NCBI RefSeq assembly: GCF_022842145.1
Contig: NZ_JALHQD010000001.1
Span: forward strand, 192,127 to 256,126
Length of the DNA: 64,000 bases
Direction of reading: 5' to 3'
Origin: Tabrizicola sp.
GTDB taxonomy: Bacteria > Pseudomonadota > Alphaproteobacteria > Rhodobacterales > Rhodobacteraceae
The notes beneath the pieces were generated by a model that saw nothing but the letters and a program-made list of their open reading frames with translations, made no database searches and was not told the origin of the DNA. The position numbers and the translations under genes are program-made. Below, piece after piece: positions 1-64,000 of this stretch. Position 1 is the stretch's first letter; the number at the start of each line of letters is the position of its first letter.

Positions 1-924
1 ACGACGCCGGCACTGAACGTCAACCGCCTCTGCGGCTCGGGCGCGCAGGCCGTGGTCTCTGCCGTCCAGGCGCTGATGTTGGGAGACGCCGAAATGGCCT
101 TGGCCGGCGGAGCCGAGTGCATGAGCCGCTCGCCCTACATCCTTCCCGCCGCGCGTTTCGGTCAGAAGATGGGCGACACGCGCGCTTTGGACATGATGAC
201 CGGCGCGCTGACCTGTCCATTCGGCACCGGGCACATGGGCGTCACGGCCGAGAACGTCGCGGCAGCCCACGGCATTACCCGCGAGGACCAGGACGCCTTC
301 GCGCTGGAAAGCCAGACCCGCGCGGCAAGGGCAATCGCCGAGGGCCGCTACGCCGACCAGATCGTCCCCATCGAGATCGGCGGAAAGAAGGGCCCCACGA
401 CCTTTGCCACCGACGAACACCCCAAGGCCACCAGCGCCGAGGCCCTGGCCGGCCTGCGCCCCGCCTTCCAGAAGGACGGCACGGTGACGGCGGGCAATGC
501 CTCGGGCATCAACGACGGCGCGGCGGCGCTGGTAATGAGCCGCGACGCCAAGGGCAGCCGCGCCCGGATCATGGGATACGCGCTGGCGGGCGTGGACCCG
601 AAAGTCATGGGCCTTGGCCCGATCCCGGCGGTGCAGGCGCTGTGCCGCAAATTGGGCGTCAAGCCCGACAGCTTCGACGTGGTGGAATCCAACGAGGCCT
701 TTGCCGCCCAGGCCCTTGCCGTCTCCCGAGCGCTGGACCTCGACCCGGCGCGGGTGAACCCCAATGGCGGTGCCATTGCGCTAGGTCATCCTGTCGGGGC
801 GACCGGCGCGATCCTGGTCGTGAAGGCGCTGCATGAGCTGGAACGGACCGGCGGCCGCACCGCGCTGATCACGATGTGCATCGGCGGCGGCCAAGGCATC
901 GCGCTGGCCATCGAGCGCGCCTGA
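1..924 (+). CDS. Thiolase (acetyl-CoA C-acyltransferase), 5' end cut by window
   Basis: This is the C-terminal 307 residues of a thiolase, which condenses or cleaves acyl-CoA through a Cys-acyl intermediate (beta-oxidation or acetoacetyl-CoA synthesis). The reading frame is open from base 1. The nucleophilic cysteine lies in NRLCGSG at visible residues 9-15. The C-terminal signatures [18 protein letters not shown] (catalytic His) and CIGGGQG (second catalytic Cys) are both intact. About 80-85 residues are missing upstream compared with the usual 390-residue length. A GTG at 52 is internal, because the active-site Cys lies before it. The exact chain-length class (AtoB/PhaA versus FadA) cannot be decided from this fragment. 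Confidence 0.93.
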
Positions 925-926
925 CC

Positions 927-990
927 CCTCCTCGTTCGACTTCGTCTCCTCGTCGGTGGACCTGCGAGGAAAGACAAAGTCGACGACGAG
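927..990. repeat. Intergenic imperfect hairpin, repeat family A
   Basis: A 33-base segment at 927-959 built around TTCGACTTCGTCTCCTCGTCGG is followed by a partial reverse complement at 974-990 (AAAGTCGACGACGAG). The same 33-base unit recurs almost perfectly, inverted, at 37613-37645, and a related hairpin lies at 3219-3285. It follows the thiolase stop directly, so it may act as a terminator, but no T-tract is present. The remaining bases up to 1137 show no convincing gene. Confidence 0.6.
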
Positions 991-1137
991 CCCCGCGCTG
1001 CGCCTCACCCGGCCAGCGCGTCGATCATCCGGACCTGAAGGGCGTGGCGACCGCCCTCGATACGGCCCGGGCTGCAATCTGACGTACCGCTGACATGGGT
1101 CGTCCGGTTACGCCAGATCAACCCAATCGGGATTGGC

Positions 1138-1161
1138 GTAGGGTGGGCGATACGCCCACCC
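1138..1161. terminator. GGGTGGGCG palindrome at the 3' end of pbpC (repeat family B)
   Basis: GGGTGGGCG-ATA-CGCCCACCC at 1141-1161 is a perfect 9-bp stem with a 3-base loop, preceded by GTA. It lies just beyond the pbpC stop on the minus strand and between two converging genes. The same sequence caps cobQ at 48786-48813. It is likely a transcript end or a dispersed palindromic repeat. Confidence 0.5.
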
Positions 1162-1166
1162 TGCCT

Positions 1167-3206
1167 TCAGCGCACCTGCACCTGCGACCGGGCCGAACGC
1201 CCGTCCGCGTCGATCACGCTCAGCGTCACAAAGCCCGCGCCGGGCAGGGCCAGGATCGCCTCGCGCCCGTCCATGCCGACGATCACCGGCACGCCGTCCG
1301 CCAGCCAGGTGAAGGGTGCCGTCCCGCCCGTAACCCGGACCTTCAGTCCGGACGCAAGCAGTTCCACTTCCGCCCCGTCCGGCGGGAAGGCCACTGCGGG
1401 CGCATCGGCATCCGCCGCGAATACGGCGGACCGCGACCGGAACCGCTGCAAGGGCTGCGGCAATTCTGCATTGGCCACCAGCAGGGTGGAGGCCGGGGCC
1501 GCGGGCTGCGGGTCGAGCTTCCCCTTCAGCCGGTTGAACGCCTGGAACAGCACGGGTGCTGCCACATCCGCCCCGAAGGCCCCCGGCACCGGCGTCCCGT
1601 CGGCCCGGCCCATCCAGACCCCGACCACGTGCTTGCCGTCAAAGCCGATCGCCCAGGCGTCCCGGTGGCCGTAGGACGTCCCGGTCTTGTAGGCCAGCCG
1701 ATTGCTCGGCGCACCCGGAGGCGGAGCCAACCCCGCCAGAATATCGCCCACCTGCCAGGCCGCGACCTCGGACACCACGCGCTGTCCCTCGGGCACCTCG
1801 GCATCCAGCCGCCAGGTCAGTGGCCGCGCCACCCCGCCCCGCGCCAGCGTCGCATAAAGCTGCACCATGTCCGACAGCGTCACCCCGACCCCGCCCAAGG
1901 CAATCGCGAGCCCAGGCTGATCACCGGGGAACACCGGCTGCATTCCCGCCTTCTCCATCGCGGAAATCAGCTTCGCGGGACCCAAAGCCTCGGTCAGCGC
2001 CACGACCGGGATGTTGCGCGACAGCTGCAAGGCCTCGCGCATCCGGATCGTGCCGAGGTAAAGCTTGTCGAAGTTCTGCGGCGCATAGGCGCCGAAAGCC
2101 ATCGGACGGTCGTCGATCATCGTCTCGGGATGGCCCAACCCCTCATCGAAGGCCAAGGCGTAGACCAGGGGCTTCAATGTGGACCCGGGCGACCGCAGCG
2201 CCTGGGTCATGTCGACGAAGCCCTGCCGCCGATCGCTCTGGTAGCCCGCCGATCCGACCGAGGCCAGGATCTGGCCCGAGGCATGGTCGGCGACCAGGAT
2301 CGCCACCTGCAACGCTTCGCCGCGGCCCTCGACGGCTTCCAGCGCAAGCGCCTCCAGCTTCTTCTGCAGATCGCCGTCAAGGGTCAGGTGGTGGGTCAGG
2401 GTCGTCGGCAGCTCGGCTTTCGCCCGGTCAGCCAGATGAGGGGCCAGAGCCGGGAAGGGTTTGCGCAGCCCCGGCACCGCTTCGCGCAGCGCTGCGTCTG
2501 CCGCGCCGGCGTCGATCACGCCCGCCTCGACCGCCCGCGCCAGCACCCGGTTCCGCGCCGCCTCGGCCCGGTCGGCGGCGCGGTCGGGGCGGCGGCTTTC
2601 CGGGCTTTGCGGGATCGCCACCAGAAGGGCTGCCTCGGCCGGGGTCAGACGGCGCGGCTCCTTGCCGAAATAGCTGATCGAGGCCGCCCGCACGCCTTCG
2701 AGGTTTCCGCCGAAGGGGGCCAGATGCAGGTACAACTGCAGGATCTGGTCCTTCGACAGCCGCCGCTCCAGCGCCAGCGCGACCCGCATCTGCCGCAGCT
2801 TGCCGCCAACTTGGCCGGTCGTCCCCTCCTCCAACAGCCGGGCGACCTGCATCGTCAGGGTCGACCCGCCCGAGACGACGCGCCCGTTCCATACCGCCTG
2901 CAGAACCGCCCGTGTCATCGACCGGGGATCGACGCCGGAATGGTCTCGGAACCGCCTGTCCTCATAGGCCATGAGCATCCGCAGATAGACCGGGTCCACC
3001 TTGTCCGGCGGCAGCGCCAGCCGCCAACGGCCATCGGCCACGGTATAGGCGCGCAGAAGATCGCCCTCGCGGTCGAGAACCTCAATGGAGGTCTCGACCA
3101 GCAGCGGCGGCAGGACCGTGGCGTCAATCCACCGGTCGAAATGGTCGCGGCCAAAGGCGCCAAGCCAGAGACCCAAGGCAAGCACCAGAAGCCAACGCGC
3201 GCGCAT
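1167..3206 (-). CDS. pbpC: Penicillin-binding protein 1C (bifunctional glycosyltransferase/transpeptidase)
   Basis: A 679-residue class A penicillin-binding protein of the PBP1C type, anchored in the inner membrane and acting on periplasmic peptidoglycan. It has an N-terminal membrane segment (residues about 4-18). The GT51 glycosyltransferase domain carries the EDRRFRDHSGVD motif and GGSTLTMQVARLL. The transpeptidase has the SxxK motif (STLK inside RSPGSTLKP), an SRN motif (LSRNIP) and KTGTS. A C-terminal BiPBP-type beta domain follows. I chose the ATG at 3206 because the hydrophobic segment starts there; an in-frame start at 3239 would add 11 residues lying inside an inverted repeat. It is the downstream partner of the alpha-2-macroglobulin gene, an arrangement also known from E. 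coli (yfhM-pbpC). Confidence 0.95.
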   Translation of the reverse strand: MRARWLLVLALGLWLGAFGRDHFDRWIDATVLPPLLVETSIEVLDREGDLLRAYTVADGRWRLALPPDKVDPVYLRMLMAYEDRRFRDHSGVDPRSMTRAVLQAVWNGRVVSGGSTLTMQVARLLEEGTTGQVGGKLRQMRVALALERRLSKDQILQLYLHLAPFGGNLEGVRAASISYFGKEPRRLTPAEAALLVAIPQSPESRRPDRAADRAEAARNRVLARAVEAGVIDAGAADAALREAVPGLRKPFPALAPHLADRAKAELPTTLTHHLTLDGDLQKKLEALALEAVEGRGEALQVAILVADHASGQILASVGSAGYQSDRRQGFVDMTQALRSPGSTLKPLVYALAFDEGLGHPETMIDDRPMAFGAYAPQNFDKLYLGTIRMREALQLSRNIPVVALTEALGPAKLISAMEKAGMQPVFPGDQPGLAIALGGVGVTLSDMVQLYATLARGGVARPLTWRLDAEVPEGQRVVSEVAAWQVGDILAGLAPPPGAPSNRLAYKTGTSYGHRDAWAIGFDGKHVVGVWMGRADGTPVPGAFGADVAAPVLFQAFNRLKGKLDPQPAAPASTLLVANAELPQPLQRFRSRSAVFAADADAPAVAFPPDGAEVELLASGLKVRVTGGTAPFTWLADGVPVIVGMDGREAILALPGAGFVTLSVIDADGRSARSQVQVR

Positions 3207-3218
3207 CACCGAGGTTCG

Positions 3219-3285
3219 CTCCTCGAGCACTTCGTGCACTCCTCGCTCCGCGCTCCTCCGACGAGTGCACGAAGTGCTCGAGGAG
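3219..3285. repeat. 23-bp perfect inverted repeat between the A2M and pbpC genes
   Basis: Left arm 3219-3241 and right arm 3263-3285 are perfect reverse complements (23 bp, core GAGCACTTCGTGCACTC) with a 21-base loop. The element fills the gap between the two minus-strand genes and ends about 13 bases before the pbpC start. It could be an intra-operon attenuator or a mobile palindromic repeat. It belongs with repeat family A by its ACTTCGT core. Confidence 0.8.
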
Positions 3286-3339
3286 GGTGCCCTAGCGCCA
3301 CCGCCAAAAGACGGAAGCGCGCCTTTCTCCGAAGCGGGG

Positions 3340-6300
3340 TCACTTGGTTATCGTGACCTCGCCCGTCTCGCTGCGCGCCCTGAAGTCGGGGCGGTACATG
3401 TCCTCGACCGAGGCGGCGGCGTGGTGGAAGGTGCCCGGGCTGACCGCCCGCACGACGTAGGCCAGCTTGAACGGCTGGTCCGAGCGCCAGTCCACCGCCG
3501 TCAGGAAGCGGTCCTGCCGGAACTCGCTATGGGCGACGTCCTGCAGGCTGTCCAGCCAGCCCAGTTCCGACGTCGAGCCTGCCGACATCAGGTTCGGGTT
3601 GTCGATCTCGAACCCGGCGGGCAGGGGGTCGCTGACCATCAGCCGCGCCTCGCCATAGGCGAAGGGCGTCACTTCCAGCACCGTCACCAGCCGCGTTCCG
3701 GCTGCCACGTTCTCCAAGGCCACAGGCTCACCGGCCATCGTGAAGTAGCTGCGGGAGATGGCATAGCCGTTGCCACCCGCCGGTTCCGGTTCGGACGGGA
3801 CGCCATAGGTGGTGATGGTGACCGTGGTACCCGGCCCGTCGTTCTTCACCACCACCGGAGTCACCGAGTCTGCGTCCAGCACGCGGACCAGGGGGCCGGA
3901 CGCAGGCTGGCCGTCAATGGTGAGCCCGTCCACCGCGGGCCGGTCGATCAGCGCATTCGCCGCCAGCAGCGCCCAGGTGGCCTCTTGCGTCGAGAGGTTC
4001 GTGCCTTGCGCCGCCAGCCGGTCGGTCAGCGCCTCGCGGTCCACCGCGTTGGATCCTGCCTCGACCGCCAGCGTCAGAAGCGCGGCCGTGTCGCGGTACC
4101 GCGTGCCGTAGTCCACCCGCCAGATCTGGCCCTGCTCGGGGGGCAAAGACTCCATCTTTGCCGCGGCCTTGCGGAACATCGCATCCGCCCGCGCCTGGTC
4201 GCCGTAGGACGCAAGCGCGGCCCCGACCTGACCCATCGCCAGCGGGGTGGCAAAATCGTCGCCCTTCACGTTGGCATAGTAGCGCAGATCGCCAATGGCC
4301 GCCGCACCCTCGCGCGCCAGCACCATCAGCGCATAGGCTAGCGCCTCGCCGCCGCCGTTGGTTTCGGCGCTGAAGTCCGGCGCGTAGTTCACCTGGTTCC
4401 GCAGGTTCGCCAGCGCGGATCTGAACGCCACATCGGGCACCTGGTAGCCCTGCGCCTTCGCCCGGCTGAGGAAGTCGGTGACATAGGCATCGAGCCAGAA
4501 GTCACCCTCTGCCGGCCCCCAGAGCCCGAACCCGCCGGTCGAGGACTGGTTCGCCAGAATCTCGACGATGGCTTCGTTGATCCGGCCCGCGATTTCCGCG
4601 TCGCCTTCCAGGTCCATCACCCGCGCCACTTCGTCGAAGTAGAGCAGCGGCAGCGCCCGGCTGGTCATCTGTTCCGTGCAGCCATAGGGATAGCGGTCCA
4701 GCGCGGCCAGCAGCCCCGGCGCATTGAGGCGCGCCAGGGGACCGATTGCCATCGTGGCCTTGCCCGAGCCGGCCACCAACCCGGCGAAGACATCGCCGTC
4801 GAAGGTGAAGGTCTGTCCAGAGGCAAGCTCCAGCCGTGAAATCCGCGCGACCTCGGGGTCATTCACCTGCACCGGGACCGACAGCGTCTTCTTCAAGACC
4901 TTCCCGTCCGGCGTGGTCAGGCTGATGTCGATGGTCTGCACCCCGACCGCGCCTGCCGTCACCGGGACCTCGAACACCGCCTTGGCCTTGTCGCCCAGAT
5001 CGAACCCCGAGGGCACGGTCCCGAGCGTTAGCCCATTTGCGACGACATCAAGGCTCATCCGCCCCGACGGCCCGGTCGCGTGGACCACTTCCAGAAGCAG
5101 CCGCGACGTGTCGCCCGGCGACAGGAAGCGCGGCACCGAGGCCGTCACCACGACCGGATCGCGGACCAGCACATCGGCGCTGGCTTGGCCGACGCCGGTC
5201 TTGGACCATGCCACAGCCATCACCTTCACTGTACCGTTGAACGACGGCAGATCGAAGGACGCCCGCGCGTAGCCGTCCGCGCCAACCTCGACCGGGCCGG
5301 TGAAATAGGCCACCAGCTCTTCCGTGGGGGGTGGCGCCTGCAACCGCGCCTGGGCGCCCGCATCGCCACCGGAGCGGACTTCCCCGGTCGCGCCGTTCAG
5401 CCCGTCGATCAGCCGGCCATAGATGTCGCGGATGCCGACGCCCAGCCGCCGCTGGCCAAAGTAATGCGCCTGCGGATCCGGGGCCTCGAACCCCGTAAGG
5501 TTCAGGATGCCCACGTCCACCGCCGCGATGGTGACGTAAGCGGTCTCGCCCGTCGCCACGCCTTCGACCTTCACCGCCACGTCCAGCGGCCCGCGCGGCG
5601 CTGCCTCTGCCGCCATTTCGACCGTCGCCTTCAAAGCCCGCGCGCTCGGATCGATGGAAGCATGGGTCAGCCCCAGGGCCCGCGCCGGGTTCCGCCCCGC
5701 CGCCACGTCCATCGGCCGCAAAACCGAAACCGTCACATAGACCCCCGCGCCCCATTCGTCCGTCACCGGAAGCTGGATCAAGTTCTCGCCCTCTTTCACT
5801 TCCACGGCCTGCATCGCCACCAGCCGGTTCGACAGCACCGTCACCAGCGCCGTCCCGGCCGCCCGCGGCACGATCCGCAACGTCGCGGTATCGCCAGGCT
5901 TGTAGGCCGGCTTGTCCAGCGACAGTTCCAGCGTGTCCGGCGTGGCCGAGGCGTCCGCAGGCGCATACCAGCCCGCGTAGAACTCCATCGACGTGGCGGC
6001 CTTCCCGCCATCGGCCGCGGTCACCAGAACCTCATAGGTCCCCCAGCTGACATCCGCCGCGACTTCGACCGGAGCCGTGCCAAGCACCGCCTCGCCCTCG
6101 GCCACCACTTCGCGGCTGACCACCGGCTCCCAGTTCCAGTTGCCGTAGCTTTGATACCACTGGTAGTCGTACTGTACGCGGGCCACGGTCCATTTGACTG
6201 GCAGCGCCACCGGCGTCTCGCCCTCGACTGCCAAAAGCTGGAACCGTGCCTCGCCGCCCTCGGGGGCGACGCCGTCGAACAGGGGCTTAACCCCGATCAT

Positions 6301-8787
6301 CGGTTCAGTCGAGGCGACCGCCTTGGTCACCGACCGCTCCACCGGACGGCCCGAGCCCTCGGCCACGCGGATCGTCACGCGGGCTTCCAGCGGGCGGTGC
6401 GGGTCCGCGATCTGCGGCAGATAGACCGGCAGCACGGCATTGCCCGCCTCGTCCGTCTCACCACCATTCAGCGCCTCCATCACCGCACTGAACGGCTGGT
6501 CGTGGCGCCCGAAGACGTAGCCCGGGAAGGCCGCCAGGCCGTCTGCCGCACGCAGCAGAACCTCGCCCTCGATGGCCAGCCCCGCGCCGGGGGCGCCGAA
6601 CAGGTAGCGCGCGGCCACGGTCAGATCGACCGAGGAGTCCTGGCCGACCAGCAGCGGCGCATCGGCCATCGTCAGGTCGAAGTCGATGCGTTCCGGCAGG
6701 AAATCCTCGACCAGGAAGGTCTTGGACGCCAAAGCCGGGGCTTCCAGATCGGCGAACATTTCCAGCCGCCAGACCCCGCGCGGAGCGGAGCCTGCGATGG
6801 GCAGGCTGAAGACATGCCCACCCGCGCCGAAGTCGCTGACCTGCATCCGCGAGTATTCCACGCCGTCCGGGCGTTTCAGCACCGCCGTCAGCGGCAAGCC
6901 TTCGACCGCCGCCTGTTCCGCATCCCGCGCCAGCGCGGTGACATAGACCGTCCCGCCCGCGCGATAGGCCCCCCGGTCGGTGGTGACGAACACGTCGATG
7001 GGCGGAGACGCCTCGCGCCCTTCGACCCCGCGGTCGGAAAGGTCGAATTCGGGATCGGTCAGCGACAGGAAGGCGATGTCCTGATCGGCTTCCTTCACCA
7101 CGACCATCGCGGGCGCACTGCCCGCCATGCCGCGCGTCAGGCCCGCGTCGAACCGCGCATAGCCCTGGTCATCGGTCGTGGCCGTGCCCAGCAACGTATT
7201 GGCCCGGTTCAGAAGCTCCACCGTCACGCCCGGCTTCGCCGCAGCCGTGCCGAGCGACCGAACGAAGACATGCAGCCCGTCCACCCCCGACATCGTCGTG
7301 ACCCCAAGGTCCGAGATCACGAACCATTGCCAGCCCGGCGGAATGGTATAGGGGTCCACCCCCGGCACCGCGGCCTTCAGGGCGTAGATGCCGGCTGGCA
7401 GCCCCTTCAGCGCCTCGCCCAGCGGGAGGCGGGTGGTGACGTCCTTGTTGACCTCCTGCCCGACCGTTGCCGTACCGGTCCACAACGCCTCGCCCACCGT
7501 GTCGGCGAAGTATTCCTCGGAATAAACGTTGATCGGCGCGCCGAAGTAGGTGTCCTGCACGGACCGCAAGAGGTTGCGGTCGGTGACGCGGTACAGCGTC
7601 AGGTCCAGCTTCTCGGTGTTCACCGTCTCGACCGGCAGCGCCGGATCGCCCGCCTTCGGCAGGACATAGCCACGGCCCGGGAACTTCACCCCCGGAGCCC
7701 GGTCGCGGACGTATTGCGTAATCTCGACCGACTTCGCCATCGTCTGGCCGTCGGCAGCAGGCAGCCCCTCGCGGAAGGTGACGGAGTAGCGTTTCCCATG
7801 CTCCAGCCCCGCGACGCAAAGCTGCCGCCAGCCGCCGTTTTCCACCGTCAGACCGGAGTCCTTCAGCTGAACGAAGGTTGAATAATCGACGCCCGAGGCC
7901 ACCAGATCCTCACTGAACGTCACGCAGATTCGTGGGCGGGCAAGGTCGGACTGCACCAGCGTCTCGGCAATGCGAAAGCCGTACTTTCCAATCGCCGCAT
8001 CCAGCAGAGCAGCCGTATCCACCCGCTCCTGCAGGCCTTGCGCCAGACGCAGAGCAGAAACGGTATCGCGCCCCCGCCCGTTCCGCTCCAGGACGTCGGC
8101 CATCGTCACCAGGATCGTATGGCGCAGCGCCGGGTTTTCGGCCCGCAGATAGGCGTTCACCGACGACAGCATCGCCTGGCTGAAAAAGTACCCCGACTGG
8201 TTCTGATCCGCGATCCCCGCCTGCAACTGCCGCCGCGCGAACTCGCCCCAGGTCGCGGCGTCATCGGTCCGGTTCAGCGCCGCGCCGGTGTAGGCCGCCG
8301 CGCCAGCCCAGTCGCCCCGCCCCTCGGCCTCGGACGCCGCCGCCAGGTGTTCTTCGGCCGACCAGGGACCCGTCGTATGCTGCCGACCAAGCCCCTGGGC
8401 CTGCTCGAAGGCCGGCTGCACGTCCCAGTCCGGCAGGAAGGCCAACTCCTTGCGCCGATCCGCCGCCGCCGCCCGCAGACCCGCATTCGCCTCGATCACC
8501 GTGGCCGAGTAGGCCCCCGCGAAGAATGCCCCCTCGCCTGGATTGTTCTTCACGAAACACGACCCGTTGTTCGTGTTGAACACATATCCCGTGCAGCGCG
8601 CGTTGGTCAGGCAGGCCCGCTCGCAAGCCTCGATCGTGGTGTCAAAAACGCTGGCGACATCGCCCCCCGGCAGGTCCTGGTCCTGGGTCACCACGAAGCG
8701 CCGCTCTGGGATCAGGTCCTGTGCCACCGCCATTCCGGTCGAGCCAAGAACAACCGCCGCTACCATCGCCTTCAGAAACCCGCGCAT
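3340..8787 (-). CDS. Bacterial alpha-2-macroglobulin with N-terminal PAN/Apple domain
   Basis: A giant 1815-residue periplasmic protein. After a signal peptide (residues 1-23, cleavage after AVA) comes a Cys-rich PAN/Apple-like region, then repeated MG beta-sandwich domains with a bait region. The thioester motif CTEQ has Cys at residue 1370 and lies in GCTEQM, followed by the alpha-helical thioester domain. Bacterial A2Ms trap foreign proteases by covalent attachment and work beside PBP1C. The start at 8787 is fixed by a GGAGG eight bases upstream; the longer frame from 8826 has no such site. There is no lipobox, unlike E. coli YfhM, so it is probably soluble. The pbpC gene follows after 133 bases. 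Confidence 0.95.
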   Translation of the reverse strand: MRGFLKAMVAAVVLGSTGMAVAQDLIPERRFVVTQDQDLPGGDVASVFDTTIEACERACLTNARCTGYVFNTNNGSCFVKNNPGEGAFFAGAYSATVIEANAGLRAAAADRRKELAFLPDWDVQPAFEQAQGLGRQHTTGPWSAEEHLAAASEAEGRGDWAGAAAYTGAALNRTDDAATWGEFARRQLQAGIADQNQSGYFFSQAMLSSVNAYLRAENPALRHTILVTMADVLERNGRGRDTVSALRLAQGLQERVDTAALLDAAIGKYGFRIAETLVQSDLARPRICVTFSEDLVASGVDYSTFVQLKDSGLTVENGGWRQLCVAGLEHGKRYSVTFREGLPAADGQTMAKSVEITQYVRDRAPGVKFPGRGYVLPKAGDPALPVETVNTEKLDLTLYRVTDRNLLRSVQDTYFGAPINVYSEEYFADTVGEALWTGTATVGQEVNKDVTTRLPLGEALKGLPAGIYALKAAVPGVDPYTIPPGWQWFVISDLGVTTMSGVDGLHVFVRSLGTAAAKPGVTVELLNRANTLLGTATTDDQGYARFDAGLTRGMAGSAPAMVVVKEADQDIAFLSLTDPEFDLSDRGVEGREASPPIDVFVTTDRGAYRAGGTVYVTALARDAEQAAVEGLPLTAVLKRPDGVEYSRMQVSDFGAGGHVFSLPIAGSAPRGVWRLEMFADLEAPALASKTFLVEDFLPERIDFDLTMADAPLLVGQDSSVDLTVAARYLFGAPGAGLAIEGEVLLRAADGLAAFPGYVFGRHDQPFSAVMEALNGGETDEAGNAVLPVYLPQIADPHRPLEARVTIRVAEGSGRPVERSVTKAVASTEPMIGVKPLFDGVAPEGGEARFQLLAVEGETPVALPVKWTVARVQYDYQWYQSYGNWNWEPVVSREVVAEGEAVLGTAPVEVAADVSWGTYEVLVTAADGGKAATSMEFYAGWYAPADASATPDTLELSLDKPAYKPGDTATLRIVPRAAGTALVTVLSNRLVAMQAVEVKEGENLIQLPVTDEWGAGVYVTVSVLRPMDVAAGRNPARALGLTHASIDPSARALKATVEMAAEAAPRGPLDVAVKVEGVATGETAYVTIAAVDVGILNLTGFEAPDPQAHYFGQRRLGVGIRDIYGRLIDGLNGATGEVRSGGDAGAQARLQAPPPTEELVAYFTGPVEVGADGYARASFDLPSFNGTVKVMAVAWSKTGVGQASADVLVRDPVVVTASVPRFLSPGDTSRLLLEVVHATGPSGRMSLDVVANGLTLGTVPSGFDLGDKAKAVFEVPVTAGAVGVQTIDISLTTPDGKVLKKTLSVPVQVNDPEVARISRLELASGQTFTFDGDVFAGLVAGSGKATMAIGPLARLNAPGLLAALDRYPYGCTEQMTSRALPLLYFDEVARVMDLEGDAEIAGRINEAIVEILANQSSTGGFGLWGPAEGDFWLDAYVTDFLSRAKAQGYQVPDVAFRSALANLRNQVNYAPDFSAETNGGGEALAYALMVLAREGAAAIGDLRYYANVKGDDFATPLAMGQVGAALASYGDQARADAMFRKAAAKMESLPPEQGQIWRVDYGTRYRDTAALLTLAVEAGSNAVDREALTDRLAAQGTNLSTQEATWALLAANALIDRPAVDGLTIDGQPASGPLVRVLDADSVTPVVVKNDGPGTTVTITTYGVPSEPEPAGGNGYAISRSYFTMAGEPVALENVAAGTRLVTVLEVTPFAYGEARLMVSDPLPAGFEIDNPNLMSAGSTSELGWLDSLQDVAHSEFRQDRFLTAVDWRSDQPFKLAYVVRAVSPGTFHHAAASVEDMYRPDFRARSETGEVTITK

Positions 8788-8958
8788 CGAAAATGCCTCC
8801 TGCATCCAGAGCCGCGACTGTCGCATGGCCCCGCCCTTTCAGGCAAGCAGCCACACCCTGTCGGCGTTAAGCCTTGGTTCATTTTGATCGGCGAGGGTAG
8901 TCGCGAAAACCGGATGTCGGCCTCCGCCGGCACCGCGCAGAATGTCGGTCGGTCAAGC

Positions 8959-11493
8959 ATGGATCTTTCGGAACGTCTCGTGAAGGAACGGCGCGCCAGA
9001 CTGGCTGCCGAACGCCTTCTCGACCAGAAAAGCCGCGAGCTTTTCGCCGCCAACGAGAAACTTGCCATCCATGCCCGGTCCTTGTCCGACCAGATCGTCG
9101 AACAGCGCCAGGTCGTGAAATCCGCGCTGTCCGAGGCCGAGCTTCTGAAGGACCAGAATCTCCGCTTCGTCGACGACCTCGACCGCGCCCACACTGCCGC
9201 CGTCATGGCCGAGCGAAGGCTTTGGGACGCGATCAATACCATCCGCGACGGATTCGCGGTGTTCGATGCCAACCTCAAGCTGGCCACCGCCAACCAGGCC
9301 TTCCTGTCCTGGTTCGACGGCCAGCCCGTCGCCCCCGGCGTGTCCTATGACGAGTTGTTGGGGATCTTCGCCCGCACCGTTCTCGACCTCGGCGATGAAA
9401 CGCTGGACGATTTCACCCAGCGCATGCGCGCCCGGATCGACTGCGACCGGATCGAACCCGTCACGCTGAAATTGCGCAACGGCACCTGGATCAAGCTGCA
9501 GGATCGCCGCGCCAACGATGGTGGCATTGTCACGCTTGCCATCGACATCACCGAACAGATGCGCATCTGGGCCGCCATCGACGTCTTGCCCGATGGCTTT
9601 GTCCTTTTTGACCGGGAGGAACGACTTTTGGCCTGCAATCAGCGTTACCGCGAAATGTTTCCCGACTCTGCCCCCCTCATCCAGCCCGGCGTCACTTTCG
9701 AGGATCTCTTGCGCCATGGGCTGAAGCACAGCCACGTGCCCGACGCCGTGGGGCGCGAGGAGGATTGGCTTGCCGAACGGCTGCGCCATTTCCGCGCCGC
9801 CGACACCATTGCCGAGAATACGCTCGCCTCCGGCCAGGTGATCCTGGAATCCGACCACGTCACCCCGGACGGCGGCCGCGTCGGGCTTCGGACCGACATC
9901 ACCGCCATGCGCGAACAGCAGTCGCAGCTGGAGGCCGCCCGCAAGCAGGCCGAGGCCGCAAACCGCGCCAAGTCCGCCTTCCTGGCCAACATGAGCCACG
10001 AAATCCGCACGCCGATGAACGGCGTCGTCGGGATGGCGGAACTTCTTTGCGACACTGCGCTGTCGGAAGAACAGCGCCTTTTTGCCGAAACCATCCGATC
10101 CTCGGGCGAGGCGCTGCTGGTCATCATCAATGACATCCTCGACTATTCCAAGATCGAGGCCGAGCGTCTGACCCTGCGACCCGAACCCTTCGATCTGGAA
10201 CGCACGATCCACGAGGTGACGATGCTGCTGCAGCCCCGCGCGCGGGAAAAGGGCATCGACCTGATGATCGACTTCGACATGTTCCTGCCCACCCGCTTCG
10301 TCGGCGACCCGGGCCGCCTGCGCCAGGTGCTGACCAACCTGATCGGCAACGCGGTGAAGTTCACCGAAAAGGGCCACGTGCTTACCCGCGTCGTCGGTGT
10401 GGACGACGAGGAAGGCCGCCAGACCCTGCATGTCACCGTCGAGGACACCGGCATCGGCATTGCGCCCGAATACCTCGACCACATCTTTGGTGAGTTCAAC
10501 CAAGTCGAGGATGAGCGGAACCGCAAGTTCGAAGGCACCGGCTTGGGCCTTGCGATCACCCGCCGCCTGATCGAACACATGGGCGGAGCGGTCTGGGTCG
10601 ACAGCGACTTCGGCCAGGGCTCCAGCTTCGGTTTCCGCGTGACGCTTCCGGTGGCCGAGGACTCGGCACCCGCCCAGGTTCCGGTCGCCGTCAAGCGCGT
10701 GATTGCCGTCGACGACCAGTTCATCAACCGCACGATCCTGGAACGCCAGCTTGCCCCCTGCGGGATCGAGGTCACGCTCTGCCGCACGGGCGCCGAAGTG
10801 CTGGAAAAGCTGGCCACCGACGCCAGCTATGACGTGGTGCTGACCGACCACGCCATGCCGGAAATGGACGGGGTCCAGCTTCTGGAGCAGATCCGCGTCG
10901 CCGGACATACCCTGCCGGTGATGCTCCTGTCGTCCAATCCCACGGGCCTTGGCAGCATGGCGCATGACTTCGCCGCGATCCTGCAAAAGCCGATCCTGCG
11001 CTCCGACCTCTACCGCCACCTGCAGGGCCAGACGGCCCCCGCTGTCGAGGATCTGGCCATGGCTGCTCCGGTCGTTCCCGCCGACCTGCGCCAGATGCGG
11101 GTCCTTGCGGCCGAGGACAACAAGACCAACCAGCTCGTCTTTCAAAAGATGGTCCGCGGCATGGACATCGAGTTGCGCTTTGCCGACAACGGCCGCATCG
11201 CCGTCGAGATGTTCCAGGAGTTTCAGCCCGACCTGATCTTCATGGACATCTCGATGCCCGAAATGGACGGCAAGGAAGCCGCCCGCACCCTGCGTGGAAT
11301 GGGCGCCACCGTCCCCATCGTCGCCCTGACCGCCCACGCGATGGAAGGCGACGCCGAGGCAATCCTCGCGTCCGGCATCGACCGCTACCTGACGAAACCC
11401 CTGCGGAAGACCGCCATCGAAGGGGCGCTTGGCGAATACTGCCCACCCGAGGCCCGCCCCCCGCTTGCCCACCCGGCCGAGGACGCCGCCTGA
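8959..11493 (+). CDS. Hybrid sensor histidine kinase with two receiver domains
   Basis: An 844-residue cytoplasmic signalling protein without membrane segments. The order is an N-terminal coiled coil (about 1-85), two PAS-like domains (about 90-330), HisKA with phospho-acceptor His347 in NMSHEIRTP, and a HATPase with N box NLIGNAVKF, DTGIGI and GTGLGL. A first receiver follows (Asp630 in TDHAMPEMDG), then a second (Asp763 in MDISMPEMDG) ending in a TKPLRK segment. No Hpt domain is attached, so a separate phosphotransfer protein is expected. An alternative ATG at 8914 would add 15 residues; neither start has a strong ribosome-binding site. It is transcribed divergently from the A2M gene. The signal it senses is unknown. 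Confidence 0.93.
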   Translation: MDLSERLVKERRARLAAERLLDQKSRELFAANEKLAIHARSLSDQIVEQRQVVKSALSEAELLKDQNLRFVDDLDRAHTAAVMAERRLWDAINTIRDGFAVFDANLKLATANQAFLSWFDGQPVAPGVSYDELLGIFARTVLDLGDETLDDFTQRMRARIDCDRIEPVTLKLRNGTWIKLQDRRANDGGIVTLAIDITEQMRIWAAIDVLPDGFVLFDREERLLACNQRYREMFPDSAPLIQPGVTFEDLLRHGLKHSHVPDAVGREEDWLAERLRHFRAADTIAENTLASGQVILESDHVTPDGGRVGLRTDITAMREQQSQLEAARKQAEAANRAKSAFLANMSHEIRTPMNGVVGMAELLCDTALSEEQRLFAETIRSSGEALLVIINDILDYSKIEAERLTLRPEPFDLERTIHEVTMLLQPRAREKGIDLMIDFDMFLPTRFVGDPGRLRQVLTNLIGNAVKFTEKGHVLTRVVGVDDEEGRQTLHVTVEDTGIGIAPEYLDHIFGEFNQVEDERNRKFEGTGLGLAITRRLIEHMGGAVWVDSDFGQGSSFGFRVTLPVAEDSAPAQVPVAVKRVIAVDDQFINRTILERQLAPCGIEVTLCRTGAEVLEKLATDASYDVVLTDHAMPEMDGVQLLEQIRVAGHTLPVMLLSSNPTGLGSMAHDFAAILQKPILRSDLYRHLQGQTAPAVEDLAMAAPVVPADLRQMRVLAAEDNKTNQLVFQKMVRGMDIELRFADNGRIAVEMFQEFQPDLIFMDISMPEMDGKEAARTLRGMGATVPIVALTAHAMEGDAEAILASGIDRYLTKPLRKTAIEGALGEYCPPEARPPLAHPAEDAA

Positions 11494-11550
11494 AGCCTAC
11501 CCAGCTTTCCGCCGGACTGTCCCTCGGCCAGCGCGTGACAGGCCTTTCAT

Positions 11551-11580
11551 CTTTGCTCAAATATCCCCGCCGGAGGCTCC
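11551..11580. repeat. CAAATATCC-type intergenic motif (repeat family C)
   Basis: TTTGCTCAAATATCC followed by a GC-rich stretch (CCGCCGGAGG) lies in the convergent gap between the kinase and recQ. Related copies occur at 42461-42490 (inverted) and 56941-56960. The motif may mark transcript ends; its role is not known to me. Confidence 0.45.
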
Positions 11581-11646
11581 GACGGTTCCATCCAGCCCCC
11601 TTGTCTGGGTCGCAGAACCCGAATCCCACCACCTTGGACGGGACCT

Positions 11647-13692
11647 TCAACTGTCCCGCAGCACCGCCAGGAAGGCCTCCCCGAAACGCTCCAACTTGGC
11701 CTCGCCCATGCCGGAAATCCCGGTCAGTTCCGCCAGGGTCGAGGGCCGCCGTTCCGCGATGGCGCGCAGGGTGGAATGTGTACACGTCAGGTATTTCCCG
11801 GTCCCGTCCTCTCCCCGCGACAGCGACAGCTGGATCTCTGCCAACCGGTCGAACAGCGCGCCCTCCGGCCGCCCCGCCAGCTTCATCCGCGCGGGATGCA
11901 GCCCCTCCGCCGCGCCGGTGATCACCTCCAGAAAGGCCGCGCCATAGCTTTCCAGCTTCCGCGCGCCGACCCCGGTAATGCCCGCCATCTGATCTAGGGT
12001 CGCAGGCTTCCGCTCCGCCATCTCGATCAACGTCTTGTCCGGGAAGACCACATAGGCCGGCACGTTCTGCGCCTCGGCCAGCGCACGCCGTTTGGCCTTC
12101 AGCAAGGCCAGGAGCCCCAGATCCTCATCCGCCACCTGCGCGCGGACAACCGGTTCCCGCTCGCCTGCAGACACCACCGTGTCACGGCGCAGCGTCACTG
12201 TCGCCTCGCCGCGCAGGACCGGCCGGGCGGCGTCCGTCATCCGCAGCGCACCGTGGCGGTCGGGGTCCGGACGGACGAGGTCGCGGCCCATCATCTGCCG
12301 GAAGACCGCGCCCCAGGCCGGTTTCGACAGGTCCTTCCCAACCGCGAAAGTCGGCAGCTGGTCGTGACCCCGTTCCCGCACCTTGTCGGTCGCCGTGCCG
12401 GTCAGAATGTCGATCAAATGGCCCGCTCCGAACCACTCCCCCGTCCGCAGGATCGCCGACAAGGCCTTTCGCACCGCCTCGGTCGCGTCGAAGAGCTGCG
12501 CCGGGCGGTCGCAGAGGTCGCAGTTTCCGCAAGGTTCCGCCGTCTCGCCGAAATAACCCAGCAGGACCTGACGTCGGCAGGCCAAAGCCTCGGCCAGACC
12601 CAGAAGCGCGTTCAGCCGGGTGTGGTCCGCAGCCTTGCGGTCCGCAGGGGCTGCCCCCTCGTCAATCTGCGACCGCCGCAGACGGATGTCGTCGGGGCCG
12701 TAAAGCGTCATTGTCTCGGCGGGCGAGCCATCGCGCCCCGCTCGGCCGATTTCCTGGTAGTAGCCCTCGATCGACTTCGGAAGGTCCGCGTGTGCCACCC
12801 AGCGGATGTCCGGCTTGTCGATCCCCATTCCGAAGGCGATGGTCGCCACCACGATCAGCCCGTCTTCGCGCTGGAAGCGGACCTCCACCCGGCGGCGTTC
12901 GTCGGCTTCCATGCCACCGTGATAGGCCACGGCCTCGTGCCGCGCCTCGCGCAGGGCCTGGGCCAGCGTCTCGGTCTTCGCGCGGGTAGCGCAATAGACG
13001 ATGCCGGACTGACCCTTGCGCGCCGATGCAAAGCGCAGGATCTGTTCGCGTGGCTTGTCCTTGACCGAGAAGGCCAGGTGGATGTTCGGCCGGTCGAAGC
13101 CGCGCAGGAAGGTGGTCGGCGCCTCGCCGTCGAAGAGGCGTGTCACGATCTCGGCCCGCGTCTCCTCATCCGCCGTCGCGGTGAAGGCCGCCAGCGGCAC
13201 CTGCAAGCTGCGGCGCAGCTCGCCGATCCGCAGGTAGTCGGGGCGGAAGTCGTGGCCCCACTGCGAAACGCAATGCGCCTCGTCCACCGCGATCAGGCTG
13301 CACTTCGCCCGCCGGAGAAGCGCCATCGCCGACCCGGAGGCCAGTCGCTCGGGCGCCATGTAGAGAAGCTTCAGCCGCCCCTCGTCGATGGCCTGGAAGA
13401 CCTCTTCCGTCTCCTCATCCGTGTTCCCCGAGGTCAGCGCCCCGGCCTCGACCCCAGCGGCCTTCAGCGCGCGCACCTGGTCGCGCATCAGAGCGATCAG
13501 CGGAGAGATGACGACGGTCACACCGTCCCGGCACAGCGCCGGCAGCTGGAAGCACAGCGACTTGCCTCCGCCCGTCGGCATGATCGCCAGCGTGTTTCGG
13601 CCTTCCAGCACCGATTGGACAATCTCGGCCTGGCCCGGACGGAAGTCAGGGAAGCCGAAGACGGAATGCAGAAGCTGGGCGGCGCGGTCCAA
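11647..13692 (-). CDS. recQ: ATP-dependent DNA helicase RecQ
   Basis: A 681-residue 3'-5' DNA helicase of the RecQ family, acting in recombination and replication-fork repair. It has Walker A MPTGGGKS near residue 40, the DEAH box VDEAHCVSQWGHDFRPDY, and motif VI EIGRAGRDG. A zinc-binding Cys cluster (CRRQ through CGNCDLC) and an RQC winged helix come next. Two consecutive C-terminal HRDC domains follow, each ending in a GxGxxKLExxG-type helix. The start is a TTG at 13692, directly after the yggT stop (13695-13697). The frame runs on upstream, but the RecQ similarity begins here and the length then matches the family. Translation is probably coupled to yggT. Confidence 0.93.
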   Translation of the reverse strand: MDRAAQLLHSVFGFPDFRPGQAEIVQSVLEGRNTLAIMPTGGGKSLCFQLPALCRDGVTVVISPLIALMRDQVRALKAAGVEAGALTSGNTDEETEEVFQAIDEGRLKLLYMAPERLASGSAMALLRRAKCSLIAVDEAHCVSQWGHDFRPDYLRIGELRRSLQVPLAAFTATADEETRAEIVTRLFDGEAPTTFLRGFDRPNIHLAFSVKDKPREQILRFASARKGQSGIVYCATRAKTETLAQALREARHEAVAYHGGMEADERRRVEVRFQREDGLIVVATIAFGMGIDKPDIRWVAHADLPKSIEGYYQEIGRAGRDGSPAETMTLYGPDDIRLRRSQIDEGAAPADRKAADHTRLNALLGLAEALACRRQVLLGYFGETAEPCGNCDLCDRPAQLFDATEAVRKALSAILRTGEWFGAGHLIDILTGTATDKVRERGHDQLPTFAVGKDLSKPAWGAVFRQMMGRDLVRPDPDRHGALRMTDAARPVLRGEATVTLRRDTVVSAGEREPVVRAQVADEDLGLLALLKAKRRALAEAQNVPAYVVFPDKTLIEMAERKPATLDQMAGITGVGARKLESYGAAFLEVITGAAEGLHPARMKLAGRPEGALFDRLAEIQLSLSRGEDGTGKYLTCTHSTLRAIAERRPSTLAELTGISGMGEAKLERFGEAFLAVLRDS

Positions 13693-13694
13693 TG

Positions 13695-13979
13695 TCAGAG
13701 GAAGGCGGCGACGTTGTTCGTCAGGATTATCTGCAGGGCGTAGACCGCGATCAGGACGATCAGCGGTGCCAGGTCCAGTCCCATCGGCGGCAGGATGCGT
13801 CTGATCGGAGCGTAAAGCGGTTCCAGCAGGCGGTTCAGCCCGTACCAGATCTGCGCGACCAGCGGCTGACGGATGTTCAGGACCTGGAAGTTGATCAACC
13901 AGCTCATGATGACATGGGCCAGGATGATGAACTGTGCCACGTTCAGGATCAGCATGAGGATCTGGTAAAGCGAGGTCAT
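13695..13979 (-). CDS. YggT family membrane protein
   Basis: A 94-residue integral membrane protein with two hydrophobic hairpins, residues about 5-28 and 65-92. Between them lies the conserved loop of the YGGT family (LEPLYAPIRRILPPMGLDLAPL). Members are linked to cell division, cell shape or osmotic response, but the biochemical role is not settled. The ATG at 13979 is preceded by GGAGT at a good distance, and a longer frame from 14177 lacks support. recQ starts three bases beyond its stop, which suggests one transcript. Confidence 0.9.
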   Translation of the reverse strand: MTSLYQILMLILNVAQFIILAHVIMSWLINFQVLNIRQPLVAQIWYGLNRLLEPLYAPIRRILPPMGLDLAPLIVLIAVYALQIILTNNVAAFL

Positions 13980-14103
13980 CGGGCACTCCGTCAGGATTTG
14001 GGCAGAGGTAGCGACCGGGCGTCGAAAGGGCAATGGCTTCCGCAGCGTTCCGCTTGACCTTCCACGCCGGGCGCGCCACTGCGGCGGAAACCGGAGATCC
14101 CCG

Positions 14104-14646
14104 ATGTACCCTTTCCTGCGCATGTTCAAGGAGATGGCCCGCGCCCGGCAGATGCCGCCCTTGGGGCTGTTCGACACTCATGTCAGCCATCACATCTGCT
14201 GGCCCTGGGATCTGGACCCCTGGGTCGAGTTGAACAACGGCCGCACGCTGACGCTGTATGACTTGGGCCGGTTGCCGCTGGGGTCGCGGACCGGCATCCA
14301 CAAGCATCTGATCGCACGGGGCTGGGGGATGACAGTGGCCGGGTCCAGCGTCCGCTACCGGCGGCGGGTGACGATGTTTTCCAGGCTGGTGACCTATAGC
14401 CGCTGCCTTGGGTGGGACGACAAGTTTCTCTACACCGAACAGTCGATGTGGAGGGGCGATGACTGCGCGTCGCAAGTTCTGATCCGGTCGGCCATCGTGT
14501 CGAAAGCGGGGATCGTTCCGCCGGTCGAACTGGCAAAAGCGGCGGGTGTATCGACGCTTAGTCCAGAGCTGCCGGATTGGGTCAATGCCTGGATCGCCGC
14601 CGAGGCGACCCGCCCCTGGCCGCCCGAGCGTCCGCCAAGGACCTGA
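14104..14646 (+). CDS. Thioesterase-superfamily (THEM6-like hot-dog) protein
   Basis: A 180-residue protein resembling the 4HBT_2/THEM6 group of hot-dog-fold acyl-CoA thioesterases. The conserved opening is CWPWDLDPWVELNNGR, an N-to-D variant of the usual PxDLDxxxHMNNGR, followed by LYDLGR. The later strand pattern (RYRRRV, FLYTEQSMWRG) also fits. A catalytic role is plausible but not proved, because this subgroup often lacks a classical acid/base residue. It is divergent from yggT and starts 124 bases upstream of it. The downstream transporter gene begins 60 bases after its stop, so co-transcription is possible. Confidence 0.75.
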   Translation: MYPFLRMFKEMARARQMPPLGLFDTHVSHHICWPWDLDPWVELNNGRTLTLYDLGRLPLGSRTGIHKHLIARGWGMTVAGSSVRYRRRVTMFSRLVTYSRCLGWDDKFLYTEQSMWRGDDCASQVLIRSAIVSKAGIVPPVELAKAAGVSTLSPELPDWVNAWIAAEATRPWPPERPPRT

Positions 14647-14706
14647 GCCGGTGCTTGCGCTACCCCGCGTTTCCGGGTTCACTTCGCCGAAAAACAGGGG
14701 GCAGGC

Positions 14707-16077
14707 ATGGTGGGCGACCGCAAGCGGATCTGGGGCTGGTACTTTTTTGACTGGGCCAGCCAGCCTTACAACACCCTGCTTCTGACCTTCATCTTCGGCC
14801 CGTATTTCGCGGAAATCGCCCGTGGCTACTACATGGGTGCCGGTCTGGACGAAGAGGCGGCGAAGGCTGCCGCGCAGGCTTACTGGGGTTGGGGACTGGC
14901 CATCGCCTCGGTCTCGGTCGCGATCCTGGCGCCCATCCTGGGGGCCATCGCCGATGGAACCGGGCGACGGCTGATCTGGGTCTGGACCTTCTCGGCCTTC
15001 TACGTCGTCGGCTCCTTCGGCCTGTGGTGGGTGGCCCCTGGCGGCACCGAGGGGATGCTGTTCTGGGCGGTCTGCCTGTTCGGCATCGGCTTCATCGGGA
15101 TGGAGTTTGCGACGATCTTCACCAACGCGCTGATGCCGTCGCTGACCCAGGCCGACGACCTGGGGGCGATTTCGGGGACCGGGTTCGCCTTCGGCTATCT
15201 CGGCGGGCTGCTGGCGCTGGTGATCATGCTGCTTTTCTTTGCGGAAGGCGCTGACAGCGGGCTGACCCTTCTGGGAACGCCGCCTCTCTTCGGCCTTGAC
15301 CCAGAGGCACGGGAGGGGACGCGGTTCGTCGGCCCCTTCACGGCGATCTGGTTCGTGATCTTCATGATCCCCTTCTTCCTTTGGGTGAGAGAGCCGCACA
15401 CCGACCGCCGCCCCCTGCACCTGGGCCGCGCCTTCGGCAGCCTGAGGGACCTGATCCGGTCATTGCGCTACCGCAAAAGCCTGTCGGCTTACCTGGCCTC
15501 GGCCCTGTTCTACCGCGATGCGCTGAACGCGCTTTACGGGTTCGGCGGAGTCTACGCCTCGGGCGTGTTGGGCTGGTCAATCATTCAGATCGGCATCTTC
15601 GGGATCGTGGGCGCAGTCACCGCGATGGTCGCGGCCTTCATCGGCGGCCGGGTGGACCGCGCCATCGGGCCAAAGCCCGTGATCATGGCGTCGATCATTG
15701 TGCTGATCCTGGTGTGCCTCTTGATGGTCGGCATGACGCGCGAAGGTGTCTGGGGCATTCCGCTGGATCCGGCCTCCAGCACGCCGGACCAGATCTTCTT
15801 CGCCTGTGGGGCGCTGATCGGCGCAGCCGGTGGCTCGTTGCAGGCCGCCAGCCGGACGATGATGGCTCGCCACACCACGCCGGACCGCGCGACCGAGGCA
15901 TTCGGGCTTTACGCGCTCTCCGGCAAGGTCGCGAGCTTCATGTCCCCTGCCCTGATCGCCCTTGTCACGACCATCAGCGGATCGCAGCGGATCGGCATTG
16001 CTCCCCTGGTTGTGTTGTTCCTTATCGGTCTGATCCTGCTAACCTTCGTCAAACCCAAAGGTGAGATGCCCGCATGA
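14707..16077 (+). CDS. UMF1-family MFS transporter (Atg22-like)
   Basis: A 456-residue inner-membrane transporter with about 12 hydrophobic segments. The N-terminal WGWYFFDWASQPYNTLL is the signature of the UMF1/Atg22 family of the major facilitator superfamily. Fungal Atg22 exports amino acids from the vacuole, but the substrate of the bacterial members is not known. A long loop around residues 190-240 includes a charged stretch before REPHTDRRPLH. The start ATG at 14707 follows GGGGGCAGGC. Its stop overlaps the start of mepA (ATGA), indicating one operon. Confidence 0.9.
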   Translation: MVGDRKRIWGWYFFDWASQPYNTLLLTFIFGPYFAEIARGYYMGAGLDEEAAKAAAQAYWGWGLAIASVSVAILAPILGAIADGTGRRLIWVWTFSAFYVVGSFGLWWVAPGGTEGMLFWAVCLFGIGFIGMEFATIFTNALMPSLTQADDLGAISGTGFAFGYLGGLLALVIMLLFFAEGADSGLTLLGTPPLFGLDPEAREGTRFVGPFTAIWFVIFMIPFFLWVREPHTDRRPLHLGRAFGSLRDLIRSLRYRKSLSAYLASALFYRDALNALYGFGGVYASGVLGWSIIQIGIFGIVGAVTAMVAAFIGGRVDRAIGPKPVIMASIIVLILVCLLMVGMTREGVWGIPLDPASSTPDQIFFACGALIGAAGGSLQAASRTMMARHTTPDRATEAFGLYALSGKVASFMSPALIALVTTISGSQRIGIAPLVVLFLIGLILLTFVKPKGEMPA

Positions 16078-16970
16078 TCCTGACCCGCGCCCTGCTGCTG
16101 TCCCTTCTTCTTGCGGCCCCGGTTCAGGCCGAGAAGCTTGCCAACAGGCTGTTCGGTGCGATGGCCGCGCCCTCGGCGCAGGATTCGATGCCGATCGGCA
16201 GCTACGCCCGGGGCTGTGCGGCAGGGATGGTGGAGTTGCCAGAGACCGGGCCGACCTGGCAGGCGATGCGGCTGTCGCGAAACCGCAACTTCGGCCAGCC
16301 GCAGATGGTGCAGTTCCTGATGGACCTGTCGGCCACCGCCCGCGACATCGGCTTTGGCCGCGGTCTCTACATCGGTGACATCAGCCAGCCGCGCGGCGGG
16401 CCGATGACCAGCGGGCACGCCAGCCACCAGATCGGCCTGGACGCCGACATCTGGATGCTGCCCCCGCGCCGCCTGGACCTGAGCGCGGCGGAGCGTGAGG
16501 AGATCAGCAGCATCCCCGTGCGGTCCGCCGACCAGCGTTCGGTGACGGAAAACTGGACCCGCACGCATCGTGAGTTGCTGAAGCAGGCGGCAAGCGATCC
16601 GCGCGTGGACCGGATCTTCGTCGCGGCGGCGGTCAAGATCGAGATGTGCCGGACCGCCAAGCGTTCGGACAAGAAATGGCTCCAGAAGATCCGCCCCGTC
16701 GCGGGCCATGAGACGCATTTCCACGTCCGCCTGAAATGCCCCAAGGGCGCGCGGCTGTGCGAAACTCAAAGCCCCACGGTGGACGCGCTGTCCAAGGGCG
16801 GCGACGGCTGTGACGAGACGTTGATGTGGTGGGTGACCGACTACCTGGACCCACCGAAGTCCGACGGCAAGAAGCCCCGCGACGAGGATGCGCCCAGGAA
16901 GAAGGGCCCGCGCGAGTTCACGATGGCCGACCTGCCGCGGCAGTGCAAAGGCGTGCTTGCCGCAGATTGA
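16074..16970 (+). CDS. mepA: Penicillin-insensitive murein endopeptidase
   Basis: A 298-residue periplasmic LAS-type zinc peptidase that cuts D-Ala-mesoDAP cross-links in peptidoglycan. A signal peptide occupies residues 1-19 (MILTRALLLSLLLAAPVQA). Metal-binding residues appear in GHASHQIGLDADIW (His and Asp) and GHETHFHVRLKCP (His). Conserved cysteines (GCAAGM, MCRTAK, LKCP, LCETQ) probably form disulfides. The length is close to the usual 270-310. The start overlaps the transporter stop by four bases. The C-terminal 30 residues are a charged extension (KKPRDEDAPRKKGPRE) beyond the catalytic domain. Confidence 0.95.
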   Translation: MILTRALLLSLLLAAPVQAEKLANRLFGAMAAPSAQDSMPIGSYARGCAAGMVELPETGPTWQAMRLSRNRNFGQPQMVQFLMDLSATARDIGFGRGLYIGDISQPRGGPMTSGHASHQIGLDADIWMLPPRRLDLSAAEREEISSIPVRSADQRSVTENWTRTHRELLKQAASDPRVDRIFVAAAVKIEMCRTAKRSDKKWLQKIRPVAGHETHFHVRLKCPKGARLCETQSPTVDALSKGGDGCDETLMWWVTDYLDPPKSDGKKPRDEDAPRKKGPREFTMADLPRQCKGVLAAD

Positions 16971-17053
16971 CAGGGGACGGCCGCGGGTATAGTTCGCCTC
17001 CGCCCTCATGGTGGGGGCCAAGTCTCCGCGACCTTGTCAAAACGGAAAGCAAC

Positions 17054-17674
17054 ATGCGCATCCTTCTTCCTGGCGTCATCGCCATGGCGGCCATTGTCGT
17101 CGCCTCGAACATCCTGGTCCAATACCCCTTGGGCACCTTCCTGACCTGGGGGGCGCTGACCTATCCCTTCGCTTTTCTTGTGACCGATCTGGTGAACCGG
17201 CTGGAGGGTCCCGCCGCTGCCCGCCGCGTCGTATTCGCGGGTTTTGCGACCGGCATCCTGTGTTCCTTCATCGGCACCCAGATCATGGGCGAGTTCGGCC
17301 CCCTCGTCACGCTTCGCATCGCGCTGGGGTCGGGCATCGCCTTTCTCTGCGCGCAGCTTTTGGACATTTCGGTCTTCAACCGCCTGCGGCAGGGCAGCTG
17401 GTGGAAAGCGCCGCTGGTATCGACCCTGGTGTCCTCCACCCTCGACACCGCGATCTTCTTCACCGTCGCCTTTTCGGCTGCATTGACGGTGCTGGAGCCG
17501 GGCAATGACGTCTCCTGGGCGACTGCGCCGATGCCGCTTCTGGGCCTTGGCCCCGAGGCGCCGTTCTGGGTCTCGCTTGCGGTCGGGGACTGGCTTGTGA
17601 AGCTTTTGCTGGCTTTGGTGGCACTGGTGCCTTTCAGAATGGCAATTGCCAAGCTCACCGCAAGGGTAGCGTAA
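17054..17674 (+). CDS. Queuosine precursor transporter (VUT/YhhQ family)
   Basis: A 206-residue membrane protein with about six hydrophobic segments. It matches the VUT_1/YhhQ family, which imports preQ0/preQ1 for queuosine tRNA modification. Family-typical features are the start ILLPGVIAMAAIVVASNILVQYP, the cytoplasmic TDLVNRLEGP motif and the polar SSTLDTAIFF helix. The ATG at 17054 follows GGAAAGCAAC; the frame extends upstream but without a plausible start. The 83-base leader contains small stems but no recognisable preQ1 aptamer. It may be read through from mepA. Confidence 0.88.
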   Translation: MRILLPGVIAMAAIVVASNILVQYPLGTFLTWGALTYPFAFLVTDLVNRLEGPAAARRVVFAGFATGILCSFIGTQIMGEFGPLVTLRIALGSGIAFLCAQLLDISVFNRLRQGSWWKAPLVSTLVSSTLDTAIFFTVAFSAALTVLEPGNDVSWATAPMPLLGLGPEAPFWVSLAVGDWLVKLLLALVALVPFRMAIAKLTARVA

Positions 17675-17680
17675 TTTGTT

Positions 17681-17745
17681 TTGACAAACACAAAATCTGT
17701 GTCACCTTTTCCTTATCGGCAACCATTTTGAAAGGAGGTGATCCA
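17681..17745 (+). promoter_or_regulatory. Putative promoter region and extended Shine-Dalgarno
   Basis: A perfect TTGACA at 17681-17686 stands in an AT-rich stretch, and an ACACA-N5-TGTGT dyad overlaps it. I cannot see a good -10 at standard spacing. At 17729-17745 the 17 bases GAAAGGAGGTGATCCAG (running one base into the GTG) match the exact complement of the 16S rRNA 3' tail, far longer than any normal ribosome-binding site. Confidence 0.45.
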
Positions 17746-17802
17746 GTGTCTAGAGTGATATTGGAGAGAGGTGTCGGGACAGTCGGGAGGGGTATTTTCT
17801 AA
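17746..17802 (+). CDS. Possible 18-codon small ORF within a structured transcript
   Basis: GTG at 17746 lies seven bases after AGGAGG and opens an 18-codon frame (VSRVILERGVGTVGRGIF) ending in TAA at 17800. Its stop codon lies inside a hairpin at 17791-17825 (ATTTTC pairs with GAAAAT, AAGGG with CCCTT). A 13-bp rho-independent terminator ends the unit at about 17908. The peptide resembles nothing I recognise. The unit could be a leader peptide, a small protein gene or a regulatory RNA that binds the 16S tail. It stands alone: the upstream gene ends at 17674 and no downstream gene shares its strand before the terminator. Confidence 0.4.
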   Translation: MSRVILERGVGTVGRGIF

Positions 17803-17825
17803 GGGCAGCCCCTTGAAAATAGACC
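17791..17825 (+). other. RNA hairpin overlapping the small ORF stop
   Basis: GGT-ATTTTC-T-AAGGG-CAGC-CCCTT-GAAAAT-AG-ACC folds into a stem of about 11-14 base pairs with a small apical loop, and the TAA at 17800-17802 lies in its left arm. There is no T-run after it, so it looks like a structural or regulatory element rather than the transcript end. Confidence 0.5.
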
Positions 17826-17873
17826 ACCGATTGGATTTGGATGCCCTAACTGGCCCATCTCCTTGGATCTCGG

Positions 17874-17908
17874 AAAGGGTTGCCTGACCAGGCAACCCTT
17901 TCTCTTTT
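17874..17908 (+). terminator. Strong rho-independent terminator
   Basis: AAAGGGTTGCCTG (17874-17886) pairs perfectly with CAGGCAACCCTTT (17889-17901) and is followed by CTCTTTT. The 13-bp stem with a T-rich tail is the clearest intrinsic terminator in the window. It closes the small plus-strand unit and also separates it from the opposing GDPD remnant. Confidence 0.88.
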
Positions 17909-17937
17909 GGTGCGGCCGTTCCGACGTGTCTGGACAG

Positions 17938-18318
17938 TCAGCGCATCTCTGTGACGACGCTCTCGCAGCCGTCAGGTTCGGGGTCGTCACCCAGATCGGA
18001 AGCCACAAGTTCGTCAGAGTAAAGGCCGGCCGCTCCCATGGCGAAAAAGCAGGCCGCATCGGCCCTTTCGTTCACCGTGTGGACATAAAGCGGAATGTCC
18101 AACTCCGGGCTTAGCGCGGCAAGCAGCCCCGATCGCGCCATGTCGACAGGCATCGCGATGGCCGCGGGCTGATGCGCCTTTGCTTCCCGGCGGATGACCT
18201 CGCCATCACTCCCGAAAGCATACAGCGTCCAGATGACCTCGGGATAGCCAAGCGCACGAAGCTGGGTGATCTCTTGCGGTTGATAGGCTTGCGGGACGAA
18301 GCGTGGCACTTGGATCCG
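17938..18318 (-). pseudogene. Truncated glycerophosphodiester phosphodiesterase-like remnant (3' part)
   Basis: About 127 residues match the C-terminal half of GDPD-type TIM barrels: PRFVPQAYQPQEITQLRALGY, the strand VIWTLYAFGSDGE, then LDIPLYVHTVNERADA and GAAGLYSDELVASDL. The N-terminal half with the catalytic His-Glu-Asp residues is absent. The frame continues upstream to a codon at 18438, but that part is unlike the family and no alternative frame carries the missing half. It is therefore probably a decayed gene whose 5' part was lost when the arfB neighbourhood was rearranged. Expression as a short non-enzymatic protein cannot be excluded. Confidence 0.6.
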
Positions 18319-18467
18319 TCCGGCGATGTGCCTGGACTGGCGTTGGCAGAAGGGACGCGGAGATATCTTCGGACAACCCGGCGGGGACGTCATGGCGTGC
18401 CGTCGCGTGGACAGCTTTGCAATCGCCAACCCTTTCACTTTTGCCCCGGCCCGAATAGCTTTGCCGC

Positions 18468-18890
18468 ATGCTTCAAGTCACCGAAAACCTCTCCATCGCC
18501 GATTGGGAACTGTCCGAAAGCTTCATGCGGGCATCGGGTCCCGGCGGGCAAAACGTCAACAAGGTCTCGACCGCCGTCGAATTGCGGTTCGAGGCGGAGC
18601 GCTCGCCGCACCTGACGCCCGGCGTGAAGGTACGACTGAAGAAGCTGGCAGGGCGACGCTGGACCACGGAAGGTGCCATCGTCATCCAGGTCGAAGACAC
18701 CCGCAGCCAGGCGCAAAACCGCGAAATCGCGCGCGAGCGGCTGGTCGAGCTGATCCGTGCGGCCCTGGTCACCCCAAAGCGCCGGATTGCGACCAAGCCC
18801 ACGCTGGGGAGCCAACGCCGCCGCATTGCGGCCAAGACCCAGCGTGGCGAGGTAAAGTCGCTGCGCGGCAAAGTGGGGGATGAAGAGTGA
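18468..18890 (+). CDS. arfB: Alternative ribosome-rescue factor ArfB (peptidyl-tRNA hydrolase)
   Basis: A 140-residue protein of the YaeJ/ArfB group, which releases nascent chains from ribosomes stalled without a stop codon. The catalytic GGQ is at residues 26-28 in GPGGQNVNK. The basic C-terminal tail (PKRRIATKPTLGSQRRRIAAKTQRG) is the kind that threads into the empty mRNA channel. Length and start fit the family. Its stop overlaps the GTG start of the next gene (GTGA), so the two are translationally coupled. Confidence 0.95.
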   Translation: MLQVTENLSIADWELSESFMRASGPGGQNVNKVSTAVELRFEAERSPHLTPGVKVRLKKLAGRRWTTEGAIVIQVEDTRSQAQNREIARERLVELIRAALVTPKRRIATKPTLGSQRRRIAAKTQRGEVKSLRGKVGDEE

Positions 18891-19795
18891 CCCCCGCCGA
18901 AGAGGCCGCCCGTCACTGGGACGGCCGCATGATCCGACTGATCCGCGACCGCGAGAACCACGTCTTCGAGATGCAGACGCCGCAAGGTCGGGCAGCGCTT
19001 CGCCTGCACCGCGCAGGTTACCAGTCGCCCGCCGCGATCAGGTCCGAGCTTTGGTGGTGCGCCGCCCTTGCTCAGGCCGGGTTGCCGGTTCCCGCGGCGC
19101 TTCCTGCGCGCGACGGATCGCTTCTGGTGGCGTTGTCCGATGGTCGCCACGCCTCGGCCATCGCCTGGATGGAGGGCGAGGCCCTGGGTGAGGCAGCTCA
19201 GCCCAACACCCGCCCGCTTCCGCTGGTGCTGGACCTTTACCACGCGCTTGGCAGGCTTCTCGCGCAGGTCCATCAGGCGACCGACCGGCTGACCTTGCCA
19301 CCGGATTTTACCCGCCCGCGGTGGGACTGGGACGGGCTGGTGGGGGACGACCCGCTGTGGGGTCGGTTCTGGGACCATCCCGCAGCCACCTCCGATCAGC
19401 GCGCGACCCTGATCCGTGCCCGCGACGCCCTGCGGGAACGGCTGGCAGGCGACATTGGACTGATCCACGCCGATGTCCTGCGCGAGAACGTGTTGGTGAA
19501 CGGCCGTTCGGTTTCACTGATCGACTTCGACGATTCCGGGTTCGGCTACCGCCTGCACGACCTGGGGACCGCCCTGGTGCAGACCGTGCAGCACCCCGAA
19601 CATGTCCAGCTGCGCGATGCGCTGATGGCCGGCTACGGCACGACGGACATCGAGATGGTCGAGGCGTTTACCTTGGCCCGCACGTTGGCTTCCGTCGGCT
19701 GGACCATGCCCCGCCTTGCACCGGACGACCCGATCAACCGCAGCCATCTGGCGCGCGCGATCTTCTGCGCAAAGCGCGTGCTGGGCGGCGCGTAA
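18887..19795 (+). CDS. Phosphotransferase (APH/homoserine kinase type II-like)
   Basis: A 302-residue protein kinase-like phosphotransferase of the APH superfamily. The catalytic loop is LIHADVLRENVLVN (the HxDxxxxN pattern) and the metal-binding Asp is in LIDFDDSGFGYRLHDLGTAL. The N-terminal lobe (VFEMQTPQGRAALRLHRAGY) supplies the ATP-binding beta sheet. Close relatives include homoserine kinase type II and the SrkA stress kinase; the substrate here cannot be told. It starts at GTG 18887, overlapping the arfB stop. No antibiotic-resistance role is implied by the context. Confidence 0.85.
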   Translation: MTPAEEAARHWDGRMIRLIRDRENHVFEMQTPQGRAALRLHRAGYQSPAAIRSELWWCAALAQAGLPVPAALPARDGSLLVALSDGRHASAIAWMEGEALGEAAQPNTRPLPLVLDLYHALGRLLAQVHQATDRLTLPPDFTRPRWDWDGLVGDDPLWGRFWDHPAATSDQRATLIRARDALRERLAGDIGLIHADVLRENVLVNGRSVSLIDFDDSGFGYRLHDLGTALVQTVQHPEHVQLRDALMAGYGTTDIEMVEAFTLARTLASVGWTMPRLAPDDPINRSHLARAIFCAKRVLGGA

Positions 19796-19831
19796 CGGGA
19801 ACGTAACAGATAGACAACGTTTTTGTGACCG
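19792..19831 (-). promoter_or_regulatory. Pho-box-like array upstream of the DUF47-pit operon
   Basis: On the minus strand four 7-mers are spaced by exactly four bases: CGGTCAC, ACGTTGT, CTGTTAC and CCGTTAC. Three of them resemble the PhoB half-site CTGTCAC, giving the typical 11-bp periodicity. The array starts over the stop of the preceding gene, about 60 bases upstream of the phosphate-uptake genes. Control by PhoB under phosphate limitation is therefore likely but inferred. Confidence 0.45.
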
Positions 19832-19892
19832 GATAGTCGGGGCGCTGAACGCAGGTCGGGACGCGCGTGGTCCTGGCGCTCTAGGGGACACC

Positions 19893-20537
19893 ATGTTCAA
19901 GCTCATCAAAGCCATCATGCCGCGGTCGGAAAACTTCTTCGACCTGTTCGAAGCCCAGGCGAAGAAGGCGCAAGAGGCCGCTCACACGCTGCGTGCAATC
20001 CTGGACGGCGGGCCGGACACGGCGGACAAATGCGCCCGGTTGTCGACGCAAGAGGAAGAGGCCGACCAGATCAGCTACGAGGTGATGCAGTCGATCCGCC
20101 GCAGCTTCATCACGCCCTTCGACCGCTCCGACATCAAGGCGCTCTCCTCGGCGCTGGACGATGCCATCGACCAGATGAACAAGACCGGCAAGACGGTGAT
20201 GCTGTACGACGTGGCCACCTTCCACCCGAACATGCGGGCGATGGGCGACCGGATCATCCTCTTGGCGGATATTCTGGTCAACGCCCTGCCCCTGATGCGC
20301 AACATCGGCACCCACTCGGGCCAGTTGCACCAGATGGTCGGTGAAATCAGCCGGATCGAAGAGCAATCGGACCAGATGTACGACAGCGGCCTGAAGGATT
20401 TGTTCAAGACCACGCCGAAGGACCAGGCCCTGGACTTCATCATCGGCGCCGAGCTTTACGACCGGCTGGAGAAGGTCTGCGACATGTTCGAAGACGTCGC
20501 TCACGTGATGAGCGATATCGTTATCGAGCACGTGTAG
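19893..20537 (+). CDS. DUF47 family PhoU-like phosphate transport regulator
   Basis: A 214-residue, all-helical protein of the DUF47 (TIGR00153/PhoU_div) family. It starts MFKLIKAIMPRSENFFDLFEAQ and carries the metal-binding EEEADQISYEV helix and the EQSDQMYDSGLKDLF repeat. Members accompany Pit phosphate permeases and are thought to modulate them. The ATG at 19893 is preceded by AGGGGACACC; a longer frame from 19716 would run into the previous gene. The pit gene starts seven bases after its stop, so the two form an operon. Confidence 0.92.
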   Translation: MFKLIKAIMPRSENFFDLFEAQAKKAQEAAHTLRAILDGGPDTADKCARLSTQEEEADQISYEVMQSIRRSFITPFDRSDIKALSSALDDAIDQMNKTGKTVMLYDVATFHPNMRAMGDRIILLADILVNALPLMRNIGTHSGQLHQMVGEISRIEEQSDQMYDSGLKDLFKTTPKDQALDFIIGAELYDRLEKVCDMFEDVAHVMSDIVIEHV

Positions 20538-20544
20538 GCCCATC

Positions 20545-21561
20545 ATGGACGTCGGTTCCGTCACCTTCCTTCTGGTCTTCCTGATCGCCGTAGCCCTGTT
20601 CTTCGACCTGTTGAACGGGATGCACGATGCCGCGAACTCCATCGCCACCATCGTCTCGACGCGGGTGCTGTCGCCCTTCCTGGCGGTCCTGTGGGCAGCT
20701 TTCTGGAACTTCTCGGCCTATTTCATCGGGCATTACTTTGGCTTCGAAGCCAAGGTCGCCTCGACCATCGGCAAGGGGTTGATCGACCCTGACATGGTGA
20801 CGAACGCGGTCATCTTCGGGGCGCTGATGGGGGCCATCGTCTGGAACATCCTGACCTGGCGGCTGGGCATCCCATCGTCCTCCTCCCACGCGCTGGTGGG
20901 CGGGATCATCGGGGCCGGCGTCGCGAAGGCGGGCGTAGCCTCGATCGTCTGGGGCGGATTGTCCAAGACGCTGTTCGCCATCGTCCTGTCGCCGGTGACT
21001 GGGTTTCTATTGGGCATTCTCCTGATCGTGCTGATCAGCTGGCTCTTCGTCCGCGCCAATCCCGCCCGCACCGATGGCTTCTTCCGCAAGATGCAGCTTC
21101 TGACCTCGGCGCTCTATTCCATCGGCCACGGGTCCAACGACGCGCAGAAGACCGCCGGGATCATCGCGGTCCTTCTGTACGCGAATGGCGTCTATGACGA
21201 ATTCACCGTCCCGGCCTGGGTCGTCCTGTCCTGCTTCACCGTGATGGGCATCGGCACCATGCTGGGCGGCTGGCGGATCGTTCACACGATGGGCTCGAAG
21301 ATCACCCGCCTGACCCCGATGCAGGGCGCGGCGGCCGAGACGGCAGGGGCGATCACCCTCTTCGGTGCGACCTACCTTGGTATCCCGGTGTCGACCACCC
21401 ACACGATCACCTCGTCCATCGTCGGTGTCGGCTCGGCCCGCCGGGTCCATGCCGTCCGCTGGGGGATCGCGGGGCGGATTGTCTGGGCCTGGGTCATCAC
21501 CATCCCCGCCGCCGCGATCATGGGCGCGGTCTTCTTCTGGATCGGCGCGCAGTTCATGTAG
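20545..21561 (+). CDS. pit: Inorganic phosphate transporter, Pit/PHO4 family
   Basis: A 338-residue inner-membrane symporter for phosphate (as a metal-phosphate complex). Both PHO4 signature repeats are present: NGMHDAANSIATIVSTRVLSP near residue 25 and GHGSNDAQKTAGIIAVLL near residue 195. There are about ten membrane spans, including the typical WRLGIPSSSSHALVGGIIG and GIPVSTTHTITSSIVGVG loops. It follows the DUF47 gene by seven bases and is probably controlled by the pho-box-like array ahead of that gene. It is convergent with pncB. Confidence 0.96.
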   Translation: MDVGSVTFLLVFLIAVALFFDLLNGMHDAANSIATIVSTRVLSPFLAVLWAAFWNFSAYFIGHYFGFEAKVASTIGKGLIDPDMVTNAVIFGALMGAIVWNILTWRLGIPSSSSHALVGGIIGAGVAKAGVASIVWGGLSKTLFAIVLSPVTGFLLGILLIVLISWLFVRANPARTDGFFRKMQLLTSALYSIGHGSNDAQKTAGIIAVLLYANGVYDEFTVPAWVVLSCFTVMGIGTMLGGWRIVHTMGSKITRLTPMQGAAAETAGAITLFGATYLGIPVSTTHTITSSIVGVGSARRVHAVRWGIAGRIVWAWVITIPAAAIMGAVFFWIGAQFM

Positions 21562-21570
21562 CGGCGGAGG

Positions 21571-22863
21571 TCAGACCAGGACCTCCTGCACCTTCTGCTC
21601 ACCGACCCCGAAAACCCGCTTGTAGCGTTCGATCTCATCCTTCGGCCCCATTGCCTTGGCCGGATTGTCCGACAGCTTGACCGTGGGCCGCCCGTTGGCC
21701 GACTGCGCCTTGCAGACCAGGCTGAACGGCGCCAGTGCATCGCCTTCCACCAAGCCGCGGAAGTCGTTCGTCAGCATGGTGCCCCAGCCGAAGGACACCT
21801 TCACCCGGCCGGTGAACCGGGCGTAAAGTGCCTCGATCGTGTCGACATCCAGCCCGTCCGAGAAGATCACCAGCTTTTTCGTCGGGTCTTCGCCCCGGTC
21901 CTGCCACCATCGGATGGCCGTCTCGGCCCCCGTGGCGGGATCGCCCGAATCGATGCGGATGCCGGTCCAGCCCGCCAGCCAGTCGGGCGCGTTTTTCAGG
22001 AAACCCTCGGTGCCATAGGTATCCGGCAGGATGATGCGCAGGTTGCCCTCGTGCTCTTCCTGCCAGTCCGCGAGAACCCGGTAGGGTGCCTGGCGGAGTT
22101 CCTCGTCCGTGTCCGCCAAGGCACTGTAGACCATCGGCAATTCATGGGCGTTGGTCCCGATTGCTTCCACATCGCGGTTCTTGGCGATCAGGCAGTTCGA
22201 GGTGCCGATGAACTTGTTCCCCAGTCCTTCCTGCATCGCCTGGACGCACCAGTCCTGCCACAGGAACCCATGCCGCCGGCGGGTGCCGAAATCGGCGATC
22301 TTCAGCCCCTCGATGCCCCGCAGGCGTTCGATCTTCTCCCACAGCCGGGTCATGCCGCGGGCGTAAAGCACCTGCAATTCGAACCGACCCATGTCGTGCA
22401 GCACGGCGCGGCTGCGCAGTTCCATGAGGACGGCCAGGGCCGGGATCTCCCACAGCATGACCTCGGGCCAGCGGCCTTCGAAGGTCAGCTCGAACTGGCC
22501 GTCGCGCTTTTCAAGGTGGTAGGCCGGCAGGCGCATGCCCTCGAACCACTCCATGAAGTCGGACCGAAACATCTGCCGCTTGCCGTAAAAGGTGTTCCCG
22601 CGCAGCCAGGTGCTTTCGCCCCGGGTCAACGACAGGGACCGCACATGGTCCAGTTGTTCGCGCAGCTCGCCCTCGTCAATCAGGTCGGCCAGTCGCACCT
22701 TGGACGAGCGGTTTATCAGCGAGAACTCCACCGTCGTATCCGGCTTGTTCCGGAAAATCGACTGGCACATCAGAAGCTTGTAGAAGTCGGTGTCGATAAG
22801 CGACCGCACGATGGGGTCGATCTTCCACTTGTGGTTCCAGACCCGGGTCGCGATATCCACCAT
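21571..22863 (-). CDS. pncB: Nicotinate phosphoribosyltransferase
   Basis: A 430-residue enzyme that makes nicotinate mononucleotide from nicotinate and PRPP, the committed Preiss-Handler step of NAD salvage. Family features are the N-terminal SLIDTDFYKLLMCQSIF, the GTRRRHGFLWQDW strand, the phosphoribosyl-binding FIGTSNCLIAK and the GIRIDSGDPATGAE loop. Its ATG directly abuts the pncA stop. Nicotinate made by PncA therefore feeds straight into PncB, and the two genes form an operon. Confidence 0.97.
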   Translation of the reverse strand: MVDIATRVWNHKWKIDPIVRSLIDTDFYKLLMCQSIFRNKPDTTVEFSLINRSSKVRLADLIDEGELREQLDHVRSLSLTRGESTWLRGNTFYGKRQMFRSDFMEWFEGMRLPAYHLEKRDGQFELTFEGRWPEVMLWEIPALAVLMELRSRAVLHDMGRFELQVLYARGMTRLWEKIERLRGIEGLKIADFGTRRRHGFLWQDWCVQAMQEGLGNKFIGTSNCLIAKNRDVEAIGTNAHELPMVYSALADTDEELRQAPYRVLADWQEEHEGNLRIILPDTYGTEGFLKNAPDWLAGWTGIRIDSGDPATGAETAIRWWQDRGEDPTKKLVIFSDGLDVDTIEALYARFTGRVKVSFGWGTMLTNDFRGLVEGDALAPFSLVCKAQSANGRPTVKLSDNPAKAMGPKDEIERYKRVFGVGEQKVQEVLV

Positions 22864-23472
22864 CTACTCCTCCAGCGCGACGCCCGCCGCGCGCATCTTG
22901 TCCCGCGCCTCGGCAAGGCTTCCGTTCAGGTCGATGGCCCGGCAGGCCCCTTCCAGAACAGTCGCCCTGAACCCCAGCCGCGCCGCATCCAGGGCCGAAT
23001 AGGCGACGCAATAGTCGGTGGCGAGACCCACCAGCGTCACCGCCGTTACCCCCCGGCTGCGCAGATAGCCCTCCAGTCCGGTGGGCGTCGAATGGTCGTT
23101 CTCGAAGAAGGCCGAATAGCTGTCGATCTCGGGCCGAAAGCCCTTGCGGATGACCAGCTGCGCGGGATCGGTGCGCAGGTCGGAATGGAACTCCGCGCCC
23201 TGCGTTCCCTGCACGCAATGGGTGGGCCACAGCACCTGCGGGCCGTAAGGCATCTGCGTCAGGGTGAACGGCGCCGCGCCCGCGTGGTTGGCGGCAAAGG
23301 ACATGTGGTCCGCGGGATGCCAGTCCTGCGTCAGGACCACGGTGGCGAAATCGCCCATCAACCCGTTGATCCGGCTGATGATATGATCCCCCTCCGCGAC
23401 CGCCAAAGCCCCGCCGGGGCAGAAGTCGTTCTGCACGTCGATCACGATCAGGGCTTCGGTTGCGGGCTTCAT
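22864..23472 (-). CDS. pncA: Nicotinamidase
   Basis: A 202-residue isochorismatase-fold amidase that turns nicotinamide into nicotinate. The catalytic Asp is Asp12 in VIDVQNDFCPGG. The metal site is the DxHxxxH motif in DWHPADHMSF. The nucleophilic Cys lies in LATDYCVAYSAL, after a VTLVG strand. A typical AGGCCGC leader precedes the ATG at 23472. It is the first gene of the pncA-pncB pair. Confidence 0.96.
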   Translation of the reverse strand: MKPATEALIVIDVQNDFCPGGALAVAEGDHIISRINGLMGDFATVVLTQDWHPADHMSFAANHAGAAPFTLTQMPYGPQVLWPTHCVQGTQGAEFHSDLRTDPAQLVIRKGFRPEIDSYSAFFENDHSTPTGLEGYLRSRGVTAVTLVGLATDYCVAYSALDAARLGFRATVLEGACRAIDLNGSLAEARDKMRAAGVALEE

Positions 23473-23571
23473 TGCGGCCTCCTGGTGGTGTCCATCCTTG
23501 CGTAAGTGCGGGGGCCGGGGGCGTCAAGCGAAGCGCTTGAAATTCGAGAGGCTTCGGCGCAAAGGAAGGCG

Positions 23572-24483
23572 ATGCTGACCATCGCCGCGCTCTATCATTT
23601 CACCCGCTTCCCCGACCCCGCCGCGTTGAAGCCGGGGCTGCTGGAGGTCTGCGCGGCGCATGGCGTCAAGGGCTCGCTTCTTCTGGCGCCCGAGGGGATC
23701 AACGGCACCATTGCCGGTCCCCCTGACGGCATCCGGTCCGTGCTGGCGGCGATCCGGGCACTGCCGGGCTGCGATGGGTTGGAATGGAAGGAAAGTTTCG
23801 CGCAATCAATGCCTTTTGGGCGCATGAAGGTGCGGCTGAAGCGCGAGATCGTGACGATGGGGCAACCCGACGTGGACCCCTTGGCGCGGGTGGGGAACTA
23901 TGTCGCCCCGTCGGAGTGGAACGCCCTGATCTCTGATCCCGAAACCGTGGTGATCGACACCCGCAACGATTACGAGGTCGCCATCGGGACCTTTCAGGGT
24001 GCTGTTGATCCCGGCACCAAGGCCTTCGGCGAGTTTCCGGAGTGGTGGCAGGACAACCGCGAAAGGTTTGCCGGCAAGCGGATTGCGATGTTCTGCACCG
24101 GCGGCATCCGCTGCGAGAAGTCGACGAATTACCTTTTGGGACAAGGTGTTAACCAGGTATTCCACCTGAAGGGTGGCATCCTGAAGTATCTGGAGGAAGT
24201 GCCGCAGGAGGCGAGCCTCTGGCAAGGACAGTGCTTCGTCTTCGACGACCGGGTGTCCGTCGGTCATAAGCTTGTGCCGGGCGGCCTGAAGGTCTGCGGG
24301 GCGTGCCGACGGCCGGTGACCGCGGCGGATCAGGCGGACCCGGTCTATGAAGACGGCGTATGCTGCCCGGCCTGCGTGGACGCGTATTCCCCCGATGACC
24401 GGAACCGCTTCCGCGAGCGCCACCGCCAGATGATGCTGGCTGCCAAGCGAGGCACACAACATCTGGGGTTCGAGCCAGAGTAG
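23572..24483 (+). CDS. trhO: tRNA uridine(34) hydroxylase (rhodanese-type)
   Basis: A 303-residue protein of the YceA/TrhO family, which hydroxylates uridine 34 of certain tRNAs. The N-terminal acylphosphatase-like domain ([16 protein letters not shown]) is followed by a rhodanese domain with the catalytic Cys in [15 protein letters not shown]-terminal Cys-rich segment ([17 protein letters not shown]) probably binds zinc. The ATG at 23572 follows GGAAGG; the frame from 23506 has no such site. It is divergent from pncA. Confidence 0.94.
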
Positions 24484-24500
24484 GGTGGGCGAACTCCCCT

Positions 24501-25538
24501 TCAGGCGGCCTTGTCGGCGAGCATGTCCTGAACCATCGGCATGACCTTGTCGCCGTAAAGCCGGATGCACTCCATCAGGTTGCCATGCGCCACTGGCCCG
24601 GTGGAGTACTTCATGTCGAAGCGTTGTATTCCCAGCGTCTTGACCGTCCTTGCGATCTTGCGCGCCACCGTCTCGGGGCTACCAACATAAAGCGCACCGT
24701 GGTGAACTTCGTTAAGATAGCGGTCCTTCGTCACCGGCGGCCATCCGCGTTCGCGACCGATACGCCCGAACATGTCGGCGTAGTGCGGCCAGAGGATTTC
24801 CTGTGCCCTCTCATCTGTTTCAGCAACGAAGCCGGGGGAATGGACACCGACCGGCCGCACCGGTTTGCCCATCTGGGCGCAGGCGCGGTGGTAGAGGTCG
24901 ATGTAGGGCGCAAAGCGGCCCGCGTCGCCGCCGATGATCGCAAGCATCAGTTGCAGATCCTGCCGAACCACGCGAACCACGCTTTCCGGGCTGCCGCCGA
25001 CGCCAACCCAGACCGTCATCGGCTGGCCCAGTTGCGGGAAAACCGGCTGGTTTTTCAATGCACTGCGGGTCTGACCGGACCATGTGACGCGAGGCTCGCG
25101 AAGAAGTTTGGCGAAAAGCTCCAGCCGCTCCTCGAAAAGCTGGTCATAGTCCTGCAACTCGTGCCCGAAGAGCGGGTAGCTTTCGGTGAAGGACCCGCGG
25201 CCAAGGATCGGCTCGGCCCGGCCGTTCGACAGCGCGTTCAGCGTGGAAAAGCGTTGGAAGACCCGGACCGGATCGTCGGTAGAAAGCACCGTGACGGCGG
25301 TGCCAAGCTTGATGCGGCGGGTCCGTCCCGCGATGGCGGCCAGCACGATTTCCGGCGCAGAGATCGCGAAGTCGGGGCGGTGGTGTTCACCAAGACCGAT
25401 GAAATCAATGCCGATTTCGTCGGCCAGTGTGGCCTGCTCCAGCACCTCGCGCAGGACGCGGTCCATCGATTGCGGCTGGCCGTCGGGTCCGACCGTCACG
25501 TCGCCGAAAGTGTCGAGGCCGAGGGATACCTGAGTCAT
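24501..25538 (-). CDS. LLM-class flavin-dependent oxidoreductase
   Basis: A 345-residue TIM-barrel protein of the bacterial luciferase-like monooxygenase family. Typical elements are the N-terminal SLGLDTFGDV strand, FIGLGEHHRPDFAISAPE, TAVTVLSTDDPVRVFQRFSTL and the active-site loop GRGSFTESYPLFG. It should use reduced flavin and oxygen on an unknown substrate. The ATG at 25538 is preceded by GGAG; the upstream in-frame extension to 25634 looks random. It runs convergent to trhO and divergent from the RidA gene. Confidence 0.92.
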   Translation of the reverse strand: MTQVSLGLDTFGDVTVGPDGQPQSMDRVLREVLEQATLADEIGIDFIGLGEHHRPDFAISAPEIVLAAIAGRTRRIKLGTAVTVLSTDDPVRVFQRFSTLNALSNGRAEPILGRGSFTESYPLFGHELQDYDQLFEERLELFAKLLREPRVTWSGQTRSALKNQPVFPQLGQPMTVWVGVGGSPESVVRVVRQDLQLMLAIIGGDAGRFAPYIDLYHRACAQMGKPVRPVGVHSPGFVAETDERAQEILWPHYADMFGRIGRERGWPPVTKDRYLNEVHHGALYVGSPETVARKIARTVKTLGIQRFDMKYSTGPVAHGNLMECIRLYGDKVMPMVQDMLADKAA

Positions 25539-25703
25539 GCGAAAGCTCCTTTGCGGCCAAGGTAGGGATTGACCGGCGACAAATGAATGCGGTTTTGGAG
25601 AGACGCAGCGTTCAGATGTGCACGGGACCGCCAAGTGTCTGAGGTCGCTTGCTTAATCGGCCTGAGGTGAGGCAATTCCGGCGTCTGCAAACCGTCTGCA
25701 ATC

Positions 25704-25724
25704 CGTATGCCTTCCATGCATACG
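25704..25724. promoter_or_regulatory. Possible operator dyad CGTATGC-N7-GCATACG
   Basis: A perfect 7-bp inverted repeat with a 7-base spacer lies in the 261-base divergent gap between the monooxygenase and the RidA gene. Two direct copies of GTCTGCAA precede it. No neighbour suggests which regulator would bind. The LysR gene 0.95 kb downstream is a candidate only by proximity. Confidence 0.3.
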
Positions 25725-25799
25725 CGCGTGTGCGCCGCATCCGATTAACCATGGCGGCGAATCAGAGCACGGGGCAGGTTGGCGTCGAAGGAGACTGCC

Positions 25800-26282
25800 A
25801 TGACCTCACCCGAAAGCCTTGCCATCCAGATGGGCCTGGACATCCCCGACTTCGACCGGGACGGCTATTACGGTGGCGACTACGGCACGATGAAGCCCTA
25901 TCATCGGGTCGGAAGCCTGCTGTTTCTGTCCGGCCATGTCGCGCAGATCGGGGAAGAGATCACGCACAAGGGTCGGCTGGGCCAGAATGTGACCGTCGAC
26001 GAAGGCTACCAGGCTGCGCGGCGGACGGGGCTGAACGTGCTGGGCGGCATCCGGCAGGCGGTCGGATCGCTGGACCGGGTGAAAGGGATCGTCCGCAGCC
26101 TGAACTTTGTCGTCTGCACCCCGGAGTTCGAGGAGGTCCACAAGGTCTCCAGCGGGCTGTCGGACCTGTTCGTCGAGGTGTTCGGGCGCGAGCGGGGCCT
26201 GGGCGGGCGGGCGACGATCGGGGTCATGGCCTTGGCGAACGGGGTCTGCTTCGAGACCTGGGTGACGGTCGAGGTGGAGTAG
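25800..26282 (+). CDS. RidA/YjgF family protein
   Basis: A 160-residue protein of the RidA superfamily (UK114-like-1 subgroup). It shows LLFLSGHVAQIGEE near residue 42, the NVLGGIRQAVGSLDRVKGIVR helix and a C-terminal ATIGVMALANGVCFETWVTVEVE. True RidA enamine deaminases carry an Arg in the pre-C-terminal motif (RxxVEV); here that strand reads ATIGVMAL, so deaminase activity is doubtful. The ATG at 25800 follows AAGGAGACTGCC. Confidence 0.88.
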   Translation: MTSPESLAIQMGLDIPDFDRDGYYGGDYGTMKPYHRVGSLLFLSGHVAQIGEEITHKGRLGQNVTVDEGYQAARRTGLNVLGGIRQAVGSLDRVKGIVRSLNFVVCTPEFEEVHKVSSGLSDLFVEVFGRERGLGGRATIGVMALANGVCFETWVTVEVE

Positions 26283-26357
26283 GCGCGGCATCGCTGCGAC
26301 TTCTTCTTCTCGTCGTGGGCAGGGGCCTGCAGCACATGACGCCGTCGCCTTCGGTCA

Positions 26358-26570
26358 TCAGGGGCAAGTGGAGGGTACCTCGCCTTGGCGGCGCGCGGCT
26401 TTGCGGACCAGCGCCAGGATCCCGACCACAGTGCCCTTCCCGCGGGCGGCCCGTTCCGCCCTGAGGGTAGCCAGATGTTCGGCCCGGTGGTGGGCGTGTG
26501 GGTCCTTCGGGCGGCCGTCGCGGTGATGGGCGGCAGTGGCGCGCAGGAGGTCTAGGTTGACGCCGTGCAT
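26358..26570 (-). CDS. Small basic His/Arg-rich hypothetical protein
   Basis: A possible 70-residue protein (MHGVNLDLLRATAAHHRDGR onward) in the 385-base gap between the RidA and LysR genes. It has a His-rich segment (AHHRAEHLA) and a charged, Ala-rich rest, with no domain I recognise. The ribosome-binding site is weak and the ORF could be chance in GC-rich DNA. Its position divergent to a LysR gene is where a regulated small gene would sit. The remainder of the gap holds only a family-A-like stretch near 26290-26320. Confidence 0.35.
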   Translation of the reverse strand: MHGVNLDLLRATAAHHRDGRPKDPHAHHRAEHLATLRAERAARGKGTVVGILALVRKAARRQGEVPSTCP

Positions 26571-26667
26571 GGCTTTCGTCCCGAAATGGTTTGTACCTTG
26601 GGAATGCCAGAAATTCTGCAATACTCCGACTCAGGAATTTCAAAGAAACGAAAGCTGAGCTTACATC

Positions 26668-27531
26668 ATGCGCTGGCGCGACCTGCCCTCTCTGTCTGCC
26701 CTGCGGGCCTTTGATGCCACGGCGCGCAGCGGTAGCTTCGCTGAGGCCGGGCGATTGCTGAATGTCACTCATGCGGCAGTTACCCAGGCAGTCAGGGGCC
26801 TGGAGGTGGAACTGGGCGTGGCTCTGGTACGGCGGGCGGGACGAACAGTTGCCCTGACCGGGGCGGGCGAGCAGTTGGCCCGAGCGCTGGACGACGGATT
26901 CGGCACGGTGGCGGCCGGGATCGCCAGCTTGCGCGAGACCGAGTCGCGACGGGTGGTGCGGGTCACCACGACGACCTTTATCGCCGAAACCCATGTCATG
27001 CCGCGGCTGCCGGAGTTCTGGGCCAAGCATCCCGGGATCGAGGTGGCGATGTCTCCAAGCCCGGCAAAGATCGATCTGGCGCGCGACGGGTTCGACATGG
27101 CGATCAGGGCGCTATCCGATGGCTGGGTAGAAGGGCCCGAGGAGGAGATCCGCCCGCTCTGCCGGTCGCAGGTGATCGCGGTCTGCGCACCTTCTCTGGC
27201 GGCTCAGGGTCTGCACCCGCAGGATATGCCCTGGGTGATTGGTGCGGACAAACACTGGGAACTGGCGGAGGTGGGAGGCACAGGCCTGGACGTTACCCGG
27301 CTGAAGCGGGTGGAAGTCGGAAGCCCGCATCTGGAGATGTCGGCCTGCCGGCAGGGGTTGGGAGCGGGGACGGCGACCGACATCATATGCCGGGCCGATC
27401 TGGAGGCCGGGCGGTTGATCAAACTACCGCTGACCGGGCTGCCGGTGGTCACCTATGCCGTCGTGCTGCCCCGGGGGCCACGGCGGGCAGCGGTGGAGGC
27501 CTTTGCGGACTGGCTGAAAACGATCTTCTGA
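26668..27531 (+). CDS. LysR-type transcriptional regulator (GcvA-like)
   Basis: A 287-residue regulator. The N-terminal winged helix (LPSLSALRAFDATARSGSFAEAGRLLNVTHAAVTQAVRGLE) has the GcvA/AmpR subgroup form, and a periplasmic-binding-like effector domain begins near residue 90 (RVVRVTTTTFIAE). Target and effector are unknown. The nearby RidA gene and the small minus-strand ORF are the closest candidates. It converges with the NYN-domain gene only 12 bases beyond its stop. Confidence 0.92.
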   Translation: MRWRDLPSLSALRAFDATARSGSFAEAGRLLNVTHAAVTQAVRGLEVELGVALVRRAGRTVALTGAGEQLARALDDGFGTVAAGIASLRETESRRVVRVTTTTFIAETHVMPRLPEFWAKHPGIEVAMSPSPAKIDLARDGFDMAIRALSDGWVEGPEEEIRPLCRSQVIAVCAPSLAAQGLHPQDMPWVIGADKHWELAEVGGTGLDVTRLKRVEVGSPHLEMSACRQGLGAGTATDIICRADLEAGRLIKLPLTGLPVVTYAVVLPRGPRRAAVEAFADWLKTIF

Positions 27532-27543
27532 TCTGGCCCTAGG

Positions 27544-28299
27544 TTACGCCTTATCGCGCACCACGAGGTGGTTGCCGTCGCCCTTCTGCACATCGAAGCG
27601 CCCGGTGCGCTTCAGGAGATCGGACAGTCGCGCGCTGCCGTAGCTGCGGCTGTCGAAATCCGGGTAAAGCTGGGTCAGCACCTGACCAAGCTGGCCGAGG
27701 GAATAGCTGTCCTCTTCGATGCCGATCTTCTTCATCGCGGCAAGGACCAGAGGGATCGCCTTGGAGGGGGGCTGCTTTTCGGACGCAGGTTCGACCGGTC
27801 TGGCCGTTTCCTTCGCAGTCCGCGCCGGATCGGCCGGACGGGAAGTCTCGGGCGATGCGGCGATGTTTTCCAGGAAGATGAAGCGGTTGCAGACCTTGCG
27901 CAGCGATTCGGGGGTTTTTTCCTCGCCCACGCCGATCACCTGCAGCCCGTCCTCGCGGATGCGGCTGGCAAGGCGGGTGAAGTCGCTGTCCGAGGAGACG
28001 AGGACGAAGCCATCGACCTTGCCCAGGTGCAGGATGTCCATCGCGTCGATGACAAGGCCGATGTCGCTGGCGTTCTTGCCCTTGGTGTTGGCGGACTGCT
28101 GGTGCATCACCAGGCCCAGGCTGCGGGCCTTTTCCTTCCACTGGGTCAGCGCCTGCGAAGACCAGTCGCCATAGACCCGCCGGACCGAGGGCTCGCCGTA
28201 GGTGGCAACTTCGTCCAGCACCGCCTCGATATGCCGGGCGGGGATGTTGTCGGCGTCGATCAGGACGGCAAGGCGGGGGGCGCGGGGGTCTGCAGGCAT
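27544..28299 (-). CDS. NYN domain (LabA-like) nuclease with C-terminal LOTUS/OST-HTH domain
   Basis: A 251-residue protein. The N-terminal NYN/PIN-like domain (AVLIDADNIPARHIEAVLDEV, SDIGLVIDAMDILH, VLVSSDSDFTRLASRI) holds the acidic residues typical of this RNase fold. A low-complexity linker (about 145-175) leads to an OST-HTH/LOTUS domain (AIPLVLAAMKKIGIEEDSYSLGQLGQ). Such proteins are thought to handle RNA; the target is unknown. The ATG at 28299 has GGAG upstream. It is the last gene of a minus-strand run that starts with adhC. Confidence 0.92.
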   Translation of the reverse strand: MPADPRAPRLAVLIDADNIPARHIEAVLDEVATYGEPSVRRVYGDWSSQALTQWKEKARSLGLVMHQQSANTKGKNASDIGLVIDAMDILHLGKVDGFVLVSSDSDFTRLASRIREDGLQVIGVGEEKTPESLRKVCNRFIFLENIAASPETSRPADPARTAKETARPVEPASEKQPPSKAIPLVLAAMKKIGIEEDSYSLGQLGQVLTQLYPDFDSRSYGSARLSDLLKRTGRFDVQKGDGNHLVVRDKA

Positions 28300-28350
28300 G
28301 GTGGCTCCTTTACCCGGACAGTCGCAGGTCACGGAGCAAGTGTCGAGAGA

Positions 28351-28731
28351 TCAGCCCCCCGGCACCTCGGCGCAGGTCGGGCCGGACAGCAGGGCCTGCA
28401 GGCGGTCGATCCGGGTCGGGTCGGTGTCGGTGATGACGAAGACCGCCTCGTTGATCGGGGCCTGGATGATCGGCTCCAGCACGGTTTCCGCGCAGATCCT
28501 GAGATCTCCGGTATCGCCGACATGCGCCGTGGTCAGGACCCGCATCGAAGCGTCGAAGCCGGGAGACAGACGGATGTAGAGCGCCGAGCCGCGGTCTTCG
28601 TCGATGCGGCGGGTGGACAGGATGTCGGCGGACTGGGCGTCCAGCCGGTCGGCCCCGAAGACCAAAGACAGGCGCGGAGGCTCGGCCCAGGCGGGGGTGG
28701 CGAGAAGCGCAAAGACTGGTGCAAGGCGCAT
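28351..28731 (-). CDS. Secreted protein resembling the SecD P1 head subdomain
   Basis: A 126-residue protein with a signal peptide (MRLAPVFALLATPAWA). The mature part resembles the periplasmic P1 head region of SecD: a SALYIRLSPGF strand, MRVLTTAHVGDTGDLRICAETVLEPIIQAPI (compare the SecD LTxxxVGxxxAIxxDGxVxxAPxI pattern) and VFVITD. No membrane domain is attached, so it is not a translocase subunit. The role is unknown. The ATG at 28731 follows GGGACCCC; one at 28755 is possible. Two Cys residues remain in the mature form. Confidence 0.65.
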   Translation of the reverse strand: MRLAPVFALLATPAWAEPPRLSLVFGADRLDAQSADILSTRRIDEDRGSALYIRLSPGFDASMRVLTTAHVGDTGDLRICAETVLEPIIQAPINEAVFVITDTDPTRIDRLQALLSGPTCAEVPGG

Positions 28732-28784
28732 GGGGTCCCTTTCCGGCTTCTGCATAGGATAGCGGTGGCGGGACATCCGGCAAG

Positions 28785-29255
28785 TCAGGCGATCAGCGGC
28801 AGGGCCTTGGCGGTCAGGGCGCGAAGTGCGGACTCCGGTGGCAGCGACAGGAGAAGACCGCGCTGACCGGCGTTGATCCAGACGCGCGGCGCTGTGCAGG
28901 CGGTGGCTTCGACTGCCGTCGGGACCGCGCGCTTCTGCCCGAAGGGAGAGATGCCGCCGACGTGGTAGCCGGTCAGTTTCTCGGCCTTTGGGACGGGCAT
29001 CATGGCGGCGGATTTTCCCCCGAAGGCGGCGGCGACGCGCTTCATCGACAGTTGCCGGTCCGAGGGGATGACGCAGCAGGCCGGCCTGCCGTCAACCTCG
29101 ACCATCAGGGTTTTCAGCATCACCGAGGGGTCGATCCCCAGCGCCTGCGCGGCTTGCAGCCCCGTCGCCTCGGCCTTGGGGTCGTAAGCGTAGGGGTGGA
29201 GCGTGACCTCGATCCCAAGGGTGGCCAAGGCGCGAAGGGCGGGCGTCGAGGTCAT
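28785..29255 (-). CDS. ybaK: Cys-tRNA(Pro)/aminoacyl-tRNA deacylase, YbaK type
   Basis: A 156-residue editing protein of the YbaK/ProX family, which clears mischarged tRNAs (Cys-tRNAPro in the YbaK group). Typical are LHPYAYDP near the N-terminus, AQALGIDPSVMLKTLMVEV with the catalytic Lys, a KRVAAAFGGKSA segment and the GYHVGGISPFGQKR loop. The start at 29255 lies five bases after the stop of the upstream membrane protein gene, so the genes are probably co-transcribed. Confidence 0.93.
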   Translation of the reverse strand: MTSTPALRALATLGIEVTLHPYAYDPKAEATGLQAAQALGIDPSVMLKTLMVEVDGRPACCVIPSDRQLSMKRVAAAFGGKSAAMMPVPKAEKLTGYHVGGISPFGQKRAVPTAVEATACTAPRVWINAGQRGLLLSLPPESALRALTAKALPLIA

Positions 29256-29260
29256 GGGGC

Positions 29261-30022
29261 CTACCCGACCACCGAGCTTGCGATATGGGGACCAAAGATG
29301 CGGGCCTGGGCCAGAACCGCGGCGTAGAAGGTCCAGTGCAGGACGAAGGCGGCGGCAAGGCCGAAGCGGGTCTTCAGGATCAGGCGCGGCAGGATCAGGC
29401 CAAAGGCGGTGGCAGCGACGATGAACATGATGACGGCACGTGGCGGGATGCCCGAGAAGGCGAGCAAAATGTGCATTCCGCCGAAGAGAAGTGCCGCGAA
29501 GATCGAGATTGTGCGCAGCGGCAGACCGTCGAGGGACAGGCTGACGATCAGTGCCAGAACCAGAAGCTGCTGGAACACGATCTCGACGGTCTTCGGGAAG
29601 AAATAGGCGGGCGTGGCGATCAGAAGGTCGGGCGGCTCGCCCAGGTCGGCAGGCCAGGTGGCCTCTGGCAGTGCGGGCAGGCCCCAGTGCAGGAAAACAA
29701 GGATCAGGGCGAAAGTGGCGGTCCAGATCAGCGCGGCCAGCACCCGGTTCCGCAGGGTCGGAAACGGTCCGTCGGCGTTCCAGCGGCTGTAGAGCGGCCA
29801 GAAGACGATGGCAGCAAGGCCGGACCAGAAGAGGTAGAAGGTCGCGACCGGCATCGGGTTCAGGTTGTAGTCCATGCCGACGCCCAAGCTGGGCAGACCG
29901 AAGTAGTAGCCGAGGTCCGAGATCAGCCAGAACCCCGCCAGCCAGCCAAGGACCCGGACCTGCCGGCGTTTCCACGGCCCCGCGGGCAGGGCCGTGGTCA
30001 CATGTGCCGAGGCCGTGCTCAA
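29261..30022 (-). CDS. CPBP-like membrane protein with altered catalytic motifs
   Basis: A 253-residue protein with six to eight hydrophobic segments. Three motifs recall the CPBP (CAAX protease/bacteriocin-processing) family: VEIVFQQL where an active enzyme has EExxFRG, FGGMHILL (FxxxH) and LHWTFYA (HWxxN-like). The first Glu and the Arg of motif 1 are replaced, so proteolysis is uncertain. I placed the start at the TTG of 30022, which overlaps the adhC stop (TTGA). A GTG at 30001 is the alternative, and neither has a clear ribosome-binding site. It lies between adhC and ybaK on one strand. Confidence 0.65.
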   Translation of the reverse strand: MSTASAHVTTALPAGPWKRRQVRVLGWLAGFWLISDLGYYFGLPSLGVGMDYNLNPMPVATFYLFWSGLAAIVFWPLYSRWNADGPFPTLRNRVLAALIWTATFALILVFLHWGLPALPEATWPADLGEPPDLLIATPAYFFPKTVEIVFQQLLVLALIVSLSLDGLPLRTISIFAALLFGGMHILLAFSGIPPRAVIMFIVAATAFGLILPRLILKTRFGLAAAFVLHWTFYAAVLAQARIFGPHIASSVVG

Positions 30023-31155
30023 TAAACGACCACGGCCCGGATCGACTTGCCCGCGTGCATCAGGTCGAAGCCTTCGTTGATACGCTCCAGGGGCAGGATG
30101 TGGGTGATCATGCTGTCGATCTCGATCTTTCCGTCCATGTACCAGTCGACGATCTTCGGCACATCGGTGCGGCCGCGCGCGCCGCCGAACGCCGTGCCTT
30201 TCCAGACCCGCCCGGTGACCAGCTGGAAGGGACGCGTTTCGATGACCGCGCCCGCGGGGGCGACGCCGATGATGATCGACTGGCCCCAGCCGCGGTGGGT
30301 GCATTCCAGCGCGTCGCGCATTACCTTGACGTTGCCGGTGCAGTCGAAGGAGTAGTCCGCGCCGCCGATCTTGTCGAAAGGCGTTTTCGTCAGGTCGACG
30401 ATCGCCTGGACGACCGAAGTGCCCTCGGGCAGTTCCTTGGGGTTGACGAAGTGGGTCATCCCGAACTTCTCGCCCCAGGCCTTCTTGTCGTTGTTGAGGT
30501 CGACACCGATGATCATGTCGGCCCCGGCCATCTTCAGGCCTTGGATCACATTCAACCCGATGCCGCCGAGGCCAAAGACCACGGCCTTCGCTCCGATCTC
30601 GACCTGCGCGGTGTTGAGGACCGCGCCGATGCCGGTGGTGACCCCGCAGCCGATGTAGCAGATCTTGTCGAAGGGCGCGTCATCGCGGACCTTGGCCAGG
30701 GCGATTTCCGGCATCACGGTGTGCTGGGCGAAGGTGGAGCAGCCCATGTAGTGATAGATCGGCGTGCCATCCAGCATCGAGAACCGGGTGGTGCCGTCCG
30801 GCATCAGGCCCTGGCCCTGCGTGGCGCGGATCGCGGTGCAGAGGTTGGTCTTGCGCGACAGGCAGGACGGGCATTCGCGGCATTCGGGGGTGTAGAGCGG
30901 GATCACGTGATCGCCCGGTTTCAGCGATTTGACCCCGGGGCCGCACTTGACCACCACGCCCGCGCCTTCATGACCCAGGATCGAGGGGAAGATGCCTTCG
31001 GGGTCCGCGCCCGAGAGGGTGAATTCGTCGGTGTGGCAGATGCCGGTGGCCTTGATCTCGATCAGCACCTCGCCTTCCCTGGGGTCGTCGAGATTGACCT
31101 CCATGACCTGCAACGGCTGGCCTGCGGCGACGGCAACGGCGGCACGGGTGCGCAT
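30019..31155 (-). CDS. frmA: S-(hydroxymethyl)glutathione dehydrogenase (class III alcohol dehydrogenase)
   Basis: A 378-residue zinc enzyme that oxidises the glutathione adduct of formaldehyde. Catalytic zinc ligands lie in GICHTDEFTLSG and ILGHEGAGVV. The structural zinc Cys set is CRECPSCLSRKTNLC. The NAD-binding fold is AVVFGLGGIGLNVIQGL. Length and the N-terminal RAAVAVAAGQPLQVMEV fit the family closely. The ATG at 31155 has a strong GGGAGGA upstream. It leads the minus-strand run and diverges from the I78 lipoprotein genes. No frmR or gfa gene lies next to it. Confidence 0.97.
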   Translation of the reverse strand: MRTRAAVAVAAGQPLQVMEVNLDDPREGEVLIEIKATGICHTDEFTLSGADPEGIFPSILGHEGAGVVVKCGPGVKSLKPGDHVIPLYTPECRECPSCLSRKTNLCTAIRATQGQGLMPDGTTRFSMLDGTPIYHYMGCSTFAQHTVMPEIALAKVRDDAPFDKICYIGCGVTTGIGAVLNTAQVEIGAKAVVFGLGGIGLNVIQGLKMAGADMIIGVDLNNDKKAWGEKFGMTHFVNPKELPEGTSVVQAIVDLTKTPFDKIGGADYSFDCTGNVKVMRDALECTHRGWGQSIIIGVAPAGAVIETRPFQLVTGRVWKGTAFGGARGRTDVPKIVDWYMDGKIEIDSMITHILPLERINEGFDLMHAGKSIRAVVVY

Positions 31156-31248
31156 CTGATATTCCTCCCTTCAAGATTTCCCGGAACCTGTGCCAATCTG
31201 GGGCGTAAAGCAATGCGGGATTCGACCCCGCCACATGAGGATACGACC

Positions 31249-31530
31249 ATGAAACGTGCCTTTTCGCTGCTGCTTTGCGCCCCGCTGCTGCTCTCGGCCT
31301 GCGTGATGGAGCCGGTGCCGACCCGACCCGCCGACAATCTGGCAAGCTGTGGAGCGGACGACCTGCAGTATCTGGTCGGCCGGCCCGGCGTGCTCCTGGA
31401 CGGGATGCGCTTCAGCCAGGACGTGCGGGTGATCCAGTACGGCATGGCGGTGACGATGGACTACAACCCCACCCGGCTGAACTTCTGGCTGGACCGCCGC
31501 GACGTGATCGAGCGCGTGACCTGTGGCTAA
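31249..31530 (+). CDS. I78-family peptidase inhibitor-like lipoprotein (first copy)
   Basis: A 93-residue lipoprotein with signal MKRAFSLLLCAPLLLSAC (lipobox LLSAC). The mature part matches the I78 inhibitor family: CGADDLQYLVGRPG, then the tail VTMDYNPTRLNFWLDRRDVIERVTCG, whose two Cys residues normally form a disulfide. I78 proteins inhibit serine proteases; here the target would be periplasmic. The ATG at 31249 was chosen because the signal peptide starts there, although the frame is open far upstream. Its stop overlaps the next copy by eight bases. Confidence 0.88.
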   Translation: MKRAFSLLLCAPLLLSACVMEPVPTRPADNLASCGADDLQYLVGRPGVLLDGMRFSQDVRVIQYGMAVTMDYNPTRLNFWLDRRDVIERVTCG

Positions 31531-31777
31531 ACCCGCACTGGTGCTTCTTGTGCTGGGGCTGGCGGCCTGCGTCGCCGTGCCCAAGGAGAATGCCTGCGGT
31601 GCAGCCGGAATGCAGGACCTGGTCGGAAGGGACGATGCGGTTCTGGCCGCGATGACCTTTCCGCAGGGCACCCGGCTGATCTACCCCGGGACCCCCGTGA
31701 CCGAGGATTACCGCCCCGACCGGCTGAACATCGACATCGACCCGTCCGGTACCATCACCGGGGTCTGGTGCGGATAA
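31523..31777 (+). CDS. I78-family peptidase inhibitor-like lipoprotein (second copy)
   Basis: An 84-residue paralogue of the preceding gene, starting at a GTG inside it. The lipobox is LGLAAC. The core keeps CGAAGMQDLVGR, VTEDYRPDRLNIDID and a terminal VWCG, so the disulfide-forming Cys pair and the DYxPxRLN motif are retained while the rest has diverged strongly. The pair is a tandem duplication. An intrinsic terminator follows directly. Confidence 0.86.
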   Translation: MAKPALVLLVLGLAACVAVPKENACGAAGMQDLVGRDDAVLAAMTFPQGTRLIYPGTPVTEDYRPDRLNIDIDPSGTITGVWCG

Positions 31778-31814
31778 GAAAAAAGGCCCCGGTCGCGCGG
31801 ACCGGGGCCTTTTC
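31778..31814. terminator. Bidirectional rho-independent terminator
   Basis: AAAAAAGGCCCCGGTC and its complement ACCGGGGCCTTTTC form a GC-rich stem with A- and T-runs on the two sides. It lies between the I78 pair and the converging cytochrome c' gene, so it can stop both transcripts. Confidence 0.88.
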
Positions 31815-31834
31815 GGTTCGGCGTGGGGCAGAGG

Positions 31835-32278
31835 TTACTGCTTCATCACGCGGAATTCGGTGTGGCAATCCTTGCAGGTGCCGCCAAGTGCGCCCATGCC
31901 GGCGCCGATCGATTCAGCCGAGGCGACATCCATCGCGCCCGCTGCATCGCCCAGTGCCTTGGCATCGGCCAGGAAGTCATCCCAGTTCGCCCAGATCTCG
32001 GGCTTGGCTTCCGAAGCCGGGTCGGCCGCGCCCTGCTCCTTGAAGGTTTCCTCGATCTTGGCAGCCGCCTCGATGATGGCGGCCTTGGCGCCTTCGGCGG
32101 CGGCGGCGTCATGGGCGGTCTCGCCCTTGGCCATGCCACCAAGGATGCCGGTGTTCTTGCCGATGGTCTTCATCAGATCCGAGCGCGCGATGGCATTCGG
32201 ATCGGTGCGGTCTCCTTCGGCGTAGGCCGCTCCTGCGACAAGGAGTGCGCCGATTACTGCGGCTTTCACGAACTTCAT
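31835..32278 (-). CDS. Cytochrome c' family protein (class II cytochrome c)
   Basis: A 147-residue periplasmic four-helix haem protein. A signal peptide (MKFVKAAVIGALLVAGAAYA) is followed by four amphipathic helices. The haem site CKDCH stands near the C-terminus, as in class II cytochromes (cytochrome c' or c-556). A Met in the first helix (SDLMKTIGKN) sits where the c-556 group has its sixth ligand, so the coordination state is open. AGGGAG precedes the ATG at 32278. It could serve NO binding or electron transfer. Confidence 0.93.
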   Translation of the reverse strand: MKFVKAAVIGALLVAGAAYAEGDRTDPNAIARSDLMKTIGKNTGILGGMAKGETAHDAAAAEGAKAAIIEAAAKIEETFKEQGAADPASEAKPEIWANWDDFLADAKALGDAAGAMDVASAESIGAGMGALGGTCKDCHTEFRVMKQ

Positions 32279-32416
32279 GTACTGGCTCCCTCGTTGGCTA
32301 GCCCGGCCACTATAGGCGCGGCATTCCGTCGCGGTAGCCGCCGCGTTGTGCTCTCACGCACTTGTCATCTGCGGTGGTGCGGGACTCGACAGGCTCGCGG
32401 CGGGGTGGCATCCTGT

Positions 32417-32431
32417 GAACGTATCATGAAC
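32417..32431. promoter_or_regulatory. LexA (SOS) box of the alphaproteobacterial type
   Basis: GAACGTATCATGAAC is GAAC-N7-GAAC, that is GTTC-N7-GTTC on the other strand, the known LexA site of Rhodobacter and Rhizobium relatives. It ends two bases before the first ATG of imuB, so bound LexA would cover the start of the gene. An SOS role of imuB is well established in this group. Confidence 0.88.
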
Positions 32432-32433
32432 AT

Positions 32434-34122
32434 ATGAGTCGGACGATGGCGGGTCGCCGCATCCTTTCCCTTTGGTTCCCGCGTCTTGCGGCCGAACGCG
32501 TTCAGCGGCACCGCGCCGATACGGTGCCGGTCCCGCTGGCCGTCGTGGGCGACCGAAACGGCGCACAGGTGCTGGTCTCTGTCTCGGTCGAGGCCGAGGG
32601 TGCGGGTCTTTCGCTGGGCCAGCCCCTGCGCGATGCGACCGCGATCTGCCCTGCCCTGCTGACCGTACCCGCCGACCCCCTGACCGAGGCGCGCTTTCTT
32701 CTGACGCTGCGCCGCTGGGCCGGGCGCTTCTCGCCCTGGGTGGCCGAGGAGCCTCCTGCCGGGCTGATGATCGACCTGACCGGGGCCGCGCATCTGCATG
32801 GCGGGGAAGAGGGCGTGCTGGCCCAGGTGGCCGAGGATTGCGAAAACCTGGGGCTGACGGTGCGCGCGGCCATCGCCGACACGCCGGGCGCGGCCTGGGG
32901 GCTGGCGCGCTATTCCGGGGGCGACCTTGGCACGGTGCGCTCGGGCGATGCCATCGACCAGGAGGCGCGGGCGACCCGGTCGCGCGCGGTGAAGCGCCGG
33001 GGGTGGGAGCGCGGCGGCGGTGCCCCCCGGCCGGTGGCGGCGCGCGGAGCCGAGGCGGCGGTGATCTCGCCCCCCGGCCGGCTGCATGAGGCGCTGTCGG
33101 GTCTGCCGCTGGCCGCGCTGCGGCTGGACGCGGACGTGGTCGACCGGCTGATGCGGCTGGGCCTGCGCCGGGTGGGTGACATCATGGGCCTGCCGCGCGC
33201 CGCGCTCGCCCGGCGGTTCGGGGCCGATACGCTGCGCCGTCTGGACCAGGCGATGGGGCTTGAGCCGGAACCGGTCAGCCCCGCCCGCCCGCCGATGCAT
33301 TTCGCGGTGCGCCTGACGTTGCCTGAGCCGATCGGGTTGCGCACGGACGTCGAGGCGGCGCTGGACCGCCTGCTGCCACCCTTCTGCGACAAGTTGCGCG
33401 CCAAGGGTCGCGGTGTGCGGCGGGTGCTGTTCCAGGGCTTCCGGGCCGATGGCGGGGTGGCGTCCGTGGAGATCGGCCTTGCCCGCGCCGCCGACAGCCC
33501 CGACCGCATCCGCCCGCTTCTGCACCTGAAGCTGGACCAGATCGACGCCGGGTTCGGGATCGACTGCCTGCGGCTGGAGGCGCTGGCGACCGAGGCCGTC
33601 AGTGCCGTCCAGCACCGCGGGCAGCTGGAAGTGACGGCGCAGGCGCTGGCCAATGCCGGGCGGGTCACGGCAGGCTCGGCCCAGGCGCTGGAGGATCTGA
33701 TCGGCCGCCTTGGCGCAAGGCTCGGGACCGAGGCGGTCTTGCGCCTGCATCCCGCCGACAGCCATGTGCCGGCAAAGTCCGCGAAGCTGCTGATGGCCGC
33801 CTGGAGCCAGCCGCATGACGGGCCCTGGCCCGCGCCCCCTGCCCCGCGCCCGTTGGTGATGTTCCGCCCCGAACCGGTGGAAGCGCCCGAGACGCGCGAC
33901 CTGCCCGCCCGTTTTCGCTGGCGCCGCCGCGACTGCGCCGTGCGGATGGCGGTGGGACCAGAGCGGCTGCAACCCGAATGGTGGTTCGAGGACCCCGACT
34001 GGCGCGGCGGTACCCGTGATTACTGGCGGGTCGAGACGGAAGGGGGCGAGCGGCTGTGGCTCTTCTACGGCCAGGGCGGGGCCGTCACCGACCAGTGGTA
34101 CTGCGAAGGCACCTTCGCCTGA
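32434..34122 (+). CDS. imuB: ImuB-type Y-family DNA polymerase-like protein (mutagenic repair accessory)
   Basis: A 562-residue Y-family polymerase homologue of the ImuB group, which links the translesion polymerase DnaE2 to the sliding clamp. The two catalytic acid motifs of active DinB enzymes are replaced: the N-terminus reads ILSLWFPRLAAERV and the second motif MIDLTGAAHLHGG, as in ImuB. A helix-hairpin region (RVGDIMGLPRAALARRFG) and a C-terminal little-finger-like part follow. Because the LexA box touches the first ATG, translation may begin at the second ATG (32446). The usual partners imuA and dnaE2 are not adjacent here. Confidence 0.9.
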   Translation: MSRTMAGRRILSLWFPRLAAERVQRHRADTVPVPLAVVGDRNGAQVLVSVSVEAEGAGLSLGQPLRDATAICPALLTVPADPLTEARFLLTLRRWAGRFSPWVAEEPPAGLMIDLTGAAHLHGGEEGVLAQVAEDCENLGLTVRAAIADTPGAAWGLARYSGGDLGTVRSGDAIDQEARATRSRAVKRRGWERGGGAPRPVAARGAEAAVISPPGRLHEALSGLPLAALRLDADVVDRLMRLGLRRVGDIMGLPRAALARRFGADTLRRLDQAMGLEPEPVSPARPPMHFAVRLTLPEPIGLRTDVEAALDRLLPPFCDKLRAKGRGVRRVLFQGFRADGGVASVEIGLARAADSPDRIRPLLHLKLDQIDAGFGIDCLRLEALATEAVSAVQHRGQLEVTAQALANAGRVTAGSAQALEDLIGRLGARLGTEAVLRLHPADSHVPAKSAKLLMAAWSQPHDGPWPAPPAPRPLVMFRPEPVEAPETRDLPARFRWRRRDCAVRMAVGPERLQPEWWFEDPDWRGGTRDYWRVETEGGERLWLFYGQGGAVTDQWYCEGTFA

Positions 34123-34131
34123 CGCCGGCCC

Positions 34132-34198
34132 CCGGAGTTTTCAAAAACTCCGGACCGGAGCCTTTGAAGGCTCCGACACGATTTCTTCGAAGAAATCG
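34132..34198. repeat. Three consecutive short palindromes between imuB and rpoN
   Basis: Three near-perfect hairpins stand in a row: CCGGAGTTTT-CA-AAAACTCCGG (34132-34153), CGGAGCCTT-TG-AAGGCTCCG (34156-34175) and CGATTTCTTCGAAGAAATCG (34179-34198). Each has a different sequence. They fill most of the gap after imuB and could act as a compound terminator or mRNA end-protector. Confidence 0.8.
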
Positions 34199-34249
34199 GC
34201 TGCGCGCTGAACGCTTGCGACATCGGCCCATCCATGGGAACCAGTCTCC

Positions 34250-35497
34250 ATGAAGTCCCGCAACCGCATCTCGGTGCAGCAGACGCAGCGCATGGCGCTG
34301 ACGACGGGGCTTGCGACCTCGCTCCGCATCCTGCGCGCCGACGCGGCGGGCCTCAGCCGATATCTGGAGGAAGCCGCGGCCGAGAATCCGCAGATCCAGT
34401 TGGTCAAGCCCCAGGTCCAGGACTGGCTACCGCGCTGGAAATCGGCGTTCAACGCCGATGCCGAGCGCCCCGAGCAGGCGGCCGCGGGACCCAGCCTCGT
34501 CTCCCACGTCCTGGGCGTGATCGAGGCGCTGCGCCTGACGCCCACCGACCAGCGCATCGCGATGACCCTGGCCGAGGCGCTGGAGCCTTCGGGGTGGATC
34601 GGCAGGTCGCTTGCCGCTATCGCCGGGCAGCTGGGCGTGGCCGTCCCGGCGGTGGAGGCCGTGCTGCGCCGCTTGCAGGACCGGGCCGAACCCACCGGTC
34701 TTTTCGCGCGCAACCTTGCGGAATGCCTGCGCCTGCAGGCCGAGGAGGCCGGAGAACTGGACAAGCCGATGGCAGCCCTCCTCGACCGGCTGGAGCTACT
34801 GGCCAAGGGCGAGATCGACCGCATCGCCCGCGAAGCGGGGCTGGAGGTGGCCGACCTCCGTCAGGCCTTCGGGCGGCTGCGCAGTTACGACCCGAAGCCC
34901 GGCTCGGGTTTCGAGGCCAACGCGGCCCCGGTCCGCGAGCCGGACCTGATCGCCGAAAAAGGGACCTCGGGCTGGATCGTGTCGCTGAACCGATCGGCGC
35001 TGCCCTCGGTCTCGGTCGCGGAAGGCCGGGCCAAGGGGCGGGCCGAGGCCCGGGCGCTGATCAAGATGATCGAAGGCCGCAATGCCACCCTTCTGTCTGT
35101 GGCGCAGGACATCCTGACCCGGCAGACCGCGGCGCTGGAGCAGGGACTGGGCGCGATGGTGCCGATGACGATGTCGGACGTGGGACAGGCGCTGGGGCTG
35201 CACGAAAGCACGATCAGCCGCGTGGTTTCCGGCACCGCGGTCGACACCCCGCGCGGGACCTGGTGGTTGCGGTCGCTGTTCACTCAGGCCCCGCGTGAGG
35301 GGGGCCCCTCGGCCGGCGCCCTGCGCGACCGGCTGTCCAAGCTGCTGGCCGAAGAGGACCCCGATGCCCCCCTTTCGGACGAGGCTCTGGCGGCTGCCCT
35401 GGCCGAGGGCGGCGCCCCCATCGCACGGCGGACGGTGGCGAAATACCGGACGATGTTGAACCTGCCCCCCGCGCATCGCCGTCGCCGGCGGCATTGA
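34250..35497 (+). CDS. rpoN: RNA polymerase sigma-54 factor
   Basis: A 415-residue sigma-54 protein. The N-terminal activator-interacting region I is Gln-rich (ISVQQTQRMALTTGL...LRILRADAAGL), there is a core-binding middle, the HTH is MSDVGQALGLHESTISRVVSG, and the RpoN box is ARRTVAKYR near residue 398. The acidic region II is very short, as in the small alphaproteobacterial versions. Rhodobacter species often carry several rpoN copies for nitrogen fixation or flagella. No such genes lie nearby, so its regulon cannot be told. The C-terminus ends in HRRRRRH. Confidence 0.95.
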   Translation: MKSRNRISVQQTQRMALTTGLATSLRILRADAAGLSRYLEEAAAENPQIQLVKPQVQDWLPRWKSAFNADAERPEQAAAGPSLVSHVLGVIEALRLTPTDQRIAMTLAEALEPSGWIGRSLAAIAGQLGVAVPAVEAVLRRLQDRAEPTGLFARNLAECLRLQAEEAGELDKPMAALLDRLELLAKGEIDRIAREAGLEVADLRQAFGRLRSYDPKPGSGFEANAAPVREPDLIAEKGTSGWIVSLNRSALPSVSVAEGRAKGRAEARALIKMIEGRNATLLSVAQDILTRQTAALEQGLGAMVPMTMSDVGQALGLHESTISRVVSGTAVDTPRGTWWLRSLFTQAPREGGPSAGALRDRLSKLLAEEDPDAPLSDEALAAALAEGGAPIARRTVAKYRTMLNLPPAHRRRRRH

Positions 35498-35570
35498 TGT
35501 CGCTTCCGGGGCTGACAGGCAGGCCCCGGTGCTCTAGCTGGCGGAAAACGCAAGACGGACAGGGACGGAC

Positions 35571-37571
35571 ATGGCCTACTTTCTGGGTGTCGACACGGGG
35601 GGCACCTACACCGACGCGGTGATCCTGGACGAGGCGGCGAATGTCGTCCTTGGCAAGGCCAAGGCGCTGACCTCGCGTCACGATCTGGCCGTCGGGATCG
35701 GCGAGGCGGTCGACGCGGCCATTGCTGCGGCGGGGGTGAAGCCTGCCGAGGTGGCGCTGGTCTCGCTTTCGACCACGCTTGCGACCAACGCGCTGGTCGA
35801 GGGTCAGGGCGCGCGGGTGGCGCTGGTCTTCATCGGCTTCGGTGACGCCGACCTTGGCCGCAGCGGGCTGACCGAGGCTTTGAAGGGCGATCCGGTGATC
35901 AAGCTGCCGGGCGGCCACACCCATGCCGGAACCGAGGTGGCGGCGCTGGACCTTGGCCTTCTGGAACTGCTGGTCCGCGAACTGGGCGACGAGGTGTCGG
36001 GCTTTGCCGTCGCTTCGCAGTTCGCCACCCGCAACCCCGCGCACGAGATTGCCGCCCGCGACCTGATCCGCCGCGTGACGGGTCGCCCGGTGACCTGCAG
36101 CCACGAGTTGTCGGCAAACCTCAACGGCCCCAAACGCGCGCTGACCGCGGTCCTGAATGCCCGGCTGATCGGGATGATCGACCGCCTTGTCGCCGCCTGC
36201 GAACGCCATCTGGCCGTCGTGGGCATCGATGCGCCCCTGATGGTCGTCCGCGGCGACGGCGCGCTGATTTCCGCCGCGATGGTGCGCGAACGGCCGATCG
36301 AGACGATCCTCTCCGGCCCCGCCGCCAGCATCGTCGGCGCGCGCTGGCTGACCGGCGCGTCGGATGCACTGGTCTCCGACATCGGCGGCACGACCACTGA
36401 CGTCGCCCTCCTGCGGGGCGGGCTGCCCGAGATCGACCCGCAAGGGGCGCGCGTCGGCGGCTTCCGGACGATGGTCGAGGCGGTGGCGATGCGCACCACG
36501 GGCCTTGGCGGCGACAGCGAGGTGCACTTGGTGACCGAGGGGCTGACCGGCGGTCTGCGCCTTGGCCCCCGCCGCCTGATGCCGGTATCCCTGCTGGCGG
36601 TGGACCATGGGCTGATTGTCCATGCCGCGCTTGACCGCTGGCTGTCCAGCGAGGCCGTGTCCGAGATGGACGGCCGCTTCGTCGTGCCGATGTCCGGCCA
36701 GCGCGGCGGGTTGAACACGCGCGAAATTGCCGTGCTGGACCGGATCACCAAGCCCATGCCGATGGCGGCCGCCCTGACCTCGCGGCTGGAGGTTGCGGCG
36801 CTGGAGCGGCTGGTCGCGCGCGGGCTGGTGATGATGTCGGGTGTGACGCCTTCGGATGCGTCGCATGTACTGGGCCGACTGGACAGCTGGGATGCGGCGG
36901 CGGCGGAAAAGTCCCTGCGGCTGATCGCCAAGCGGCGCACCGGGGCGGGCGAACGCTTTGCCACGGGACCACAGGTCTTCGCCCAGGCCGTGGTGGACCA
37001 ACTGACGCAGCAGACGGTGGATTGCCTTCTGGAAGCCGCTTTCGGCGAGGACCAGGGCTTTGCCGGCGAGGTCCCCGAGACGCTGGCCCGCCACGCGCTG
37101 ACCAAGGCAGGCCTTGGCCAGCATCGCGGCGTCATCGAGGTTGCGGTCAAGCTGGGCGTGCCGGTGATCGGCCTTGGTGCCTCGGCCCCGTCCTACTACG
37201 GCGCGGTGGGGGAACGGCTGCATTGCCCGATGATCCTGCCGGAACATGCCGGGGTGGCGAATGCCATCGGCGCGGTGGCGGGCCAGGTCAGTCAGCGGGC
37301 GACGGGCACGGTGTCCTCACCCGCCGAGGGCCGGTTCGTGGCACACTTGGCCGAGGGTCTTCAGGTCTTTTCGTCGTCCGCGGAAGCGCTGGCTGCGCTG
37401 GAGGCCGGGCTGGTCGCCGATGCTTCGGCCCGCGCGAAGGAGGCGGGTGCCGTCGATCTGCGGGTGACGGTGGACCGTGACGTGAAGGAGGTCGAGATCG
37501 AAGGCCGGATGATGTTCATCGAGGCCCGCATCACGGCAACGGCGTCAGGGCGGCCGAGGGTGGCGCATTAA
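35571..37571 (+). CDS. Hydantoinase/oxoprolinase family protein, HyuA type
   Basis: A 666-residue protein of the ATP-dependent N-methylhydantoinase/5-oxoprolinase A family. The N-terminal Hydant_A_N domain starts YFLGVDTGGTYTDAVIL. The ASKHA fold follows, with VSDIGGTTTDVALLRGG near residue 265. The C-terminal part contains GVPVIGLGASAPSYYGAVGE and a HAGVANAIGAVAGQV helix. These enzymes open cyclic amides with ATP hydrolysis, normally together with a HyuB subunit, which is missing here. Its substrate is unknown. The ATG at 35571 follows a GGGACGGAC leader. Confidence 0.88.
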   Translation: MAYFLGVDTGGTYTDAVILDEAANVVLGKAKALTSRHDLAVGIGEAVDAAIAAAGVKPAEVALVSLSTTLATNALVEGQGARVALVFIGFGDADLGRSGLTEALKGDPVIKLPGGHTHAGTEVAALDLGLLELLVRELGDEVSGFAVASQFATRNPAHEIAARDLIRRVTGRPVTCSHELSANLNGPKRALTAVLNARLIGMIDRLVAACERHLAVVGIDAPLMVVRGDGALISAAMVRERPIETILSGPAASIVGARWLTGASDALVSDIGGTTTDVALLRGGLPEIDPQGARVGGFRTMVEAVAMRTTGLGGDSEVHLVTEGLTGGLRLGPRRLMPVSLLAVDHGLIVHAALDRWLSSEAVSEMDGRFVVPMSGQRGGLNTREIAVLDRITKPMPMAAALTSRLEVAALERLVARGLVMMSGVTPSDASHVLGRLDSWDAAAAEKSLRLIAKRRTGAGERFATGPQVFAQAVVDQLTQQTVDCLLEAAFGEDQGFAGEVPETLARHALTKAGLGQHRGVIEVAVKLGVPVIGLGASAPSYYGAVGERLHCPMILPEHAGVANAIGAVAGQVSQRATGTVSSPAEGRFVAHLAEGLQVFSSSAEALAALEAGLVADASARAKEAGAVDLRVTVDRDVKEVEIEGRMMFIEARITATASGRPRVAH

Positions 37572-37645
37572 GAACGCTCCTCGTGCGCCTTCGGCTTCTC
37601 GTCGCAGGGTTTCCTCCGACGAGGAGACGAAGTCGAACGACGAGG
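37571..37645. repeat. Family A palindromic repeat after hyuA
   Basis: 37613-37645 is the near-perfect reverse complement of 927-959 (CCTCCGACGAGGAGACGAAG...), and 37578-37606 forms an imperfect left arm (CCTCGTGCGCCTTCGGCTTCTCGTCG). The element sits between the hyuA stop and the tRNA gene. Confidence 0.65.
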
Positions 37646-37705
37646 CACTGGCGAGCCGATTCACCCTTGACCTTGCCCCCCCGCCCCCTTAATTCGCCCG
37701 ACTGT

Positions 37706-37782
37706 GGCTAGGTAGCTCAGCTGGTTAGAGCACGCGACTCATAATCGCGGGGTCGGGGGTTCGAGTCCCCCCCTCGCCACCA
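37706..37782 (+). tRNA. tRNA with anticodon CAT (probably elongator tRNA-Met)
   Basis: A complete 77-base cloverleaf including the encoded CCA. Acceptor GGCTAGG/CCTCGCC, D stem GCTC/GAGC with loop AGCTGGTTA, anticodon stem CGCGA/TCGCG with loop CTCATAA, and T arm GGGGG-TTCGAGT-CCCCC. Discriminator base A and lack of initiator features argue for elongator Met. tRNA-Ile2 (CAT with lysidine) is the alternative but usually has a different acceptor stem. Position 4 (T) faces C69, a mismatch in the acceptor stem. Confidence 0.93.
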
Positions 37783-37841
37783 CTTCTCCTCTTTCTGTGT
37801 GCAGATTTCGGGCCGTCGAGGTCCGCGAAATGCTGCACATG

Positions 37842-38669
37842 TCACAGCCAGAGGCGTCGGGCGTTTCCTTGCAGGATGGCACTGCGGTCCTCGGCCGTCT
37901 GTCCGGCCAGAAGAAGCTGCGTCAGGGCCACCCATTCGGCCAGCGAGGAGTGCAGCGTGCAGACCGGGCTGTCCGAACCCCAAACGACACGCGCGGGGCC
38001 GAAAGTTTCGATCACGTGCTGCACATAGGGACGTAGCGTATCGGCGGTCCAGTCGGCGGGGCCATAGGCGGTAATTCCCGACAGCTTGACGTGCAGGTTG
38101 TCCCGCCGCGCCAGGTTGGTGATGCGGGCGGCCCAGCCGTCGAAATTGCCTCCCACGATATCCGGCACCCCGCAGTGATCGAGGATGAAGGTCGTGTCCG
38201 GACAGGCGTCCACCAGATCGGTGGCCAGCGGAAGCTGGCGTTGCAGCATGCAGATGTCGAAGGGCAATCCTGCGGTCCCCAGCCGACGGACGTTTTCGCG
38301 AAAGAGCGCGGTCTGTGACACCTCGTCCGGCACCACATGCAACACCCGGCGGATGCCCTTGACGACCCTGCGGTCCAGACGGTCCAGCCAGTCCGCAAAG
38401 CCCGGACTTTCCGGGCGGGCCGCGCTGATCGCGCCCCGGAGCAGGCTGCCCGGCTGCGCCATGAGATCCGCGATCCAGGCGGTCTCGGCATCGATGTCCG
38501 CTTCGGCAACGTCTACTTCCATGTGCAGGACATCGGTGATGCCAAGACGCGCCGCCGTGGCGCAGTAGCTTGCGAAGTCCCAGTCGCGGTCCAGTGGCGG
38601 AAGACTTGCCAGCCAAGGATAGCTCAGCCGGGAGCGGTCGATCAGATGCAGGTGCGTGTCAAAGATCAT
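37842..38669 (-). CDS. Amidohydrolase-2 family metal-dependent hydrolase
   Basis: A 275-residue TIM-barrel hydrolase. The N-terminal metal motif is IFDTHLHLID, followed by TFILDHCGVPD and the late RVVWGSDSPVC with the catalytic Asp, ending in GNARRLWL. The family includes L-fuconolactonase and other sugar-lactone hydrolases, which would fit the adjacent gluconate genes. The ATG at 38669 has GGGGG upstream. It lies 86 bases beyond gnd on the same strand, probably in one operon with gnl and gnd. Confidence 0.88.
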   Translation of the reverse strand: MIFDTHLHLIDRSRLSYPWLASLPPLDRDWDFASYCATAARLGITDVLHMEVDVAEADIDAETAWIADLMAQPGSLLRGAISAARPESPGFADWLDRLDRRVVKGIRRVLHVVPDEVSQTALFRENVRRLGTAGLPFDICMLQRQLPLATDLVDACPDTTFILDHCGVPDIVGGNFDGWAARITNLARRDNLHVKLSGITAYGPADWTADTLRPYVQHVIETFGPARVVWGSDSPVCTLHSSLAEWVALTQLLLAGQTAEDRSAILQGNARRLWL

Positions 38670-38755
38670 CGGGCCCCCGTAAGTCAGCACTGCGCCTGTC
38701 CTGCCGTCGCAGTCCACCCTGCCCCAGGAAGGCTGTCAAGCTACAGGTCGACCGT

Positions 38756-40159
38756 TCAGCCGGCAGCCCAGGGGCCGTGCGGGTGGTCAAGGCCGTCGAG
38801 CCGCTGGAAGCCGTGCAGACCGAAGAAATCGCGCTGGCCCTGGATCATGTTGGCCGTCCCGCGCGCGGTCCGCATCAGGTCGAACCAGGCAAGACCCCCT
38901 GACAGGGCGGGCAGCCCCAGACCATGCAGCGCCCCAGCGGCCACCACGCGGCGGAGCGCGGGGGTCGTCTCGCGCAGAAGGTCGGCGAAGAAGGGCGCCA
39001 GCATCAGGTTTCGGGTCGGGTCCTGGCTCAGCGCCTCGGCCATGTCGTTCAGCATCGCCGAGCGGATGATGCAGCCCGCCCGCCAGACCCGCGCGATGGC
39101 GGGCATATCCAGCGCCCAGCCGAATTCCCCTGCCGCCGCCGTCATCATCGCGAAGCCCTGCGCGTAGCACAGGATCTTGCCGGCGATCAGCGCCTGTTCC
39201 AGGTCATCCAGTTCCAGGTCCACCCGCTGCGGCGCAGGGCCGTAAAGCGCCTCGCCCGCGGCGCGTTCGCCCCGCCGGGACGACACGTTGCGCGCCATCA
39301 CCGCCGCTTCGATCACCGGGATCGGGGTGCCAAGGTTCTGCGCCTCGATGGCCGTCCAGCGCCCGGTACCCTTCTGGCCTGCCGCATCGACGATGACATC
39401 CAGCAACGGCCCGCCGGTGACCGGATCAACGGCCCCCGCCACCGCCGCCGAGATTTCGACCAGGTAGGACCGCAGCACGCCCTCGTTCCAGCGGGCGAAA
39501 ACTGGGGCGATCTGCGACGCGGACATACCCAGCCCGTCGCGCATCACGCCGTAGACTTCCGAAATCATCTGCATGTCGGCATATTCGATGCCGTTGTGGA
39601 CCGCCTTGACGAAATGCCCCGCCCCCGCCTCGCCCATGTGGTCGGCGCAAGGGGTGCCGTCGTCGGCCTTCGCGGCGATGGCACGGAAGACGCCTGCCAT
39701 CCGGCTCCAGTCTTCGCGCTGGCCGCCCGCCATGATCGCGGGGCCGTGCCGCGCGCCCTCCTCGCCGCCCGAGACCCCTATGCCCATGAAGCGGAACGGC
39801 AGCCCGGAGGCGGCGCGGCGGTTGGTGTCGTGGAAGTTGGCATTGCCCGCGTCAATCACCAAGTCGTCGGGCTGAAGATGCGGTGCCAGCTGGGCCAGCA
39901 TGTCGTCCACCGCCTTGCCCGCCGGAACCATCAGGATGATCGACCGGGGCGGAGACATCGCCGCCACAAGATCGGCAAGCGTCTCGGTCGCCACCACCCG
40001 GGGCGCAAGCGTGCCCGCCCCGGCATGGAAGTCCTGGGTGACCGATGCCGTGCGGTTCCAGACGGCGATCGGAAAGCCCTTCTCGGCGATGTTCAGCGCC
40101 AGCGCCGCGCCCATCGTGCCCAGTCCCACCAGACCGACCTGCGGTTTCGTCACGGCCAT
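38756..40159 (-). CDS. gnd: 6-phosphogluconate dehydrogenase, decarboxylating
   Basis: A 467-residue NADP enzyme that makes ribulose-5-phosphate from 6-phosphogluconate. The NADP fold is VGLVGLGTMGAALALN. The substrate site shows GVSGGEEGARHGPAIMAGG, the catalytic Lys is in GAGHFVKAVHNGIEYADMQ, and the C-terminal GTGRWTAIEAQNLG segment is typical of the long homodimeric type. Its start overlaps the gnl stop by ten bases. Within the locus it completes the path gluconolactone, gluconate, 6-phosphogluconate, ribulose-5-phosphate. Confidence 0.97.
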   Translation of the reverse strand: MAVTKPQVGLVGLGTMGAALALNIAEKGFPIAVWNRTASVTQDFHAGAGTLAPRVVATETLADLVAAMSPPRSIILMVPAGKAVDDMLAQLAPHLQPDDLVIDAGNANFHDTNRRAASGLPFRFMGIGVSGGEEGARHGPAIMAGGQREDWSRMAGVFRAIAAKADDGTPCADHMGEAGAGHFVKAVHNGIEYADMQMISEVYGVMRDGLGMSASQIAPVFARWNEGVLRSYLVEISAAVAGAVDPVTGGPLLDVIVDAAGQKGTGRWTAIEAQNLGTPIPVIEAAVMARNVSSRRGERAAGEALYGPAPQRVDLELDDLEQALIAGKILCYAQGFAMMTAAAGEFGWALDMPAIARVWRAGCIIRSAMLNDMAEALSQDPTRNLMLAPFFADLLRETTPALRRVVAAGALHGLGLPALSGGLAWFDLMRTARGTANMIQGQRDFFGLHGFQRLDGLDHPHGPWAAG

Positions 40160-41052
40160 TGCGCGCCCTTCCGGTTCAGGACGACCGAGTAAAGACCCGT
40201 CGTCGCAGTGATGAATAGCCGATGCTTCGCCCGCCCCCCGAAGCAGAGGTTCGAGACCACCTCGGGCACCAGGACCTTGCCCATCAGATGCCCGTCCGGC
40301 GCGATGCAGTGAACCCCGTCCCCGGCCGAGGACCAGAGGTTGCCCTCGTCATCCACCCGGATTCCATCTGCACAGCCCGGCGCGATCCTGTGGAACAGGG
40401 AACCCTTGGCGGGCCGCCCGGTTCCCATGTCGAAGGCCAGGATATGCTGGGGATCGCTGTGGAACGCCCGCCCGGTATCGGCAACGTAAAGGCGGTTTTC
40501 GTCGGGGCTGAAGGCCAGGCCGTTCGGGCAGGCCATGTCGGTGATCACCGCCTCGATCGTCCCGTCCGGGTCGACGCGGTAGACCGAACAGGGAAGTTCG
40601 GCTTCGGCCTTGAAGCCCTCGTAATCGCTGATGATGCCGTAGTGCGGATCGGTGAACCAGATCGCGCCGTCGCGGCTGACCACGACATCGTTGGGGCTGT
40701 TCAGCCGCTTGCCCCGGTAGCTGTCCGCGATCACCGTCAAGGTCCCGTCCCACTCGGTGCGCGTCACCCGCCGCGTGCCATGCTCGCAACTGACCAGCCG
40801 ACCCTGCCGGTCGCGGGTATGCCCGTTGGAATAGTTGGCCGGCTGCCGGAAGGTGGTCAGTCCCGCCTCGGACCAGCGCAGGATGCGGTCGTTGGGGATG
40901 TCGGAGAAAAGCAGGCACTGCTGGTCGCCGAACCAGACCGGACCCTCGGCCCAGTCGAAGCCTTCCGCCAGCTTCTTCAGGGGTGCATTGTGCAGGACAT
41001 GGGCGGCAAAGGCCGGATCATGGATCTCGAAGCACGAAGCGCTTGCGGACAT
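40150..41052 (-). CDS. gnl: SMP-30/gluconolactonase family lactonase
   Basis: A 300-residue six-bladed beta-propeller lactonase that hydrolyses gluconolactone or related sugar lactones. Characteristic are FDWAEGPVWFGDQQCLLFSDIPNDRILRW near residue 30, NSPNDVVVSRDGAIWFTDPHYG with the metal-binding Asn, ACPNGLAFSPDENRLYVADT, and PGCADGIRVDDEGNLWSSAGDGV. It is the first gene of the minus-strand arm of the gluconate locus. The ATG at 41052 faces the plus-strand dehydrogenase across 65 bases. Confidence 0.92.
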   Translation of the reverse strand: MSASASCFEIHDPAFAAHVLHNAPLKKLAEGFDWAEGPVWFGDQQCLLFSDIPNDRILRWSEAGLTTFRQPANYSNGHTRDRQGRLVSCEHGTRRVTRTEWDGTLTVIADSYRGKRLNSPNDVVVSRDGAIWFTDPHYGIISDYEGFKAEAELPCSVYRVDPDGTIEAVITDMACPNGLAFSPDENRLYVADTGRAFHSDPQHILAFDMGTGRPAKGSLFHRIAPGCADGIRVDDEGNLWSSAGDGVHCIAPDGHLMGKVLVPEVVSNLCFGGRAKHRLFITATTGLYSVVLNRKGAQWP

Positions 41053-41063
41053 GGGTCACCTCC

Positions 41064-41075
41064 GTTAGCGCTCAC
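41064..41075. promoter_or_regulatory. LacI/GntR-type operator in the divergent gluconate promoter
   Basis: GTTAGCGCTCAC differs by one base from the perfect dyad GTTAGCGCTAAC, which is the style of site bound by LacI-family regulators. It lies in the 65-base gap between the lactonase and dehydrogenase genes, so one regulator could switch both arms. No LacI gene lies in the window. Confidence 0.4.
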
Positions 41076-41117
41076 CTTCGCGCAGCCGACGCGGGCGCAC
41101 AAGACGTGGAGGGACCG

Positions 41118-41873
41118 ATGTCGCATCCCATGTTCGATCTGACCGGCCGCCGGGCGCTGGTGACCGGGGCCTCGCAGGGGATCGGCCATGCCCTGGCGCG
41201 GGGGCTTGCGGAAGCGGGCGCGCAGGTGGTGATCAACGGGCGGGACAGGGCCCGCGCCGAGGCCGCGGCGGCGGGCATTCCGGGGGCCGAGGTGCTGGTC
41301 TTCGACGTCACCGATCACGAGGCAGCGCGCGCTGCCGTGGACGGGTTCGAGGCGGCAGGCAAGCCGATCGACATTCTGGTGAACAACGCCGGCATCCAGC
41401 ACCGCGCCCCGTTGCAGGATTTCCCGGCCGAGGCCTTCGAGCGTTTGTTGCAGACCAACGTGGCTTCGGTCTTCCATGTAGGCCAGGCCGTCGCGCGCCA
41501 TATGATCGCACGGGGGCGGGGGCGGATCATCAACATCGCTTCGGTCCAGACCGCACTCGCCCGGCCCGGCATCGCGCCCTATACGGCGACGAAGGGGGCC
41601 GTGGGCAACCTGACCAAGGGCATGGCGACCGACTGGGCGCGGCACGGGCTGACCTGCAACGCCATCGCGCCGGGATATTTCGAGACCCCGCTGAACGCCG
41701 CCCTGATGGCGGACGCGGAGTTCGATGCCTGGCTGAAGAAACGGACCCCCGCAGGTCGCTGGGGGAAGGTCGAGGAGCTGCAGGGTGCCTGCATCTTCCT
41801 GGCCTCGGACGCGGCCAGCTTCGTCAACGGCCATATCCTTTATGTCGACGGCGGCATCACGGCGTCGCTGTGA
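41118..41873 (+). CDS. SDR-family dehydrogenase, probably gluconate 5-dehydrogenase
   Basis: A 251-residue short-chain dehydrogenase. It has the cofactor motif TGASQGIG, the NNAG motif, the catalytic Ser in NIASVQ and Tyr/Lys in YTATKGA, and a C-terminal ILYVDGGITASL. The context (gluconolactonase, gluconokinase, gnd) and the FDLTGRRALVTGASQGIG opening suggest gluconate 5-dehydrogenase (IdnO/Gno type). The ATG at 41118 follows GGAGGGA. Its stop overlaps the gluconokinase start (GTGA). Confidence 0.88.
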   Translation: MSHPMFDLTGRRALVTGASQGIGHALARGLAEAGAQVVINGRDRARAEAAAAGIPGAEVLVFDVTDHEAARAAVDGFEAAGKPIDILVNNAGIQHRAPLQDFPAEAFERLLQTNVASVFHVGQAVARHMIARGRGRIINIASVQTALARPGIAPYTATKGAVGNLTKGMATDWARHGLTCNAIAPGYFETPLNAALMADAEFDAWLKKRTPAGRWGKVEELQGACIFLASDAASFVNGHILYVDGGITASL

Positions 41874-42370
41874 GGCGGCTGGTGATCATGGGCGTCTCGG
41901 GCTGCGGCAAATCCTCGGTCGGTGAGGCGCTGTCGGCCCGGTTGGGCATCCCCTATTTCGACGGCGACGACCTGCACACTCCCGACGCCGTGGCCAGGAT
42001 GCGCGACGGGATTGCCTTGACCGATGCCGACCGCTGGCCCTGGCTGGACCGGGTGGCCGCGGTGCTGCGGGACAAGGCCCCGGTGATCATCGGCTGCTCG
42101 GCCCTGAAGCGGGCCTACCGCGACCGCATCCGGGAGGGCGCGGCTGGGCCGGTGACCTTCGTCCACCTTGCGGGAAGTCGCGCGTTGATCGCGGCGCGCA
42201 TGGGCGCGCGGACCGGGCATTACATGCCGACCACGCTGCTGGACAGCCAGTTTGCGGCGCTGGAGCCTCCCGGCCCGGAGGAGGCGATCACCGTGGACAT
42301 CGCGCTGGACCTGCCCGCTCTGGTCGCGGCGGTGCTGGACCGGCTGCCCCAGGATCGGGGCGGTTCCTGA
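41870..42370 (+). CDS. gntK: Gluconokinase
   Basis: A 166-residue P-loop kinase that makes 6-phosphogluconate from gluconate. The Walker A is GVSGCGKSSVGEAL, followed by FDGDDLHTPDAVARMRDGIALTDADRWPW and CSALKRAYRDRIRE, all typical of the GntK family. It begins at a GTG inside the preceding gene. Its product is the substrate of the gnd enzyme encoded on the opposite arm. Confidence 0.96.
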   Translation: MRRLVIMGVSGCGKSSVGEALSARLGIPYFDGDDLHTPDAVARMRDGIALTDADRWPWLDRVAAVLRDKAPVIIGCSALKRAYRDRIREGAAGPVTFVHLAGSRALIAARMGARTGHYMPTTLLDSQFAALEPPGPEEAITVDIALDLPALVAAVLDRLPQDRGGS

Positions 42371-42400
42371 ATCGAGCGCTTCGCGCATGCCTTTTGTCTC

Positions 42401-42429
42401 GCGCTTTCGCGTGAAGGACGCGAAAGCGC
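42401..42429. terminator. Hairpin after gntK
   Basis: GCGCTTTCGCGT (42401-42412) and ACGCGAAAGCGC (42418-42429) form a perfect 12-bp stem with a GAAGG loop. No T-run follows, so it may be a Rho-assisted end or an mRNA-stabilising hairpin. A family C motif (GGATATTTGTGCAAAT) follows at 42468. Confidence 0.6.
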
Positions 42430-42460
42430 TCGGCCGTCGGGGACGCTTCGCCCCCCAAAC

Positions 42461-42490
42461 CCCCAGAGGATATTTGTGCAAATGTGAAAG
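42461..42490. repeat. Inverted family C motif
   Basis: CCCCAGAGGATATTTGTGCAAATGTG is the reverse-complement form of the motif at 11551-11580 (TTTGCNCAAATATCC followed by a G-rich run). It lies between the gntK hairpin and the cobalamin riboswitch. Nothing else is recognisable between 42430 and 42560. Confidence 0.45.
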
Positions 42491-42562
42491 GCTGACGGGA
42501 CCTGGCGGAACAGGGTCGTTTTCGATCTTGAACCGTCCGGAATTCCGGCGCAGACAGAGGGG

Positions 42563-42760
42563 GATGGTTCCCGGCCAAACCACGCGCGGCCGGGTGAAAA
42601 GGGAACGGGGTGAGGTGTAGGCAACAGCCGCCGAATCCCCGACTGCCCCCGCAACTGTAAGCGGCGAGCGACCCCTCTCATGCCACTGGTCTGCCGTTCG
42701 AACGGCGGGCCGGGAAGGCAAGGGGAAGCGGCGACCCGCGAAGTCAGGAGACCTGCCATC
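42563..42760 (+). ncRNA. Cobalamin riboswitch (AdoCbl class)
   Basis: Conserved pieces occur in the right order: GATGGTTCCC with its partner GGGAACGGGGTGA, then CTGCCCCCGCAACTGTAAGCGG, GCCACTGG, GGGAAGGC, and the B12 box AAGTCAGGAGACCTGCC at 42741-42757. A GC-rich stem follows (about 42773-42791), just ahead of the GGAAGGAG of the first gene. It could hide that site when cobalamin is bound. It should repress the downstream uptake and synthesis genes when the vitamin is abundant. Confidence 0.96.
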
Positions 42761-42804
42761 GAAAATGTAACCCACCGGGCGGGGTGCCCCGGAAGGAGAT
42801 TTCG

Positions 42805-43254
42805 ATGGACGAACTTCCCCAGGGGTCCCGGCCCCGGACGTATTCGGTGGCGCAATCCGCGCCGCATCAGGTGCTGGTCTGCAAGGCCTGCAAGCACAAG
42901 GGCGATGTCTGCAAGCCCGGCTTCGCTCTGCTGAGAAAGCTGCGAGACGCGATTTCGGCGGCGGGGCTTGGCGAGGCGTTCGAGGTCTCGGGCACGGCCT
43001 GTCTGGCGGGCTGCGTGCCCGATCACGGCGAGCCCTGCGTTGTCGGTTGGCGCGCGACCGGCAAGGCGACCTGGCTGTTCGGCGACATTGACCCCGACCA
43101 GCCGCTGGACGACCTGGTCGCCTTCGCCCGCAGCTATGCCGCGCTGAAGGACGGCTGGATGACCGGCCGCGACCTGCCGACGCGGCTTTGCGACACGACC
43201 CTGGCGCGCATCCCGGCCGCGATGATCGTCACGCAGGAAGGGGCGATCCAGTGA
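42805..43254 (+). CDS. DUF1636 family metal/Fe-S-binding protein
   Basis: A 149-residue protein of the DUF1636 family. Cys residues are arranged as VCKACKHKGDVCKPG and CLAGCVPDHGEPCVVG, reminiscent of thioredoxin-like [2Fe-2S] ferredoxins. The function is not established, but the family recurrently follows cobalamin riboswitches, so a role in B12 uptake or processing is likely. The ATG at 42805 has an excellent GGAAGGAG. Its stop overlaps the ATPase start (GTGA). Confidence 0.9.
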   Translation: MDELPQGSRPRTYSVAQSAPHQVLVCKACKHKGDVCKPGFALLRKLRDAISAAGLGEAFEVSGTACLAGCVPDHGEPCVVGWRATGKATWLFGDIDPDQPLDDLVAFARSYAALKDGWMTGRDLPTRLCDTTLARIPAAMIVTQEGAIQ

Positions 43255-44015
43255 CCGTGCTTGAACTGCGCAACGTCACCTGGGGTCCGAAGCGCGCCCC
43301 GGCAATCCTGCACGACATCTCGTTCCGGCTGGCGGAGGGCGAGGTCCTGGCGATCTGCGGGGCGAACGGGGCGGGGAAGTCCTCGCTCTTGCGACTGCTC
43401 TATCGCCACCAGGTGCCGCTTTCCGGCTCGATCATCGTCGAGGGCCGCGATCTGTGGCATCGCCCGGCACGGGAAGCGGCGCGGATCGTGGCGGCCGTCC
43501 TGCAGGAACAGCCGACGGACTTTGCGCTGACCACGCGCGACATCGTCCTGCTTGGCCGTCTGCCGCACCGGCAGGGGATGGGGCCGGGGGTGCGGGACAC
43601 CGCGATCTCCGAGGCCGCACTGGTCAGGATGGACCTGTCGCACCTGGCCGACCGCCGGTTCGGCACGCTTTCGGGCGGCGAGCGTCAGCGGGTCATGGTC
43701 GCGCGTGCCCTGGCGCAGGAACCCCGCATCCTGGTGCTGGACGAGCCCACCAACCACCTCGACATCCGGCATCAGCTGGAACTCCTCCGCCTGCTGCGCG
43801 GGCTTGGCCTGGCGGTGGTCTGCACGCTGCACGACCTGACCCTTGCCGCCGAATTTGCCGACCGCGTGCTGATCCTGGACCAGGGCCGCGTGATTGCCGA
43901 CGCCGCCCCGGATCAGGCGCTGACCGAAGCCACCATCGCCCGCGCCTTCCAGGTCGCGACACGGATCGACCGATCCGGCACGTCTCCCCGTTTCTCCTTT
44001 CAGTTGGACCACTAG
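43251..44015 (+). CDS. btuD: ABC transporter ATP-binding protein (BtuD-like)
   Basis: A 254-residue ATPase of the FecCD/BtuCD importer class. It has Walker A GANGAGKSSLL, signature LSGGERQRVMVARAL, Walker B ILVLDEPTNHLD and switch His in CTLHDLTLAA. It starts at a GTG overlapping the DUF1636 stop. With the binding protein and permease of this operon it should import cobalamin or cobinamide, given the riboswitch. The family also handles siderophores, so the substrate rests on the context. Confidence 0.92.
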   Translation: MTVLELRNVTWGPKRAPAILHDISFRLAEGEVLAICGANGAGKSSLLRLLYRHQVPLSGSIIVEGRDLWHRPAREAARIVAAVLQEQPTDFALTTRDIVLLGRLPHRQGMGPGVRDTAISEAALVRMDLSHLADRRFGTLSGGERQRVMVARALAQEPRILVLDEPTNHLDIRHQLELLRLLRGLGLAVVCTLHDLTLAAEFADRVLILDQGRVIADAAPDQALTEATIARAFQVATRIDRSGTSPRFSFQLDH

Positions 44016-44945
44016 ATGAAAACCTCACTCCTCGCCCTTCTCCTTCTGTCCACCCCCGCACTGGCCTTCCCGGTCACGGTGCAAAGCTGCAACCGCGAGA
44101 TCACCTTCGACGCCGCGCCCACCCGCGCGATCGCCAATGACGTGAACCTGGTCGAGATGATGCTGGCCCTGGGCCTGCAGGACCGGATGGTCGGCTATAC
44201 CGGCGTTTCGGGCTGGAAGACCCTGGACGCGGAACTCCGCGCCGGAATCGCCGAACTGCCGGAGCTTTCCGCCAAGTACCCGACGCGTGAAGTGCTGCTG
44301 GATGCCGAACCCGACTTCTTCTTCGCCGGCTGGAACTACGGCATGAAGGTCGGCGGCGAAGTCACGCCCGAGACGCTGGAACCGCTTGGCATCAAGACCT
44401 ACGAGCTGACCGAAAGCTGCATCTTCGTCGGTCCCAAAGCGAAGGCGTCGATGCAGGACATGTACGACGACCTGCTGAACCTGGGCACGATCTTCGGGGT
44501 CGGGGAGAGGGCGACCACGCTGGTTGAAGGGTATAAGGCGCGCCTGGCCGAGATCACCGCCAGTGTCGACAGCACCGCTCCGCTTCGCGTCTTCGTCTAC
44601 GACTCGGGCGATGAAGCCCCCTTCACCGCCGGGGCCTATGCCATCCCCACCGCCCTGATCGAGGCGGCCGGGGGGCGCAACATCATGGACGACCTCGACA
44701 AAAGCTGGGCCACCGTCGCCTGGGAGCCGGTGGTGGAACGCAACCCCGAAGTAATCGTGATCGTCAACTACGGCGACGTGACGGCCGAGCAGAAGATCGC
44801 CTTCCTGGAAACCAACCCCGCGTTCGCGGGCATCGACGCGGTGAAGAACGACCGCTATGTCGTGCTGGAATACGTCGAGGCCACCCCAGGCCCCCGCAAC
44901 ATCCGCGCGGTGGAAAAGCTGGTCGCGGGCTTCTGGGGGAACTGA
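44016..44945 (+). CDS. btuF: ABC transporter substrate-binding protein (BtuF/FepB-like)
   Basis: A 309-residue periplasmic binding protein of the helical-backbone (cluster A-II) class. A signal peptide MKTSLLALLLLSTPALA precedes two lobes joined by a long helix. The first lobe opens ITFDAAPTRAIANDVNLVEMMLALGLQDRMVGYTG, typical of the class. It starts directly after the ATPase stop. Cobalamin or a precursor is the likely ligand because of the riboswitch and cobQ. Confidence 0.9.
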   Translation: MKTSLLALLLLSTPALAFPVTVQSCNREITFDAAPTRAIANDVNLVEMMLALGLQDRMVGYTGVSGWKTLDAELRAGIAELPELSAKYPTREVLLDAEPDFFFAGWNYGMKVGGEVTPETLEPLGIKTYELTESCIFVGPKAKASMQDMYDDLLNLGTIFGVGERATTLVEGYKARLAEITASVDSTAPLRVFVYDSGDEAPFTAGAYAIPTALIEAAGGRNIMDDLDKSWATVAWEPVVERNPEVIVIVNYGDVTAEQKIAFLETNPAFAGIDAVKNDRYVVLEYVEATPGPRNIRAVEKLVAGFWGN

Positions 44946-44951
44946 CAGCCG

Positions 44952-46298
44952 ATGGACCGCCGCGCCGCCCTGACCCTGATCCCCGCTGCGCTTCTGGCGC
45001 GGCGGGCGCGCGCGCGGGCGCCGCGCCGGATCGTGGTGATCGGCGCGGGCCTCGCGGGGCTTGCGGCTGCACGCGACCTGCGGGCGGCCGGGCATGAGGT
45101 CATGGTGATCGAAGCCCGCACCCGGATCGGGGGCCGCATCCACACGTCCCGCCAGTGGCCTGACCTGCCGATGGACCTTGGCGCAAGCTGGATCCATGGG
45201 GCGAAGGGCAACCCGATCACCGCGCTGGCCGATCAGGCCGGGGCCGCGCGGGTCGTTACCTCTTACGACCGGAGCCTGGCACTTGGGCCGGATGGCAGCG
45301 AAACTGACCTGACCCCCGCCATGGACATGGCCGAGACCCTTGTCGCCACCGCGCGTGACGCTGCCGACGGCGTCGAGACCGATCTTTCTCTGGCCGTGGC
45401 CATTCAGTCCTCTCCTGCCTGGGGCAAGGCCGATGGGGAAACCCGCCGCCTGGTCCGCCACTACGTGAACGCGAGCTTCGAGCAGGAATACGCGGGCGAC
45501 TGGGCGGAGGTCTCCGCCTGGAATATCGACGCGGGCAAGGCGTTCGACGGGCCAGACGTCCTCTTTCCCGGCGGCTATGACCAGATCGTCGCGCATCTGG
45601 CGGACGGGACCTCTGTCCGGATGGGTCAGAGGGTGACGGCGCTTGCCCCGGTGACCGGGGGCGTGGCGGTGACGCTCGCCGATGGCCCGACCCTGACATT
45701 CGACCACGCCGTCGTGACGCTTCCGCTTGGCGTGCTGAAATCCGGCAGCGTCAGCTTCGCCGAACCGCTTGCCCCGGCCCGACAAGAGGCCATCGCAAGC
45801 CTTGGCATGGGTCTTTTGAACAAATGCTGGCTGCGCTTTGACCGTATCGCCTGGGACGCGGATGTCGACTGGATCGAATGGCTTGGGCCAAAGGACGGCC
45901 AGTGGTCGCAATGGGTGAGCCTGGGCAGGGCGCTGCAGGCCCCCGTCCTGCTTGCCTTTCACGCCGGCGCGCAGGCCCGCGCTCTGGAGGACCTGGACGA
46001 CGACGCCACGCTGTCCGGGGCGCATGAGGCTCTGAAGGCTATGTTCGGCACCGCGTTCCCGACGCCTGTGGCCGCGCAGGTGACCCGCTGGTCGCAGGAC
46101 CCGTTCGCGCTTGGCTCCTACTCGTTCCACGCTGTCGGCTCCTCTCCTGCCACGCGCCGCGCGCTGGCCGGGGCCGACTGGGACGGCCGTCTGGTCTTTG
46201 CCGGAGAGGCCTCGTCGTCCGACCACCCCGGCACCGCGCATGGGGCGTTCCTGTCCGGCCAGGCCGCGGCCCGCACCGTCATGGAGCAGGCCGGATGA
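44952..46298 (+). CDS. FAD-dependent amine oxidase embedded in the B12 operon
   Basis: A 448-residue flavin monoamine oxidase-like protein. The dinucleotide fold is VVIGAGLAGLAAARDLRAAG, then EARTRIGGRIHTS and the C-terminal LVFAGEASSSDHPGTAHGAFLSG that contacts FAD. The N-terminus MDRRAALTLIPAALLARRARA looks like a twin-arginine-type export signal, so it may work in the periplasm. It lies six bases after btuF and overlaps btuC (ATGA), so it is under riboswitch control. The link of an amine oxidase to cobalamin is not obvious. Confidence 0.88.
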   Translation: MDRRAALTLIPAALLARRARARAPRRIVVIGAGLAGLAAARDLRAAGHEVMVIEARTRIGGRIHTSRQWPDLPMDLGASWIHGAKGNPITALADQAGAARVVTSYDRSLALGPDGSETDLTPAMDMAETLVATARDAADGVETDLSLAVAIQSSPAWGKADGETRRLVRHYVNASFEQEYAGDWAEVSAWNIDAGKAFDGPDVLFPGGYDQIVAHLADGTSVRMGQRVTALAPVTGGVAVTLADGPTLTFDHAVVTLPLGVLKSGSVSFAEPLAPARQEAIASLGMGLLNKCWLRFDRIAWDADVDWIEWLGPKDGQWSQWVSLGRALQAPVLLAFHAGAQARALEDLDDDATLSGAHEALKAMFGTAFPTPVAAQVTRWSQDPFALGSYSFHAVGSSPATRRALAGADWDGRLVFAGEASSSDHPGTAHGAFLSGQAAARTVMEQAG

Positions 46299-47350
46299 CC
46301 GAAACCCCGATTGCCAGCCCGGCCTCGCCCACCCTGCGCCTGACGCGCCGGGCCGGTGTGGTGCTGGGCGGCTGCGGGGTCCTGCTTCTTGCCATTCTTG
46401 TTGCCGTCTCGGTCGGGGCCGTGGCGGTCCCGCTGGCGACGGTCTGGGGCGTGCTCGCGAACCACATGCTGCCGGGCCTGGTCACCCCTGACTGGACGGA
46501 CGGCCGCGAGGCCATCGTCTGGGACATCCGCTTCCCCCGCGCCCTTCTGGCAGCGCTCGTCGGCGCGGGCCTCGGGATCGTGGGTGCGGCCTTGCAGTCG
46601 GTGACGCGAAATCCCCTTGCCGACCCGCACCTTCTTGGCATCTCTTCGGGCGGGGCGTTCGGCGCGATCGCGGCGCTTTTGCACACCGGTCTCTTCCTCG
46701 GCCTTTTGACCGTCCCGCTCATGGCCTTTGGCGGGGCGCTGGCGGCGACCCTTCTTGTCCTTGCCGTGGCGCGGCTGACCGGGGCCACCTCGGCCGACCG
46801 TCTGGTCCTGGCGGGGGTCGCTGTCAGCTTCATCATCATGGCCGGGGCCAATGTGCTGATCTTCCTCGGTGACCCGAAGGCGACCCACACCGTGGTCTTC
46901 TGGATGCTCGGCGGCCTTGGCCTCGCGCAGTGGTCGCACCTGATCTACCCGCTCGCCGTCCTGCTGCCTGCGGGCCTCTGGCTCTGGTCCCAGGCTCCTG
47001 CGCTTAACGCCATGAGCCTCGGGGACGAAACCGCCGCCTCGCTGGGCATTCCGGTCGCCCGCTTCCGCCTGACGGTCTTTGTCGCCGGGGCGCTGATCAC
47101 CGGCGTCATGGTCGCATTCTCGGGCCTTATCGGCTTCGTCGGGCTGATGATGCCGCATCTTGTCCGTTTTGCCGTGGGCGGCGACAACGCGCGCGTCCTG
47201 CCCTTTTCCGCGCTGGCCGGAGCGATCTTCCTGGTCGCCGCCGATACTGTCGCCCGCATCGTCATGGCGCCCGAGGACATGCCGATCGGCGTCGTCACCG
47301 GCCTCGTCGGCGGGGTCTTCTTCCTTTGGCTGATGGCCCGCAGATCATGA
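46295..47350 (+). CDS. btuC: ABC transporter permease (BtuC/FecCD family)
   Basis: A 351-residue permease with about ten membrane helices. Family motifs are [47 protein letters not shown], and [38 protein letters not shown] near the C-terminus, which forms the ATPase-coupling helices. Both stop/start junctions are four-base overlaps (ATGA), with the amine oxidase upstream and cobQ downstream. Confidence 0.95.
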
Positions 47351-48789
47351 GGATCATGATCCAGGGCGCCGGGTCCAACGTCGGCAAGTCGATGCTGGTC
47401 GCGGGTCTCTGCCGTCATTTCACCCGGCAGGGCCTGACGGTGCGCCCGTTCAAGCCGCAGAACATGTCGAACAACGCCGCCGTGGCCACGGGCGGCGAGA
47501 TCGGCCGCGCGCAGGCTCTGCAGGCCCGGGCCTGCGGGGTGCAGCCGCATGTCGACATGAACCCGGTTCTCTTGAAGCCAGAGTCGGAAACCGGAGCGCA
47601 GGTCATCGTTCAGGGCCAGCGCCTGACCACCGTTCGTGCCAGGGATTACGCCGCCTTGAAGCCGCAACTGATGGCCCCGGTGCTGGACAGCTTCCGCCGC
47701 CTGCAAACCGAGGCCGACCTCGTGATCGTCGAAGGGGCGGGCAGCCCGGCCGAGGTCAACCTGCGCGCCGGCGACATCGCCAACATGGGCTTCGCCCGCG
47801 CCGCCGATGTCCCGGTGATCCTGACCGGAGACATCGACCGCGGTGGCGTCATCGCCCAGCTTGTCGGAACTCAAGCCGTCCTCGACGCGGAGGATGCCGC
47901 GATGATCCGCGGGTTCCTGATCAACAAGTTCCGCGGCGACCCCCGGCTTTTCGATGACGGCTACCACCTGATCGAACAGCGTACCGGCTGGCAGGGGCTT
48001 GGTGTCGTCCCGTGGTTCCCGCAGGCCCACCGGCTTCCAGCCGAGGATGCGGCGGACCTTGGCGGCACACGCGGCGACGGAGAATTCCTGATCGCCGTTC
48101 CACACCTCAACCGCATCGCCAACTTCGACGACCTCGACCCGCTTGCGCAGGAACCTGGCGTCACGCTGAAGATCATCAAGCCCGGCCAGCCCCTGCCCGT
48201 GGAAGCCGACCTGATCATCCTGCCCGGCAGCAAGGCCACCATCGCCGACCTTGTCCATTTTCGCGCGCAAGGCTGGGACATCGACCTTTTCGCCGCGCTG
48301 AGGCGCGGCGCGAGGGTCCTTGGCCTCTGCGGGGGGTATCAGATGCTAGGGAAGGACATCACCGATCCGGAGGGCATCGAGGGTCGGCCCGGATCAGTCC
48401 CCGGCCTTGGGCTTCTGGACCTGTCCACCGTCATGACGGTGGACAAGCGGGTGACCGAGACTGCGGCCATGCACCCCGCTTCGGGGACAAGGGTCAAAGG
48501 CTATGAAATCCACCTTGGCCACACGGACGGCCCGGACCGGGCGCGCCCGATGTTCACCGTGGACGGCCAGCCGGAAGGCGCACAACGGGGGGATGGCCGG
48601 GTCATGGGAAGCTACATCCACGGCATGTTCACCGAGGACGCGTTCCGGCGCGCGTTCCTCGCCAGTCTTGGCGCTTCGCCGGGAGTGGTCAGCTATGACC
48701 AGACGGTCGAGGAAACTCTGGACGCGCTTGCCGAGCATCTTGCAACGCATGTCGACTGCGCCCGGCTTCTGGATCTTGCCCGAAAGTAG
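47347..48789 (+). CDS. cobQ: Cobyric acid synthase
   Basis: A 480-residue glutamine-dependent amidase that adds four amide groups to adenosyl-cobyrinic acid a,c-diamide. The N-terminal P-loop is [19 protein letters not shown], followed by [15 protein letters not shown]. The class I glutaminase domain has its Cys in [11 protein letters not shown] and His in GSYIHGMF. It starts at the ATG overlapping the btuC stop. It is the only corrin-synthesis gene of the operon. A palindrome follows. Confidence 0.97.
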
Positions 48790-48813
48790 GGTGGGCGATA
48801 TCACCCACCCTAC
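48786..48813. terminator. GTAGGGTGGG palindrome after cobQ (repeat family B)
   Basis: GTAGGGTGGG (48786-48795) and CCCACCCTAC (48804-48813) pair perfectly over ten bases. The element overlaps the cobQ stop codon and separates it from the converging znuA. The same motif occurs at 1138-1161, and a half copy overlaps the trhO stop at 24481-24490. Confidence 0.6.
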
Positions 48814-48870
48814 GTCCTTGACGCCCAGGGCTGATCGCTGGTCGCAGCACCAACCCGCCGCCTGGACAGC

Positions 48871-49866
48871 TTAGCCGCCCGCGCAGTCCGCGATGGTCTG
48901 CGCCATGCCACGCAGCAGCGCCGCATAGGCGTCCGGCCCCGCGTCCAGCGACGAGCCGACGGGATCCAGCGCCCCGCCGATCTTCACCCCGGTCCCCTCG
49001 GTGATCTGCTCGACCAGCGCCGGGTCGTGCTGCACCTCGGGGAAGATGCAGACCACGCCCCCGGCCTCCAGTTCGCCCCGCAACTCGGCCAGCCGCGCCG
49101 CACCGGGCGACGAGGCGTCCCCCAGCGCGATGCTGCCCGCGACGGTCAGCCCGTAGTGGTCGACGAAGTATCCATAGGCGTCGTGGAACGTGACGATCGG
49201 TTTGTCCTTCACTGGCGCAAGCAGGGCCACCAGCTCGCCGTCCAGTGCCGCAATCCGCTCGCCCGCAGCCACCGCGTTGGCGGCATAGGTCGCCCCATTC
49301 TCCGGATCAAGCCGCCCAAGCTCGGCTGCGATCAGGCCCAGCCAGACCTGTGCATTGGCGGGGTCGAGCCAGGCATGCGGGTCCTCGGACCCGTGATCGT
49401 GGCCCTCTTCATGACCGGCCTCCTCGGTATGCTCCGATTCGGAATGGCCCGCCTCGTCGGCATGACCCTCGTGTTCGGAATGCCCCGCTTCTTCGGCGTG
49501 GTCTTCCCCATGCCCATGCGCGTCGGTCTTTGCATCGCCATAGGCCCGCCGCTGGGTCCCCTCGGCATCCAGCAGCGCCAGCGCCGCCGCACCTTCTGAG
49601 CGACTGTCCATCGCGCCGTCCAGCCAGGGCGTCAGCTCGGGTCCGATCCAGATCACCAGATCCGAATCCGCCACCGCCCCGGCCTGGCTTGGTTTCAGCT
49701 GGAAGTCATGCTCGTCCGCCCCTTTGGCCAGCAAGAGTTCCGGCTGACCGAGGTCCCCCATCACCTGCGCGACCAGCGCATGGACCGGAGGAATGTCAGT
49801 GACCACCCTTGGCACCTCGGCCAGGGCGGGGGTGGCGGTCGCGACAAGAGTAATGATATAACGCAT
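48871..49866 (-). CDS. znuA: Zinc ABC transporter substrate-binding protein
   Basis: A 331-residue periplasmic zinc-binding protein of the cluster A-I class. The signal peptide is MRYIITLVATATPALA. The metal ligands lie in DIPPVHALVAQVMGD and DEHDFQLKPSQ, then DPHAWLDPANAQVW and the later FHDAYGYFVDHYGL and FPEVQHDP. A His/Glu/Asp-rich loop occupies about residues 115-160 (GHGEDHAEEAGHSEHEGH and on), typical of ZnuA zinc scavenging. The ATG at 49866 has GGAAG upstream. It diverges from zur across a 67-base control region. Confidence 0.96.
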   Translation of the reverse strand: MRYIITLVATATPALAEVPRVVTDIPPVHALVAQVMGDLGQPELLLAKGADEHDFQLKPSQAGAVADSDLVIWIGPELTPWLDGAMDSRSEGAAALALLDAEGTQRRAYGDAKTDAHGHGEDHAEEAGHSEHEGHADEAGHSESEHTEEAGHEEGHDHGSEDPHAWLDPANAQVWLGLIAAELGRLDPENGATYAANAVAAGERIAALDGELVALLAPVKDKPIVTFHDAYGYFVDHYGLTVAGSIALGDASSPGAARLAELRGELEAGGVVCIFPEVQHDPALVEQITEGTGVKIGGALDPVGSSLDAGPDAYAALLRGMAQTIADCAGG

Positions 49867-49903
49867 CAAGTGGCTTCCTTCTTCCGTCGCCCCGTTCTAT
49901 GTA

Positions 49904-49918
49904 TGTAATATCATAACA
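49904..49918. promoter_or_regulatory. Zur-box-like operator
   Basis: TGTAATATCATAACA is an imperfect dyad (TGTnATnnnATnACA) resembling Fur/Zur-family operators. It is placed in the divergent gap between znuA and zur-znuCB. Binding of zinc-loaded Zur there would repress both transcripts. Confidence 0.65.
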
Positions 49919-49933
49919 CGTCAAGAGCCCCCA

Positions 49934-50416
49934 ATGCCCGATCCCGATCTTGCCTTCGCAGCGCATGACCACGCGCATTGCGCCCATGACGCGCTGGCGC
50001 GGGCCGAGGCGGTGACGGCGGCCACTGGGGCAAGGATGACCCCGGTCCGCCGCCGGGTGCTGGAAATCCTGCTGGAAGAACACAAGGCTCTTGGTGCCTA
50101 TGATGTTCTGGCGCGACTGGCGACCGAAGGCTTCGGCAACCAGCCGCCGGTTGCCTACCGCGCGCTGGAATTCCTTGTGGAACAGGGTCTTGCCCACCGC
50201 ATCCAGCGCCTGAACGCCTTTACGGCGTGTGTTCATCCGGGCAAGGATCATGCTCCGGCCTTCCTCATCTGCCGGACCTGTCACACCGTCGCCGAAGCGG
50301 AAGCCACCGCCGCCCGCCAGTCGCTTGAGGCCGAGGCCGCAAAGGCCGGCTTCCAGGTCGAACGCTCCACCATCGAGGCGCTTGGCCTGTGCCCGAATTG
50401 CCGGGGGCAGTCATGA
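49934..50416 (+). CDS. zur: Zinc uptake regulator, Fur family
   Basis: A 160-residue Fur-family repressor. The winged helix ARMTPVRRRVLEILLEEHKALGAYDVL is followed by NQPPVAYRALEFLVEQGLAHRI. The structural zinc Cys pairs are CRTC and CPNC. A His-rich N-terminal tail (AAHDHAHCAHDAL) precedes the DNA-binding domain. The genes around it identify zinc rather than iron as the signal. Its stop overlaps the znuC start (ATGA). Confidence 0.93.
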   Translation: MPDPDLAFAAHDHAHCAHDALARAEAVTAATGARMTPVRRRVLEILLEEHKALGAYDVLARLATEGFGNQPPVAYRALEFLVEQGLAHRIQRLNAFTACVHPGKDHAPAFLICRTCHTVAEAEATAARQSLEAEAAKAGFQVERSTIEALGLCPNCRGQS

Positions 50417-51228
50417 ACCTTGGCACGACATCTCTCGCAACCATGTCCCCCACCGCCACGTCACTTCTCTCTGCCGACCATATCTGCGTCCGCTTCGGAA
50501 GCGACGAGGTGCTGCACGACATCAGCCTGAAGGTCGACCCGGGCGAGATCGTCACCATCCTCGGGCCGAATGGTTCGGGCAAGTCCACCCTCCTGCGCGC
50601 GCTTCTGGGCATCGTGCCGGTGGCCGAGGGCCGCCTTTCGCGGCAGCCGGACCTGCGGATCGGCTATGTCCCGCAAAAGCTCACCATCGACCGCACGATG
50701 CCGATCACCGTCCGCCGCTTCCTGTCCCTGCCCACCCGCGTGACCGACCAGGCCGCAGAAGCGGCGCTGGCACGGGTCGGCATGGCGGGCGAAGGGGCCG
50801 AGCAGATGACGACGCTGTCGGGCGGCCAGCTCCAGCGCGTGCTGCTGGCCCGGGCGCTCTTGGGCAATCCGCAGATTCTGATGCTGGACGAGCCGACCTC
50901 GGGCCTTGACCAGCCCGGCGAGGCCGCCTTCTACCGCCTGATCGAAGAGGTCCGGCACCAGACCGGTGCTGCTGTCCTGATGATCAGCCATGATCTGCAT
51001 GTCGTCATGGCCGCCAGCGACCGGGTGATCTGCCTCAACGGCCATATCTGCTGCGAAGGCACGCCGCGGGTCGTGTCGAACGCGCCGGAATACCGCGCGC
51101 TGTTCGGCTTGGGCACTCAGGGCGCGCTGGCGCTCTACCGCCACGAACACGACCACGCGCATGACGACGGCCACCCGCACCATCATCATCACGACCACCA
51201 CCACGACCATGAGCACGACCATGCTTGA
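50413..51228 (+). CDS. znuC: Zinc ABC transporter ATP-binding protein
   Basis: A 271-residue ATPase with Walker A LGPNGSGKSTLL, signature LSGGQLQRVLLARAL, Walker B ILMLDEPTSGLD and the MISHDLHVVMA switch. The C-terminus is a remarkable His/Asp tail (HEHDHAHDDGHPHHHHHDHH...), likely a cytoplasmic zinc-binding segment. The ATG at 50413 overlaps the zur stop; one at 50443 is possible because the ABC similarity begins near LLSADHICVRFG. It overlaps znuB by eight bases. Confidence 0.94.
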   Translation: MNLGTTSLATMSPTATSLLSADHICVRFGSDEVLHDISLKVDPGEIVTILGPNGSGKSTLLRALLGIVPVAEGRLSRQPDLRIGYVPQKLTIDRTMPITVRRFLSLPTRVTDQAAEAALARVGMAGEGAEQMTTLSGGQLQRVLLARALLGNPQILMLDEPTSGLDQPGEAAFYRLIEEVRHQTGAAVLMISHDLHVVMAASDRVICLNGHICCEGTPRVVSNAPEYRALFGLGTQGALALYRHEHDHAHDDGHPHHHHHDHHHDHEHDHA

Positions 51229-52003
51229 CGACTTTCTGGTGCGCGCGGGTCTTGCCGCCGTCGGTCTGTCCTTGGCAACCGGCCCGCTTGGTGCCTTCGT
51301 CGTCTGGCGGCGCATGGCCTATTTCGGCGACGCGACGGCCCACGCCGCCGTCCTTGGCGTGGCGCTGGCGCTGGCGACGGACCTGCCCATCGGCCTTGGG
51401 ACCCTGACCGTCGCGCTGGCGATGGCCGTCACCGTCGCCGGGCTGTCGGCGCGGGGATGGGCGATGGACACCACGCTGGGCGTCCTTGCCCATTCCGCGC
51501 TTGCCTTCGGACTGGTCGCGGTCAGCTTTTTCCCGAACGTTCGCACCGACCTGTCCAGCTATCTCTTCGGCGACATCCTTGCGGTGTCCCGCCCCGAGCT
51601 GGCGCTGGTCTGGCTTGGCTCACTAGCCGTCCTGGCCCTTCTCGTCTGGCGCTGGCAGCGGCTTCTGACCGCGACCCTGTCCGAGGACCTGGCCCATGCC
51701 GCCGGGATCGACCCCGACCGCGAGCGTCTGGTCCTGGTCATCGCACTGGCTCTTGTCGTCGCCGTGGCGCTGAAGATCGTCGGGGCGCTTCTGATCGCCG
51801 CGATGCTGATCATCCCTGCCGCCGCCGCCCGCAGCCTCGCCCGCACACCCGAGGCAATGGCCGCCGCCGCCGTCGTGGTCGGTGCCGCCTCGGGGCTTGG
51901 CGGGCTTGGCCTTTCGCTTTGGCAGGACACTCCGACCGGCCCATCGATCATCGTCGTCGCAGCGGCCCTGTTCGCGATCAGCACCGTGTTGCGGCGGGCC
52001 TGA
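51221..52003 (+). CDS. znuB: Zinc ABC transporter permease
   Basis: A 260-residue permease of the ABC-3 family with about eight membrane helices. Conserved parts are GPLGAFVVWRRMAYFGDATAHAAVLGVALAL, RTDLSSYLFGDILAVS and ALKIVGALLIAAMLIIPAAAARSLARTPEAM. The start was placed at ATG 51221, inside the end of znuC; an ATG at 51209 is also in frame. It completes the zur-znuC-znuB operon. Confidence 0.93.
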   Translation: MLDDFLVRAGLAAVGLSLATGPLGAFVVWRRMAYFGDATAHAAVLGVALALATDLPIGLGTLTVALAMAVTVAGLSARGWAMDTTLGVLAHSALAFGLVAVSFFPNVRTDLSSYLFGDILAVSRPELALVWLGSLAVLALLVWRWQRLLTATLSEDLAHAAGIDPDRERLVLVIALALVVAVALKIVGALLIAAMLIIPAAAARSLARTPEAMAAAAVVVGAASGLGGLGLSLWQDTPTGPSIIVVAAALFAISTVLRRA

Positions 52004-52080
52004 CGAAAAAACTTTGATCCTGCCCGAAGCTTGCCAAAATTCGGGTCTATCAGGCCTGAACCAGGACAAGGACTGACCCC

Positions 52081-53319
52081 GTGCTGCGTTTGATCGGCTT
52101 TTTCGTGATGTTCTCCGCCACTGCGGGGGGCGCCGTGTATTTCGACTACAAGATGTCCGCCAAATGGTCCGGACGCGAGGAAGCCGAAGGGCTGACCTTC
52201 ACCGAATATGTGTCGGGTATCTCCGGTCGCCTGGCGGGGCTCACCGGTTCCGCCGCGGCCGCCGGGATGCCGACACGTCTTGCCGACATGTTGCCGAAGC
52301 CGCCCGAGGGCTGGACCGTCCGTCTGACCGAAGCCGCCGATGTCGAGGGTTTCCTGCCGAAGTCGTCAAAGAAGGCCGACAAGAAGGCCGTCGCGGCCGT
52401 CAGCCAGATGGGCAAGACTGACGCGGACTCGGGCACAGAGGTTGCAGCGCTGACTTACGAAAAAGGCGACCGCAAGGTTGTGATCAAGGCGGTCCGCTAC
52501 CCCAATGTCATCTTCACCAGCTTTGCCTCGATGGAACAGCGGTCGGAACTGCAGGCAACGACAGCCCAGTTTCGCGGCACCGAGTTCATGACCGTCCGCG
52601 GTCTGGACGTCACCGAGGACCTATTGCCGGAAGGCTTCCGTGGCCGCTATTTCCTTGCGGATTTCGGGGCGCAGATCCACCTGCGCGTGCTCGCCCCGAA
52701 GCGCATGACCGACCAGGACCTGGTGCCCTTCTTCGAGACCCTGCACGTCAAGGCGCTGAATGCCGGGGTGATCGAAAAGGTCGAAGGCCTGGGCGACGTG
52801 CCGGTGATCGTGGTGGCCTCTGCCCTCGATGATGCAGGTCGCGAGGCCTATCTTTCCGACGTTGCTGCCCGGGCAGCCGAAGAGGCCATGCGGCAGGACG
52901 CTGCGCGGGACGCGGCAAAGGCCGAGGCCGAGGCCCAGGAAGCAGGCGTCGCGACCGCTGAGGGCTCGACGGCTGCAGGCATCGGATCTCTCTTCAGTGG
53001 TCTCGAATCGCTTTTCGGCAAGGAAGAGGCAGGCCTGTCTGTAGAAGACCGGAGGCACCACGAGGCGGCGCTGATCGAAGCGACCAAGTCCGGTGATGCC
53101 GCCGCGGCGGCTTTGCACGCCGGCGCCTTGTATGGAGCCATCGCGGAAGAGCTTGGCAAGACCGAGATGAAGGCGGCCGCGCCCTCGGGGTCGTCCGGGG
53201 GTGGCTTTGCGCTGACGGCCGGTTCTTCTGGGTCAAAGACCAAGATCAAGGTCGGGATCGGCAACTGCACTGAAAAGGGCGGGGTAAAGTCCTGCTCGGT
53301 CGAAAACGCCGGGGACTGA
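52081..53319 (+). CDS. Hypothetical membrane-anchored protein
   Basis: A 412-residue protein I do not recognise. It begins at a GTG with one hydrophobic N-terminal segment (RLIGFFVMFSATAGGAVYF) that could be a membrane anchor. A probable globular region follows (about 70-270, with PPEGWTVRLTEAADVEGFLP and EDLLPEGFRGRYFLADFGAQIHLRVLAP). Then comes an Ala/Glu-rich, probably coiled stretch (about 265-300) and a Gly/Ser-rich tail with two Cys residues (GNCTEKGGVKSCSV). The extracytoplasmic part is the larger one. It stands alone, 77 bases after znuB and convergent with the dpp operon. Confidence 0.8.
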   Translation: MLRLIGFFVMFSATAGGAVYFDYKMSAKWSGREEAEGLTFTEYVSGISGRLAGLTGSAAAAGMPTRLADMLPKPPEGWTVRLTEAADVEGFLPKSSKKADKKAVAAVSQMGKTDADSGTEVAALTYEKGDRKVVIKAVRYPNVIFTSFASMEQRSELQATTAQFRGTEFMTVRGLDVTEDLLPEGFRGRYFLADFGAQIHLRVLAPKRMTDQDLVPFFETLHVKALNAGVIEKVEGLGDVPVIVVASALDDAGREAYLSDVAARAAEEAMRQDAARDAAKAEAEAQEAGVATAEGSTAAGIGSLFSGLESLFGKEEAGLSVEDRRHHEAALIEATKSGDAAAAALHAGALYGAIAEELGKTEMKAAAPSGSSGGGFALTAGSSGSKTKIKVGIGNCTEKGGVKSCSVENAGD

Positions 53320-53380
53320 CGCCAGGGCGCACTCTGACGCCAACCAGCGGCCTAAGGTCCGCATCAGCGGATCTGCCAGA

Positions 53381-54181
53381 TCAGACCCAGACTTGCGCCG
53401 GATCGGGCAGCGGGATCGCCTCAAGAAGCTCACGCGTGTAGGCGGCCTCAGGCTCCGCGAACAGGTCAGCGGTGGGCCGGTCCTCGACGATGACGCCCCG
53501 ATGCAGGACGATGGTCCGCTGGCACAGACGCCGGATCACGCTCAGGTCGTGGCTGATGAACGCCAGCGTCAGTCCAAGCTCTCGCACCAGCCGTTCCAGG
53601 AGGTTCAGCACCTGCGCCTGGGACGAGACGTCAAGGCCCGAGACGATCTCATCGGCCAGGATGAAATCCGGCTCCAGCGCGATGGCACGCGCGATGCCGA
53701 CGCGCTGGCGCTGGCCGCCGGACAATTCGTGCGGGTAGCGGATGGCGAAGCTGCGGGCGAGGCCGACCTGATCCAGCGCCTTCGCAACGCGGTCCGGGAT
53801 CGCATCAAAGCCGTGCAACCGCAGGGGTTCGGCGATGATGGTGCCGACCCGGTGGCGCGGGTTCAGGGACGACATCGGGTCCTGGAAGATCATCTGGAAC
53901 CGCCGCCGCAGCGGGCGCAGCGCCGCCTCCGGCAGATGGGTGATGTCGGTCCCGTCGAAACGGATATGACCCCCCGAAGGCTCCAGCAGCCGCACCAGCG
54001 CCCGGCCCAGCGTCGACTTGCCAGAGCCGGAACCGCCGACGATGCCGACCACCGCGCCCTTGGGGATGGTGAAACTCAGCCCCCGCAGGATCTCGATATG
54101 CGGTGCCGCACCGAACAGCGGCTTTGCGGTCATGTCCGCCAGCGACAGGCGCAGGTCTTCGATCTGGTAAAGGTCAGCCAT
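53381..54181 (-). CDS. Peptide/nickel-type ABC transporter ATP-binding protein (DppF-like)
   Basis: A 266-residue ATPase with Walker A GGSGSGKSTLGRAL, the Q-loop MIFQDPMSSLNPRHRVG typical of the Dpp/Opp family, signature LSGGQRQRVGIARAI, and Walker B FILADEIVSGLD, where the usual DEP is DEI. The start overlaps the upstream ATPase gene by eight bases. It is the last gene of the five-gene importer operon. The C-terminal Opp extension is short (EAIPLPDPAQVWV). Confidence 0.92.
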   Translation of the reverse strand: MADLYQIEDLRLSLADMTAKPLFGAAPHIEILRGLSFTIPKGAVVGIVGGSGSGKSTLGRALVRLLEPSGGHIRFDGTDITHLPEAALRPLRRRFQMIFQDPMSSLNPRHRVGTIIAEPLRLHGFDAIPDRVAKALDQVGLARSFAIRYPHELSGGQRQRVGIARAIALEPDFILADEIVSGLDVSSQAQVLNLLERLVRELGLTLAFISHDLSVIRRLCQRTIVLHRGVIVEDRPTADLFAEPEAAYTRELLEAIPLPDPAQVWV

Positions 54182-55043
54182 GCGCAACGCTCCGGTCGAA
54201 GGCGGCCACTTCGGCCTGCACGGCAGAGATCACGGCCTCGGGAACCGGGATCAGCCCGGCCGAAGGGTCGGTGTATTTCGGCGTCGCGGCGAGAAGGGCC
54301 GCCGAATACGCATGGCGCGGTGCGGCAAAGAAATCCGCGACCGAGGTATCCTCGACCACCATCCCGGCATAAAGGACCGACAGGCGCTGGCAGACCTTGG
54401 ACACGACACCCAGGTCATGCGTGACGAACAGCAGCGCCGTCCCGTGGCGGGCCTGCATCCCGGCGATCAGCTTCAGGATCTGCTTTTGCACCGTCACATC
54501 CAGCGCCGTCGTGGGCTCGTCCGCGACGATCAGCTTCGGCTCGGCCGCGAAGGCGCTGGCGATCAGGATGCGTTGCCGCATGCCGCCCGACAGCTCATGC
54601 GGGTAGGACCGCAGCACCCGGTCGGGGTCGGGGATCTGCACTTCAGCCAGCAATTCCCCCGCGCGCCGGTCGGCATCAGCGCGGGTCCAGCCCAGGATGT
54701 CGACCAGCCGGTCGGTGATCTGCGGCCCGATCCGGTGGCTGGGGTTCAGCGCCGTCAGCGGGTCCTGCGGGATCAAGGCGCAGAGCGCGCCGATGCGCCG
54801 CCGCCGCTGCGCCAAAGGCAGGCGCAGCAGGTCCACTCCGTCCAGCAGGATCTCACCCTCCGTCACCTCGATTGACGGCGGCAGGATGCCCAGCACCGCC
54901 TTGCCGATCATCGACTTGCCCGCGCCGGATTCGCCGACCAGCCCCCGTACCTCGCCCGCCGCGACGTCCAGCGACACGCGGCGGAGGAGCGGCGGCCCCT
55001 TCTTCAGCCGGACCGAAAGGTTGCGGACCTGAAGGAAACTCAT
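54174..55043 (-). CDS. Peptide/nickel-type ABC transporter ATP-binding protein (DppD-like)
   Basis: A 289-residue ATPase of the Dpp/Opp class. It has Walker A GESGAGKSMIGKAVLG, Q-loop LIPQDPLTALNPSHRIG, signature LSGGMRQRILIASAF and Walker B LIVADEPTTALDVTVQ. The C-terminus RHAYSAALLAATPKYTDPSAGLIPVPEAV matches the oligopeptide-transporter extension. The ATG at 55043 overlaps the stop of the upstream permease (ATGA); a longer frame exists but the similarity begins here. Confidence 0.93.
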   Translation of the reverse strand: MSFLQVRNLSVRLKKGPPLLRRVSLDVAAGEVRGLVGESGAGKSMIGKAVLGILPPSIEVTEGEILLDGVDLLRLPLAQRRRRIGALCALIPQDPLTALNPSHRIGPQITDRLVDILGWTRADADRRAGELLAEVQIPDPDRVLRSYPHELSGGMRQRILIASAFAAEPKLIVADEPTTALDVTVQKQILKLIAGMQARHGTALLFVTHDLGVVSKVCQRLSVLYAGMVVEDTSVADFFAAPRHAYSAALLAATPKYTDPSAGLIPVPEAVISAVQAEVAAFDRSVAHG

Positions 55044-55906
55044 CGCAGCACCGGATCGAAGCGGTCCTTCAACCCCTCGCCCAGTTGCGAGAAGGCAAGG
55101 ACGGTCAGGAACAGCGTCACCAGCGGGAAGACCAGCACCCACCAGGCCTGATGGACGCTGGTCCGCCCTTCCGAGATCATCCCGCCCCAGGTCGGATCAT
55201 CGGTCGAGATCGACAGATTCACGAAGGACAGAATCGCCTCGACAATCACGGCGATGCCCATCTCCAGCGTCAGCAGGACCACGATGGTTGGCAGCACGTT
55301 CGGCAGGATTTCCCGCATCATCGTCCCCAGACGCCCACGCCCCGCGACGCGCGCCGAGGCGACATAGTCCATCGCCCCCTGCGCCATCGCCTCGGCCCGG
55401 ACGACGCGGGCAAAGCGGGTCCAGTCGATGACGACGATCGCGATGATGATCGACACAAGGCCCGGCCCCAGGACCGCGATCAGGAGGATGGAAAAGAGGA
55501 CCGGCGGAAACGCCATCCAGATGTCGATGAGCCGACTGATGACCAGATCCACCCAGCCGCGCAGGAACCCGGCGAGAAGACCCAGAGTCGCGCCCACCAG
55601 ACAGGTGATCGTCCCCGCGATCAGCGCCACGGCCAAGGCCACCCGGGCGCCGTGGATGATCCGGCTCAGCACATCGCGGCCCAGGCTATCGGTCCCCAGC
55701 CAGTACCCCGGCTCGGCCCCCTCCATCCAGAACGGCGGCAGGCGACCCAGGAACAGGTCCTGCGCCAGGGGGTCCTTCGGCGCGATCCACGGCGCGAAAA
55801 GCGCCACGACGCAAAGCAGCCCCAGCCACCCGGCCGAAAGCCACAACCGCAGCCCCGCCTTTCGGCGGACCATCGAACGGCCGTCAATGGCCCTCGCCTC
55901 AGCCAT
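55040..55906 (-). CDS. ABC transporter permease (DppC-like)
   Basis: A 288-residue permease with six membrane segments. The N-terminal WLGLLCVVALFAPWIAPKDPLAQDLF region and the LGTDSLGRDVLSRIIHGARVAL motif are those of the DppC/OppC family. The EAA loop ATPase contact is DYVASARVAGRGRLGTMMREILPNVLPTI. Its start overlaps the dppB-like gene by eight bases. Confidence 0.94.
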   Translation of the reverse strand: MAEARAIDGRSMVRRKAGLRLWLSAGWLGLLCVVALFAPWIAPKDPLAQDLFLGRLPPFWMEGAEPGYWLGTDSLGRDVLSRIIHGARVALAVALIAGTITCLVGATLGLLAGFLRGWVDLVISRLIDIWMAFPPVLFSILLIAVLGPGLVSIIIAIVVIDWTRFARVVRAEAMAQGAMDYVASARVAGRGRLGTMMREILPNVLPTIVVLLTLEMGIAVIVEAILSFVNLSISTDDPTWGGMISEGRTSVHQAWWVLVFPLVTLFLTVLAFSQLGEGLKDRFDPVLR

Positions 55907-56909
55907 GACGGAGCCTCGGGTTCAGAACGGTGTAGAGGAGGTCCACGATCAGGTTCACCCCGGTGAAGATCACCGCGAACAGGATCACGATGCCCTGGAT
56001 CAGCGGCAGGTCACGGTTGATCACCGCATCGATGGCCATGTTACCCAGCCCCTCGTAGCTGAACAGCCGCTCGATGATCACCGTCCCGCCGATCAGGAAG
56101 GTGAACTGCACCCCCACCAGCGTCAGCGTCGGCAGGGCGGCGTTGCGCAGCGCCTCGCGCAGGATGACGCGGGTTTCGCCATAGCCCTTGGTGCGGGCCA
56201 GGGTGACGTAGTCGAGGTTCATCGTCTCTTTAAGCGATTGCTTCAGAAGCTGCCCGATGATCGCCGCCAAGGGGATCGCCAGCGCCAGCGCAGGCATGAA
56301 CATATGCGCGACGAGGTCGGCCCAAAGGTCAAAGCGCAGCCGGATCAGGCTTTCGAAAAGGTAGAAGTTGGTGGTGAAAGGCAGCTCCAGGCTGGGCGTC
56401 ACCCGGCCCGAGATGTGAAACACCGGCATCAGCACCCCGAACAGCAGGATCAGCACCAGCCCCCACAGGAAGTCCGGCACCGACAGCGCCATGCCATTGG
56501 CCACGTCGATGGCGCCCTCGGTCCGCCCACCGCGAAAGCGCGTGCCGGTCAGCGCCGCCGCCCCGCCCAGGATCATCGCCATCACCAGCGCCATGATCGA
56601 CAGCTCCAGCGTCGCGGGCAAGCGGCCCAGCACCAGATCCAGCACCGGCTGGCGCGTGGTGATCGAGGTGCCGAAATCGCCCTGCATGACGCCCGCGACC
56701 CAGATGCCGAACTGCGTCAGCAGGGGCTTGTCCAACCCGTACAGCGCCGAAAGTCGGGCGATGTCGTCCTCGGTCGCGCCGGGGGGCAGCATCATGGCGA
56801 TGGGATTGCCGGGCACGACCCGGATCACGAAGAACACGATCACCGCCACCCCGGCCAGGGTGATGGCGGTGGTCAGAAGACGCACTAACAGGATGCGAAG
56901 AAACGGCAT
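55899..56909 (-). CDS. ABC transporter permease (DppB-like)
   Basis: A 336-residue permease with six membrane segments. The N-terminal FLRILLVRLLTTAITLAGVAVIVFFVIRVVPGNPIAMM is typical of DppB/OppB, and the EAA loop is YVTLARTKGYGETRVILREALRNAALPTL. It lies 104 bases downstream of the binding-protein gene, behind an intra-operon hairpin, and overlaps the next permease by eight bases. Confidence 0.94.
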   Translation of the reverse strand: MPFLRILLVRLLTTAITLAGVAVIVFFVIRVVPGNPIAMMLPPGATEDDIARLSALYGLDKPLLTQFGIWVAGVMQGDFGTSITTRQPVLDLVLGRLPATLELSIMALVMAMILGGAAALTGTRFRGGRTEGAIDVANGMALSVPDFLWGLVLILLFGVLMPVFHISGRVTPSLELPFTTNFYLFESLIRLRFDLWADLVAHMFMPALALAIPLAAIIGQLLKQSLKETMNLDYVTLARTKGYGETRVILREALRNAALPTLTLVGVQFTFLIGGTVIIERLFSYEGLGNMAIDAVINRDLPLIQGIVILFAVIFTGVNLIVDLLYTVLNPRLRHG

Positions 56910-56940
56910 GAGCCCCGGATGGGGCAGACCGCCCCTTTTT

Positions 56941-56960
56941 CATCTGTCCAAAAATATCCC
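56941..56960. repeat. Family C motif
   Basis: CATCTGTCCAAAAATATCCC matches the CAAATATCC motif at 11551 and 42461 apart from one inserted A, and is likewise followed by a run of G. It stands between the binding-protein gene and the permease genes. Confidence 0.4.
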
Positions 56961-56970
56961 ACGGGGGGGT

Positions 56971-56993
56971 CCGGGGGGTGTGAAACCCCCCGG
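56971..56993 (-). other. Intra-operon hairpin between the binding-protein and permease genes
   Basis: CCGGGGGGT (56971-56979) pairs with ACCCCCCGG (56985-56993), a perfect 9-bp GC stem with a GTGAA loop. On the coding (minus) strand it lies just after the binding-protein stop. Such hairpins commonly protect the binding-protein mRNA and partly stop transcription, giving more binding protein than permease. That role is inferred. Confidence 0.6.
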
Positions 56994-57012
56994 GGTATCC
57001 GCAAGCGCGACG

Positions 57013-58536
57013 TCAGGCCCGCTTCATCAGATGCGGCAAGAGCGAGCCCGAGGCATGCGGCGTCACCACCACGCCCGGGGCATGCAGGATCGGCTGGACA
57101 TACTGCAGAAGCGGGATCACCAGCGCGTTCTCGGCGATGTACTTGTCCACCGCCTTCCAGCCCTCGATCCGCTTGGCCTCGTCCGCCTCGCCCCATAGTG
57201 GGCCAATCATGCCGATCAGGTCCTCGCCATCCCACACGCTGTGCGGGCTGGGTCCGAACATCGCGAACCCGGTCGAGGTCGTCGGGTCAGCCACCGAGTT
57301 GCCCCAGTTGTAGAACGCGGCCGGGGCCAGCTGGTCGGCGGCGCGCAGCTCGTAGTGCTTGGCGATCTCGTAGACCTCGATCTCGGCCTCGATCCCGACC
57401 TTGCGCCACAGGCCCACGATGGCCTGCACCATCTCATAGTCCTTGGGCTTGAAGCCCTTGGTGGTCTGGATCTTGAACTTGACCGGATTGTCCGGCCCGA
57501 AACCAGAGGCCGCCAGCAGTTCGATCGCCTTCGCCTCGTCGTAGGGCACCACGATGGACGCGTCATAGGCGTCGTATTCCGGCGTCTGCAGCGTGTCGAT
57601 CTTGACGCCATAGCCGGACAGCAGGCGGTCGATGATCGCCTGCTTGTCGATGGCATGCGCGGCAGCCATGCGGACATTGGGGTCGGTCATCACCTCGATG
57701 TCGTTCAGGAAGATCATCCCGATGTCGCTGATCGGCGCCGAGACCCCCGCCAGCGGGCCACCTTTCAGGCGGTCGTATTCCTCATACGGCATCTCCAGCG
57801 TGACGTGGGAGTTGCCGGATTCCACCTCGGCCACCCGGGCGGCGGCGTCGGGGACGAACTTGATCGTCACGGTGTCGAAGTCGGGCTTGCCGCCCCAGTA
57901 ATTCGCGTTGGCCTTCAGCCGCACGAAGGCGTTGCGCTCGAACTTCTCGACCATATAGGGGCCGGTGCCGATGGGGGCGGCCTCGAAGCCTTCCGCGCCC
58001 ACCTTCTCGAAATAGGCCTTGGGCAGGACGTAGCCGGTCAGGAAATACATCCACTTGAAGACCGTCGGGTCGAACTGGGCCACGTCGGCGATGACCTTGT
58101 TGCCTTCGACCCGGTGGTTGGCCAGCGTGCCCCAGACGAACTGGATCGGGTTGCCGGTGTCGGGATTGGCGGCGCGGGCCAGCGACCAGGCCACGTCCTC
58201 GGCAGTGAAGGGCGACCCGTCGTGCCAGGTGACGCCTTCGCGGACGGTCATCCACACCTGCTTCTTGTCGTCACTCCAGCCCCATTCGGTCAGAAGGCCG
58301 GGCGCGGGCGACAGGTCGGGCTGCTGCAGGATGTACTGGTCGAAAACCGACTGATACAGGCCCTGGATCGTCGGGTTCACCGCGCTGGGGCCGACGGTCG
58401 GGTCCCAGGAGGGCAGGTTGACGTTGTAGGCGATGACCAGCTCGTCGATCTGTTGCGCAAAGGACGGCAGGCCGATGCTGCCCGCGGCCATCGTGGCGGC
58501 AGAGAGCTTGAGAAGACTCCGGCGGTTGAGGTTCAT
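57013..58536 (-). CDS. ABC transporter substrate-binding protein (SBP_bac_5, DppA/OppA-like)
   Basis: A 507-residue periplasmic binding protein. The N-terminus MNLNRRSLLKLSAATMAAG carries a twin-arginine-type signal with cleavage near SFAQ. The family-5 fold shows WDPTVGPSAVNPTIQGLYQSVFDQYI, VTWHDGSPFTAEDVAWSLARA and GTGPYMVEKFERNAFVRLKANANYWGG. Ligands in this family range from peptides to opines and glycosides, so the substrate is open. The ATG at 58536 has AGGGA upstream; an extension to 58578 is less likely. It is the first importer gene, 38 bases after an FAD enzyme. Confidence 0.93.
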   Translation of the reverse strand: MNLNRRSLLKLSAATMAAGSIGLPSFAQQIDELVIAYNVNLPSWDPTVGPSAVNPTIQGLYQSVFDQYILQQPDLSPAPGLLTEWGWSDDKKQVWMTVREGVTWHDGSPFTAEDVAWSLARAANPDTGNPIQFVWGTLANHRVEGNKVIADVAQFDPTVFKWMYFLTGYVLPKAYFEKVGAEGFEAAPIGTGPYMVEKFERNAFVRLKANANYWGGKPDFDTVTIKFVPDAAARVAEVESGNSHVTLEMPYEEYDRLKGGPLAGVSAPISDIGMIFLNDIEVMTDPNVRMAAAHAIDKQAIIDRLLSGYGVKIDTLQTPEYDAYDASIVVPYDEAKAIELLAASGFGPDNPVKFKIQTTKGFKPKDYEMVQAIVGLWRKVGIEAEIEVYEIAKHYELRAADQLAPAAFYNWGNSVADPTTSTGFAMFGPSPHSVWDGEDLIGMIGPLWGEADEAKRIEGWKAVDKYIAENALVIPLLQYVQPILHAPGVVVTPHASGSLLPHLMKRA

Positions 58537-58574
58537 GGTCGTATCCCTGTTGTTGGTCTTTGTTTTGGTGGTCG

Positions 58575-60143
58575 TCATTTCCCGGCGAGTTTCCGCGCCA
58601 GTAGGTATCCCGGTCCCGCCCCCGTACCCGCTCCGGGCCAGACGGCCGCGCCGGTAAGGTGCAGGTTGGCAACGGGCGTGCTGCCATCAGCATGGCCCCG
58701 CGCGGGGCGGAACAGGAAATGCTGCGACAGATGGTGGCTGCCACAGACCTGATCTCCGCCAACAAGGTTGGGGTTGTCCGCCTCCAGCTCCAGCGGAATC
58801 ACGATGCGGCGGCCCAGGATCTTCGCCCGCGTGCCGGGGGCATGGGCCTCCAGGATCGACAGCGCGCGGTCCGCGAAGGGTTCGGCGGCCTGGGTCCAGT
58901 CCCTCGCCGCAATCTCGCCCTTCGCATCACCGGCGATGGAACCCGGCGCCATGCGGACCTGGACCCAAAGCGTGTGCTTGCCCTCCGGCGCGCGGGAGGG
59001 GTCGAAGGCCGTCGGTTGCCCCACCACCAGGATCGGCTCGTCCGGCAGCAGTCCCGCCTGCGCCTGGGCATAGGTCCGCGCCATCTGGTCCAGACTGGGC
59101 GCCAGATGGACATAGGCAAAGCGTTGCAACTGCGTCCCCGCGCGCCAGTCCGGCAAACCATCCATCGCCAGATGGATCATCATCGTCCCCGGCGCGTGGC
59201 GGAAGCTGTCCATCGCGCGGTCGAAGGCGGGGGCGGTATCGCCAGTCAGCCTCCGCAACCCTTTCGGAGAAGTGCCCGCGATGACCGCGCGGCTGGCGGT
59301 GATCCGGCGGCCGCCGGCCATCTCGATCCCCGTGGCACGTCCACCCTCACGCAGGATGCGGGTTACGCTGGCCCCGGTCTCGACCACCCCGCCCCGCGCG
59401 GTGATCGCCGCGACCAGCGCCTTCACGATGGTATCCGCACCGCCCTTGCCGATCACCATGCCGAACGCCTGACCCGCCATCCCCTCCAGGTAGGGAAACA
59501 TCGCGCCCCCGGCGACATCCGGGGCAAAGTCCAGGTGCATCCCCCAGGCCCCCAGCAGCGCGCGGATATGGGGATGCGCGAAGGTTTCCTCCAGCCAGGC
59601 GCGGGGAGAGGACAAGAGGAACCGTCCCATGTCCAGCGTCCCGGTCATCCCCTTGGCGCGCAACGTTTTGAACATGAAATATGCAAGCGCACGGAGTTTC
59701 ATCTCCGATCCCAGAAGGCCGAAGAGATGCGGGGCCTCCGCCCCGAATCGGCTGGTCAGCTCTTGCCAGACCGCGGCGTCCCCCGGCGACAGGGCGCGAA
59801 AGGCGTCCATCGTCTCGTCGCCAACGGTCGAGACACCCGCCCATTCTCCGTCCGGGAAGGAGGAGCAGAACGGCCGATCCACCGGCACGAACTCGCAGCC
59901 GTGGCGGGCGAGTTCCCCGCCATAGGCCTTGAAAAACGGGCTTCCAGCAAACAGGGACAGGTTCATCGCGGCCCAGTCGTGGCGGAAGCCCGGAAGTGTA
60001 TACTCGCCGGTCTTCACCGCGCCACCCGCCGTGGCGGCCTGTTCGAAGACGCCAACGCGCCAGCCCTTCGCGGCCAGATGCAGCGCGGCGGCAAGGGTGT
60101 TGTGCCCCGCCCCGATCAGGACTGCATCGAAGGTGTCGGCCAT
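58575..60143 (-). CDS. Phytoene desaturase-like FAD-dependent oxidoreductase (minus arm)
   Basis: A 522-residue protein of the amine oxidase/CrtI-like superfamily. The dinucleotide-binding motif is VLIGAGHNTLAAALHLAAKGWRVGVFEQ. The cap shows AGGAVKTGEYTLPGFRHDW, and the C-terminal LHLTGAAVWPGAGTGAGPGYLLARKLAG closes the FAD site. Members (PYROXD2-like) are not carotenoid enzymes and their substrates are unknown. The ATG at 60143 follows GGGGAG. It heads the transcript that continues into the importer genes and shares a divergent promoter with the cyclase gene. Confidence 0.9.
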   Translation of the reverse strand: MADTFDAVLIGAGHNTLAAALHLAAKGWRVGVFEQAATAGGAVKTGEYTLPGFRHDWAAMNLSLFAGSPFFKAYGGELARHGCEFVPVDRPFCSSFPDGEWAGVSTVGDETMDAFRALSPGDAAVWQELTSRFGAEAPHLFGLLGSEMKLRALAYFMFKTLRAKGMTGTLDMGRFLLSSPRAWLEETFAHPHIRALLGAWGMHLDFAPDVAGGAMFPYLEGMAGQAFGMVIGKGGADTIVKALVAAITARGGVVETGASVTRILREGGRATGIEMAGGRRITASRAVIAGTSPKGLRRLTGDTAPAFDRAMDSFRHAPGTMMIHLAMDGLPDWRAGTQLQRFAYVHLAPSLDQMARTYAQAQAGLLPDEPILVVGQPTAFDPSRAPEGKHTLWVQVRMAPGSIAGDAKGEIAARDWTQAAEPFADRALSILEAHAPGTRAKILGRRIVIPLELEADNPNLVGGDQVCGSHHLSQHFLFRPARGHADGSTPVANLHLTGAAVWPGAGTGAGPGYLLARKLAGK

Positions 60144-60171
60144 GCGCTCCCCGCCAGATTGACGCAGGGAT

Positions 60172-60202
60172 ATTTGCAAATGCATTTAAATCTGTCTAGC
60201 AT
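60172..60202 (+). promoter_or_regulatory. Divergent promoter with MarR-style dyad
   Basis: TTGCAA (60174-60179) and TAGCAT (60197-60202) are a -35/-10 pair with a 17-base spacer toward the cyclase operon. Between and over the -35 lies the AT-rich imperfect dyad ATTTGCAAATGCATTTAAAT (60172-60191), symmetric about TGCA. It is a good candidate for the MarR protein encoded four genes downstream. It is the only AT-rich stretch in the vicinity. Confidence 0.5.
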
Positions 60203-60272
60203 GATTCCAAGACGACCGGGATACGCCCGGCTTTGGCCTTGCCGGACGGGTCCGGCCAACAGGGAGAGAATG

Positions 60273-61064
60273 ATGACTTCAGCAAACGTGCTGCAATCCT
60301 TGGCGGGAATGCTCGCCTCGGGCGGGATTACGGTGGTGGACTGCTCGGGCGTGCTTGGGCCCGAGACGCCGCTTCTGAAACTGCCGCCGGATTTCGCCAA
60401 GGACACCCCGCCGATCAAGATCCACCGGATCAGCGAATATGACAAGGACGGGCCGTTCTGGGCCTGGAACTGGCTGGAACTGGGCGAACACTCCGGCACC
60501 CACTTCGACGCGCCGCACCACTGGATCACCGGCAAGGATTATGCCGACGGCTATACCGACACGCTGGACGTGCAGCGGCTGGTGGCTCCGGTCAACGTGC
60601 TGGACTTCAGCGCCGAATGTGGCGCGAACCCCGACTTCCTTCTGACCATCGACCACGTGAAGGCGTGGGAGGCCCAGCATGGCGCGATCAACGCCGGCGA
60701 ATGGGTCGTGCTGCGGTCGGATTGGGACCAGCGCGCGCATGATGAAAACCTTTTTCTGAATGCCAACGAGACCGGCCCCCACACCCCCGGCCCAACCGCC
60801 GAGGTGATAGAGTATCTTCTCTCGAAGGGCATTGTCGGCTGGGGCAGCCAGTGTATCGGCACCGACGCGGGCCAGGCGGGCGGCATGACCCCGCCCTTCC
60901 CGGCGCACAACCTTCTGCACAAGAACAACTGCTTCGGTCTGGCCAGCCTCGCCAATCTGGACAAGCTTCCGGCCAAGGGCGCGATCCTGATTGCCGCGCC
61001 GCTGAAGATCAAGCAGGGCACCGGCTCGCCCATCCGCGCTCTGGCGCTGGTGCCGAAGTCGTAA
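60273..61064 (+). CDS. Cyclase family protein (kynurenine formamidase-like metal hydrolase)
   Basis: A 263-residue hydrolase of the cyclase/KynB family. The metal-binding motif HSGTHFDAPHHW (HxGTHxDxPxH) is intact, with further conserved QCIGTDAGQAGG and HNLLHKNNCFGLASLANLDKLP. Relatives hydrolyse N-formylkynurenine, isatin or other cyclic amides. Two consecutive ATG codons exist at 60270 and 60273; the second is better spaced from GGGAGAG. It opens the plus-strand arm. The FAD enzyme gene begins two bases after its stop. Confidence 0.9.
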   Translation: MTSANVLQSLAGMLASGGITVVDCSGVLGPETPLLKLPPDFAKDTPPIKIHRISEYDKDGPFWAWNWLELGEHSGTHFDAPHHWITGKDYADGYTDTLDVQRLVAPVNVLDFSAECGANPDFLLTIDHVKAWEAQHGAINAGEWVVLRSDWDQRAHDENLFLNANETGPHTPGPTAEVIEYLLSKGIVGWGSQCIGTDAGQAGGMTPPFPAHNLLHKNNCFGLASLANLDKLPAKGAILIAAPLKIKQGTGSPIRALALVPKS

Positions 61065-61065
61065 G

Positions 61066-62631
61066 ATGCGTCCCGATCACGTCATCATCGGCAGCGGGAT
61101 CAACGCGCTGGTCGCCGGGGCAATGCTTGCCCTGAAAGGCGACCGCGTCCTGCTGCTGGAGCGGGAGGCGGTCCCCGGCGGCTGCCTCAAGACCGAGGAG
61201 ATCACTCTCCCCGGTTTCCGCCATGACGTGATGGCCGCGACCTGGGTTCTGTTCATGACCTCACCGGCGGGGGCCGCGCTTGGCCCCCACCTTGCGCGCC
61301 ACGGCTTCGACTACTGCCACACGCCGCACCCCACGGCGGTCCTGCGCCCGAACGGCGAGGCCCTGGTGCTGACCACCGACCGGGCGAAGAACATCGCCAC
61401 GTTCAACACGCTGTCAGCCGGCGACGGCGACGCGCATGCCCGCGACGCGGGCGGCATTGAAGCCGACGCGCCGTTCCTGTTCGCGTTGCTGGGTGGCTCG
61501 CTCTGGTCCTGGCCCACCGCAAAACTCCTCTGGGGCCAGGTCCGCAAACGCGGGTTGCGGGGCCTCGCCTCGTGGTTCGGCCGCGCCCTCGTTCCTGCGC
61601 GGGGCTGGTTGGAGACGACCTACACCTCGCCCACCGTCCAGGCGCTTTACGCCCCTTGGGTGCTGCACACCGGCCTCACTCCGGAAAGCACCTACTCCGG
61701 CCAGATGGGCAAGGTCATCGCCTTCGCGCTGGAGGCCGCCGGTGCCCCCATCGTCAAGGGCGGATCGGGCGCCGGGGTGGCGGCCTTCAAGGCGCTGATC
61801 GAGGAAAAGGGCGGTGAAATCCGCTGCAACGCCGACGTGGACCGCATCCTTGTGAAGGACGGCCGGGTCCGTGGCGTGGCGCTGGCGGGTGGAGAGGAAA
61901 TCGCCTGCGCTTCCGTCCTCGCCTCTGTCGCGCCGGGCCAGTTGCAGGACCGCCTTCTGCGCGACGTGAACCTGCCCGAGGACAAGGCGGCGGCGAAAAC
62001 GTTCCGCCACGGACGCGGCAACTTCCAGCTGCACTACGCGCTGAACCGGCACCCGGAATGGCTGACCCCCGGCCTCGACGAGGTGGCGCTGATCCATCTG
62101 GCCGACGGCATCGACTCTGTCTCCAAGGCCTCGAACGAGGCCGAACGCGGGATGCTTCCCACCACCCCCACGATCTGCCTCGGCCAGCCGCACCGCCTGG
62201 ACCCCTCGCGTGTGCCTGCGGGCAAAGCGATCCTCTGGCTCCAGATCCCCGACGCACCTCGCCAGGTGAAAGGCGACGCCGCAAGCGAAATCGCCACCGA
62301 CGGCACCTGGTCCGAAGCCACCCGCGAGGCCTTCGCCGACCGGATCGAAGCCATCCTGAAACGCCACATCAAGGACTTCGACACGATCAAGCTCGCCCGC
62401 CGCGCCTACTCGCCTGCGGACCTGGAAAAGATGAACATCAACCTCGTCGGCGGCGACCCCTATGGCGGGCTTTGCACCATCGACCAGTTCTTCATCTTCC
62501 GCCCCTACGCCCATTCGACGAACGGCACCAACTTGGTGCGCGGCTTCCATCACATCGGCGCATCGACCCACCCCGGCCCCGGCCTTGGCGGCGGCTCGGG
62601 CTTCCTTGCGGCGAAAAGGCTGGGCGCATGA
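61066..62631 (+). CDS. Phytoene desaturase-like FAD-dependent oxidoreductase (plus arm)
   Basis: A 521-residue relative of the minus-arm enzyme. The FAD motif is VIIGSGINALVAGAMLALKGDRVLLLERE, followed by PGGCLKTEEITLPGFRHDV and the C-terminal HHIGASTHPGPGLGGGSGFLAAKRLG. Only the general fold and motifs are shared with its paralogue, so the two probably oxidise different intermediates of one pathway. It lies two bases after the cyclase gene and overlaps the marR start (ATGA). Confidence 0.9.
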   Translation: MRPDHVIIGSGINALVAGAMLALKGDRVLLLEREAVPGGCLKTEEITLPGFRHDVMAATWVLFMTSPAGAALGPHLARHGFDYCHTPHPTAVLRPNGEALVLTTDRAKNIATFNTLSAGDGDAHARDAGGIEADAPFLFALLGGSLWSWPTAKLLWGQVRKRGLRGLASWFGRALVPARGWLETTYTSPTVQALYAPWVLHTGLTPESTYSGQMGKVIAFALEAAGAPIVKGGSGAGVAAFKALIEEKGGEIRCNADVDRILVKDGRVRGVALAGGEEIACASVLASVAPGQLQDRLLRDVNLPEDKAAAKTFRHGRGNFQLHYALNRHPEWLTPGLDEVALIHLADGIDSVSKASNEAERGMLPTTPTICLGQPHRLDPSRVPAGKAILWLQIPDAPRQVKGDAASEIATDGTWSEATREAFADRIEAILKRHIKDFDTIKLARRAYSPADLEKMNINLVGGDPYGGLCTIDQFFIFRPYAHSTNGTNLVRGFHHIGASTHPGPGLGGGSGFLAAKRLGA

Positions 62632-63116
62632 CCGACCAGTCCCCTCCGGAGAAGCCGCCCGAAACCCTGCCCCGCCTGGGCGAGATCGGCCTGACCAACT
62701 ACGCGCCCTACCTGATGAACCGCATCATGGGCCGCTACAACGCCAGTTTGCGCGACGAGATGGCGGGCCTGGGCCTGACCACACCGAAGATGCGGGCGCT
62801 GGCCGTCCTTTCGGTCATCGAAGGCCCGCTGATCCGCGAGCTTGCGGTCTACTCCGTGGTCGAACAGTCCACGCTCTCGCGCGCGCTGGACCAGCTGGCC
62901 GCCGACGGGTTGATCCGCCGCGAATCCGACGCCTCGGACAGCCGCGCCACCCGGGTCACCATTACCGAAGCGGGCCGCGCGCATTTCGAAACCCTCTGGC
63001 CCCGCATGGCCGAAGCCCAGGAACGCATGTTCCGCGGCATCCCGGCAAACGAGCGCCGCGCCTTCGTCGGCACGTTGCAAAAGATGCTGACCAACATCCG
63101 CAAGCACGAGATCTGA
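62628..63116 (+). CDS. MarR family transcriptional regulator
   Basis: A 162-residue winged-helix regulator. The MarR core reads MNRIMGRYNASLRDEMAGLGLTTPKMRALAVLSVI, then the recognition helix SVVEQSTLSRALDQLAADGLIRRESDASDSRATRVTITEAG. It is translationally coupled to the upstream FAD gene and four bases away from the following oxidoreductase gene. It probably controls this locus through the AT-rich dyad at 60172-60191, responding to an aromatic or acyl-CoA ligand; that is inference. Confidence 0.93.
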   Translation: MTDQSPPEKPPETLPRLGEIGLTNYAPYLMNRIMGRYNASLRDEMAGLGLTTPKMRALAVLSVIEGPLIRELAVYSVVEQSTLSRALDQLAADGLIRRESDASDSRATRVTITEAGRAHFETLWPRMAEAQERMFRGIPANERRAFVGTLQKMLTNIRKHEI

Positions 63117-63119
63117 GAC

Positions 63120-64000
63120 ATGGCCGAACGTTCCTTCAAGGCCGAAGTCGAACACCTGCGCAAGGGCGCGGGCGATACCTTCACCGGCGAAGGCATCCTT
63201 GCGATCACCAAGGCGCTTCTGGAAAACGGCGTCGGCTACGTTGGCGGCTACCAGGGCGCGCCGATCAGCCACCTGATGGATGTCCTCGCCGATGCCGAAG
63301 ATCTGATGGCCGAGCTTGGCATCCGCTTCGAGGCCAACGCGAACGAGGCGGCGGCGGCGGCGATGCTGGCGGCCTCGGTCCACTACCCGATCCGCGGTGC
63401 GGTGACGTTCAAGGGCTCTGTCGGGGTCAACGTCGCTTCGGACGCCCTTGCGAACCTGGCCTCCAGCGGCGTGAACGGCGGCGCCCTCATCATCGTGGGC
63501 GAGGATTACGGCGAAGGCTCCTCCATCATGCAGGAACGCAGCCACGCCTTCGCGATGAAGTCGCAGTTCTGGCTTCTGGACCCTCGCCCCAACCTGCCCT
63601 GCATCACCCAGGCGGTGAAGGACAGCTTCGAACTTTCCGAGGCGTCGAACACCCCCGTCATGCTGATGGTCCGCATCCGGTCCTGCCATGTCACCGGCAG
63701 CTTCCAGACCCGCGACAACCAGCGCCCGAAACTGTCGGTCAAGGACGCCCTGTCGAACCCGCAGTCCGACTTCGCACGCGTCGTCCTGCCGCCGATGTCC
63801 TTTGCCCACGAACAGGACAAGATCAAGAACCGCTGGCCCGCCGCCGAAAAGTTCATCCGCGAGCGCCAGTTGAACGAGGTCTTCGGCCCGAAGACCGCCC
63901 CCGTCGGTCTCGTCCTGCAGGGCGGCATGTACAACGGAGTCATCCGCGCGCTGCAGCGCTTGGGCCTCGCCGATATCTGGGGCAACAGCCAGGTTCCGCT
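63120..64000 (+). CDS. Indolepyruvate:ferredoxin oxidoreductase-like protein, 3' end cut by window
   Basis: The first 293 residues of a large 2-oxoacid:ferredoxin oxidoreductase. The N-terminal domain reads TFTGEGILAITKALLENGVGYVGGYQGAPISHLMDVL, then EANANEAAAAAMLAASVHYPIRGAVTFKGSVGVNVASDALANLA and IIVGEDYGEGSSIMQERS, which match the TPP/pyrimidine-binding domain of the IorA family. Such enzymes turn aryl pyruvates into aryl-acyl-CoA with reduced ferredoxin. The frame is open to base 64000 without a stop; the TPP and gamma domains must lie beyond. It follows marR by three bases. Confidence 0.88.
   Translation, partial: MAERSFKAEVEHLRKGAGDTFTGEGILAITKALLENGVGYVGGYQGAPISHLMDVLADAEDLMAELGIRFEANANEAAAAAMLAASVHYPIRGAVTFKGSVGVNVASDALANLASSGVNGGALIIVGEDYGEGSSIMQERSHAFAMKSQFWLLDPRPNLPCITQAVKDSFELSEASNTPVMLMVRIRSCHVTGSFQTRDNQRPKLSVKDALSNPQSDFARVVLPPMSFAHEQDKIKNRWPAAEKFIRERQLNEVFGPKTAPVGLVLQGGMYNGVIRALQRLGLADIWGNSQVP

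Follow-up and report, generated by a model that had tools for sequence, protein, structure and literature searches.

A candidate rreR-type mini-mRNA of Tabrizicola with an extended Shine-Dalgarno sequence and a predicted cis-acting lock

The window analysed here (the whole 64,000-nucleotide stretch of a Tabrizicola sp. contig) holds a small unit in which a long complement to the 3′ tail of 16S rRNA runs directly into a short reading frame. The best reading of this unit, judged from its predicted folds, is an RNA tuned to 30S subunits: with a probability of roughly 60%, we take it to be a mini-mRNA whose Shine-Dalgarno (SD) sequence would be locked in cis and opened by the whole 16S tail, the RNA acting as a reader of, or sink for, free 30S subunits. 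We read the unit as its genus's rreR-type member of an alphaproteobacterial mini-mRNA family, related to the Rfam family RF01867 (CC2171).

A free-standing unit with a 17-base 16S complement

The extended SD, GAAAGGAGGTGATCCAG, matches the complement of the alphaproteobacterial 16S 3′ tail over 17 bases with 0 mismatches, and its last G doubles as the first base of the GTG start. The tail used for comparison, GCGGCTGGATCACCTCCTTTCTAAGGA, is the 16S 3′ end of two alphaproteobacteria and an exact 17-base complement of GAAAGGAGGTGATCCAG; it comes from genomes other than the window's own (a 16S search of seven genomes found the gene in one, with no match in the window's own genome). The rreB/rreR feature of at least 16 nt of 16S complementarity directly 5′ of a small ORF is present here at 17 nt. 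Sites like GAAAGGAGGTGATCCAG with up to three mismatches number one in the 64-kb window, against 0.17 expected from shuffles (one or more such sites turned up in 15 of 100), and the core AAAGGAGGTGAT has a single occurrence in the 4.33-Mb genome.

Table 1. Positions of the unit's features and of the flanking genes in the window.
Feature	Position	Strand	Basis or remark
Vut_1 / YhhQ-like transporter	17054..17674	+	Pfam PF02592
TTGACA, -35-like	17681..17686	+	followed by ACACAAAATCTGTG
Extended SD, 17 nt against 16S 3′ tail	17730..17746	+	mismatch scan, 16S ends
Helix P1, 5′ strand AAGGAGGUG (the SD)	17732..17740	+	predicted fold, RNAalifold consensus
Hairpin P2, start codon inside	17742..17765	+	predicted fold, RNAalifold consensus
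GTG-started 18-codon ORF MSRVILERGVGTVGRGIF, stop TAA	17746..17802	+	ORF reading, relatives
Hairpin with stop codon inside, loop CAGC	17793..17821	+	predicted fold
Helix P1, 3′ strand CAUCUCCUU (cis anti-SD, 7 nt before terminator)	17856..17864	+	predicted fold, RNAalifold consensus
Intrinsic terminator, 14 pairs by scan	17872..17903	+	fold and terminator scan
RF-1 domain protein, ribosome rescue, ArfB-like	18468..18890	+	Pfam PF00472

The unit sits outside the neighbouring genes, between the end of the Vut_1 transporter gene and a minus-strand ORF (17938-18438), and is AT-richer than its surroundings (GC is 47% for 17600-17799 and 58% for 17800-17999, while the eight remaining 200-base segments of 16800-18799 range from 59.5 to 67.5%). 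In these respects the original prediction was right, as it was on the 17-base complement, the GTG-started 18-codon frame and a predicted hairpin swallowing the stop codon. Its terminator is present, with 14 pairs by scan where 13 bp had been given. Its upstream promoter is only half supported, because the TTGACA is perfect but a consensus scan paired no -10 with it at 16-18 nt. The sequence behind TTGACA, ACACAAAATCTGTG, is kept across the 30 aligned genus copies (own included) except for one substitution, in L028. A regulon defined by the promoter motif CACAAAATCTGTG was rejected, the genome holding only one exact and one one-mismatch site.

The transcript, predicted to be about 185 nt long, has a predicted fold of -83.6 kcal/mol against a dinucleotide-shuffle mean of -61.6 (z -5.0; reached by 0 of 200 shuffles). 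We rejected an rRNA fragment as the source of the match, which ends at the start codon with no 16S sequence beyond it. A repeat or mobile element was also rejected on the basis of one exact-pattern copy per positive genome, with the caveat that 6 of 85 RF01867-positive class genomes have a second or third match to that family.

Relatives of the unit are widespread. A 281-base query matched 30 of the 31 other genomes of the genus at 86-97% identity (38 of 61 genomes overall), confirming the homologues outside the strain that had been looked for; the one genus genome that lacks a match (G018) is 70% complete. The extended SD is unchanged in 29 of 30 aligned genus copies, with one substitution in L026. 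Counting the window's own genome, 74 of the 149 genomes from the family and 50 of the 385 from the class carry a single copy of the exact pattern AAAGGAGGTGATCCRNTG, and the reversed control pattern has 0 matches in the same genomes. Scanning named genomes with a pattern gave at least 117 stretches. Titles among the matches listed are alphaproteobacterial or just "Proteobacteria/Pseudomonadota", bar a Gemmatimonadetes MAG, a Nitrospinota MAG and a SAR92 genome (contigs of L076, L180 and L156, the last continuing into tRNA-like sequence).

These searches yielded 181 elements, 117 of which (L069-L185) came from a search pattern with R and TGTC fixed, so that these bases are imposed there. Groups (Rhodo, Sphingo, MSHC, MSSD/E) are labels given by peptide start; the Rhodo label, here Rhodobacterales-type, required at most 20 residues, and L034 was added to it by hand. 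Terminators were detected in 163 of the 181 elements, and 155 were folded. AAAGG is preceded by G in 171 of 181; one base further out, the complement would be A, which stands there in 16 of 181, so the 16S pairing ends at ...UUUC.

The small reading frame and its neighbours

Start codons across the 181 elements are GTG (101), ATG (75) and TTG (5). The second codon is TCN in 177, having been imposed by the search pattern in 117; a pattern without this constraint gave 30 loci, 27 of them with TCN. All 55 Rhodobacterales-type loci (54 plus L034) have an ORF of 18 codons, in keeping with the frame conservation proposed as a check. At codon 19 the 43 distinct Rhodobacterales-type ORFs use TAA (16), TAG (14) and TGA (13) and never TGG, for which about 4 cases would be expected under independent change (a naive P of 0.0019 that ignores kinship); the same test is uninformative for the MSHGS group (0.5 expected, P 0.52).

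A frame kept at one length, with three stop codons in use and no TGG, is what an 18-residue functional micropeptide would produce if it were the product, made from a strong ribosome-binding site, and the invariant residues E7 and G11, with V10 and T12 in 42 of 43 distinct ORFs, point the same way. We nevertheless consider such a peptide unlikely. Peptides outside the Rhodobacterales-type group are unrelated to it, and at 118 of 126 loci their length is 14 to 31 residues; ORF entropies of 11.35, 9.57 and 10.40 bits at codon positions 1, 2 and 3 give no third-position excess of change, and for the MSHGS group the third position is the least variable. The "heavily translated" micropeptide of the original prediction is doubtful because the fold is predicted to hide both SD and start codon and because translation of the published relative rreB is reportedly weak. 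The reading frame seems to be kept, and the peptide sequence itself is not clearly the target of selection. In three loci (L042, L143 and L056, L143 being titled Azospirillum) the extended SD stands before longer ORFs of 56-59 codons, whose products resemble small secreted proteins.

Gene order around the element (Vut_1 transporter, element, arfB; 17054-18890 in the window) is kept in many Rhodobacterales-type loci. The transporter lies upstream in 53 of 55. The RF-1 domain protein downstream, which we take to be ArfB, shares the element's strand at 43 of 55 loci, and at 38 it lies no more than 330 bases from the SD; 12 of 55 have no arfB in the sequence examined, two of them with fewer than 300 bases downstream. 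In the flanks examined at the other 126 loci, Vut_1 has no match and arfB appears once, on the opposite strand. The minus-strand ORF, of 166 codons, has no Pfam match and, among the 181 loci, occurs only in the window's own genome.

This proximity would suit a leader-attenuator of arfB, and a link between ribosome stress and a ribosome-rescue gene would make sense; even so, we regard attenuation, which had also been suggested at the outset, as very unlikely and rejected it. The layout of a cis leader-attenuator, with a terminator between the ORF and a gene on the same transcript, is absent: the terminator comes first, the minus-strand ORF follows, and arfB begins 564 bases past the terminator in the window. 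At 22 of 43 loci a -10-like TANNNT is present no more than 20 bases from the arfB start (base-shuffled segments gave 3.5 on average and 8 at most), and SD-like 4-mers are present at 2 of 43, so that arfB often looks separately transcribed and may be leaderless in Rhodobacterales-type loci. The terminator and the spread of genomic contexts, with arfB at a single locus outside this group, likewise disfavour attenuation.

Predicted locked and open forms

Of the 55 Rhodobacterales-type elements, 35 entered the fold alignment (every one of the 25 from outside the genus, and 10 of the 30 from inside). The RNAalifold consensus consists of two helices, P1 and P2, a short hairpin behind the stop codon and the terminator; in P1, GGAGGUG pairs with a CAUCUCC-type segment just 5′ of the terminator, and P2 holds the start codon. 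P1 and P2 are paired in 97.7% of cells, against 38.8-58.6% when the strands are slid, and among 500 shuffles their covariation score was reached by 7 and their paired percentage by 26. Two-sided change is limited to 1 of their 525 cells, and with the 3′ letters shuffled, pairing is nearly as frequent (97.5%). P1 has 25 cells with a one-sided change that keeps the pair and 6 that are unpaired; it cannot show compensatory change because the SD strand is invariant in the 35 aligned sequences. Of the compensatory changes named as support in the original prediction, two-sided changes that keep pairs occur in the terminator among relatives, and two-sided changes also occur in the short post-stop stem; P1 and P2 have only that one cell.

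A duplex test, in which the SD and ORF start were to pair with the pre-terminator segment more strongly than shuffles, failed: at most 5 of 100 shuffles were as good for 2 of 53 Rhodobacterales-type, 0 of 29 Sphingo, 1 of 34 MSHC and 1 of 21 MSSD/E elements. (The terminator of L083 was misdetected; it was corrected by hand in the 35-sequence alignment and left uncorrected in the duplex and opening-cost tests.)

The cost of opening the 17-nt site was computed from minimum-energy folds of the 155 elements, with 40 shuffles of the middle part for 39 of them. In the window it is predicted at 14.9 kcal/mol, which 0 of 40 shuffles reach; the full 16S duplex is worth -31.0 kcal/mol and GGAGG alone -8.7. 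Rhodobacterales-type elements have a median of 14.6 kcal/mol (range 4.5-18.2; 53 elements, 30 of one genus), Bradyrhizobium-type 9.6 (7), unlabelled elements 5.9 (13), Sphingo 4.3 (27), MSHC 4.3 (34) and MSSD/E 4.0 (21). In the shuffle control all eight Rhodobacterales-type elements lie above their shuffle mean, two of them above all 40 shuffles and the other six reached by 3-11 of 40; six of seven Bradyrhizobium-type elements exceed the mean and one every shuffle. At the opposite end, 6 of 8 Sphingo, 5 of 8 MSHC and 4 of 8 MSSD/E elements (15 of 24) open at a cost that is matched or exceeded in at least 39 of 40 shuffles. On these modelled folds the family seems to come in two forms, open and locked, and the lock cannot be a family-wide mechanism because the SD is predicted to be open in three other peptide groups.

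RNAalifold gave no long-range stem for MSHC (34) or MSSD/E (21), only the terminator and local hairpins. For Sphingo (MSHGS) it gave a ten-pair long-range stem from the ORF start to the pre-terminator region, formed in 26 or 27 of 27 sequences per pair, with no two-sided changes. In the seven Bradyrhizobium-type elements (L113, L123, L127, L130, L149, L170 and L175) an in-ORF UCACCUC is the predicted pairing partner of the SD; six of the seven also have a same-score tRNA gene within about 300 bases.

The mechanism that we propose for the mini-mRNA is as follows. The transcript would fold on itself and end at its own terminator, the cis anti-SD just before that terminator hiding the SD in P1 and P2 holding the start codon. 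Against a lock of about 15 kcal/mol, the roughly -9 kcal/mol of an ordinary SD contact would not suffice, whereas the 17-bp pairing with 16S (about -31 kcal/mol) could strand-invade through P1 and P2. Subunits would load when free and the 18-residue peptide would be made poorly; if 30S loads only by way of the whole 16S tail, the RNA would read or bind free 30S and so serve as reader or sink and not as a normal message. The analysis itself shows the family relation, the conservation, the length and stop of the ORF, the terminator and the folds as predictions; from the folds and energies we infer that the lock operates, that 30S subunits open it and that the cell uses it. Should it work as proposed, it would make a simple test case for control of 30S loading by over-long SD pairing, and might even be a naturally occurring gauge of free ribosomes. 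A broader and decidedly tentative version, which we would not favour at present, has a class-wide free-30S reader built in two opposite ways: an always-open 17-nt bait in several lineages, and a lock in Rhodobacterales and, more weakly, Bradyrhizobium, opened only by a complete 16S tail and so also checking that the 16S 3′ end is whole.

Relation to CC2171 and to the rreB/rreR small mRNAs

At gathering level Rfam returned nothing at the element (elsewhere in the window it places a cobalamin riboswitch at 42548-42774 and a tRNA gene at 37706-37779). In an E-value threshold search, RF01867 aligns from 1 to 159 of its 159 positions to 17720-17899, with 32.7 bits and an E-value of 1.6e-5. The original prediction had named a match to a known Rfam family as a point against itself; such a match exists over the full length, but at 32.7 bits it falls below the cut-off of 75, and for this reason we call the element related to RF01867 and do not file it as a member. 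Further searches at E up to 0.1 found RF01867 in 34 of 36 loci (18/20, 8/8 and 8/8 by batch), 7 of the 36 being over the cut-off (4, 2 and 1). Of 385 class genomes the family matches 85, in 13 cases above the cut-off and in six cases more than once, and 47 of the 50 pattern-positive class genomes are also RF01867-positive (a count from two lists). One genome, G048, has two matches, the stronger (68.9 bits) lying elsewhere than its exact-pattern copy. Of 14 control genomes only Caulobacter vibrioides has a match; a phylum sample has RF01867 in 86 of 398 genomes, all 86 in Alphaproteobacteria, the class make-up of the other genomes not being shown.

The likeness to RF01867 runs from end to end, the model consensus beginning cAAcaAucGAAAGGAGGUGAUCCAGUGUC and finishing in a terminator. 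The difference is in the long-range stem, which in the model begins downstream of the start codon (AUuGuC with GaCaAU) and reaches the pre-terminator region. That stem is absent from the window's predicted fold, where the pre-terminator segment pairs with the SD itself. Rfam files CC2171 as an sRNA, and the end-to-end match and strong own fold would also suit a trans-acting base-pairing sRNA in which the ORF is incidental. We find this improbable, more so than the micropeptide, given that conservation is highest in the 16S complement and its start codon, that the second codon is TCN in 27 of the 30 loci found without imposing it, and that ORF length and stop are kept.

In the literature, RF01867 is among the R-scape-improved families of Rfam 15, with one extra covarying pair (PMC11701678), and a match to it, MH_s33, is among the predicted sRNAs of a Mesorhizobium study (PMC5596092). 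Ribosome profiling in Caulobacter found two previously predicted ncRNAs to be translated, whose names are absent from the passage concerned (PMC4117421). A term search of the text available from PMC10117765, PMC5082802 and PMC4842269 gave nothing on this small mRNA gene. The original prediction knew of no described system of this shape; besides RF01867, a "small mRNA with an extended Shine-Dalgarno sequence" had been published in 2017 (Hahn et al, 2017, RNA Biol 14:1353). Among the papers listed by our literature searches, none was found that equates CC2171 with rreB/rreR.

In the 2017 work rreB reportedly encodes 14 residues in Bradyrhizobiaceae and rreR 18 residues in Rhodobacter/Roseobacter; co-sedimentation with 30S subunits and weak translation are also reported, the latter for rreB, and a cis anti-SD lock is not known to be described there. 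The window's unit shares their reported form, a free-standing small mRNA with an SD of about 17 nt against the 16S tail and a GTG start, and it shares with rreR the 18-residue ORF and the Rhodobacter/Roseobacter lineage, as do the Rhodobacterales-type loci at large (54 plus L034). A 14-residue ORF ending CHLAGIAR, of the length reported for rreB, occurs in seven loci (six titled Bradyrhizobium, one Bradyrhizobiaceae). One difference is that 30S binding and weak translation are reported for the published RNAs, whereas the window's element is described from its sequence. The rnTrpL/peTrpL leader-peptide attenuators resemble it in having a short ORF followed by a terminator; this family differs from them in lacking a cis-conserved downstream gene and in conserving the SD, not codon content. 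The unit is not a new kind of system but an unlisted member, with a predicted lock, of a known kind, whose window form the Rfam cut-off misses. The Rfam sRNA CC2171 and the rreB/rreR small mRNAs, two differently named records, appear to be one family across Alphaproteobacteria.
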